DNA of 42,252 nt from an uncultured bacterium (lineage in GTDB: Bacteria; Bacillota; Clostridia; Oscillospirales; Oscillospiraceae), in contig CAMWRX010000017.1 in assembly GCA_947176765.1 (NCBI GenBank), forward strand, positions 1 through 42,252, written 5' to 3'. Positions 1-42,252 of this stretch are shown piece after piece (position 1 is the stretch's first letter; the number at the start of each line of letters is the position of its first letter). Below the pieces are notes generated by a model, which made no database searches, was not told the origin of the DNA, and saw nothing but the letters and a program-made list of their open reading frames with translations. The position numbers and the translations under genes are program-made.

Positions 1-1
1 C

Positions 2-1819
2 ACCCCGACCCCGCCGCCCATCCCTTACACCGATGTGCCCGAGGACGCACCTTACTATGACGCGGTGGTGTGGGCCTATAAGAGCGGCATCGCCTCCGAT
101 GGGGAAACGTTTGGCCCCGCCGATGCCTGTACCCGTGGGCAGGTCATGACGTTCCTGTGGCGGGCCATGGGTTCGCCAGAGCCCCAGGCTCTGTATAACC
201 CCATCAGCGATATTTCCCCCTCGGACTGGTACTACAAACCTATTTTGTGGGCCTATGAAAACGATATTGTCACCAGTACCACATTTAATCCGGGTAATCT
301 CTGCACCAACGGCGAGGCCCTCACCTTCCTGTGGCGGGCCGAGGACAAGCCCATGGCCGCTGTGGGCAGCAGCGCCATAGCCCTTGCCGCGTCCAACCAG
401 TACTTCACCCGCCCGGTGGCCTGGGCCGAGACAAACGGCCTGCTGTCTGCCGAAGTCGGCTTCAATCCCTCCGCATCCTGTCTCCGGGCCGACCTCATGA
501 GCTATCTCTACTGGGCTGAGGAGCAATGGACGGGCGCGGCGGAGGCAAAAGCGCTCCAGGCGGAATACGAGCAGATCATCAGTGACGCACAAATCTATGA
601 TGTCCATGGCTCCGGCCTAATCTACGCCGACTATGTGGACGTGGATGGGGACGGCAAGGTAGAGCTGCTGACGGTTGAAATTGACGAGGAGAAGTATAAC
701 AATATTGTGACAATATACGCGGACATTAACGGACACGCCGGGAAGTCCTGTGAGAGAGCCTTTGAGGCCCTTGTAGGGAATAGGGTCGCCGACTTTTCCC
801 TATGCAAAGCGGATGGTCAGCTCTATTTATTTGCAAGTGGATGGTATGTCGAGCGCGCGGGGGAATATTACCAATATATAGATAAGTTTTATAGGCTTGG
901 AAAGGATGCCGTCACCCTTGAGTACGATTTATATGCAGAAGAAACGGCTGTTTTTGATGAAGGTACTTATGAATATCTCTATACTGCGTATACCTATACT
1001 GCTTCCAGTAAAAAAGTCACCGAGGGTGAGTTCAAGGCACTTTTGGAAAAGTTTACAGATGAAAAGCTGCTTTATACATTTGATGTCTATGGCTTTGTAA
1101 TTGGCATAGAGGATCGCGGGCTTGTGCCCACCCCCACCATCGAAGTAAACGGCGCAGCGGTGAAGCTGTCTGCCGACCCATACATTTCCAGAGAAGATAA
1201 CGAGTTCATGGTTCCCCTCCGGGACGTGCTGGAAGCCATGGGGGTGGCCGTGTACGCTAATTCGGACGCTTCCGTTATCCTCGCGTCCACCAAGAGCGAC
1301 ACGCTGGTCATCGCCAACAAAGAATTTTCAAGTGGTATCAATGGGGAATCGTGGTGGAATTATGACAATTACAAATACACTTTGAACGGCGGCAACCCCC
1401 AGGATATTGCCCTGGAGTTCACTAATGGGAAAGCCTTTGTGCCGCTGCAGGCCATTGTACCGCTGTTCGGCGGAAAAGCGGCATGGGACGGCAAGGCGGG
1501 GGCCATACAGATCACCTCTAATATCCCCGACAGCAATCGCATGAGCCAAGATGCGCTGAAGAAAATGGCGAACTTTAGCCTTGATGACGCTATCAAAATC
1601 GGTGAGCGGAATGGCCATTCTTTTTGGGGAATGCAGGTTGCATACATCGAAGGAGGATACTATATCTCAAACGGAAAAGCAGTTTGGGAATACGCCGCGC
1701 TCCCGGCTGGGGAGGACCCGATTCGGAATCCTGCGTATGATGAGGATATCCCGGGAATCGCGCCTATTAATATGTATTACATACGGGTTGCAAATGATGG
1801 GACGATTACAAAGTCCTAA
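2..1819 (+). CDS. SLH-domain surface protein with copper-amine-oxidase-N-like stalk domain (5' truncated)
   Basis: The reading frame is open from base 2, so the true start and signal peptide lie upstream of the window; GTG at 35 is an internal Val codon inside the first domain. A Pro/Thr linker (TPTPPPIPYTDV) leads into three S-layer homology repeats, with YYDAVVWAYKSGI, YYKPILWAYENDI and FTRPVAWAETNGL as their helix cores (to about base 530). Next comes a charged region with an EF-hand-like DVDGDGKVELL (about 630-670). From about 1125 a Cu_amine_oxidN1-type domain follows (TIEVNGAAVKL, MVPLRDVLEAMGV, AFVPLQAIVPLFG), known as a stalk domain in Firmicute surface proteins. SLH repeats bind secondary wall polymers, so the protein is predicted to be displayed on the cell surface. 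No enzyme motif is seen and the C-terminal 90 residues are unassigned. It is convergent with pgi across a shared terminator. Confidence 0.85.
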   Translation, partial: TPTPPPIPYTDVPEDAPYYDAVVWAYKSGIASDGETFGPADACTRGQVMTFLWRAMGSPEPQALYNPISDISPSDWYYKPILWAYENDIVTSTTFNPGNLCTNGEALTFLWRAEDKPMAAVGSSAIALAASNQYFTRPVAWAETNGLLSAEVGFNPSASCLRADLMSYLYWAEEQWTGAAEAKALQAEYEQIISDAQIYDVHGSGLIYADYVDVDGDGKVELLTVEIDEEKYNNIVTIYADINGHAGKSCERAFEALVGNRVADFSLCKADGQLYLFASGWYVERAGEYYQYIDKFYRLGKDAVTLEYDLYAEETAVFDEGTYEYLYTAYTYTASSKKVTEGEFKALLEKFTDEKLLYTFDVYGFVIGIEDRGLVPTPTIEVNGAAVKLSADPYISREDNEFMVPLRDVLEAMGVAVYANSDASVILASTKSDTLVIANKEFSSGINGESWWNYDNYKYTLNGGNPQDIALEFTNGKAFVPLQAIVPLFGGKAAWDGKAGAIQITSNIPDSNRMSQDALKKMANFSLDDAIKIGERNGHSFWGMQVAYIEGGYYISNGKAVWEYAALPAGEDPIRNPAYDEDIPGIAPINMYYIRVANDGTITKS

Positions 1820-1848
1820 AGTCCAATGCTATAAAAATATGGAAAAAA

Positions 1849-1890
1849 AGGGAGCGGCAGCGATTACGGCTGCCGCTCCTCCTCTTTTTT
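1849..1890. terminator. Rho-independent terminator between convergent genes
   Basis: An 11-bp stem (GGAGCGGCAGC / GCTGCCGCTCC) is followed by a T-rich run (TCCTCTTTTTT) on the plus strand and preceded by A-rich sequence (GGAAAAAAAG), so it can act in both directions for the SLH gene and for pgi. Confidence 0.85.
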
Positions 1891-1897
1891 AGATGAT

Positions 1898-3160
1898 TCA
1901 GGGCTTGCCCAGCAGGGCGAACATATTCTTCTTGTACGCCTCCACGCCGGGCTGGTTGAAGGGATTGACCCCCAGCACGTGGCCGCTGATGCCGCAGGAC
2001 AGCTCGAAGAAGTAGAGCAGCTCGCCCAGGGCGTGCACGTTCATCTTATCCAGCCGCAGCACCATGGAGGGCGCGCCGCCGTCCTGGTGGGCGGCCAGGG
2101 TGCCCTGGAAGGCCATCTCCCGGACGAAGCTCAGGGGCTTGCCCGCCAGATAGTTCAGGTTGTCGCCGTTGTCGTCGCTGTAGGGGATGGCGATGTCGCA
2201 GCCGGTGTCGTCCACATAGATCACCGTCTCAAACAGGTGGCGCTCGCCGTCCTGGATATACTGGCCCAGGGAGTGCAGATCGGTGGTGAACTGGGCGGAG
2301 GCGGGGAAGATGCCCTTGCCGTCCTTGCCCTCGGACTCGCCGAAGAGCTGCTTGAGCCACTCGCCCACGAAGGAGTAGGACGGCTCATAGGAGCAGAACA
2401 GCTCGATCTTCTTGCCCTGGCGGTACAGCAGATTCCGGGCGGCCACGTACTGCCACACGGGGTTGGACATATCCCGCTGGTCAAAGGCGTTCATGGCGTC
2501 CCGGGCGCCGGACATCAGCTCGTCGATGTCGGTGCCGCCCACGGCAATGGGCAGCAGGCCCACGGCGGACAGCACAGAGAAGCGCCCGCCCACATCGTCG
2601 GGCACCACGAAGGTCTCCCACCCGTTGGAGTCAGCCAGGGTCTTGAGGGCGCCCCGGGCCTTGTCGGTGGTGGCGTAGATGCGCTTGTTGGCCTCCTCGC
2701 CGTACTGCTTCACCAGCAGCTCACGGAACACCCGGAAGGCCACGGCGGGCTCGGTGGTGCCGCCGGACTTGGAGATGACGTTGATGGACCAGCTGCGATC
2801 GTCCAGCTTGCGGATCACGGTCTCCAGCTCGTTGGGGCTGAGAGAGCAGCCCACGAAGCAGATCTCGGGGCCGTTGGAGGGGAATACCTCCAGTGCGGCG
2901 CGGGCGCCCAGATAGGAGCCGCCGATGCCCACCACCACCAGCACCTGGGAGTCCTCGCGGATCTTGGCGGCGGCCTTCTGGATGCGGGCGAATTCCTCTT
3001 TGTCGTAGTTCTCGGGCAGGCGCACCCAGCCCACGAAGTCAGAGCCGGGAGCGGCGGGGTCGTAAAGTTTGGCGTGGGCGGCCTCCACCTCGGGGGCCAT
3101 GGCGCTGATCTGCTCCTGAGAGATCACGCCCTCCAGCTTGGACAGGTCTAATTTCAGCAT
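1898..3160 (-). CDS. pgi: Glucose-6-phosphate isomerase
   Basis: Interconverts glucose-6-phosphate and fructose-6-phosphate in the cytoplasm. It carries the SIS fold and both classic family signatures: VGGRFSVLSAVGLLPIA (about residues 186-205) and VNPFNQPGVEAYKKN near the C terminus (about 400-413), plus the phosphate-binding loop ISKSGGTTEPA (about 130). At 420 residues it is slightly shorter than the usual roughly 450-residue Gram-positive form but looks complete. The ATG at 3160 is preceded by AAGGAG about 9 bases upstream. It lies 32 bases downstream of glcK and is the last gene of the apparent glgP-glcK-pgi unit, linking phosphorylated glucose from glycogen or glucokinase to glycolysis. 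Confidence 0.95.
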   Translation of the reverse strand: MLKLDLSKLEGVISQEQISAMAPEVEAAHAKLYDPAAPGSDFVGWVRLPENYDKEEFARIQKAAAKIREDSQVLVVVGIGGSYLGARAALEVFPSNGPEICFVGCSLSPNELETVIRKLDDRSWSINVISKSGGTTEPAVAFRVFRELLVKQYGEEANKRIYATTDKARGALKTLADSNGWETFVVPDDVGGRFSVLSAVGLLPIAVGGTDIDELMSGARDAMNAFDQRDMSNPVWQYVAARNLLYRQGKKIELFCSYEPSYSFVGEWLKQLFGESEGKDGKGIFPASAQFTTDLHSLGQYIQDGERHLFETVIYVDDTGCDIAIPYSDDNGDNLNYLAGKPLSFVREMAFQGTLAAHQDGGAPSMVLRLDKMNVHALGELLYFFELSCGISGHVLGVNPFNQPGVEAYKKNMFALLGKP

Positions 3161-3192
3161 GGTGGATCACTCCTTATATGATTTGTCGGAAC

Positions 3193-4101
3193 CTATTCGG
3201 TAAAAAACAGGGCCGCGCCGCCGAAAATTCCGGCGTTGTTGCCCAACTGAGCCTGGGCGAAGCGCACCTTGGAGCAGGCGTTCATCACGTTGGCCTGGAA
3301 GGATGCTTCTACCGGGTCCAGAAGGGCGCTGCCCGCGGCGGACACGCCGCCGCCCAGAAGGATCATCTCCGGGTTGACGACGCAGGCCACGATTGCGGCG
3401 CCATAGCCCAGGGCGTTGGCGGCCTCGTTCACCACGGCCTGGGCGTTCTCGTCCCCGGCGGCCGCGGCATCGAACACGTCCTTGGCGGTGACCTTTTCCA
3501 TCTCCTTGAAGGGGGAGAAGGCTTTGGCGGCACGGATGATGCCGGTGGCGGAGGCGGTGGCCTCCAGGCAGCCCTTCCGGCCGCAGCCGCACTGCCAGTC
3601 GGGGTGGAAGGGGACGGTGATGTGTCCAACCTCGCCGCCGCCGCCGGTAGCGCCGGCCACGATGCGCCCGTCACAGATGATGCCGCCGCCGACGCCGGTG
3701 CCTACGGTGAACAGCACCAGGTTGCGGCACCCCTTGCCGCCGCCCTGCCAGCACTCGCCCAGGGCGGCCAGATTGGCGTCATTGGCCACACGGACGGGCA
3801 TATCGGCCCGGCTGGCCAGTTCCTGGGCCACGTTGAGGTCGTTCCAACCCAGGTTGACGCAGATGGGGACCACAGACTGGTCCACCACCGGCCCGGGCAC
3901 GCCTACGCCCGCGCCTACGCACTTGCAGTCGGGGAAGGACTCCATCACCAGGCGCATATGTCGGGCGATGTCATCAAAGGTGGCGCCCACATCCCGGAAG
4001 GTGGGGAACTCCCGCTTATCCAGCAGCTCCCCCTCCCGGCTTACCAGCCCCAGCTTGACCGTGGTGCCGCCGATGTCTACGCCGAAACAAACTTCTTTCA
4101 C
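3193..4101 (-). CDS. glcK: ROK-family glucokinase
   Basis: Phosphorylates glucose with ATP to glucose-6-phosphate. The N terminus CFGVDIGGTTVKLGLV is the ROK ATP-binding motif, TVGTGVGGGIICDGRI is the second phosphate-binding motif, and CGCGRKGCLEATASA is the ROK zinc-binding signature (CxCGxxGCxE). I chose GTG at 4101 as start because a perfect AAGGAGGT lies 7 bases upstream, giving 302 residues, normal for the family; the frame is open further upstream but without a ribosome binding site and with non-conserved sequence overlapping glgP. It lies 44 bases after glgP and 32 before pgi, consistent with one transcript. Substrate specificity for glucose rather than another hexose is inferred from the neighbouring glycogen genes. 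Confidence 0.9.
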   Translation of the reverse strand: MKEVCFGVDIGGTTVKLGLVSREGELLDKREFPTFRDVGATFDDIARHMRLVMESFPDCKCVGAGVGVPGPVVDQSVVPICVNLGWNDLNVAQELASRADMPVRVANDANLAALGECWQGGGKGCRNLVLFTVGTGVGGGIICDGRIVAGATGGGGEVGHITVPFHPDWQCGCGRKGCLEATASATGIIRAAKAFSPFKEMEKVTAKDVFDAAAAGDENAQAVVNEAANALGYGAAIVACVVNPEMILLGGGVSAAGSALLDPVEASFQANVMNACSKVRFAQAQLGNNAGIFGGAALFFTE

Positions 4102-4145
4102 GCTCCAGACCTCCTTTTCATTATGTGGCCGCCCCGCTGGGCGGA

Positions 4146-6542
4146 TTATTTCATGTGCCAGATGTTGCGGGCGTACTCGTCCACCGCGCGGTCGGCGGAG
4201 AAGAAGCCCGCCTTGGCGATGTTCACCAGGGACATTTTGTTGAAGCGCGGCTTGTCGCCGTAGATGGCGGACACGTCCCGCTGAGCGCGGACATAGTCGT
4301 GGAAGTCGGCCAGACACATATAGGGGTCGGCGGGGCCCTTGTGGTTGGTGGTAAGGGAGCGCACGATGTCGTCGAAGTGCATCCCGTTGATGCCGCCCAT
4401 GAGCAGATCCATGACCGCTTTCAGTTCCGGGTCATTGCGGACGTAGTCCAGGGGGTTGTAGCCCCAGCGCCACAGGTCGTTGACCTCCTCGGTCTTGAGG
4501 CCGAACAGCACGATGTTCTCGTCGCCCACCTGCTCGTGGATCTCCACGTTGGCGCCGTCCAGGGTGCCCAGGGTCACCGCGCCGTTGATCATCAGCTTCA
4601 TATTGCCGGTGCCGCTGGCCTCCTTGCCGGCGACGGAAATCTGCTCAGAGATCTCGGCGGCAGGGATGATGATCTCCGCCAGGGAGACCTTGTAGTCCTC
4701 CATGAAGACTACCTTCAGCTTATCCCGGGTGTCCGGGTCGTTGTTGACCAGCCTGGACACGTACACGATGAGCTGAATGGTCTGCTTGGCCATGATATAG
4801 CCGGCGGACGCCTTGGCGGCGAAGATGAAGGTGCGGGGCTGGAAGGGGGCATGGGGGTTGTGCTTGATCTCCAGGTACATATGGAGGATCTGGAGCACGT
4901 TGAGCAGCTGGCGCTTGTACTCATGCAGCCGCTTGATCTGCACGTCGAACAGGGAGTTGGGGTCTACCATGACGCCGTCCCGCTTGAGGATCAGGTCAGC
5001 CAGACGCTTCTTGTTGTCGAACTTGATGTCCTGGAGCCGCTGGAGCACGTTGGCATCGTCCTTGTACTTGAGCAGCTTTTCCAGCTGGGTGGAATCCTTC
5101 ACAAAGCCGTCCCCGATCAGCTCCTTCAGCAGGGCGGTGAGCTCCGGGTTGGACTGGCACAGCCAGCGGCGGTAGGCGATGCCGTTGGTGACGTTGCAGA
5201 AGTGGTCGGGCACCATCTGGTAGTAGTCCCGGAAGATGGAGTTGGTCAGGATCTCGCTGTGGAGCTTGGACACGCCGTTGACCTTGTGGCAGGCGGACAG
5301 GCACAGATTGGCCATGCGGATCTCGTCCCGGCTGATGACGGCCATATACTCGATCTTGCCCATGTCGTTGCCATAGTAGCCGTGCAGGTCGACGCGCAGA
5401 CGGCGGTCAATCTCCTGGACGATCTGGTACACCCGGGGCAGAAGCTGCTCAAACAGGGACACATTCCAGCGCTCCAGCGCCTCGCTCATGACGGTGTGGT
5501 TGGTGTAGGACAGGGTGTGGCAGGTGATGTCCCAGGCCCGATCCCAGCTATAGTTGTATTCGTCTATCAGCAGGCGCATCAGCTCGGGCACGCACAGGGC
5601 GGGGTGGGTGTCATTGATGTGGATGGACACCTTGTCGGGCAGATTGTCCAGACTGGGGTTGTTGCGCAGGTGCTTCTTCAGGATGGTCTGCACCGAGGCG
5701 GACACCAGCAGGTACTGCTGGCGCAGGCGCAGGCGCTTGCCCTCAATGTGGTCGTCGGCGGGGTAGAGCACCTTGGAGATGACCTCGGCCATGGTGTCCC
5801 CCTCCAGGGCCTTGGCGTAGTCGCCCCGGGAGAAGGCGGACATATCGAAGCTGTTGGGGGACTTGGCGGACCACAGCACCAGGGGGTTGACCGCCTCACT
5901 GTCGTGGCCGGAGATATACATCTCGTTGGGCACCGCCACCACGGACTGGTAATTCAGGTGCTGCACCCGGTAGATACCGTCGTCCTGCCAGCCGTGGACA
6001 TGGCCGCCGAACCGAACCTCCACCGCCTCGCTCTCATGGGGGACCAGCCATACATGGCCTTGGTTCATCCAGTCGTCAGGGAACTCCACCTGCCAGCCGT
6101 CCACGATCTTCTGCTTGAAGATACCGAACTCATAGCGGATGGAGTAGCCCGTCATGGGCAGGTCCATGCTGGAGGCGGAGTCCATATAGCAGGAGGCCAG
6201 ACGGCCCAGACCGCCGTTGCCCAGGCCCGCGTCAGGCTCCATCTCATACAGGTCTTGGATGTCCACGCCGCACTTGGCCAGGGCCTTGGTGAACATATCC
6301 TCCAGGCCCAGGTTGTAGAGGTTGTTGCGCAGGGAGGTGCCCACCAGGAACTCCATGGACATATAGTACACCTGCTTACCCTGGTTCTTGCGGTAGAACT
6401 CGGCGCTCTTGGTGGCCAGCATTCCGTTGACCACATAGCACAGAGCGCGGTAGACCTGCTGGGGTGAGGCGGTGTCCATAGAGCAGCCGTATCGTACCAG
6501 CAGCATCTCGTCCAACTGTTTGATGATCTGTTTTTGATCCAT
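4146..6542 (-). CDS. glgP: Glycogen/starch/alpha-glucan phosphorylase
   Basis: Releases glucose-1-phosphate from glycogen non-reducing ends by phosphorolysis, using pyridoxal phosphate. The signature EASGTGNMKLMINGAVT (about residues 638-654) contains the PLP-binding lysine and GTLDGANVEI follows as in the family; the N-terminal part has YYMSMEFLVG and GNGGLGRLASCYMDS, typical of GT35. The ATG at 6542 follows AAGGAGCT with about 10 bases spacing and gives 798 residues, the normal length; an upstream in-frame start at 6644 is rejected because it would translate the hairpin leader. It is the first gene of the glgP-glcK-pgi unit, with an extended -10 promoter near 6655 and a structured leader. 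Confidence 0.95.
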   Translation of the reverse strand: MDQKQIIKQLDEMLLVRYGCSMDTASPQQVYRALCYVVNGMLATKSAEFYRKNQGKQVYYMSMEFLVGTSLRNNLYNLGLEDMFTKALAKCGVDIQDLYEMEPDAGLGNGGLGRLASCYMDSASSMDLPMTGYSIRYEFGIFKQKIVDGWQVEFPDDWMNQGHVWLVPHESEAVEVRFGGHVHGWQDDGIYRVQHLNYQSVVAVPNEMYISGHDSEAVNPLVLWSAKSPNSFDMSAFSRGDYAKALEGDTMAEVISKVLYPADDHIEGKRLRLRQQYLLVSASVQTILKKHLRNNPSLDNLPDKVSIHINDTHPALCVPELMRLLIDEYNYSWDRAWDITCHTLSYTNHTVMSEALERWNVSLFEQLLPRVYQIVQEIDRRLRVDLHGYYGNDMGKIEYMAVISRDEIRMANLCLSACHKVNGVSKLHSEILTNSIFRDYYQMVPDHFCNVTNGIAYRRWLCQSNPELTALLKELIGDGFVKDSTQLEKLLKYKDDANVLQRLQDIKFDNKKRLADLILKRDGVMVDPNSLFDVQIKRLHEYKRQLLNVLQILHMYLEIKHNPHAPFQPRTFIFAAKASAGYIMAKQTIQLIVYVSRLVNNDPDTRDKLKVVFMEDYKVSLAEIIIPAAEISEQISVAGKEASGTGNMKLMINGAVTLGTLDGANVEIHEQVGDENIVLFGLKTEEVNDLWRWGYNPLDYVRNDPELKAVMDLLMGGINGMHFDDIVRSLTTNHKGPADPYMCLADFHDYVRAQRDVSAIYGDKPRFNKMSLVNIAKAGFFSADRAVDEYARNIWHMK

Positions 6543-6565
6543 AGGATGTGTTAGCTCCTTTTTGA

Positions 6566-6630
6566 CCGGCGGAACGCCGGGGAATTGACGGAAAATGCAA
6601 GCACAGCCCGCTCCCGCGGACTGTGCTTGC
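6566..6630 (-). promoter_or_regulatory. Structured glgP leader with two hairpins
   Basis: In the glgP 5' leader (minus strand) there is a 10-bp perfect stem GCAAGCACAG / CTGTGCTTGC (6597-6606 with 6621-6630), extended inward by CCGC/GCGG. It is followed by ATTTTCC and then by a second hairpin CCGGCG-TTC-CGCCGG (6566-6580) just upstream of the AAGGAG. The lower half resembles the glgB leader. A regulatory role is inferred only; it matches no riboswitch class that I recognise. Confidence 0.55.
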
Positions 6631-6654
6631 ACGGGCGCGATCATACGCCCTGAT

Positions 6655-6660
6655 ATTATA
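6655..6660 (-). promoter_or_regulatory. Extended -10 promoter for glgP-glcK-pgi
   Basis: On the minus strand TGCTATAAT is a perfect extended -10 element (TGN plus TATAAT, TATAAT at 6655-6660). A convincing -35 is missing; TACAAA lies 17 bases upstream. The predicted start of the transcript is about 6648, giving a leader of about 105 bases. Confidence 0.65.
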
Positions 6661-6698
6661 GCACAAAAAGGTTTGTTTTTGTACTACTAATTTTACTT

Positions 6699-6728
6699 AT
6701 TTCCTTCATTTGCAAAAATGAAGGAAAT
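6699..6728. repeat. 13-bp inverted repeat after glgA
   Basis: ATTTCCTTCATTT and AAATGAAGGAAAT form a 13-bp stem with a 4-base loop between the end of glgA and the glgP promoter. There is no good T-tract after it on the minus strand, so it may be a weak terminator or an mRNA 3'-end stabilising hairpin. Confidence 0.6.
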
Positions 6729-6751
6729 AAATCGCAAATCAGGGGAAAAGA

Positions 6752-8191
6752 TTAAATTTCCTCCGTCATAGAACGATAAATGTTCCAATAATCCTGGACA
6801 GAGCGCTTCCAGGAACAGTCGTAGTTCATGACGCTCTTCTGAAGGGCCGTCCAGTGCTCCTTGTCGTGGAACAGCTTCTCGCCCCGGCGGACGGCGTCCA
6901 GCATATCATGGGCGTTGTAGGTTTTGAAGGTGAAGCCGTTGCCCTCGCCGGTCTCAATGTCGTAGGCGGGGACGGTGTCGAACAGCCCGCCGGTCTCCCG
7001 GACGATGGGGATGGTGCCGTAGCGCATGGCGATGAGCTGGGTCAGGCCGCAGGGCTCCTGCTTGGAGGGCATGAGCACCAGGTCCGCGCCGGCGTACGCC
7101 TGATGGGCCAGGGTGTTGTCGAACACGATGTTGGCGGACATTTTGGCGGGGAAGTTGGCGGCATAGGCGCGGAACATATTCTCATAGTGCCACTCGCCGG
7201 TGCCAATGATAACCAGCTGGAGGTCGTCCCACATCAGATCGTCCATGACGGCCTGAACCAGATCCACGCCCTTGTGGCCCACCAGCCGGGTAATCATAAT
7301 GACCATGGGGACGTCGTCCCGGACGGCGAGGCCAAGGCGCTCCTGGAGGAAGCGCTTGTTTTCCGCTTTCTTCTCCAGCGTGGCGGCGTCAAAATTGGTG
7401 TAGAGCAGGGGATCGGCGGCGGGATTGAACACCTCGGTGTCGATGCCGTTGACCACGCCGCTGAGCTTGTAGGCGTGCTGGCGCAGCACATTGTGGAGGC
7501 CGTGGGCGAAATAGGGGTCCTGGATCTCATTGGCATAGGTGCGGGACACGGTGCTCACCCGGTCGGCGGTGTGGATAGCGGCCTTCATCAGGTTGGTGCC
7601 GCCATCAAATTGCATGGTGCCCTTCCAGTCAACCGGCAGGCCCAGCACCCCGTCTACAAAGTCGTCGGGGAAGCGGCCCTGATACTCCATGTTGTGGATG
7701 GTAAACAGGGTCTTGATGGGCTTGTACTTCTCCGCGCCCATGTAGAATGCCCGCAGGAACACCGGCACCAGGGCGGTCTGCCAGTCGTTGGTGTGGATGA
7801 CGTCGGGATACCAGTCCAGGTGCTGAAGGGCCTCCAGGATGGCCTTGGAGAAGAACGCGAAGCGCTCGCCGTCGTCATAGTGGCCGTAGCAGCCGTCCCG
7901 GTAGAAGTAGTACTCGTTGTCGATGAAGTAGTACTGGAGCTTTTTGCGCTTGCTCACCGCTCGGAACAGGCCGCAGTACACGTTGCGCCAGGACAGGGAC
8001 ACGGTAAAGTTGGTGAGATACTCCATCTCGAACTCGGGGTTGTCCTTGATGGCCTTATAGTAGGGCAGGAACACATACACCTCGGTGTTGGGGGACTCAG
8101 CCAGGGCCTTGGGCAGGGCGGCGGCCACGTCACCCAGGCCGCCGGTTTTGATAAAGGGCGCGGCCTCGCTGGCTGCTAATAAGATCTTCAT
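6752..8191 (-). CDS. glgA: Glycogen synthase (ADP-glucose, GT5)
   Basis: Transfers glucose from ADP-glucose to the growing alpha-1,4-glucan. The N terminus MKILLAASEAAPFIKTGGLGDV contains the ADP-glucose-binding KTGGLGD motif (residues 15-21). The C-terminal half has the GT-B donor site with PSKQEPCGLTQLIAMRYG and TGGLFDTV. At 479 residues it has the usual length of bacterial GlgA. ATG at 8191 is preceded by AAAGGAG and overlaps the glgD stop as ATGA, so translation is probably coupled; the longer frame upstream is glgD in another register. It is the last gene of the glgB-glgC-glgD-glgA operon. Confidence 0.95.
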   Translation of the reverse strand: MKILLAASEAAPFIKTGGLGDVAAALPKALAESPNTEVYVFLPYYKAIKDNPEFEMEYLTNFTVSLSWRNVYCGLFRAVSKRKKLQYYFIDNEYYFYRDGCYGHYDDGERFAFFSKAILEALQHLDWYPDVIHTNDWQTALVPVFLRAFYMGAEKYKPIKTLFTIHNMEYQGRFPDDFVDGVLGLPVDWKGTMQFDGGTNLMKAAIHTADRVSTVSRTYANEIQDPYFAHGLHNVLRQHAYKLSGVVNGIDTEVFNPAADPLLYTNFDAATLEKKAENKRFLQERLGLAVRDDVPMVIMITRLVGHKGVDLVQAVMDDLMWDDLQLVIIGTGEWHYENMFRAYAANFPAKMSANIVFDNTLAHQAYAGADLVLMPSKQEPCGLTQLIAMRYGTIPIVRETGGLFDTVPAYDIETGEGNGFTFKTYNAHDMLDAVRRGEKLFHDKEHWTALQKSVMNYDCSWKRSVQDYWNIYRSMTEEI

Positions 8192-9312
8192 ACGGTAACT
8201 CCTTTGCGAATGACAACGGGGTTGGAATCCAGCCCTCTGAGCTGTGCGCCGTAGCTGATGTTGACCCACTTGTCCACGATGACGTTTTCCAGGCAGGCGC
8301 CCTCGCCCACCACGCTGCCCTGCATGATGACGCAGTTCTTGACCTTTGCGCCTTTGCCGATCTTCACGCCGCGGGACAGCACGCAGTTTTCCACATTGCC
8401 GTCGATAAAGCAGCCATCGGCGATGATGCTGCGCTCCACCTGGCAGTCCAAGCCGTAGTAGGCGGGGACCTCGTCGGTGACGCGGGTGTGGATGGGACGA
8501 TCGCCCCGGAACAGGGCGGCGGCCACGTCGTCGTCCAGGATGGCCAGGCTGCTCTGGAAGTATTCGTTCACGTCCCGGACGCGCAGCACCTTGGTGTCCA
8601 CCTCGTAGAGGTTGATGGACAGGCGGTTCCGATTGAACTCATGCTGGATAAAGTCCCGCTGGAAGTCGTAGATGCCCCGGGCGGTATAGTCCCGGATGAC
8701 GTTGATGAGGAACTCCCGGGAGATGATCACGTGGCCCATGCCGGCGTAGTCCCCGGGCTTGGCGGGGTAATCCAGGGCATAGGAGGTCACCTTGTGGTTG
8801 GCGTCCGCCTGCATAACGGAGCTGAAATTGATGGGGGAGTCTCCCGCCTCTTTGGTGGCCAGCATGGTGATGTCGCAGCCGCTGGCGATATGATCTTCCA
8901 GGGCGGCGCGGTAGTCGATGTTGCACAGCACATAGGCGTCGGCCAACAGGACGTAGGGGGTCTTGGAGATGGTCTCCAGATAGTCAAGGGCGTTGCGCAG
9001 CTCGTCCAGTTTGCCCCGGCTGCCGCCGGTGTTGGCGTCCTCGGTGGCGAAGGGGGGCAGGAGCTGGAGGCCGCCGTTCTTGCGGTTCAGGTCCCACTCC
9101 TGGCTGTTGCCCAGGTGATCCATCAGGGAGTGGTAGTGCTGCTTGGCCAGCACGCCCACGTTGAGGATGCCGGAGTTGACCATGTTGGACAGCACAAAGT
9201 CCACCAGGCGGTAGCGTCCGCCGAAGGGGATGGCGGCCATGTTGCGGTCCTGCGTAAAGGAGTTCAGCGCGTCAGAGTACATTTCGGAGAAAATAATACC
9301 GGTCATTTTCAT
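8188..9312 (-). CDS. glgD: GlgD, degenerate ADP-glucose pyrophosphorylase subunit
   Basis: Partner subunit of GlgC in Firmicutes; in Geobacillus GlgCD the D subunit modulates the catalytic C subunit. It has the nucleotidyltransferase fold (IPFGGRYRLVDFVLSNMVNSGI) followed by a left-handed beta-helix (repeats such as GCFIDGNVENCVLSRGVKIGKGAKV). The glycine-rich catalytic loop of GlgC (AGGQGSRL) is replaced by IIFSEMYSDALNSFTQDRN, so it is probably not catalytic by itself. ATG at 9312 follows AAGGGGGTG; 374 residues is normal. It starts 13 bases after glgC and overlaps glgA by 4 bases. Confidence 0.93.
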   Translation of the reverse strand: MKMTGIIFSEMYSDALNSFTQDRNMAAIPFGGRYRLVDFVLSNMVNSGILNVGVLAKQHYHSLMDHLGNSQEWDLNRKNGGLQLLPPFATEDANTGGSRGKLDELRNALDYLETISKTPYVLLADAYVLCNIDYRAALEDHIASGCDITMLATKEAGDSPINFSSVMQADANHKVTSYALDYPAKPGDYAGMGHVIISREFLINVIRDYTARGIYDFQRDFIQHEFNRNRLSINLYEVDTKVLRVRDVNEYFQSSLAILDDDVAAALFRGDRPIHTRVTDEVPAYYGLDCQVERSIIADGCFIDGNVENCVLSRGVKIGKGAKVKNCVIMQGSVVGEGACLENVIVDKWVNISYGAQLRGLDSNPVVIRKGVTV

Positions 9313-9325
9313 GGTGGACACCCCC

Positions 9326-10516
9326 TTAAACGATTTCCCTGGGTTTGACGACGGAGCCGGCGGCGATGGTCCTCTGGTGGCCCACCACGGCGATGCCCCA
9401 GTCTCCATCCAGGAAGTTCTCAGGGTGCTCCCCGATCTTGGCGCCCTCTTCCACGACGCACTGTTCGCCCACGATGCAGTAGCTGACATTGGCGCCGCGG
9501 CGCACAATGGTATTGGGCATAATCACCGCGCCGGTGATCACGGCGCCCTCCTCGATCTGGCAGCCGGTGTACAGCACGGAGTGCTCCACGCTGCCCCGAA
9601 TGGTGCAGCCTTCGGCCACGAAGGAGTTTGTCACTTTGGCTCCGCTGCCCAGGCGGGTGGCGGGGGCGGAGTAGTTCCGGGCGTAGATGCGGAAGCTGGG
9701 GTCGCGCATATTGATGGGATCCTTGGGATCCAGCAGATCCATGTTGGCATCCCACAGGCTGTCCAGGGTGCCCACGTCCTTCCAGTAGCCCTCAAAGGAA
9801 TAGGCGAACATGGGCCGCTTGTCTTTCAGGAAGTTGGGGATGATATTCTTGCCGAAGTCGTTCTCGGAGGTGGGGTCGGCCTCGTCAGCGATGAGGTACT
9901 GCCGCAGAACCGACCAGGTGAAGATATAGATGCCCATGGAGGCCAGGTTGCTCTTGGGCTGCTTGGGCTTTTCCTCGAAGTCGGTGACGGCGCCGTTCTC
10001 GTCGGTACTCATGATGCCCATGCGGGTGGCCTCTTCCATGCTGACGGGCATGACGGCGATGGTGCACTCGGCGCCCTTCTCCTTGTGGAACCGGAGCATT
10101 TTGCTGTAGTCCATCTTATAGATGTGGTCGCCGCCCAGGACGGCCACGTACTCCGGGTTGTACCGATCCACAAAGGCAATGTTCTGATAGATGGCGTTGG
10201 CGGTGCCCTTGTACCAGGACTCGGTCTTGGACTGGGTGTAGGGCGGCAGGACGTGGGCCCCACCCCAGTTGCGGTTCAGATCCCAGGGCTGGCCGTTGCC
10301 GATATAGTCGTTCAGCTCCAGGGGCTGGTACTGGGTGAGCACGCCTACGGTGTCGATGCCGGAGTTAATGCAGTTGGACAGCGGAAAGTCAATGATGCGG
10401 TATTTGCCGCCGAAGGGCACCGCGGGCTTGGCGGTGTCCTGGGTGAGCACGTACAGACGGCTGCCCTGGCCGCCGGCCAGGAGCATGGCAATACATTCTT
10501 TCTTGCGCTGGAACAA
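9326..10516 (-). CDS. glgC: Glucose-1-phosphate adenylyltransferase (ADP-glucose pyrophosphorylase)
   Basis: Makes ADP-glucose from ATP and glucose-1-phosphate, the committed step of glycogen synthesis. Motifs seen: [15 protein letters not shown] near the N terminus (nucleotide loop), [32 protein letters not shown] (catalytic Asp region), and a C-terminal beta-helix ([16 protein letters not shown]). The best start is TTG at 10516: GAGGGGGAG lies 6 bases upstream and the protein then begins [16 protein letters not shown], like other clostridial GlgC; the first ATG would remove the strand before the catalytic loop. That gives 396 residues. It starts 19 bases after glgB. Confidence 0.93.
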
Positions 10517-10535
10517 GATAAACTCCCCCTCAAAT

Positions 10536-12716
10536 TTATTGGTCGGACTTTTTCGTGCGGGGCTTGCGCTTGGGCTTTTCTTCAGCGGTGTCCGCCTTCT
10601 TGGCGCGGGGCTTGCGCGCGGGCTTTTCGGCCTGGGCGGGTTCCGCTGCCTGGGTCTGGACAGATTCTGCGGCCTTTTCCGCCTTGGGCTTCCGGCCCGG
10701 CTTCTTTTTGGGCGCGGGCTCAACGGCCTCCGCCACATCGGCCTTGGCAGCTTTCCTGGTCTTGGTCGCTGCAGTTTTAGCGGCCTTGGGAGCCTCTTCG
10801 CCGTCCTCGTCCTTGGCGGCGCCCCGGGTGGCCTTGCGCTCATAGTACACGGCGGACATGGGAGGCAGCGTGAGCTCCACGGAGTAGGGCAGGCCGTGCT
10901 GCTCCTCCTTCTTGGCCTTGACGGGAGCCAGCTCCACGCCGGTGCCGCCGTACTTCACGTCGTCGCTGGACAGCACAGGGACGTAAGTGCCCGCCTTGGG
11001 CACGCCGATGGTGTAGCTTTCCCGGAGGACGGGGCAGAAATTGCACACCACGATGATCTCTTTGCCCTTGGCGTCGATGCGGCGGAAGGAGATAACGCTC
11101 TGCTGCCAGTCGTCGCAGGAGATCCACTGGAAGCCCTGCCAGTCGGTGTCGTTCTGCCACAGGGCGGGGTGATCCAGGTAGAAGTGGTTCAGATCCCGGA
11201 CGTAGGACTGCATCTGGCGGTGCTTGTCGTAATCCAGCAGCATCCAGTCCAGGCCTTTCTTCTCATCCCACTCGATGAACTGGGCGAACTCGCCGCCCAT
11301 GAACAGCAGCTTTTTGCCCGGGTGGGTCATCATATAGCCGTAGAACGCCCGCAGGTTCTGGAACTTGTCCGGGTACTCGCCGGGCATTTTGTTCACCAGG
11401 GAGCACTTGCCGTGGACAACCTCATCATGGGACAGGGGGAGCACGAAGTTCTCCGAGAAGGCGTAGGTCAGGGAGAAGGTGATGTCGTTGTGCTTGCCCT
11501 TGCGGAACAGGGGGTCGGTGGACATATAGTCCACCATGTCGTGCATCCAGCCCATATTCCACTTGAAATTGAAGCCCAGGCCGTTGAAATCCTCTTTGGG
11601 CTTGGTGACGTTGGCATAGGCGGTGGATTCCTCGGCAACCATAATGGCGGAGGGGTCGAAAGCGAAGGCGGCGGCGTTCATGTCCTGGAGGAAGGCCACG
11701 GCGTCCAGGTTGATGTTGTTGCCGTACTGGTTGGGCCGCCACTCGCCGCCTTGGCGGCCGTAGTCCAGGTAGAGCATGGAGGCCACCGCGTCCACCCGGA
11801 TGCCGTCCACATGGAACTTGTCCAGCCAGTAGACCACGTTGGAGATCAGGAAGGAGCGCACCTCGTACCGGGCGTAGTCAAAGATGCGGGTGCCCCAGTC
11901 GGGGTGATCCCGGCGCAGGGGGTCGGCGGGCTCATAGCAGAAGCCGCCGTCGAACTCAAACAGGCCGCACTCGTCCCTGGGGAAGTGGGCGCCCACCCAG
12001 TCGATGATGACGCCGATGCCCGCGTTGTGGCACGTGTCCACGAACCGCATAAAATCGTGGGGAGTGCCATACCGGGAGGTGGGGGCATAGTAACCGGTGA
12101 CCTGATAGCCCCAAGAGGGGTCAAAGGGATATTCGCTGATGGGAAGCAGCTCCACGTGGGTGTAGCCCATGTCCTGCAGGTAGGGGACGAGCTGGTCGGC
12201 AAGCTCCCCATAGGACAGGAAATTGCCGTCCTCGTGCCGCCGCCAGGAGCCCAGGTGCACCTCATAAATGTTCATCGGGCTGCGCAGTGTGTCCCTGCGG
12301 CCCCGGGCACGGCGGTAATTGCCGTCTGTCCAGGTAAAGCCGTCCAGGTCGAACACCTTGCTGGCGTTCTCCGGCCGGGTGGCGGAATGGGTGCCGTAGG
12401 GGTCGGAGCGGAACACGAAGGTGCCGTCGGGCCGCTCAATGTAATATTTGTACTCGTCATAGGTCTGCACGCCGGGAATAAACCGCTCCCAAATGGCGGG
12501 GGCAATACGCTCCATAGCGGGGGAGTTCTTGTCCCAGTTGTTGAATTTGCCCAGCACCCGCACACTCTTGGCGTGGGGGGCCCAGACCCGGAATACATAG
12601 CCATCCTGACCGTCCACCGTGTCACGGTGGCAGCCCATGAACTGGTAGGCGTCAGTGCTGGTTCCGGCGGAAAACCGGGCGATGGCTTCACTGAGCTGAT
12701 CTGCATTTTTTATCAT
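10536..12716 (-). CDS. glgB: 1,4-alpha-glucan branching enzyme with a Lys/Ala/Pro-rich C-terminal tail
   Basis: Introduces alpha-1,6 branches into glycogen (GH13). The N-terminal CBM48-like domain ([20 protein letters not shown], about 40-60) precedes the barrel with [13 protein letters not shown] (nucleophile Asp, about 310), [12 protein letters not shown] (acid Glu, about 360) and LSHDEVVHG (about 430). The enzyme core ends near residue 626 (SAVYYE). The last 100 residues (10539-10838) are a low-complexity basic tail of [11 protein letters not shown] and [10 protein letters not shown] units like histone H1 or AT-hook tails; this is unusual for GlgB. ATG at 12716 has GGAGGG 5 bases upstream. 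First gene of the glgBCDA operon with a near-perfect promoter. Confidence 0.95.
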
Positions 12717-12733
12717 AAGTGCCCTCCAAATAA

Positions 12734-12757
12734 CCGCCGGGGAACGGCGGAAAATGC
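12734..12757 (-). promoter_or_regulatory. glgB leader hairpin/motif shared with glgP
   Basis: On the minus strand the leader reads GCATTTTCCG-CCG-TTCCCCGGCG and folds as CCGCCG / CGGCGG (12745-12750 with 12734-12739), just upstream of the GGAGGG. The glgP leader has the same two 10-base blocks (GCATTTTCCG and TTCCCCGGCG) separated by TCAA at 6575-6598. Confidence 0.5.
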
Positions 12758-12802
12758 TGTGGTGTGTTTTGACACGCCACGGTAACGTATTGATACATCC
12801 TA

Positions 12803-12831
12803 ATTATAACGTGCCCGGCTTCCAAAGTCAA
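12803..12831 (-). promoter_or_regulatory. Sigma-A promoter of glgBCDA
   Basis: Minus strand TTGACT (12826-12831), 17-base spacer, TATAAT (12803-12808). The predicted transcription start is about 12796, giving a leader of about 80 bases. The region 12832-12962 upstream contains nothing else I can identify. Confidence 0.88.
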
Positions 12832-12962
12832 GATGCACAAAAAATAAAAGAAAAAATCAAAGGTTTTGTCGGTTTATGCGAAAAAGAAGGAAAGTCTTTG
12901 GAATGCTGCCACAATATGGGTGGACGCGCCGGCGGCACACGCCCCAGCCCCGGAGAATCTCC

Positions 12963-13013
12963 TAAAAAGACAGTAAAACGCCGCCGCGGGCGTGTGTGCG
13001 TCCGCGGCGGCGT
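12963..13013 (-). terminator. Rho-independent terminator of rpoBC
   Basis: A 12-bp perfect GC stem (ACGCCGCCGCGG / CCGCGGCGGCGT, 12978-12989 with 13002-13013). On the minus strand it is followed by TTTTACTGTCTTTTT. It lies 15 bases after the rpoC stop. Confidence 0.93.
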
Positions 13014-13027
13014 CTCGTATGGTTAAT

Positions 13028-16918
<3,891 letters not shown>

Positions 16919-16935
16919 GCTCAAACCTCCCTTTC

Positions 16936-20691
<3,756 letters not shown>

Positions 20692-20777
20692 ATTGCTGAT
20701 CACGCTCCACTTCGTAGATAGTTCCGGGCCAGGGATTGACACGCCCGGGGCGGTTGTCACGTTTTCAAAATTTCCTC

Positions 20778-20806
20778 TTGCGTTCCTTGTGCAAATCTGC
20801 TATACT
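20778..20806 (+). promoter_or_regulatory. Promoter for the DUF1294 gene
   Basis: TTGCGT (20778-20783), 17-base spacer, TATACT (20801-20806). The predicted start is about 20813, so the transcript would run through the facing rpoB promoter region before reaching the gene at 20949. Confidence 0.6.
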
Positions 20807-20813
20807 CGCTGTA

Positions 20814-20845
20814 ACAGGTGGGGTAGGACTTCTACTGCCACCTGT
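20814..20845. repeat. Inverted repeat between facing promoters
   Basis: ACAGGTGG and CCACCTGT (20814-20821, 20838-20845), with inner TAG/CTA pairing, form a hairpin exactly between the two predicted transcription starts; it would be in both 5' leaders. Confidence 0.6.
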
Positions 20846-20860
20846 GTATAAAAGCAGTTT

Positions 20861-20889
20861 ATGATACCACGATTGCCGTCCCGCGTCAA
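20861..20889 (-). promoter_or_regulatory. Promoter of rpoBC
   Basis: Minus strand TTGACG (20884-20889), 17-base spacer, TATCAT (20861-20866); predicted start about 20854, giving a leader of about 160 bases. Confidence 0.75.
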
Positions 20890-20948
20890 GAGAAATTTTG
20901 GCTGCGGGCGCTTTTTTGTCATTATATCATGTAAAGGGAGGGAGAATC

Positions 20949-21227
20949 GTGAAGGAATCCGTCTGCCTGCTGCTCATCTGGCTGGGTGTGACCAGCGCCC
21001 TGGCCTTTATCCTGTTCGGCTGGGACAAGCTGCTGGCCAAGCGCCACCGCCGCCGCGTCCCCGAGGCGGCGCTGCTGGGCTGCGCCTTCCTGGGGGGCTC
21101 CGCCGGGGCGGCCCTGGGCATGGCCCTGTTCCATCACAAGACCCGCAAGCCCCCGTTCCCATGGTTCGTCCCCCTGTGCCTGCTGGGCCATGCCGCGCTG
21201 CTGGGCTGGGCGGCGATGTCCCCATGA
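20949..21227 (+). CDS. DUF1294 small membrane protein
   Basis: A 92-residue protein with three hydrophobic stretches: SVCLLLIWLGVTSALAFILFGW, AALLGCAFLGGSAGAALGMAL and FVPLCLLGHAALLGW. The FGWDKLLAKR segment after the first helix, the HKTRKPPFPW segment between the second and third, and the length all match the DUF1294 family, whose function is not known. The start is GTG at 20949 with AGGGAGGGAG just upstream; a longer frame from 20898 lacks a ribosome binding site. It is divergent from rpoB. Confidence 0.85.
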   Translation: MKESVCLLLIWLGVTSALAFILFGWDKLLAKRHRRRVPEAALLGCAFLGGSAGAALGMALFHHKTRKPPFPWFVPLCLLGHAALLGWAAMSP

Positions 21228-21253
21228 ATTGAAGAAGTGCGGTGATATTAATC

Positions 21254-21496
21254 ATGAATTGTTTAGTCGAAAATATTGGCAAACTTCATACAACCGAGAT
21301 GGGTGTAGAACGAATAAAAAGGAATTTACAAATCGAAACAGATGATGTTGTTCAATGGTGCAAAATAAGAATTTTGGACAAAGACGCAAAAATTGAAAGA
21401 ATCGGGAAGAATTGGTATGCAACTGTGGGTGATTGCAAAATAACCGTGAATGCACATAGTTATACAATTATCACTGCACATAAAACGAAAGAATGA
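21254..21496 (+). CDS. DUF3781 family protein
   Basis: An 80-residue cytoplasmic protein with the DUF3781 pattern: ENIGKLHTTEMGVERIKRNL, then DDVVQWCKIRI, then KNWYATVGDCKITVNAHSYTIITAHK. The function is not established. Codon use is clearly more AT-rich than in the rpoB and glycogen genes, suggesting horizontal acquisition. ATG at 21254 is chosen because alignment with the family begins there; the ribosome binding site (GGTGAT) is weak. It lies 26 bases after the DUF1294 stop and may be cotranscribed. Confidence 0.8.
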   Translation: MNCLVENIGKLHTTEMGVERIKRNLQIETDDVVQWCKIRILDKDAKIERIGKNWYATVGDCKITVNAHSYTIITAHKTKE

Positions 21497-21585
21497 TCTG
21501 CACAATTCGTAGTATAGGGGTTGTTATACCCCAGAACCATAAAAGCGAATGGGGAGTATTTACTTAAGTCGGAGGAGGAAGCGAG

Positions 21586-22338
21586 ATGGCGAAGCAGAAT
21601 ATCTATGATAATGAGGCTTTTTTTGCGAACTTTAAAAGCATAAGGGACAGCGAAGTCAATTTCAACGATCTCATCGAGACCCCGATTTTGCTTGCGATGC
21701 TCCCAGACTTGCGCGGCAAACGTGTATTGGACATTGGCTGCGGCATGGGACAGCACGCGAAGCAGTATTCCGACATGGGGGCGGCGTCTGTATTGGGCAT
21801 CGACATTTCCGAGAAAATGCTGGAGTACGCCAGAGTACATTCCCATGCCGACAACATTACATACCGTCAAATGGCGATGGAGGATATCCGCGGACTCAAT
21901 CAGGAATTTGATTTGGTCACAAGCTCTTTGGTGTTTGATTACATCAAAGATTTTGATGAATTGATGAAAGACGTATATGGGATCATGAAGGACGGCGCTG
22001 AATTTGTGTTCAGTATGTCGCATCCGATGTCGACGGCGTATGACGGACAATATCCGAGATATACCTGCTCCGAGTCGGGCAAACGGCTTTACGCGAATAT
22101 CAACAACTATTTCGTAGAGGGCCAGAGAAAAATCACCTGGGTGGTGGACAACTACGAGCTTTACCACAGAACATTTTCCAGCATACTCAATTCCATGATA
22201 AAAGCCGGATTTGTGATAGAAGAATGCCGGGAATCACAGATTTCAGATGAAATGAGGGAGCGGTATCCTGATCTATTCGGGGGAACGATCCACCGGCCGG
22301 ACTTTATATTTTTTAAATGTGGGAAGGTGTTGGGATAA
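21586..22338 (+). CDS. Class I SAM-dependent methyltransferase
   Basis: 250 residues. Motif I VLDIGCGMGQHAKQY (48-62) and the acidic motif II loop VLGIDISEKML define a Rossmann methyltransferase of the Methyltransf_11/25 type; LVTSSLVFDYIKDF corresponds to motif IV. The second half (FSMSHPM, HRTFSSILNSMIKAGF) resembles the small-molecule methyltransferases related to UbiE. The substrate is unknown. ATG at 21586 follows GGAGGAGG. G+C is lower than in the flanking core genes, like the preceding DUF3781 gene, so the pair may have been acquired together. Confidence 0.88.
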   Translation: MAKQNIYDNEAFFANFKSIRDSEVNFNDLIETPILLAMLPDLRGKRVLDIGCGMGQHAKQYSDMGAASVLGIDISEKMLEYARVHSHADNITYRQMAMEDIRGLNQEFDLVTSSLVFDYIKDFDELMKDVYGIMKDGAEFVFSMSHPMSTAYDGQYPRYTCSESGKRLYANINNYFVEGQRKITWVVDNYELYHRTFSSILNSMIKAGFVIEECRESQISDEMRERYPDLFGGTIHRPDFIFFKCGKVLG

Positions 22339-22372
22339 TATCGGGCCGAAAACCACCGCTTTTTGGGGTTAT

Positions 22373-22417
22373 AGAACCTGCCAGCTCTGCCGCTTTCCGG
22401 CGAGTTGAGCAGGTTCT
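22373..22417. repeat. Long hairpin downstream of the methyltransferase gene
   Basis: AGAACCTGC / GCAGGTTCT (9 bp) extends through CAGCTC / GAGTTG (one G-U pair) and GCCG / CGGC, giving a nearly continuous 45-base stem-loop. The nearest T-run (TTTTTT) is about 14 bases further, so a classical terminator is doubtful. Confidence 0.55.
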
Positions 22418-22449
22418 TCGTATTCCAGAAAATTTTTTCAAATATCCTG

Positions 22450-22478
22450 TTGACAACGGGCGGTTCCGGGGTTACAAT
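22450..22478 (+). promoter_or_regulatory. Sigma-A promoter of the small conserved gene / NlpC-P60 unit
   Basis: TTGACA (22450-22455), 17-base spacer, TACAAT (22473-22478). The predicted start is about 22485. Confidence 0.85.
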
Positions 22479-22513
22479 AGCAATAGTTACAAACCAGTTA
22501 CAAACAGTTACAA
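22471..22513 (+). repeat. Four GTTACAA direct repeats on promoter and leader
   Basis: GTTACAA occurs at 22471-22477 (overlapping the -10), 22486-22492, 22497-22503 and 22507-22513; the last three are spaced 11 and 10 bases apart, one DNA turn. The array lies between the promoter and the GAGGAGG ribosome binding site, so it could be an operator or a leader-RNA element. Confidence 0.7.
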
Positions 22514-22531
22514 TTTCTCGAGGAGGCACCC

Positions 22532-22822
22532 ATGGCTGAAAAATCCGGCGTTTTGACCTACAAGGGGCACCCGCTCCGCCGCAAGGACAACCTGATCTAC
22601 TACGGCTCCATGGCCGACAAATACATCGTCGTGATCCAGGTGATGAGCACCGCGAAGGACGGCAGTCTGGAGTTGGCAAACAAGGCCCATCTCGAGCTCC
22701 AGTTCACCGATCCGGATCTGAAGAGCCGGGATCGTGTGGTAAAAAAGAGCGATCTGCCCGATCTGTTCTCCGCCGTTGACATGGGCTCCATCTGGCTGAT
22801 GCGGGCGCTGGCCGGCAAGTAA
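22532..22822 (+). CDS. Small conserved hypothetical protein
   Basis: 96 residues, beginning MAEKSGVLTYKGHPLRRKDN, with no signal peptide, membrane segment or recognised motif. It has alternating hydrophobic stretches (KYIVVIQVMS, LELANKAHLELQF) suggestive of a small beta-rich fold and ends in a helix SIWLMRALAG. GAGGAGG lies 5 bases before the ATG and a strong promoter with a GTTACAA array is upstream. It is followed after 36 bases by the NlpC/P60 gene and is probably cotranscribed. No function is assigned. Confidence 0.75.
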   Translation: MAEKSGVLTYKGHPLRRKDNLIYYGSMADKYIVVIQVMSTAKDGSLELANKAHLELQFTDPDLKSRDRVVKKSDLPDLFSAVDMGSIWLMRALAGK

Positions 22823-22858
22823 GAAACCCTTTACGAAAGAAAATGGAGGTAGCTTCCA

Positions 22859-23770
22859 ATGAATTTCAAGTTTAAGGCGTTCCGGACGCTGGCCGCCGCC
22901 GGCCTTGCCCTGACGATGTGTACCGGCGTGGCGTTCGCCTCGATCGGCACCGCCACCGTCACCGCCGACAGCCTGCGCCTGCGCAGCGAGGCCAGCACCA
23001 GCTCCGACACCGTCGCCATGGCGCCCAAGGGCGCCGAGGTCACCGTGGAGGAGGACGCCGGGAACGGCTGGTATAAGGTGACTTACGGAAGCAAGACCGG
23101 CTATATGTCCGGCGACTGGCTCACGGTCACCTTGGAGGACGGCACGGTCATCCCCGCCGCCGAGGGCACCGAGCCGGAGCAGCAGCGGGGCCTCGTCACC
23201 GCCGACGTGCTCAATGTCCGCTCCGGCCCCGCTACTACATATGACAAAGTAACTACCCTGAAGGCCGGCACCGTGGTGGACATCGTGGCCGATCCCGGCA
23301 ACGGCTGGTATCAGATCGAGTCCGGCTATGTGTCCGCCGAGTACATCGTCCTGGTGGGCGCCGATTACGAGGGCTCCAGCGAGCTGGGCGCCGCGGCCGC
23401 CGCCATGGCCAAGAGCCTGCTGGGCAAGCGGTATGTGTCCGGCGGGGCCGGTCCCAATTCCTTCGACTGCTCCGGCTTGATGTACTACATCTACAAGCAG
23501 TTGGGCCACCCCATCTCCCGGGGCTCCTCCAGCCAGTACTATAACAACGGCTACTTCGTGTCCACCAGCGCCATGCAGCCCGGTGACCTGATCTTCTTCT
23601 TTGACCGCCGCTTTGACAGCTCCGGCGGCACCCTGCCCACCACCCATGTGGGGATGTACGTGGGCAACGGCCAGTTCATCCACGCCTCCACCACCTCTTA
23701 CCGGGTGCAGTATGACAGCATTTACGGCTACTATGCCCCCTACATCGTGGGAGCCAAGCGCATCGGCTGA
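22859..23770 (+). CDS. Secreted SH3b-NlpC/P60 peptidoglycan endopeptidase
   Basis: 303 residues. A signal peptide (KAFRTLAAAGLALTMCTGVAFAS, cleavage after AFA) is followed by two bacterial SH3 domains (LRLRSEASTSS and LNVRSGPATTYDKV, each ending near GNGWY) and a C-terminal NlpC/P60 domain. The catalytic residues are visible: Cys204 in FDCSGLMYY, His263 in THVGMYVG and His275 in FIHAST. Such enzymes cut the D-Glu to diamino acid bond in cell-wall stem peptides. ATG at 22859 follows GGAGGT. A terminator follows at 23787. Confidence 0.93.
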   Translation: MNFKFKAFRTLAAAGLALTMCTGVAFASIGTATVTADSLRLRSEASTSSDTVAMAPKGAEVTVEEDAGNGWYKVTYGSKTGYMSGDWLTVTLEDGTVIPAAEGTEPEQQRGLVTADVLNVRSGPATTYDKVTTLKAGTVVDIVADPGNGWYQIESGYVSAEYIVLVGADYEGSSELGAAAAAMAKSLLGKRYVSGGAGPNSFDCSGLMYYIYKQLGHPISRGSSSQYYNNGYFVSTSAMQPGDLIFFFDRRFDSSGGTLPTTHVGMYVGNGQFIHASTTSYRVQYDSIYGYYAPYIVGAKRIG

Positions 23771-23786
23771 TGATTTGAATCCTTCC

Positions 23787-23823
23787 GAGCCGTCCGGCCT
23801 GTCCGCCGGGCGGCTCTGTTTTA
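23787..23823 (+). terminator. Terminator after the NlpC/P60 gene
   Basis: GAGCCGTCCGGC pairs with GCCGGGCGGCTC (12 bp, one G-U), followed by TGTTTTAT. Confidence 0.85.
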
Positions 23824-23865
23824 TCCGGGCCGCGAGAGGAAACTTGTTAAATTTTCGATTTCCTC

Positions 23866-23894
23866 TTTACATTTGCCCCCGGCTACGTTAAAAT
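23866..23894 (+). promoter_or_regulatory. Promoter of ireB
   Basis: TTTACA (23866-23871), 17-base spacer, TAAAAT (23889-23894), about 30 bases before the start codon. Confidence 0.75.
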
Positions 23895-23924
23895 AACGGT
23901 ATCGACTAGAAGGGGGTGCGCCCA

Positions 23925-24179
23925 TTGAACGACATGGACTACACGCGTAAATTTAACGTCAACCTGAATAGGGACGAGGAGATCAAGGCCATCCTGTCCA
24001 CCGTTTACAGTTCCCTCCGGGAGAAGGGCTATAACCCCATCAATCAGATTGTGGGCTATATCCTCAGCGAGGATCCGACCTATATCACCAACCACAACAA
24101 CGCCCGTACGCTCATCCGTCAGTTGGATCGGGATGAACTGCTGCAGGTGCTGCTGAAGAGCTATCTCAAAGAGAAGTAA
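23925..24179 (+). CDS. ireB: IreB family regulatory phosphoprotein (UPF0297)
   Basis: 84 residues; [10 protein letters not shown], then [36 protein letters not shown] and [14 protein letters not shown], the characteristic IreB pattern. In Enterococcus, IreB is a substrate of the PASTA kinase IreK and affects cephalosporin tolerance; the same role here is inferred. It usually neighbours ruvX/yqgF and alaS, but here it stands alone between terminators. TTG at 23925 is favoured (GGGGGTG 6 bases upstream); ATG at 23934 is the alternative and would shorten it by three residues. Confidence 0.93.
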
Positions 24180-24185
24180 GACAGA

Positions 24186-24213
24186 GCCGCCGGCCACGGG
24201 CCGGCGGCTTTTT
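24186..24213 (+). terminator. Terminator of ireB
   Basis: GCCGCCGGCC-ACG-GGCCGGCGGC followed by TTTTT; a 10-bp perfect stem. Confidence 0.95.
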
Positions 24214-24241
24214 AAGATTTGCTTAAGGAGCTGTATTCAAG

Positions 24242-25444
24242 ATGAAAAGAGCCGTTTCCCTGCTGCTGTCCGCGGCATTGCTGCTGGGGCTGCTGAGCGC
24301 CTGCCAGGAGCCTGCGCCGTCTGGATCGTCCTCTGCGCTGAAAACAGACTGGACTGCCGCAAACCTGTCTGAGATCGCGTTCCAGTTCTCCGGTTTTGAG
24401 GAGTCGAATGAGTTCGAGCACCTATACATCGACCATGATAGGGAGCGCTTGGCTGCCTATATCGAAAATGCCTATGGACTGGAGGACTGGGAGGACGCGG
24501 CGGTGAGCCGGGCCATCGGAGCCTCCGCCTTTGAGATCGCTGTGCTGCGTATGGCGGACAGCGATGCCGCTGTCCGGGCCGCCGCCGCGCTGATGAGCTA
24601 TACCTCTACCCGGCAGGGGGACTTTGCGGGCTACGCCCCCAACCAGGCGGATATGGCGGCTAACGGCAGCATTTTGCAGGAGGGGGCGTTCGTGGCGCTG
24701 TTCATCTGCCCGGACCCGGATGGGGCGTATGCTGCGGTGGAGGCGGCCCTCAATGGGCGGACGCCCGCGCCTGCCGCCAACACTGGGACGCCCGCCCCGG
24801 AGCCCACGGTGGAGACGGGCCCGACGCCTGGATCCAGGGTGGAATATGTTCAGCCAGGGGAGGACGATATGTCCCTCTATGACACCTCGGCCATCCGCAC
24901 TGCCTGGGAGAAGGGCGACCCGGCGGAGCTGTCCGAATACGACAGGGACATTTACGATCAGGCAAAAGAGGTGCTGGACAAGGTACTCGAAAACGGCATG
25001 AGCAACTATGAGAAGGAAGTGGCCGTCTACAGCTGGATGGTGCAGAATGTGAACTACGACTGGACCCACCAGGACGTGATGAAAAAGACTCCTCGGGAGT
25101 CCTTTACCCCGTACGGGGGCTTGGTGAACCACACGGCGGTGTGTCTGGGCTATGCCACCACCTTTCAGCTGCTGATGGATCTGGCCGGGGTAGAGTGTAT
25201 CACCGTGGTGGGCGCGGCCCACAGGAGCTCGTCGGATCACGGGTGGAACATGGTGCGGCTGGATGGGAATTGGTACTGCGTGGATGTGACCTGGGACGCC
25301 AATATGCGGGAGATGACCGGGTACGGGCGGCAGGAGAACTGGGGCTATTTCAACGTCACCAGTGACTGGATGGCTGATACCGACCACCAGTGGGATTACG
25401 CCAATATCCCCGAGGCGGTTACGGAGGGCAGCGGCCGGGGCTGA
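24242..25444 (+). CDS. Lipoprotein with a transglutaminase-like domain
   Basis: 400 residues. The lipoprotein signal MKRAVSLLLSAALLLGLLSAC puts the acylated Cys at position 21. A region of about 150 residues without a recognised domain and a Pro/Ala/Thr linker (TPAPAANTGTPAPEPTVE) lead to a transglutaminase/protease-like core: Cys301 in AVCLGYA, His333 in SDHGWNMV and Asp348 in CVDVTWD form the expected triad. Surface proteins of this class may act as cysteine proteases or cross-linking enzymes; the activity here is not known. The start lies just after the ireB terminator with TAAGGAG upstream. A 25-base hairpin follows the gene. Confidence 0.88.
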   Translation: MKRAVSLLLSAALLLGLLSACQEPAPSGSSSALKTDWTAANLSEIAFQFSGFEESNEFEHLYIDHDRERLAAYIENAYGLEDWEDAAVSRAIGASAFEIAVLRMADSDAAVRAAAALMSYTSTRQGDFAGYAPNQADMAANGSILQEGAFVALFICPDPDGAYAAVEAALNGRTPAPAANTGTPAPEPTVETGPTPGSRVEYVQPGEDDMSLYDTSAIRTAWEKGDPAELSEYDRDIYDQAKEVLDKVLENGMSNYEKEVAVYSWMVQNVNYDWTHQDVMKKTPRESFTPYGGLVNHTAVCLGYATTFQLLMDLAGVECITVVGAAHRSSSDHGWNMVRLDGNWYCVDVTWDANMREMTGYGRQENWGYFNVTSDWMADTDHQWDYANIPEAVTEGSGRG

Positions 25445-25464
25445 CGCGCGCAGAAAATGGAACC

Positions 25465-25490
25465 AGGCGCTCCGCTTTTGCGGAGCGCCT
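25465..25490. terminator. Hairpin after the transglutaminase-like lipoprotein gene
   Basis: AGGCGCTCCGC-TTTT-GCGGAGCGCCT, an 11-bp perfect stem; the sequence after it (GAAAATTG) lacks a T-tract, so termination strength is uncertain. Confidence 0.55.
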
Positions 25491-25522
25491 GAAAATTGTC
25501 GGAGCAAAATGGAGATTTCCCC

Positions 25523-25550
25523 TTTACAAATCTGTTTTTTCTGGTATAAT
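25523..25550 (+). promoter_or_regulatory. Promoter of tRNA-Ala(CGC)
   Basis: TTTACA (25523-25528), 16-base spacer, TATAAT (25545-25550), about 20 bases before the tRNA. Confidence 0.8.
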
Positions 25551-25569
25551 AAACCCGTTGTGAATTTAT

Positions 25570-25645
25570 GGGCCCGTAGCTCAGTTGGGAGAGCGCTGCG
25601 TTCGCAACGCAGAGGTCGAGGGTTCGAATCCCTTCGGGTCCACCA
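25570..25645 (+). tRNA. tRNA-Ala (anticodon CGC)
   Basis: A 76-base cloverleaf including an encoded CCA. The acceptor GGGCCCG pairs with CGGGTCC and has the G3-U70 pair that marks alanine tRNAs. D-arm GCTC/GAGC; anticodon arm CTGCG-TTCGCAA-CGCAG with anticodon CGC; T-arm GAGGG-TTCGAAT-CCCTT. Confidence 0.96.
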
Positions 25646-25648
25646 ATG

Positions 25649-25691
25649 AAGTCGGCAAATTTCGATCAGAAATTTGCCGACTTCCCTCTTT
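25649..25691 (+). terminator. Terminator of tRNA-Ala(CGC)
   Basis: AAGTCGGCAAATTTC / GAAATTTGCCGACTT, a 15-bp perfect stem with GATCA loop followed by CCCTCTTT. Confidence 0.8.
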
Positions 25692-25811
25692 GCGGATTGT
25701 TCGCGCGGTATATTTTTTGATTAACACAAGATATGCCGCCGTAAGGGATATAAAGCTTGCGGCGGCTTTTTTGGGGCGCTTCGCGTCCCGGTGCGGAAGA
25801 GGGGATCTGAC

Positions 25812-27149
25812 GTGAAAAACAAGCCGCTGAAACTATCCCCCAATCGGAGCATCGCCCTGGGATTTTTGGCCATCATCCTGGCGGGGGCGCTGCTGCTGAT
25901 GCTGCCCGCCGCCAACCGGACGGGGCAGAGCCTGTCCTTTCTGGACAGCCTGTTCACCGCCACCTCCGCCACCTGCGTCACGGGCCTGGTGGCGGCGGAT
26001 ACCTGGACGCAGTTCAATCTGCTGGGGCAGATCATCCTGCTGGTTCTCATCCAGGTGGGCGGGTTGGGCTATATGACCATGGTGCTCATGGCCTCTGTGC
26101 TGCTGAAGCGGAAGATCGGCCTCAAGCAGCGCTCGCTGATGGTGGAGAGCGTCAGCGCCCAGCGGCTGAGCGACGCGCTCGCCCTGCTGCGCTATATCCT
26201 GGCGGGCACCGCTGCCATCGAGGGCATCGGAGCGGTGCTGCTGGCCTTCCGGTTCATCCCGGAGCTGGGCTTTGCCCGGGGGCTCTGGTACTCTGTGTTC
26301 CACAGCGTGTCCGCCTTCTGCAACGCCGGCTTCGACCTGATGGGCTTCCGGGAACCCTACAGCTCCCTCACCCACTATGTGTTCGACCCGCTGGTGAACG
26401 TGACGGTGTGCGCCCTGGTGCTGCTGGGCGGGCTGGGCTTTTTGGTGTGGCGGGACGTATGGGAGAAAGGGATCCACTTCCGGCGCTACTCCCTCCACAC
26501 CAAGATCATGCTCACCGCCAGCGCCGTTCTGGTCCTGGGCGGCACGGTCCTGTTCTGGTTTGCCGAGCGGGACAACCTGCTGGCGGGGATGTCCCCGAGG
26601 GAGCAGGCGCTGGTCTCCCTGTTCCAGGCCGTCTCTCCCAGGACGGCGGGGTTCAATACCGTTGATTTGGCCCGGCTCACCAGCGGGGGCGGCCTGCTCA
26701 CCATCATGCTGATGTTCATCGGCGCGGGCCCCGGCTCCACCGGCGGCGGCGTGAAGATCACCACCGTGGCGGTGTGCCTGTTGACCCTGGCCAGCTATGT
26801 CCGGGGCAGGCGGGAGGTGGGGGCATTCAACCGCCGGCTGGACGAGGAGCAGATCCACCGCTCGGCGGCGGGGGTGACGCTGTATATGACCTTTATCGGG
26901 TTGGGCGGCTTCCTTATGCTGGCCACCCAGCCCTTCCCCCTCCAGGACGCGCTGCTTGAGCTGTTCTCCGCCATGAGCACCGTGGGGCTGAGTACCGGCA
27001 TCACCCGGGCCCTGTCCCCCTTCAACCGGGGGCTGCTCATCGTCATGATGTATTGCGGGCGCATCGGCAGCCTGTCCATGATGATGGCGCTGGCGGAGCG
27101 CGGGGCTCCCCGGGTGAAGGATCCGGTGGAACATATCACCATCGGGTAA
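25812..27149 (+). CDS. ktrB: KtrB/TrkH-type potassium uptake membrane subunit
   Basis: 445 residues, a polytopic membrane protein with the four pore-loop repeats of the Trk/Ktr family: TATSATCVTGLVA, SVSAFCNAGFDLM, VSPRTAGFNTVD and AMSTVGLSTGI, each with the filter glycine. It forms the ion path and is gated by KtrA-type RCK proteins. GTG at 25812 follows GAGGGGAT; a GTG at 25791 is possible but gives a non-conserved extension. ktrA starts 21 bases downstream. A second, separately encoded TrkA-TrkH pair is at 34387-37193. Confidence 0.93.
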   Translation: MKNKPLKLSPNRSIALGFLAIILAGALLLMLPAANRTGQSLSFLDSLFTATSATCVTGLVAADTWTQFNLLGQIILLVLIQVGGLGYMTMVLMASVLLKRKIGLKQRSLMVESVSAQRLSDALALLRYILAGTAAIEGIGAVLLAFRFIPELGFARGLWYSVFHSVSAFCNAGFDLMGFREPYSSLTHYVFDPLVNVTVCALVLLGGLGFLVWRDVWEKGIHFRRYSLHTKIMLTASAVLVLGGTVLFWFAERDNLLAGMSPREQALVSLFQAVSPRTAGFNTVDLARLTSGGGLLTIMLMFIGAGPGSTGGGVKITTVAVCLLTLASYVRGRREVGAFNRRLDEEQIHRSAAGVTLYMTFIGLGGFLMLATQPFPLQDALLELFSAMSTVGLSTGITRALSPFNRGLLIVMMYCGRIGSLSMMMALAERGAPRVKDPVEHITIG

Positions 27150-27170
27150 GGAAGAAAGGAGTACGACAAT

Positions 27171-27815
27171 ATGGCGGCGACATTCCTGGTCATCGGCCTG
27201 GGCCGGTTCGGCAGCCACCTGGCCCTAAAACTTATGGACTCAGGCAGCGAGGTCATGGTCATTGACAGCGACGAGGAGGCGGTCAATCACATCGCCCCCC
27301 ACGTCACCCAGGCCAAGATCGGCGACTGCATGGACGAGGAGGTGCTGCGCTCCCTGGACGTGGCCAGCTTCGACTTCTGCTTCGTGTGCATCAGCGACAA
27401 TTTCCAGTCCTCCCTGGAGATCACCTCCCTGCTCAAGGAGCTGGGGGCCCCCATGGTCATCTCCAAAGCGGACAAGGATCTCCACGCCCGGCTGCTGCTG
27501 AAAATCGGCGCGGACGAGGTGGTGTTCCCCGAGCGGGACATGGCCCAGCGCACCGCCATGCGCTTCAGCGTCAACGGGGCGCTGGAGTACATTGAGCTGG
27601 CCCCCGGCTACGCCATTTTTGAGCTGGACGTGCCCGACCACTGGGAGGGCCAGACCATCATCGACCTGGATATCCGCAGGCGGTGGAACGTGAACGTCAT
27701 CGGCCGCAAGGAGGACGGGGCCATCCTGCCCATCGACGTCGACTTCCGTTTCAAAGCGGACACCCACATCCTGGTGGCGGGGCGGCCCGACGACGTGGCC
27801 AAGATGGTAAAATGA
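27171..27815 (+). CDS. ktrA: KtrA/TrkA-type RCK gating subunit
   Basis: 214 residues: an RCK_N Rossmann domain (FLVIGLGRFGSHLALKL, with acidic VIDSD closing the second strand for NAD/ATP-type ligands) followed by RCK_C (LAPGYAIFELDVPDHWEGQTI to HILVAGRPDDVAKM). It is the cytoplasmic ring subunit controlling KtrB. AAAGGAG precedes the ATG by about 10 bases. It is the second gene of the ktrB-ktrA unit. Confidence 0.93.
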   Translation: MAATFLVIGLGRFGSHLALKLMDSGSEVMVIDSDEEAVNHIAPHVTQAKIGDCMDEEVLRSLDVASFDFCFVCISDNFQSSLEITSLLKELGAPMVISKADKDLHARLLLKIGADEVVFPERDMAQRTAMRFSVNGALEYIELAPGYAIFELDVPDHWEGQTIIDLDIRRRWNVNVIGRKEDGAILPIDVDFRFKADTHILVAGRPDDVAKMVK

Positions 27816-27824
27816 CAATAGCCC

Positions 27825-27852
27825 TTGCAAAACCCGCAAAAAATGGTATACT
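27825..27852 (+). promoter_or_regulatory. Promoter of asnS
   Basis: TTGCAA (27825-27830), 16-base spacer, TATACT (27847-27852). The roughly 60-base leader has a hairpin TTTCCGCC / GGCGGAAA (27869-27889); it is too short for a T-box. Confidence 0.65.
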
Positions 27853-27920
27853 ATTGGAATCATCTTGTTTCCGCCTCGCAGGGGCGGAAATCATCAAAAT
27901 CAGAAATTGAGGGAACGCAT

Positions 27921-29315
27921 ATGGAACGCATTACCATCGCCTCTGTTTTCGCCGACAGCGAGCGGCTGGGCGGCCAGACCGTCACCGTCATGGGCTGGGC
28001 CCGCACCATCCGGGACATGAAAACCTTCGGCTTCATCGAGCTGAACGACGGCTCCTGCTTCAAAAATCTCCAGATCGTCATGGACGCTAATGCGCTGGAC
28101 AACTATAAGGACATCGCCGGACAGAACGTGGGCGCGGCCCTCATCGTCACCGGCACCGTGGTGCTCACTCCGGAGGCCAAGCAGCCCCTGGAGATCAAGG
28201 CCGCCTCCATCGCGGTGGAGGGCGTGTCCTCCCCGGACTACCCCCTGCAAAAGAAGCGCCACAGCGTGGAGTATCTGCGCACCATCCAGCACCTGCGGCC
28301 CCGCACCAACCTGTTCTCCGCCGCCTTCCGGGTGCGCTCCGTGGCCGCCCACGCCATCCACTGCTTCTTCCAGGACCGGGGCTTTGTCTATATCCATACC
28401 CCCATCATCACCGCCAGCGACTGCGAGGGCGCGGGGGAGATGTTCCAGGTGACCACCCTGGACATGGAAAACCCGCCCCGCCTGGAGGACGGGTCTGTGG
28501 ACTGGTCCAAGGACTTCTTCGGCAAGCGGGCCAACCTCACCGTGTCCGGCCAGCTCAACGCGGAGAACTTCGCCATGGCCTTTGGCAGCGTATACACCTT
28601 TGGCCCCACTTTCCGGGCGGAGAACTCCAACACCCAGCGCCACGCCGCCGAGTTCTGGATGATCGAGCCGGAGATGGCCTTTGCCGACCTGGCCGACGAC
28701 ATGGACGTGGCCGAGGCCATGATCAAGTATATCATCAACTACGTCATGGAAAAGTGCCCCGACGAGATGGCCTTCTTCAACTCCTTCGTGGACAAGGGGC
28801 TGGTGGAGCGTCTCCGCCACGTGGCCTCCTCCGATTTTGGCCGGGTGAGCTACACCGACGCCATTGAGATTTTGAAGAAGAACAACGACAAGTTCGACTA
28901 CAAGGTGGAGTGGGGCTGCGACCTCCAGACGGAGCACGAGCGCTATCTCACCGAGCAGGTGTTCAAAAAGCCGGTGTTTGTCACCGACTACCCCCGCGAC
29001 ATCAAGGCGTTCTATATGCGCCTGAACGACGACGGCAAAACGGTGGCCGCCGCCGACTGCCTGGTGCCCGGCATCGGTGAGATCATCGGCGGCTCCCAGC
29101 GCGAGGAGCGCATCGACGTGCTGGAGAAGCGCATGGGCGAGCTGGGCCTGAACCCCGAGGATTACTGGTGGTATCTGGATCTGCGGCGCTACGGCTCCTG
29201 CCGACACGCCGGGTTCGGCCTGGGCTTTGAGCGCATGGTCATGTACCTCACCGGCGTGTCCAACATCCGGGACGTGGAGCTGCATCCCCGCACCGTGGGC
29301 AACGCGGAGTTTTGA
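27921..29315 (+). CDS. asnS: Asparagine--tRNA ligase
   Basis: 464 residues, the usual length. The N-terminal OB-fold ([21 protein letters not shown]) binds the anticodon; the class II core has motif 2 ([20 protein letters not shown], about residue 230) and motif 3 ([15 protein letters not shown], about 431). The [14 protein letters not shown] signature distinguishes AsnRS from AspRS. ATG at 27921 is preceded by GAGGGA; an open frame upstream to 27825 crosses the promoter and is rejected. Confidence 0.96.
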
Positions 29316-29316
29316 C

Positions 29317-29354
29317 AAAAGGGGCCCCCAGCCGTCAGGCTGGGGGCCCCTTGT
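29317..29354. terminator. Bidirectional terminator between asnS and the minus-strand sigma/membrane-protein unit
   Basis: GGGGCCCCCAGCC-GTCA-GGCTGGGGGCCCC, a 13-bp stem with AAAA on the left and TTGTCT on the right. Confidence 0.85.
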
Positions 29355-29364
29355 CTATGCCCTA

Positions 29365-30261
29365 TCATGGTTCCCACAGACGGCACACCCGCCAGAAGGG
29401 GTGCCAGGCGGAGTGGCCATTCTCCTGCCGATAGCGGGGCTCATAGACATACAATACGCTGTCATCGCCGGGGACGGCGTACACCTTCCGTCCCTCCAGC
29501 GGCTTAGCATAGTCGTCCGACCGACGGTTGGTCTCCAGATCCCCTGCCGGGATGGAATTGTCTCCCACATAATGGAGGTGCCCAATGGGCTCACACCCCT
29601 CAGGCAGCACTTCCAATACCGGCGAGTCGCTGTAGTAATAGCTGAAGTGATACGCCCGCCCGTGCCAGCTTACCAGCTCGTTGTTTCCCAGCGCGTCCGA
29701 CACAAAGCGGACATAGGAGCCCTCCTCGGCAAACCAGTCCGTGTGCAGGAGAACGTACACCACGGCGGGATATTCCTTGCTGACAAATACCGTGCCGCTG
29801 GCCTCGAACCCGGCCTGGAGCTGTAAATCCTCCGTGGGTTCCTCTACGGTCACGCCGCTGATTTCCCCGTACTCACGGAAGCCCTCCGACAGATAGGTGG
29901 TGCCGCCGCCCATGGAGCTGTAGGAGCCGCTGCCATCCAGGAACGGCTCCACGGACATCCCGGTCCATTCATACAAGGTGTCCCCCACCCGCAGCACAGG
30001 AGTAATCCCCCCGGGCAGCGTATCGCACGCAGCCGGCGGCAGGTCAGGGTCAGGCGGAAGTGGCCCGTCAAACTGCCCCATCCAGTGCCACACCCCCGCG
30101 CCCGCCAGGGCGATGAGGCACAGGCAGGCCGCCAGTGCCCCCCACCGCCGCCAGGCAGGGGCTTTTGCGTTCGCCGGGGGCATTTTCGCGTCATCCACAA
30201 GGTCGTCCCCAATATCGGAAATGGCGCAGAACAGCCGCACCGCCTTTTCTTCGTTTTTCAC
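29365..30261 (-). CDS. Membrane protein coupled to an ECF sigma factor (possible anti-sigma factor)
   Basis: 298 residues: a cytoplasmic N-terminal segment of about 38 residues, one transmembrane helix (WGALAACLCLIALAGAGVWHW) and an exported domain rich in Tyr, Gly and acidic residues. GTG at 30261 overlaps the sigma-factor stop as GTGA, so translation is probably coupled; the open frame further upstream is a shadow of the sigma gene. The topology and position fit an ECF anti-sigma factor, but the HxxxCxxC zinc anti-sigma motif is absent, so this role is inferred from context only. The exported domain has no recognised fold. Confidence 0.75.
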   Translation of the reverse strand: MKNEEKAVRLFCAISDIGDDLVDDAKMPPANAKAPAWRRWGALAACLCLIALAGAGVWHWMGQFDGPLPPDPDLPPAACDTLPGGITPVLRVGDTLYEWTGMSVEPFLDGSGSYSSMGGGTTYLSEGFREYGEISGVTVEEPTEDLQLQAGFEASGTVFVSKEYPAVVYVLLHTDWFAEEGSYVRFVSDALGNNELVSWHGRAYHFSYYYSDSPVLEVLPEGCEPIGHLHYVGDNSIPAGDLETNRRSDDYAKPLEGRKVYAVPGDDSVLYVYEPRYRQENGHSAWHPFWRVCRLWEP

Positions 30262-30815
30262 AGAGTAAAGCCCCCCTTTTCCAATGCGTTTTTCAGGCTT
30301 TGGCGCAGGCGGAACATCTTCTGCGCCAGCCGGTTGGGGGAGACGCCCCGCTCCGCCGCCAGCTCCCGCAGTTCCACGCCGTACCAGTACCGCCGCAGGA
30401 ACAGCACGCGGTCTGCCTGGGGCAGGGAGCGCAGCCAGCCGTCGATGGCGGCAGACAGCTCCTGACCCTCGATCTCCCGCTCCACGTTCCCCGGCGCGGG
30501 GACGCAGTCCTCCAGCTCGTTCAAAAGCGCGGTCATGCCGGCGTACCGCTTGCCGGCACGGTTTTTGCTCCACAGGTTCAGCGCCAGGTTGCGGGTCACC
30601 CGGCCCAGCCAAGCCCCCAGCCTGTCGGGGCGCTGGGGCGGGATGGCGTTCCACGCCTGGTGGAGGGCGTCGTTGACGCACTCCTCCGCGTCCTCGTCTA
30701 CGCCCAGGATGTTCCTGGCCACGCCCCGGCACAGCGCGCCGTATTTTCGCTCCGTCTCTCCGATGGCCGACTCATCCCGCCGCCAGTACAGCTCCACGAT
30801 TTGGCTGTCCTCCAT
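30258..30815 (-). CDS. ECF-type RNA polymerase sigma factor
   Basis: 185 residues. Region 2 includes RKYGALCRGVARNILGVDEDAEECVNDALHQAWNAI and LGRVTRNLALNLWSKNRA; region 4 is SLPQADRVLFLRRYWYGVELRELAAERGVSPNRLAQKMFRLRQSL, a standard helix-turn-helix for the -35 element. ATG at 30815 follows AAAGGGGGG. Its own promoter looks like a housekeeping sigma-A promoter, not an ECF autoregulated one. The downstream membrane protein gene overlaps it by 4 bases. Confidence 0.92.
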   Translation of the reverse strand: MEDSQIVELYWRRDESAIGETERKYGALCRGVARNILGVDEDAEECVNDALHQAWNAIPPQRPDRLGAWLGRVTRNLALNLWSKNRAGKRYAGMTALLNELEDCVPAPGNVEREIEGQELSAAIDGWLRSLPQADRVLFLRRYWYGVELRELAAERGVSPNRLAQKMFRLRQSLKNALEKGGFTL

Positions 30816-30895
30816 CCCCGTTCCCCCCTTTGTTTTTGTCTATGAAGGCCCTCATGAAATAAGACAGGATTTCAGGCCCGATATTACGCTTTCTC

Positions 30896-30924
30896 AGAAT
30901 AAAATGATGCGGCGGCCCTGTCAA
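30896..30924 (-). promoter_or_regulatory. Promoter of the ECF sigma factor operon
   Basis: Minus strand TTGACA (30919-30924), 17-base spacer, TATTCT (30896-30901); predicted start about 30889. Confidence 0.75.
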
Positions 30925-30954
30925 GCGGGCGATAGAAAGACCTCTTTGGGGCGC

Positions 30955-30986
30955 AAAGAAAGCGCGGCCTCCCGGCCGCGCTTTTT
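30955..30986 (-). terminator. Terminator of the RpiR-family gene
   Basis: AAAGCGCGGCC-TCCC-GGCCGCGCTTT, an 11-bp stem with AAAGAA on the left and TTTTT on the right; it follows the minus-strand regulator gene and can act in both directions. Confidence 0.8.
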
Positions 30987-31023
30987 GATCTCGTTTTGCC
31001 CCGGAGCGATTCGGGCGGACAAT

Positions 31024-31869
31024 TCAAGCCAACCCCAGCTTGGATACCGCGCCGGCCCTTGGCAGCGGTTCCAAAGCTTGTACGCTGTTGGCATAGGCGG
31101 TGAACAGGATGTCGATGACGTTGAGCTGGGAGATGTGGGCGGCCATGGCCCCGCTGTGGGCGGCGGACGCGCTGTCAGGAGTATACAGCCGGTAGTCAGA
31201 CAGCTCCGCCACCTGGGAATCCGCCCGCCGGGTGATGGCGATGATGGGCGCCCCGTTCTCCCGGAGGGCCTTGACGCACTCCACCACCTCCGCCGTCTCC
31301 CCGGAGTAGGACAGCACGATGGCCAAATCGTCCTGGGAGGCGTTTTTGGCCTGGAGCAGCTGGGTGTGCCAGTCGTCGTTTACCACACAGGGCTTGTTCA
31401 GCTGGAGAAACCTCAGGTTCAGATCCCGGGCGGCGCACAGCGACGCCCCCAGCCCAAAGAGGAGCACTGTACGCGCGTCCCGCAGCAGATCCACACAGGA
31501 CTGGAGCGTGCCGGTGTCGATCATGTTTTTGGTGTTCTCCAGGGACATGATGTTCTGGTATGTAATCTTGTCCACGATCTCATCCAGGCTGTCGGAAGGG
31601 GTGATCTCTCCGCGATCCTGCCGCTGATCCAGGCGGCGCACCGCCACCTCGCAGGTCACTGCCTGGCGGAATTCCTTATAGCCTTTGAATCCGATGCGCT
31701 GGCACATCCGGATGACGGTGGACGGGGAGGTAAAGGTTTTTTCCGCCAATTGGTGGATGCTCAGCCCCATGGCCTCCCCCTGATGGCCCAGCAGATAGTC
31801 CGCGACAGCCCGTTCCGTGACGCTCATGGAGTCCCGGGTCTCTCTCAGCCTTGGCAGCGCACTTCTCAT
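31024..31869 (-). CDS. MurR/RpiR family transcriptional regulator
   Basis: 281 residues: an N-terminal HTH_6 domain (VTERAVADYLLGHQGEAMGLSIHQLAEKTFTSPSTVIRMCQRIGFKGYKEFRQ) and a C-terminal SIS sugar-phosphate-binding domain (TVLLFGLGASLCAARDLNLRFL, IVLSYSGETAEVVECVKAL). Such proteins sense phosphosugars and control sugar uptake or catabolism; no target gene is adjacent, so the effector is unknown. ATG at 31869 follows AGAGGAG; the frame stays open to 32064 but that part has no ribosome binding site and is not like the family. A terminator follows. Confidence 0.9.
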   Translation of the reverse strand: MRSALPRLRETRDSMSVTERAVADYLLGHQGEAMGLSIHQLAEKTFTSPSTVIRMCQRIGFKGYKEFRQAVTCEVAVRRLDQRQDRGEITPSDSLDEIVDKITYQNIMSLENTKNMIDTGTLQSCVDLLRDARTVLLFGLGASLCAARDLNLRFLQLNKPCVVNDDWHTQLLQAKNASQDDLAIVLSYSGETAEVVECVKALRENGAPIIAITRRADSQVAELSDYRLYTPDSASAAHSGAMAAHISQLNVIDILFTAYANSVQALEPLPRAGAVSKLGLA

Positions 31870-32099
31870 GCTCTCTCTCCTCTCAGCCCCGCGTCCGAAC
31901 CATCTGGGCGCGCACCGGTTTGCCGCAGATCCGCAGACCGGGATGGCGTCCCCATCCGCTCTGACAGCCGTCCCTGAAAAAGCAAACGTCCCCGCCGCCG
32001 TGCTCTCCGGCCTGGGCAGCGCTCCGCCGCCATATCGGGTCGTACACGTGGCTTGGACGTTCATTACAATAAGGAAAAGCTTTTTTCTCCTCTACTCTG

Positions 32100-32128
32100 A
32101 GTATACTCCCAAATATTTCTTGTGTCAA
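32100..32128 (-). promoter_or_regulatory. Promoter of the RpiR-family gene
   Basis: Minus strand TTGACA (32123-32128), 17-base spacer, TATACT (32100-32105). The predicted leader is about 220 bases (31870-32092), in which I see no clear riboswitch. I see no clear terminator for the ArsR unit in 32129-32208. Confidence 0.85.
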
Positions 32129-32208
32129 GATAATTTCCAAAAATTTCTTTTCCTAAATTTCCTTTGCTGATTCCACTTCATTCGGCAAAATTCCGCTGTT
32201 ATCTGCTG

Positions 32209-32766
32209 TCAGTCGTTTTTCATCCGCCAATACTCCATACCATTTCTGCCTAAAAGCCGCTCGCTGATCAGGTCACGGCGAATGGTACAGAAATCATCAT
32301 GGAAATCGGCAATCACAATGTTTACCTCCCGTTCGGAGTATATCCTGTCAAAGTCAAACGCTTCGGCGATCACTTCCAGAACAATGCGCTCCTTTTTGCG
32401 CTGAACGGGAATAGATTTCAATTTCCCATATTCAAAAAAGGTGTCTATCACTCTTTGCCGGTAGTCCGCATCCCGCTGCGCCTGCTTTTGCGCCTCGTCC
32501 GATTCCTGCTGCAAAATTTCCAATATACTGGTCCGGAACATCTCTTTGTTCAGGGAATACATCATGTAGTACTGATTTTTGTATGCGGTCACAGCGCCGG
32601 CCTCCGACAGCTTTTTCAGATGAAAGGAAATGGTGGGCGCGGTAAGGCCCAAACGCTCCGCCAATCTCTCAACATACATATCCTCAACCGCGAGGGATTT
32701 CAAAATTTGCAGCCGTGACTTATCTGCCAGACACTTGAACAGGCTGATCGCCTCTGCTTCGGTCAT
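32209..32766 (-). CDS. ArsR-type regulator with DUF2087 domain
   Basis: 185 residues. The winged-helix domain (residues 1-80: LFKCLADKSRLQILKSLAVEDMYVERLAERLGLTAPTISFHLKKL) is of the ArsR type; the C-terminal half (RIVLEVIAEAFDFDRIYSEREVNIVIADFHDDFCTIRRDLI) is DUF2087. No CxC metal site is visible, so it is probably not a metal sensor of the classical kind. ATG at 32766 overlaps the preceding stop as ATGA and has GGGAGGG upstream. It is the third gene of a unit with an M29 aminopeptidase and may control the promoter at 34162-34190. Confidence 0.9.
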   Translation of the reverse strand: MTEAEAISLFKCLADKSRLQILKSLAVEDMYVERLAERLGLTAPTISFHLKKLSEAGAVTAYKNQYYMMYSLNKEMFRTSILEILQQESDEAQKQAQRDADYRQRVIDTFFEYGKLKSIPVQRKKERIVLEVIAEAFDFDRIYSEREVNIVIADFHDDFCTIRRDLISERLLGRNGMEYWRMKND

Positions 32767-33131
32767 GTGGTTCCCTCCCAAATCCGCATACACATATCCT
32801 TAATTTCCTGGATGGTATCCAGCTTGATGCGTTCAATGTGCATTTTCTCAACATCCCCACTCTGCTTTGCCTTTTCATAAGAAGCCGTCCAGCTTGTGGG
32901 GATCTGCTCCGCTTTTTGCAAGAAAAAGTCCCTCTTAGCCCCATCCTCCTCTCCGCAGACCCTTTCCGCAACGGAGAGAATCGTTTTGAAAATCTCATAG
33001 ACGTTTGCGCGGACTTTTTCAAAATTCCCTTCATCCATGCGGTCATCCTCCGCAAGCAGTTGACCGCGCCGCTTACAGGCTGCGATCCGCTCATCCAGAT
33101 AGGACTCAAATTTTCGCTGCTGTTCATTCAT
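32763..33131 (-). CDS. Unrecognised conserved-looking cytoplasmic protein
   Basis: 122 residues, highly charged and predicted all-helical (NEQQRKFESYLDERIAACKRRG, NFEKVRANVYEIFKTILSVAERV, EKMHIERIKLDTIQEIKDM). No signal peptide or membrane helix and no family that I recognise. ATG at 33131 follows GGAGAG by 7 bases. It lies 15 bases after the M29 peptidase gene and overlaps the ArsR/DUF2087 gene by 4 bases, so all three are likely cotranscribed. Confidence 0.8.
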   Translation of the reverse strand: MNEQQRKFESYLDERIAACKRRGQLLAEDDRMDEGNFEKVRANVYEIFKTILSVAERVCGEEDGAKRDFFLQKAEQIPTSWTASYEKAKQSGDVEKMHIERIKLDTIQEIKDMCMRIWEGTT

Positions 33132-33146
33132 ACCGTTTCTCTCCAA

Positions 33147-34133
33147 TTACAAGACTATCGAGCCATGCCCGACAAAATCAATGTGATCCGAAGCCACATT
33201 TGTACCGCCGAACATATGATTTGCGCCAACCGCGATATGAAACGTGCCGCACATTTTTTCATCCAAAACAGGATAACCGCACAGATCCGTCACATTGGGG
33301 TTCATGCCAAAGCCAAGTTCGCAGACAACCCTATTTTCCTGTGGCTGCTTCTCAAAAAAGGCGGTAATTTCAGGTTGATTGCTGTTGATGACCCGTCCAT
33401 CCTTGATGTGCAGCCGAACACGCTCATATTGAGCGCCGTCAAGGTAGAATGTTTCAAAATAAACCGTACCCTGCGTTTTGTCCTCGACCGGGGCAATGTA
33501 AATCTCACCGCATGGGAGATCGCCGTCCCCGGCGTCAATATGCCACACTCTATCGGCCAGCTCAAAGGAAAGCTCGCAATCTTCCCCCGTGCGGAGCAAC
33601 ACTTGATCGACTCCTTCAAAACGGCCTTTTGCCTGCTTACAAGTCTCATAAACAGCGGTGTAATCAACGTCATAGGCTCTCTCCATGCGCTGAATATAGT
33701 CCTGCGGGTCAAGGCCGGATTCTTCCGCGTTTGCCGCGGTGGGGATTCTGATTTGCGTAAAGCGTTTGCAGTTCATGAGCTTCGAGAAGAGCTGCGCCAT
33801 ATACCTACGATAAAGCTCAAATTGACCCTCATCAATTTCATATCCAAGAATCACGGGGCGGTAAGCGAACACATCAAGCACCGCGTCAAATTTCGTGAAC
33901 AAATCAAAATATTGCTCACCAAAGCAATTCTCTTTTGCCGCGAGGAAAATATCCCGATTGACTGAACGGGATTGCTGAAGCAATACGGGGGCCGCCCCCA
34001 TCTCCGCCACAGCTGCCATGAAGCTGTTGGCGATCTCCTTGTCCCCGTCCTCTCCCCAAAAATGAATGAGGACCATTTCGCCGGCAGATACGCCGCTGGC
34101 TTTTACAAGTTTGGATATCATTTTTCTGTCCAT
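33147..34133 (-). CDS. M29-family metallo-aminopeptidase
   Basis: 328 residues. The C-terminal half has the M29 (AmpS/thermophilic aminopeptidase) metal centre: Glu in PCGEIYIAP (about 210), Glu272 in VCELGFGMNP, His299 in GTFHIAVGANHMFGG, and His317 with Asp319 in SDHIDFVGHGSI. The N-terminal domain (VLIHFWGEDGDKEIANSFMAAVAEMGA) fits the family. It is shorter than the roughly 410 residues usual for AmpS, the difference being in the N-terminal half, but all visible metal ligands are kept. The start at 34133 has GGAGG about 11 bases upstream. First gene of a unit with a charged helical protein and an ArsR-type regulator; G+C is lower than in the flanking genes. Confidence 0.85.
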   Translation of the reverse strand: MDRKMISKLVKASGVSAGEMVLIHFWGEDGDKEIANSFMAAVAEMGAAPVLLQQSRSVNRDIFLAAKENCFGEQYFDLFTKFDAVLDVFAYRPVILGYEIDEGQFELYRRYMAQLFSKLMNCKRFTQIRIPTAANAEESGLDPQDYIQRMERAYDVDYTAVYETCKQAKGRFEGVDQVLLRTGEDCELSFELADRVWHIDAGDGDLPCGEIYIAPVEDKTQGTVYFETFYLDGAQYERVRLHIKDGRVINSNQPEITAFFEKQPQENRVVCELGFGMNPNVTDLCGYPVLDEKMCGTFHIAVGANHMFGGTNVASDHIDFVGHGSIVL

Positions 34134-34161
34134 ATCAGTTCAAGCCTCCAGTCTGGGGCTG

Positions 34162-34190
34162 ATTATAATATCATCAAATCTAAATGTCAA
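34162..34190 (-). promoter_or_regulatory. Perfect consensus promoter of the M29-ArsR operon
   Basis: Minus strand TTGACA (34185-34190), 17-base spacer, TATAAT (34162-34167), all consensus. CAAAT/ATTTG arms (34175-34200) lie over the -35 and spacer. Confidence 0.93.
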
Positions 34191-34193
34191 GTC

Positions 34194-34215
34194 TAATTTG
34201 ATAATTATAAAATTA
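34194..34215. promoter_or_regulatory. 22-bp near-perfect palindrome upstream of the -35
   Basis: TAATTT-G-ATAATTAT-A-AAATTA: 20 of 22 positions are symmetric. It ends 3 bases from the -35 of the M29-ArsR operon and is a candidate operator for the ArsR-type regulator encoded by the operon. Confidence 0.6.
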
Positions 34216-34306
34216 AACTTTGGGATTCCCGATGACATGGGGTCACGGGGCCATCGGAATTTTCGGCCAACAGCGCTTTTTTAGATGGGGCTTCTTGAAT
34301 CCCCCG

Positions 34307-34335
34307 TTGCGTTCAAATTGGAATGGTGGTATAAT
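34307..34335 (+). promoter_or_regulatory. Promoter of trkA-trkH
   Basis: TTGCGT (34307-34312), 17-base spacer, TATAAT (34330-34335). Confidence 0.8.
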
Positions 34336-34386
34336 GTGTCCGCTTTTATCCATCAATACCAGATCAAGGAAATGGGATGATTTGAC

Positions 34387-35757
34387 TTGACCATTATCAT
34401 CGCGGGCGGCGGCAAGGTGGGTTCCACCCTGGCCGAGCACCTGGCGGGCGAGGGCCACAGCGTCACTATCGTGGACGTGTCGGACAGCACCCTCAGCCGC
34501 CTGTCCAACCAACTGGACGTCATGTGCCTGAAGGGCAACTGCGTCTCCCGGGACGTGTTGCTGGAGGCCGGGGCCAAGGATACCGACGTGCTCATCGCCG
34601 CCACCGGCTCCGACGAGATCAATCTGCTGTGCTGCCACTGCGCCAACCGCCTCGGCGTGGCCAACACCGTGGCCCGCGTGCGGGGCGCGGAGTACGTCAA
34701 CGATCTGGACACGCTGAAGGGCGATCTGGGCATCACCATGCTCATCAACCCCGAGCTCACCGCCGCCGTTGAGATCTCCCGGCTGCTGCGCTTCCCCAGC
34801 GCCGCCAACATCGACTCCTTCGCCCGGGGACGGGTGGAGCTGATGTCCTTCACCGTGCAGGAGGGGGACTTCCTGGTGGGCCGTTCGCTGGCCTCCCTCT
34901 CGTCCAAGATCCAGGGCCTGCCTATGCTGCTGTGCGCCGTGGAGCGGGGGGACGAGGTGTTCATCCCCAACGGCGCCTCCGTGCTGGCCCAGGGGGACCG
35001 GGTGTCCGTGGCGGGTACGCCCAACGGCATCCATCAGTTTTTCAAGCTGCTGGGCCGCCAGACCCACCGCATCCGCAACGTGTTCATCATCGGCGGCGGG
35101 CGCATCGCCTTCTACCTGCTGGTTCAGTTGGAGCGGCTGGGCATGAGCTGCAAGGTAGTGGAGCGCAGCGATGAGCGCTGCCGGGAGCTGGCGGAGGAAT
35201 TTCCCCACTCCCTCATCATCCATGGCGACGGCACCGATCCCGAGCTGCTCACCGAGGAGCGCATGGCCGCCAGCGACGCGTTCATCGCTCTCACTGACCG
35301 GGACGAGGACAACCTGATTATCTCCCTCTATGCCCATCAGGCGGGGGTATCCAAGGTGGTGGCCAAGTCCAGCCGCCAGAATTACACCGCCATTGCCCGC
35401 TCCGCCGGGGTGGAGTCGGTGGTGTCTCCCAAGCAGGCCACGGCGGGGCTGATCCTGCGCTTTATCCGGGGCCTGCAAAACTCCAAGGGCACGGTGATGA
35501 ACGCCCTGTACCGCATCGCCGGGGGCAAGGCGGAGGCCATGGAGTTCCGGGCCTCTCCCGCCACCCGGAACCTGAATGTGCCGCTGAAGGAGCTGAAGCT
35601 GCGCCCGGGCGTGCTGATTGCCGTCATCGTCCGGGGAAAGAAGGTCATCATCCCCGAGGGCTCCACCTGCCTGGAGGAGGGGGACGATGTGATCGTCATC
35701 GCCCGGGACAGCGGCATTCTGGACCTGAACGACATCTATGAGGGCGCGGGCCTATGA
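34387..35757 (+). CDS. trkA: Trk potassium system gating protein TrkA (two RCK domains)
   Basis: 456 residues with two RCK_N/RCK_C repeats: the first Rossmann motif is IIAGGGKVGSTLAEHLAG (start), the second VFIIGGGRIAFYLLVQLERLG (about residue 235). This is the long TrkA form, unlike the one-repeat KtrA at 27171. The start is TTG at 34387; a stop codon three codons upstream leaves no alternative, and the ribosome binding site (AAGGAAATGGGAT) is imperfect. Its stop overlaps the trkH start as ATGA. Confidence 0.92.
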   Translation: MTIIIAGGGKVGSTLAEHLAGEGHSVTIVDVSDSTLSRLSNQLDVMCLKGNCVSRDVLLEAGAKDTDVLIAATGSDEINLLCCHCANRLGVANTVARVRGAEYVNDLDTLKGDLGITMLINPELTAAVEISRLLRFPSAANIDSFARGRVELMSFTVQEGDFLVGRSLASLSSKIQGLPMLLCAVERGDEVFIPNGASVLAQGDRVSVAGTPNGIHQFFKLLGRQTHRIRNVFIIGGGRIAFYLLVQLERLGMSCKVVERSDERCRELAEEFPHSLIIHGDGTDPELLTEERMAASDAFIALTDRDEDNLIISLYAHQAGVSKVVAKSSRQNYTAIARSAGVESVVSPKQATAGLILRFIRGLQNSKGTVMNALYRIAGGKAEAMEFRASPATRNLNVPLKELKLRPGVLIAVIVRGKKVIIPEGSTCLEEGDDVIVIARDSGILDLNDIYEGAGL

Positions 35758-37193
35758 ACTTTAAATTGGTGCTGCGCATCACCGGCTTTACCCTGTTCAT
35801 TGAGGCCGCGGCCATGCTCATCCCCATGGGGGTGGCCCTGCTCTACGGGGAGAGCCCGGTTCCCTTCCTGTGCGCCATTCTGCTCATCCTGGCGGCGGCC
35901 TCGGTGCCGGTGTTCCTGCTCAAGCCAAAGACGGACTTCTTCGCCCGGGAGGGCTTCTTCACCGTGGGCCTGATCTGGGTGCTGTTCGGGGTGTTCGGGG
36001 CGATGCCCCTCTGGTTCTCCGGGCAGTTTGGGTCGTACATCGACTGCTTTTTTGAGACTATCTCCGGCTTTACCACCACCGGGGCCACCATCCTCACCGC
36101 CATCGAGGGGCTGCCTATGGGGCTGCTGTTCTGGCGGTCCTTCACCCACTGGCTGGGGGGCATGGGGGTGCTGATCCTCACCGCCGCCCTGCTGCCCTTC
36201 CTGGGCATCAGCTCCAACTTCCTCATCCGGGCGGAGAGCCCAGGCCCGGTGAAGAGCAAGCTGGTGCCCCGGGCCTCCCAGTCCTCCAAGATTCTGTATA
36301 CCATTTACCTGGCCCTCACTGTATTGCAGGCGCTGTGCCTGCGCGTCGCGGGGATGAACTGGTACGACTCCATCACCCACGCCATGTCCACCGCCGGCAC
36401 CGGCGGCTTCTCCCGGATGAACGCCTCCATCGGTTCCTATGCCAGCCCCGCCATCGAGATCATCATCACGGTGTTTATGCTGCTGTTCTCCGTCAACTTC
36501 GCCGTCTACTTCCTCATCCTCACCGGGAAGGCGAAGCAGGCCCTGAAGAGCGACGAGCTGCGGTTTTTCCTGATCATGGTAGCGGTGTCCACCGCCGCCA
36601 TTGCCTGGAATCTACGGGATATTTACAGCGGAGTGGGGGAGTGCGTGCGCTATGCCGCGTTCCAGGTGGCCTCCGTCGTGTCCACCACCGGCTTCTCCTC
36701 CACCAACTATGAGCTGTGGCCGGAGTTTTCCAAAGTTCTTCTGGTGGTGCTGACCTTTATCGGGGCGTGCGCCGGCTCCACCGGCGGCGGCATCAAGTGC
36801 AGCCGTATCCTCATCCTCATCCGCTCCGCCGGCCGGGAGGTGCGCTCCATCATCCACCCCAGGGCGGTATCGGTGGTCCGGCTGGACGGCGCGCCCTTGT
36901 CGGAGAGCACCCTCCACACCACCCAGTGCTACTTCATCATCAACCTGTTCCTGGTGTTCGGCATGGCGGTGGTGGTGGGGCTGGACAACTTCTCCTTCAC
37001 CACCACCCTCACCGCCGTCATCACCTGCGTCAGCAACGTGGGCCCCGGCCTGGATATGGTAGGGCCCATGGGCAATTTCTCCGCCTTTTCGGTGCTGAGC
37101 AAGCTGGTGCTGTCCTTTGCCATGATCCTGGGGCGGCTGGAGATGTACCCTATCCTGGTGCTGTTCAGCCGCAGCGCCTGGAAGCGGTCGTAA
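35754..37193 (+). CDS. trkH: TrkH potassium transporter membrane subunit
   Basis: 479 residues, polytopic membrane protein. Pore loops are ISGFTTTGATILT, AMSTAGTGGFSRM, VVSTTGFSSTNY and CVSNVGPGLDM. It is longer at the N terminus than KtrB at 25812 (two extra predicted helices: FTLFIEAAAMLIPMGVALLYG and FLCAILLILAAASVPVFLL), typical of TrkH. It overlaps trkA by 4 bases. A strong terminator follows directly. Confidence 0.93.
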   Translation: MNFKLVLRITGFTLFIEAAAMLIPMGVALLYGESPVPFLCAILLILAAASVPVFLLKPKTDFFAREGFFTVGLIWVLFGVFGAMPLWFSGQFGSYIDCFFETISGFTTTGATILTAIEGLPMGLLFWRSFTHWLGGMGVLILTAALLPFLGISSNFLIRAESPGPVKSKLVPRASQSSKILYTIYLALTVLQALCLRVAGMNWYDSITHAMSTAGTGGFSRMNASIGSYASPAIEIIITVFMLLFSVNFAVYFLILTGKAKQALKSDELRFFLIMVAVSTAAIAWNLRDIYSGVGECVRYAAFQVASVVSTTGFSSTNYELWPEFSKVLLVVLTFIGACAGSTGGGIKCSRILILIRSAGREVRSIIHPRAVSVVRLDGAPLSESTLHTTQCYFIINLFLVFGMAVVVGLDNFSFTTTLTAVITCVSNVGPGLDMVGPMGNFSAFSVLSKLVLSFAMILGRLEMYPILVLFSRSAWKRS

Positions 37194-37194
37194 G

Positions 37195-37240
37195 AAAAAA
37201 CTGCGCCTACTGCCCAGCCGGGCAGTGGGCGCAGTTTTTT
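37195..37240. terminator. Bidirectional terminator after trkH
   Basis: AAAAAACTGCGC-CT-ACTGCCC-AGCC-GGGCAGT-GG-GCGCAGTTTTTT; long stem with A-tract and T-tract. Confidence 0.95.
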
Positions 37241-37263
37241 GCAAAGAAATTTGAAAAAGGGTG

Positions 37264-37292
37264 TTGACAAATCCAGCGGTATCTGGTATTAT
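37264..37292 (+). promoter_or_regulatory. Promoter upstream of the tRNA-Ala(GGC) locus
   Basis: TTGACA (37264-37269), 17-base spacer, TATTAT (37287-37292). Transcription from here would cover the truncated tRNA-like copy and then tRNA-Ala(GGC). Confidence 0.8.
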
Positions 37293-37374
37293 TCTTCTTG
37301 CGCTGAACGAGACGCCGCAGCGCTCCAAATAATTGAATAAATGACTTCTCCAAAATTTCCTTGTGAAATGACTT

Positions 37375-37434
37375 GGGGGTATAGCTCAGCTGGGAGAGCA
37401 GACAGTACGCTTGCGTACCCCCAAAAGAGCACCA
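37375..37434 (+). pseudogene. Truncated tRNA-Ala-like sequence
   Basis: Its first 25 bases (acceptor GGGGGTA and D-arm GCTC/GAGC) are identical to the start of tRNA-Ala(GGC) at 37497. The anticodon and T arms are missing. The remainder contains GTACG-CTTG-CGTAC and TACCCCC, which can pair perfectly with the acceptor GGGGGTA, and then ends near GAGCACCA. It is either a broken duplicate or a tRNA-like small RNA. Confidence 0.7.
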
Positions 37435-37496
37435 TTTGTCAACACTTTTTTCCAATTTAATATCGGTTCCCCTAAAATTCCGCCAGGGAAGAATCC

Positions 37497-37572
<76 letters not shown>

Positions 37573-37584
37573 TCGGGAACCGGG

Positions 37585-37622
37585 AAAGCTCGTTTTGATG
37601 AAAGTCAAAACGAGCTTTTTCT
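37585..37622 (+). terminator. Terminator of tRNA-Ala(GGC)
   Basis: AAAGCTCGTTTTGA-TGAAAG-TCAAAACGAGCTTT, a 14-bp stem followed by TTCTATTT. Confidence 0.9.
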
Positions 37623-37710
37623 ATTTCCACCATGCAGATTGATATATCCCATGAATGCCATCACTCACTCCCCCTTTACCCAGGCCAAAGCACTACAACC
37701 CAATATCCAG

Positions 37711-37742
37711 AAAAAAGCGCGATTTTACATCGCGCTTTTTTT
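37711..37742 (+). terminator. Terminator in the mobile-element scar
   Basis: AAAAAAGCGCGAT-TTTAC-ATCGCGCTTTTTT, 13-bp stem; it lies just before the RepA fragment. The stretch 37623-37710 holds nothing else that I can identify, apart from a TATTTCCACCAT similar to the tRNA 3' end TATCTCCACCAT. Confidence 0.85.
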
Positions 37743-37764
37743 ATGCTCAAAAGGAGGGTTCACC

Positions 37765-37926
37765 ATGCCGGAAATTATTTTGTCCGATTATTTCTACGGT
37801 GATGAATCAGAAGAATTTATTTACTTCAAAATTCCCCGCCTGCTGATTACAGATCAGAAGTTCAAGCACGTTTCCACTGACGCTAAGCTGCTCTATAGTA
37901 TGCTGCTGGATCGCATGGGCCTGTGA
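37765..37926 (+). pseudogene. Truncated replication initiator protein A (RepA_N) fragment
   Basis: 53 residues from ATG with a good ribosome binding site (AAAGGAGGG). The sequence ILSDYFYGDESEEFIYFKIPRLLITD and DAKLLYSMLLDRMGL matches the N-terminal end of RepA-type replication initiators from clostridial plasmids and integrative elements, which continue for over 200 residues; here a stop follows MGL. The next bases in another frame read LTIDPYYSATVRHDFALK before a stop, probably a remnant of another element gene that I cannot assign. This is a deletion scar. Confidence 0.7.
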
Positions 37927-38029
37927 CAATAGACCCTTACTATTCCGCCACTGTGCGGCACGACTTCGCGCTAAAATAAATCTCACCATGAGACGCAATT
38001 TTTAGCAAATATATCAAACAGGAAGTTAT

Positions 38030-38427
38030 TCAACGGCAAAAGACAACAGTAAAGCCCCCGCAATTTCCGAACCCCAGCAAATCCCGTTGGTAAAAATCCA
38101 CGACCTACCCGGTGTGTTGTCAGCAGGCAGCTGGACAGGAGCTACGGCGGCCTCGTCACCAGCATCTAGGCGTGTGGCGTGAAGGAGCCGGTGGTGTTCC
38201 GTCTGCGCGAGGACGGCGAGTATCAGCTCGTTACCGGCTACCGCCGCCGGAGGGCCAACAAACCAGTACAGAAGCAGAACATTCCGGCGCTGGTGTACGA
38301 AATGTCCATGCAGGAGGCCCAGGACTATCACCACAGGGTGAAGAACCAGCCGAACATGGCAATCCCTGGTAAACCAGTCCTTGTTCCTGACAAGGGGCAA
38401 AAGCCGACTACCCAAAGGAAAAACTGA
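38030..38427 (+). pseudogene. Decayed ParB-like partition protein gene
   Basis: In one frame (38030-38130) it reads QQIPLVKIHDLPGVLSAGS; at about 38130 the frame shifts to LDRSYGGLVTSI, then a TAG stop near 38165, then ACGVKEPVVFRLREDGEYQLVTGYRRRR and VYEMSMQEAQDYHHRVKNQP to 38427. The combined sequence follows the ParB N-terminal nuclease-like domain of clostridial plasmids and ICEs (IHDLPGV, GGLVTSI, GVKEPV, GYRRRRA). A frameshift and a stop make it non-functional. No other gene is seen in 37927-38616. Confidence 0.7.
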
Positions 38428-38506
38428 GGATTCGGATACCAAAAGAGTCTAGGATAAGTAATCCCAGGCTCTTTTCATATTCCTTTGATGTCAGTCTATA
38501 TTGTGC

Positions 38507-38588
38507 TGTTCCATTTCCTTATCGTTTCAGAAAATGGAACATATATATTGACATAATATTAAAAATACCATATAATTAGTGTGTTCCA
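38507..38588. promoter_or_regulatory. Three TGTTCCA motifs around the ietAS-like promoter
   Basis: TGTTCCATTT (38507-38516, plus) and its exact complement AAATGGAACA (38532-38541) form an inverted repeat 6 bases upstream of the -35; a third copy TGTTCCAAATT (38582-38592) sits at the predicted transcription start, 41 bases from the second. The arrangement resembles a set of operators. Confidence 0.65.
38548..38576 (+). promoter_or_regulatory. Consensus promoter of the AAA+/subtilase operon
   Basis: TTGACA (38548-38553), 17-base spacer, TATAAT (38571-38576); perfect sigma-A consensus. Confidence 0.93.
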
Positions 38589-38616
38589 AATTTTCTAGTT
38601 ATGAGGGTGATGAAAC

Positions 38617-39735
38617 GTGGATGCTTTGGAGCTTGTGCCAAAACTATTGCGGTCCGGAATAGATGGAGATCGCAAAATGATGGAAGCAACATCATTAATG
38701 ATCATCAAGAAGATCCGAAAAGATTATCCACATGTAGCAGATGAAATATCACAAATTCTATCGTATATAGGTTCTTCATCAGCACATGCACGCTCTATAA
38801 ATTTTCCGCCCTTACCTGTTGACAAAGAATCCAGATATGCACTTGTTAACGTAGAAGATCCCTCTTTCGTTTTGCCCCCTATACTTAATGAATATACGCA
38901 ACAGCAGATACGGGATTTTATTAGGGAGAGAAATTTCCTCTCACAATTTATTCAGGCAGGGATTACACCTCCCAATAGTCTCTTGCTGTCTGGTCAGCCA
39001 GGTGTTGGAAAAACATATATTGCCCATTGGATTTCCAATCAGCTGGATCTCCCGCTTGTAACTTTGGATTTGGCTACGTCCATTTCAAGTTATCTTGGTA
39101 GATCTGGACAGAATATACGAAGCATATTTGATTATGCAAAGGCACAGTCCTCAGTACTCTTTTTGGATGAATTGGATGCTATTGCCAAGCGCCGGGATGA
39201 CGCTGGAGACTTAGGTGAGCTAAAGCGATTGGTGAACGTATTGCTTAAAGAAATTGAGGACTATCCAGTTACTGGCGTCATTATTGGAGCAACAAATCAT
39301 CCTGAACTTCTTGATAAAGCTATATGGCGCAGATTTGATAGAACATTAACTATTGAGATGCCAGAGGTTCCCGAACGCAAGCAATTACTTGCGAGGCATT
39401 TAGATGGTTATGCGGATGCAATAGGAAAAGATATAATTGATTACATTGCAATTGCTACAAATGATGTTAATTCGGCTGATATATGCAAATTATGCGAACA
39501 TATAAAAAGGCAACTCATCCTGACACCAGGAATTCCAACAAAAATCATTGCTTTGTCAGAGCTGTTTAAAATAAGAGCTCTACAAGACAAAGATGAAAAG
39601 ATAAAAATTTGTAATAGCCTTAAGAAAGAATTCCCTCATTTAACTCAGAGGGACATTTCTTTAATAACCCACATTCCGCTTACAACTGTATCTAGGTATT
39701 TGTCTAAGGGGCAAAAGGAGGATCAGAATGGGTAA
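38617..39735 (+). CDS. ietA: AAA+ ATPase, IetA-like
   Basis: 372 residues. An N-terminal helical region (1-95) precedes an AAA+ core: Walker A GQPGVGKT (126-133), Walker B VLFLDELDAI (Asp184, Glu185), sensor ATNHPE (225-230), and a box of arginines AIWRRFDR (236-242) typical of arginine fingers; the lid domain ends near 320. The C terminus LTQRDISLITHIPLTTVSRYLSK reads as a helix-turn-helix. GTG at 38617 follows AGGGTGA by 6 bases. It overlaps the S8 peptidase gene by 8 bases. ATPase plus subtilase is the known IetAS pair (Ti-plasmid stability/exclusion genes; later shown to give phage defence); assignment to that family rests on architecture. AT-rich, unlike the core genome. Confidence 0.75.
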   Translation: MDALELVPKLLRSGIDGDRKMMEATSLMIIKKIRKDYPHVADEISQILSYIGSSSAHARSINFPPLPVDKESRYALVNVEDPSFVLPPILNEYTQQQIRDFIRERNFLSQFIQAGITPPNSLLLSGQPGVGKTYIAHWISNQLDLPLVTLDLATSISSYLGRSGQNIRSIFDYAKAQSSVLFLDELDAIAKRRDDAGDLGELKRLVNVLLKEIEDYPVTGVIIGATNHPELLDKAIWRRFDRTLTIEMPEVPERKQLLARHLDGYADAIGKDIIDYIAIATNDVNSADICKLCEHIKRQLILTPGIPTKIIALSELFKIRALQDKDEKIKICNSLKKEFPHLTQRDISLITHIPLTTVSRYLSKGQKEDQNG

Positions 39736-41998
39736 ACATCCAATTATTGCAAATGGTGAGATGTATGCCGAACCCTTGTCTAAAGCACTTGGCGGGGGTC
39801 CAAAACAAATGCCTCATGATTATCTCGAAGCAAAGCAAAGAATCATTAATGCACTTGATGATTTGACTCAAAATATTGCAAAAAGCAAGGATCTTTTCCT
39901 TGACGAGAGAATAATTTGCATTAGACTTGAGCCAAAGTTTGAAGCCAAGTCTTATATACCAAATACCTTAATTAACGAAATGTCTAGCGGCTTATCTAAA
40001 ATAGTTGGTGGAAGAAAATATACCATTTCCGATAATGAAAGTGGATCATCTGCAAAATTATATTTCATTCGTACTACGGACAGCGGAATACATCAATTAA
40101 AAACCACACTCCAAAATGGTAATCGTGATAGCGTTGGGCAATGGCAGCAAGAAATTCGTTCTATCCATACCATAGATTTACTTGGGCCAGACGAAAAAAT
40201 TATGGGGTTTTCCGATGGCTGGCAGTCTGGGACAGTTGAATTTGTTCTCCATCCACTACCTTCAAATACCGAAAAGGAAATAAGCGCATTTTTCAAGCAT
40301 AGTGGTATAAATATTGATAATGCAAGAATAAAAACTTATAGTGATGGCATAACGTTTATAAGTGCTTTCTGTACACACGAAAATGTTCAACGAGTCAAAA
40401 GATACAATCCTTTGAGAGCAATTCATCCGATGGGTAGCATTAGTGTTACTCCGATTAGAAATATGGTAGGCAGCCGGTGCCCAGTGGTCCATCCATCATC
40501 TGCTAGGCCAAATATAAATATTGGTGTTTTTGATGGTGGGGCAGATGCCTCGCTTCCTCTGCTGACTGGTTATGTTACAGCAGTTGATGGTTCATCTGAG
40601 CCTGCTTTACGTGAACTACTGGAGCATGGCTCTGGTGTGTGCAGTGCGATCCTGCATGGCAACTTGGCCGGGAAAAGTGGGGCCGATATTCTTGAGCCTC
40701 CTTGCGTCACCATTAATTGCTACCGTGTATTACCTATCCATGACTATCGAGATTATGATTTGTATGAAGTGATAGACTTTATCGAGGCTGTAGTTCCAAA
40801 TTCACAAGAAACAAAATTATACAATCTATCAATCGGGCCCGTTGGAGCTATTGTTGACGATAGTATCAGCCGATTCACCTATGCCTTAGATAAGCTTGCT
40901 TATGAAGTACCAGAAGGGGCCGAAAATCCTTTATTTGTTGTTGCTGTTGGGAATGACGGGGAATTACCGCCTACGTTCAATCGCATACAATCTCCTTCTG
41001 ATACTGTGAATGGTCTCGGTGTTGGTGCTTACACATACAACGTAAAAGGAAAAAAGATACCAGCAAGCTATAGTTGTGTTGGACCTGGCAGAGAAGGCGC
41101 AAAAACAAAACCAGACTTATTAGATTTTGGTGGTAGCCTTGACCACCCTTTTGTTGTTCCATCTTTGGACCAGACATCTCTTTCTGCTACAGCTGGCACA
41201 AGCTTTGCTGCTCCAATGGTCACTGGAAAAATTGGAAAACTAATGGCACTGAGCAATCGTGTATCTCCGCATATGGGTAGAACATTGTTAATTCATAATG
41301 CTGAAATAGACAACTCAATTCCAAAAAACAATCAAGGCTTTGGATTTTGCACTGAAAACACATCTGATATACTGGAGTGTACTGATAAAAATGTAACAGT
41401 CATGTACTCCGGCATCATCTTCCCTACCCAATTTTTAAGTTTACCTATATTTGCGCCTCATATTAACGAAATGCATGGCAATGTTTCAATTAGCTGGACG
41501 GTTTCAGTAGTTGTTGCCCCTTACGCTAACGATCCAGACGCATATACCAACAATTGCTTGGAGGATGTTTTTACTCCACATAGTATGATTTTCAATTTTA
41601 CAAAGCGTGGTGCAACAGCACAAAGGATTAACCTGCTCGATGAAACAAAGATACCACTTGTTAAGCAACTAATTGGTAGTGGCTATAAACAATCTAGTGT
41701 TCCAGTAAGTCATCCAGCAAAGAGAACGTGGGACGAAGATGACTTGCGCTCTGTTGATTTAAAATGGGATACTGTAATCCACAAGAGCGTAACAATGAGA
41801 AGCAGTTCCCTCTTTAGTCCCACACTAACCCTACACGCGCTAGGTAGAAATGGCTTTGATACTGAGAAAATTCGATATAATGTAGCAATTACAATAAAGG
41901 CACCCAAATATGAAGGAAGTTTATATGACGCAATTCTTCAGACCTATCAAAACCTTACTCCCATTGAAATTAGGAATATCAGTCGTCTGACAGTATAA
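39728..41998 (+). CDS. ietS: Subtilisin-like serine protease (S8), IetS-like
   Basis: 756 residues, no signal peptide, so cytoplasmic. The first 255 residues have no domain that I recognise. The S8 domain follows with the full triad: Asp269 in NIGVFDGGAD, His300 in EHGSGVCSAI and Ser492 in AGTSFAAPMVTG, plus the oxyanion Asn409 in VAVGNDGE. The C-terminal 220 residues look beta-rich and are unassigned. ATG at 39728 follows GGAGG by 7 bases and lies inside the end of the ATPase gene, indicating coupled synthesis. In IetAS the protease is thought to be the effector or toxin and the ATPase its controller or sensor; this is inferred here. AT-rich like its partner. Confidence 0.8.
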   Translation: MGKHPIIANGEMYAEPLSKALGGGPKQMPHDYLEAKQRIINALDDLTQNIAKSKDLFLDERIICIRLEPKFEAKSYIPNTLINEMSSGLSKIVGGRKYTISDNESGSSAKLYFIRTTDSGIHQLKTTLQNGNRDSVGQWQQEIRSIHTIDLLGPDEKIMGFSDGWQSGTVEFVLHPLPSNTEKEISAFFKHSGINIDNARIKTYSDGITFISAFCTHENVQRVKRYNPLRAIHPMGSISVTPIRNMVGSRCPVVHPSSARPNINIGVFDGGADASLPLLTGYVTAVDGSSEPALRELLEHGSGVCSAILHGNLAGKSGADILEPPCVTINCYRVLPIHDYRDYDLYEVIDFIEAVVPNSQETKLYNLSIGPVGAIVDDSISRFTYALDKLAYEVPEGAENPLFVVAVGNDGELPPTFNRIQSPSDTVNGLGVGAYTYNVKGKKIPASYSCVGPGREGAKTKPDLLDFGGSLDHPFVVPSLDQTSLSATAGTSFAAPMVTGKIGKLMALSNRVSPHMGRTLLIHNAEIDNSIPKNNQGFGFCTENTSDILECTDKNVTVMYSGIIFPTQFLSLPIFAPHINEMHGNVSISWTVSVVVAPYANDPDAYTNNCLEDVFTPHSMIFNFTKRGATAQRINLLDETKIPLVKQLIGSGYKQSSVPVSHPAKRTWDEDDLRSVDLKWDTVIHKSVTMRSSSLFSPTLTLHALGRNGFDTEKIRYNVAITIKAPKYEGSLYDAILQTYQNLTPIEIRNISRLTV

Positions 41999-42060
41999 CT
42001 CCTTTTCCTCCTTACGTATTAGTGCATACCTGTAAGTCCAATTATGAGAACGTGCGATTG

Positions 42061-42102
42061 ACAAAGCGAACCACAAAGCCTCGGCTTTGTGGTTCGCTTT
42101 GT
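42061..42102. repeat. 20-bp perfect inverted repeat downstream of the protease gene
   Basis: The arm ACAAAGCGAACCACAAAGCC (42061-42080) and its exact complement (42083-42102) are separated by only TC. No T-tract follows on either strand, so it is not a standard terminator. Confidence 0.75.
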
Positions 42103-42195
42103 GCAAAAAACGTATATTTAATTTCAGTTTAAAATAATTCCAAGTTATTTATATTAAAGGTTGAATTTTTGGGGGAAATGTCGTAAACTTAAAGA

Positions 42196-42216
42196 TAGAT
42201 AATTTCTTATTATCTA
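42196..42216. repeat. 8-bp inverted repeat near the window end
   Basis: TAGATAAT-TTCTT-ATTATCTA in AT-rich sequence; followed at 42242-42247 by TGGAGG, a likely ribosome binding site for a gene starting just beyond the window. Confidence 0.4.
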
Positions 42217-42252
42217 GCGATTTACTGTGTTATTTGTAATATGGAGGCTATC

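What the first reader, a model, noticed from the sequence alone, without database searches (positions are those of the whole stretch)
38617..41998. Intact IetAS-like AAA+ ATPase / cytoplasmic subtilase operon
Seen: two overlapping genes, a complete AAA+ ATPase (Walker A, Walker B, arginine fingers) and a complete S8 protease (Asp269, His300, Ser492) without signal peptide. Known: the same pair in Agrobacterium is IetAS, affecting Ti-plasmid stability/exclusion, and later reported as anti-phage. Inferred: this is a divergent, Gram-positive member whose protease is kept in check or triggered by the ATPase. The 255-residue N-terminal and 220-residue C-terminal parts of the protease are not recognised and may be the sensing parts.
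Basis: partly seen in the sequence, partly recalled or inferred. Interest (0 to 1): 0.8.

Follow-up and report, generated by a model that had tools for sequence, protein, structure and literature searches.

The report
IetAS-type protease and ATPase gene pair
This is a real, intact member of a known bacterial toxin–antitoxin and anti-phage gene pair (IetAS); the less expected part is that its ATPase seems to end in a DNA-binding domain and its promoter is framed by four repeated boxes with regular spacing, so the pair may well regulate itself.

Summary
In detail: an intact AAA+ ATPase gene (38617-39735) overlaps by 8 bp an intact S8 protease gene (39728-41998). Both match PADLOC's IetA and IetS profiles (E = 2.8e-90 and 4e-49), so this is a member of a known kind. 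It is not a lone Gram-positive outlier: ten loci of Clostridia and Coriobacteria share 46-50% IetS identity, and a mycoplasma pair was shown by others to be toxin plus antitoxin.

Correction: the "unrecognised" ends of the protease resemble known folds, an I9-propeptide-like domain (about 166-235) and a beta domain as in SubHal/KP-43.

Addition: all 73 IetA aligned end in a helix-turn-helix-like segment. In the window a 12/12 consensus promoter is framed by four boxes (+ - + -, about 28/75/28 bp). The layout recurs in 17 of 30 near loci, window included (shuffles 0), and in 5 of 7 held-out near loci (shuffles 0), with different letters by lineage. IetA is therefore probably a DNA-binding autoregulator as well as antitoxin. 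This is inferred; published reporter data on a relative argue against simple repression.

The pair lies near the edge of an apparent tRNA-Ala-integrated element. Toxicity, anti-phage activity and trigger are untested here.

The parts
38617..39735 (+). ietA-like gene: AAA+ ATPase, 372 aa, probable antitoxin and DNA-binding autoregulator
   Evidence: (PDLC02196 E=2.8e-90)
38980..39357 (+). AAA module of IetA (residues 122-247) with Walker A/B, pore-loop-like SSYLG (157-161) and RR finger
   Evidence: fold like FtsH/p97/PAN
39643..39729 (+). C-terminal helix-turn-helix-like part of IetA (residues 343-371; helices 344-351 and 355-371)
   Evidence: model pLDDT 92.5; Pfam HTH_24 matches 32 of 73 and HTH_23 31 of 73 relatives at E<=0.1; column conservation
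39728..41998 (+). ietS-like gene: S8 subtilase without evident signal peptide, 756 aa, probable toxin/effector
   Evidence: PDLC02197 E=4e-49; PF00082 E=4.3e-23
39908..40177 (+). first N-terminal alpha/beta unit of IetS, residues about 61-150
   Evidence: element order in the model; ProN-Tk-SP alignment starts at residue 97; boundaries approximate
40223..40432 (+). I9-propeptide-like domain of IetS, residues about 166-235; R230 invariant in 70 of 70
40514..41344 (+). S8 catalytic domain of IetS (residues 263-539; D269, H300, N409, S492)
41375..41902 (+). C-terminal beta domain of IetS (residues about 550-725), as in SubHal/KP-43
38507..38513 (+). operator box 1, TGTTCCA
38535..38541 (-). operator box 2, TGTTCCA on the minus strand
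   Evidence: the exact pair with a 15-25 bp gap occurs once in the 2.67 Mb genome
38548..38576 (+). promoter-like TTGACA, 17 bp, TATAAT (12 of 12)
38582..38588 (+). operator box 3, TGTTCCA, near the expected transcription start
38610..38616 (-). operator box 4, GTTTCAT on the minus strand (weak), directly before the GTG start
38603..38607 (+). ribosome-binding-site-like GAGGG before ietA
   Evidence: read in the sequence
37497..37572 (+). tRNA-Ala(GGC), apparent integration site; its last ~60 bases are repeated in two other contigs
37765..37926 (+). remnant of a RepA_N replication initiator (profile 3-36 of 76)
   Evidence: start read
38179..38427 (+). remnant of a ParB N-terminal domain protein (profile 41-85 of 95)

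Best explanation
The locus is an IetAS module near the left edge of a mobile element inserted in tRNA-Ala. IetS is a cytoplasmic subtilase with an I9-like domain in front of its catalytic domain; free or activated IetS is toxic to the cell by proteolysis. IetA is an AAA+ protein that neutralises IetS. IetA also carries a C-terminal helix-turn-helix that binds four inverted boxes framing the promoter, so the antitoxin (alone or with IetS) tunes transcription of its own operon, probably by repression, because boxes 3 and 4 cover the start region. Loss of IetA activity or of the IetA:IetS balance (phage takeover, or loss of the element) would free IetS and stop or kill the cell, protecting kin from phage or punishing loss of the element. 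Shown here: the genes, the kept active sites, the predicted folds, the HTH-like segment, the operator layout and its recurrence in the near group, the junctions with tRNA-Ala. Shown by others for relatives: toxicity of the protease and neutralisation by the ATPase. Inferred: that IetA is what binds the boxes, the sign of regulation, the trigger, and phage defence by this copy.
For: IetA and IetS profiles; catalytic and ATPase residues invariant. Relatives: protease toxic and ATPase neutralising in E. coli (PMC8562856 section 12), neutralisation also in mycoplasma (its abstract), and sgiAT in E. coli (PMC5006074, passages). HTH predicted with high confidence in the window protein and conserved as a pattern. 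Four-box operator: score >=25 of 28 in 17 of 30 near loci against 0 in each of 12 shuffle rounds, and 5 of 56 far loci against a mean of 0.17; held-out loci 5 of 7 near against 0 and 1 of 25 far against 0; three boxes, 16 of 29 near against a shuffle mean of 0.15, and 6 of 600 upstream regions of other ORFs. The boxes frame a 12/12 promoter and the box pair is unique in the genome. PMC9927553 (section 6) calls its PsgiAT results in agreement with self-regulation. I9-like and beta domains. Mobile-element setting.
Against: 13 of 30 near loci and 51 of 56 far loci do not reach the four-box threshold; one of the 17 that do (L041) has its boxes shifted upstream (first at -185), so that they do not frame its promoter. 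Some of the 17 are close kin of each other (L027/L028, L021/L022). Box-HTH covariation does not separate HTH from kinship: partial r is 0.32 for box with HTH given the body and also 0.32 for box with body given HTH. PsgiAT was strongly active and seemed raised, not lowered, by SGI1 in two backgrounds (PMC9927553 section 6), against simple autorepression in that relative. sgiAT gave no post-segregational killing from its own promoter (PMC5006074). In B. subtilis the mycoplasma protease was expressed but the growth lag was reported for the ATPase A132, not for the protease (PMC8562856 section 12). Nothing here shows toxicity, protease activity, phage resistance, or that the I9-like domain inhibits; the join to the catalytic domain is less certain in the model (blocks 231-240 and 241-250 at pLDDT 76 and 65). 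NCBIfam equivalog cut-offs are not met.
Confidence: 0.6

Rival explanations
1. Same family, but the main role is stabilising the mobile element (addiction module); phage defence is incidental or absent in this copy. IetA decays faster than IetS when the element is lost and IetS kills the cell.
For: Intact pair beside decayed RepA_N and ParB_N genes near a tRNA-Ala junction. No match in the 399 other genomes of the family searched (E<=1e-20) or in 198 other relatives (E<=1e-10). Relatives sit on plasmids and phages. sgiAT is reported to promote SGI1 maintenance (PMC5006074, title and passages).
Against: No post-segregational killing for sgiAT from its own promoter. Some relatives sit beside defence-like genes: Shedu (L011), AAA ATPase plus UvrD helicase (L007); others lie in phages or viral contigs.
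Confidence: 0.25
2. The four boxes are bound by a different regulator, not by IetA; the IetA HTH serves protein contacts or oligomerisation.
For: Binding is not tested; box-HTH covariation is not separable from kinship. HTH segments can act in other ways (general knowledge).
Against: The layout recurs upstream of ietA in Clostridia, Bacilli and single loci of other phyla at score >=25 and in Coriobacteria at 23-24 (titles; scores). No gene common to all ten nearest loci lies beside the pair, judged by eye from ORF beginnings (not searched against profiles). IetA is the constant HTH protein.
Confidence: 0.15
3. IetA activates IetS rather than restraining it: the AAA+ ring pulls the I9-like domain off the catalytic domain when it meets a phage signal.
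For: Pore-loop-like SS(Y/F/L)LG motif (label recalled) and FtsH/p97/PAN-like fold fit an unfoldase; IetS has an I9-like domain.
Against: In tested relatives the protease alone is toxic and the ATPase neutralises it in E. coli (PMC8562856 section 12; PMC5006074), the opposite of an activator under those conditions.
Confidence: 0.12
4. Inactive relic in this genome.
For: Neighbouring RepA_N and ParB_N genes are remnants; low-GC stretch in a GC-richer contig.
Against: Both frames open, catalytic residues and a 12/12 promoter kept.
Confidence: 0.05

Closest known systems
IetAS / IteAS (Agrobacterium pTiC58 toxin-antitoxin; later reported anti-phage)
   Same: Same order of AAA+ ATPase and S8 protease; PADLOC IetA and IetS profiles over most of both proteins.
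   Different: Below NCBIfam equivalog cut-offs (247.6 of 510, 104 of 900). The founding paper (PMC2704731) and the anti-phage paper (10.1126/science.aba0372) are not held; their details are recalled or taken from papers that cite them.
SGI1 sgiAT
   Same: AAA antitoxin plus subtilisin-type toxin on a mobile island (PMC5006074, passages).
   Different: Proteobacterial hosts; PsgiAT reported strongly active and apparently raised by SGI1 (PMC9927553 section 6). Its sequence was not compared here.
Mycoplasma mycoides subsp. capri A132/T133 module
   Same: 353 aa ATPase upstream of a 757 aa S8 protease; toxicity and neutralisation shown in E. coli (PMC8562856).
   Different: Sequence not fetched or compared here; a word search of the paper found no HTH and no operator for this pair.
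Paenibacillus phage Yyerffej/Callan/Dash pairs
   Same: Same pair in phage genomes, 37% IetS identity; four-box layout upstream of ietA in Callan, score 27.
   Different: Box CATTCGA and the recognition helix differ from those in the window.

Membership tests
IetAS | AAA+ ATPase of the IetA family over its whole length | tested here: met
   PADLOC PDLC02196 E=2.8e-90, residues 3-366 on 3-372 of 374
IetAS | S8 protease of the IetS family beyond the generic S8 domain | tested here: met
   PADLOC PDLC02197 E=4e-49, residues 22-567 on 25-580 of 749; full-length relatives aligned
IetAS | ietA directly upstream of ietS, co-oriented | tested here: met
   8-bp overlap in the window. In 93 of the 95 rows the gap is 77 bp or less; exceptions L015 (1508, insertion sequence between) and L045 (574, ietS start unclear). 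L003's ietS start is an artefact of the script. L009 and L047 have no ietA in the stretch held
IetAS | Intact Walker A/B, arginine finger and Asp-His-Ser triad | tested here: met
NCBIfam IteA/IteS equivalogs (NF042959, NF042956) | Score above the curated cut-off | tested here: not met
   247.6 against 510 and 104 against 900: filed with the wider family, not with these equivalogs
Type II toxin-antitoxin | Toxicity of IetS and its neutralisation by IetA | not testable with these tools
   Shown only for relatives (PMC8562856, PMC5006074)
Type II toxin-antitoxin | Antitoxin binds operators in its own promoter | tested here: inconclusive
   HTH-like segment and four-box layout present; binding not tested; PsgiAT data point the other way in sign
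Anti-phage defence system | Reduces phage plaquing | not testable with these tools
   No phage data for this copy
I9-type propeptide of subtilases | beta-alpha-beta-beta-alpha-beta order directly before the S8 domain | tested here: met
   Element order E167-174 H181-192 E200-203 E209-216 H217-223 E229-234 and 3whi range 166..550; no Pfam I9 match at E<=1, and the domain was not folded or searched alone, so fold resemblance only

The most novel reading that the evidence does not exclude
IetA is a DNA-tethered AAA+ sensor: its ring is held on the four-box operator (two inverted pairs 75 bp apart, about seven helical turns), looping the promoter, and this DNA-bound state is the one that controls IetS. 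Destruction or takeover of the host template by a phage, or loss of the element that carries the operator, would itself be the trigger that frees the protease. That would join element addiction, incompatibility and phage defence in one mechanism.
Probability: 0.12. Interest if true: 0.75.

Novelty: new member of a known kind. Interest (0 to 1): 0.45.

Why it matters
IetAS is annotated as a defence system but its mechanism is described as unknown (PMC11878078, passages; PMC9958689, passages). A conserved DNA-binding-type tail on the ATPase, and an operator whose layout is kept while its letters change between lineages, give a concrete hypothesis that a gel shift and a reporter fusion can decide. 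The I9-like domain suggests a second level at which the protease may be held inactive.

Tried and rejected
A single-protein viral scan with the window IetS found no relative; an alignment-based scan then found 74 loci. Box-HTH covariation as proof of IetA binding: rejected as proof, because kinship explains it equally well. Fixed four-box geometry for the whole family: not established for the far group (5 of 56, 1 of 25), although GGACTA is enriched there (19 counts, about 18-fold over the background of the 31 loci scanned). A looser three-box scan without fixed spacing gave 11 of 86 at 14 of 14 against 0.2 expected, but only 53 against 32.3 at 12. The I9-like domain gave no Pfam match. In the viral-structure search for IetA the 50 rows shown were, by name, mostly AAA-type or related ATPases, the rest unnamed. 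Paper searches with combined terms returned nothing; nine paper searches were made in all. The members of A4 were not scanned against PADLOC (one search failed). An IetA tree and a search for phage decoy boxes were not done.

Settings: box length (7), thresholds and spacing ranges were chosen after looking. The shuffles (100 rounds, 12) and the 600 upstream regions used the same settings; those 600 lie before mechanical ATG ORFs of 150 aa or more in the same loci, not before proven genes. One search is a held-out test with settings kept, but its loci are only under 85% identical to earlier IetA, so not evolutionarily independent. 'Near' means the window, L004 and L019-L046 (33% IetS identity or more) plus two Enterococcus loci at 30-31% (L005, L049); one search counted L045 as far. 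Rows dropped: searches used 86 of 97 loci (L003, L006, L015, L020, L040, L050, L067, L070, L093 as near-duplicates, truncated or interrupted; L009, L047 without ietA); one search used 32 of 79 (near-duplicates, no suitable ietA ORF, or too little upstream DNA).
Full report
What is there. Two intact, overlapping genes on the + strand: 38617-39735 (GTG start, 372 aa) and 39728-41998 (ATG, 756 aa). GC is 38-42% over 39001-42000 and 45% over 38001-39000, against about 55-67% for most of the window, with a few other windows at 47-53%. The contig ends at 42252.

Family. PADLOC gives IetA E=2.8e-90 (residues 3-366) and IetS E=4e-49 (residues 22-567). In Pfam, AAA and Peptidase_S8 pass their cut-offs; generic AAA-type and HTH models (HTH_24 at 339-364, E=0.008) match IetA weakly. 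NCBIfam IteA/IteS match below their curated cut-offs. Active-site residues are invariant in 73 of 73 IetA and 70 of 70 IetS sequences. These alignments hold the window plus relatives from the genome scan (80 loci, L019-L098; the scan kept the best 80 of 235); A3 leaves out L020, L040, L047, L050, L065, L067, L070, L093, and A4 leaves out those and L041, L042, L045. So the pair is a member of a known kind.

Distribution. IetS matched only the window's own genome among 199 relatives (E<=1e-10) and among 400 genomes of the family (E<=1e-20); it matched 2 of 394 genomes of the order and 5 of 398 of the phylum at E<=1e-60, own genome included in each. 44 of 72,556 plasmid records and 12 of 50,697 phage records match (E<=1e-5), among them Paenibacillus phages (37%), a Pf phage and a Peduoviridae phage. 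This is the pattern of a mobile cargo.

Setting. tRNA-Ala(GGC) lies at 37497-37572, followed by remnants of RepA_N and ParB_N genes and then ietAS. The last ~60 bases of the tRNA occur again in contigs 10 and 23 of the same genome. In a same-genus relative (L113) the DNA matching the window through trkH's end is followed directly by tRNA-Ala and a glycosyltransferase-like ORF (the ORF names here are by eye). In the window's genome the trkH side is in contig 17 (the window), and a like glycosyltransferase and purA-like stretch is in contig 23, right after a large serine recombinase (18004-19644 of L118) and a tRNA 3' copy. Contig 23 also carries a type IV coupling-protein match, a TraG P-loop match and an NlpC/P60 match. 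The simplest reading is a conjugative-type element inserted at tRNA-Ala, with ietAS near its left end. That contigs 17 and 23 are the two ends of one element is inferred; contig 10 may carry another element.

Structure of IetA. Mean pLDDT 92.5: N-terminal helices, an AAA module whose solved relatives include FtsH, p97 and PAN, and a C-terminal HTH (helices 325-338, 344-351, 355-371). Among 73 IetA members, 32 match Pfam HTH_24 and 31 HTH_23 at E<=0.1. Position 343 is S or T in 73 of 73, 345 is R in 63, 352 is G in 61, 358 is I/V/L/M in 73. The structure itself was predicted for the window protein only. Word searches found no HTH in PMC5006074 or PMC8562856, and no held paper had five of six combined terms; the founding papers are not held, so I do not claim that it is unpublished.

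Operator. The window has a promoter-like site that matches 12 of 12 consensus positions with a 17-bp spacer. TGTTCCAWWT occurs three times in 42 kb, all within 85 bp around it (expected 0.26, no shuffle of 100 reached three; motif chosen after seeing it). The boxes are at 38507 (+), 38535 (-), 38582 (+) and, weaker, 38610 (-). The exact inverted pair occurs once in the 2.67 Mb genome. Relatives show the same layout with other letters: TGTATCA, TATCCCA, TGTTTCA, ATTCGAT, TGTTCGA, TGTACTA. Tests: three boxes, near group 16 of 29 at >=13 of 14 against a shuffle mean of 0.15 (max 2 in 100 rounds), far 2 of 57 against 0.18, other upstream regions 6 of 600; four boxes, near 17 of 30 (window included) at >=25 of 28 against 0 in 12 rounds, far 5 of 56 against 0.17; held-out loci, near 5 of 7 against 0, far 1 of 25 against 0. 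One of the 17, L041, has its boxes shifted upstream and does not fit the framing. Box similarity follows HTH similarity (partial r 0.32, permutation p 0.002, 21 loci) but follows the rest of IetA equally (0.32), so this does not by itself identify the binder.

Mechanism. Published tests on relatives: the protease is toxic and the ATPase neutralises it in E. coli (PMC8562856 section 12; PMC5006074 passages), with mycoplasma confirmation in the abstract of PMC8562856; in B. subtilis the protease was expressed, but the only growth lag reported for this pair was with the ATPase. In a discussion passage those authors cite a founding paper for plasmid stability in Agrobacterium, which I could not read. 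I combine this with the HTH and operator into an autoregulated protease toxin-antitoxin. Against simple repression or addiction in SGI1: PsgiAT is strongly active and seemed raised by SGI1 in two backgrounds, which the authors relate to self-regulation (PMC9927553 section 6), and sgiAT gave no post-segregational killing from its own promoter (PMC5006074 passages). Anti-phage activity of IetAS is known to me from recall (Gao et al. 2020) and from papers that annotate it as defence (PMC9958689, PMC11878078, passages). PMC11878078 reports a statistical link with resistance, but its IetAS-bearing Pf phage gave no lysogens in the strains tried, so that direct test could not be made there (section 10).

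Verdict. Observation confirmed; interpretation partly right; a new member of a known kind. The worthwhile addition is the conserved HTH-like tail and the operator layout, which make regulation of this system directly testable.

Noticed in passing
37375-37399: A copy of the first 25 bases of tRNA-Ala lies about 100 bases before the intact tRNA-Ala. L113-L115 have one tRNA copy and lack the stretch between; L112 (another same-genus genome) aligns across the whole arrangement and 58 bases beyond the tRNA, up to its contig end.
   Followed up: partly
L116 (contig 10 of the same genome), 6672-8491: A third copy of the tRNA-Ala 3' end overlaps the end of a large serine recombinase gene near tRNA-Pro: probably another integrated element.
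   Followed up: partly
L118:1-19644 (contig 23): Conjugation-type genes, a partial C5 cytosine methylase match and a sigma-70 region 2 match upstream of a large serine recombinase: likely the other end of the element.
   Followed up: partly
L015 (Paenarthrobacter aurescens plasmid pTC1): An ISAau1 copy lies between the ATPase gene and a shortened protease gene, a naturally interrupted pair.
   Followed up: no
L023 1447-13639: A near relative of the pair sits among phage-tail-like ORFs (judged by eye from ORF beginnings).
   Followed up: no
far-group ietA upstream regions (e.g. L055, L063, L079, L091, L097): TGGA(C/A)(G/T)A-type boxes occur with an -RDT(I/L)R- recognition helix, often at shifted positions; the layout there deserves its own analysis.
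   Followed up: partly
L007 6553-8690: Rhizobium ietAS neighbours a ThiF-family and a multiubiquitin gene and, on the other side, AAA ATPase and UvrD-helicase genes.
   Followed up: no
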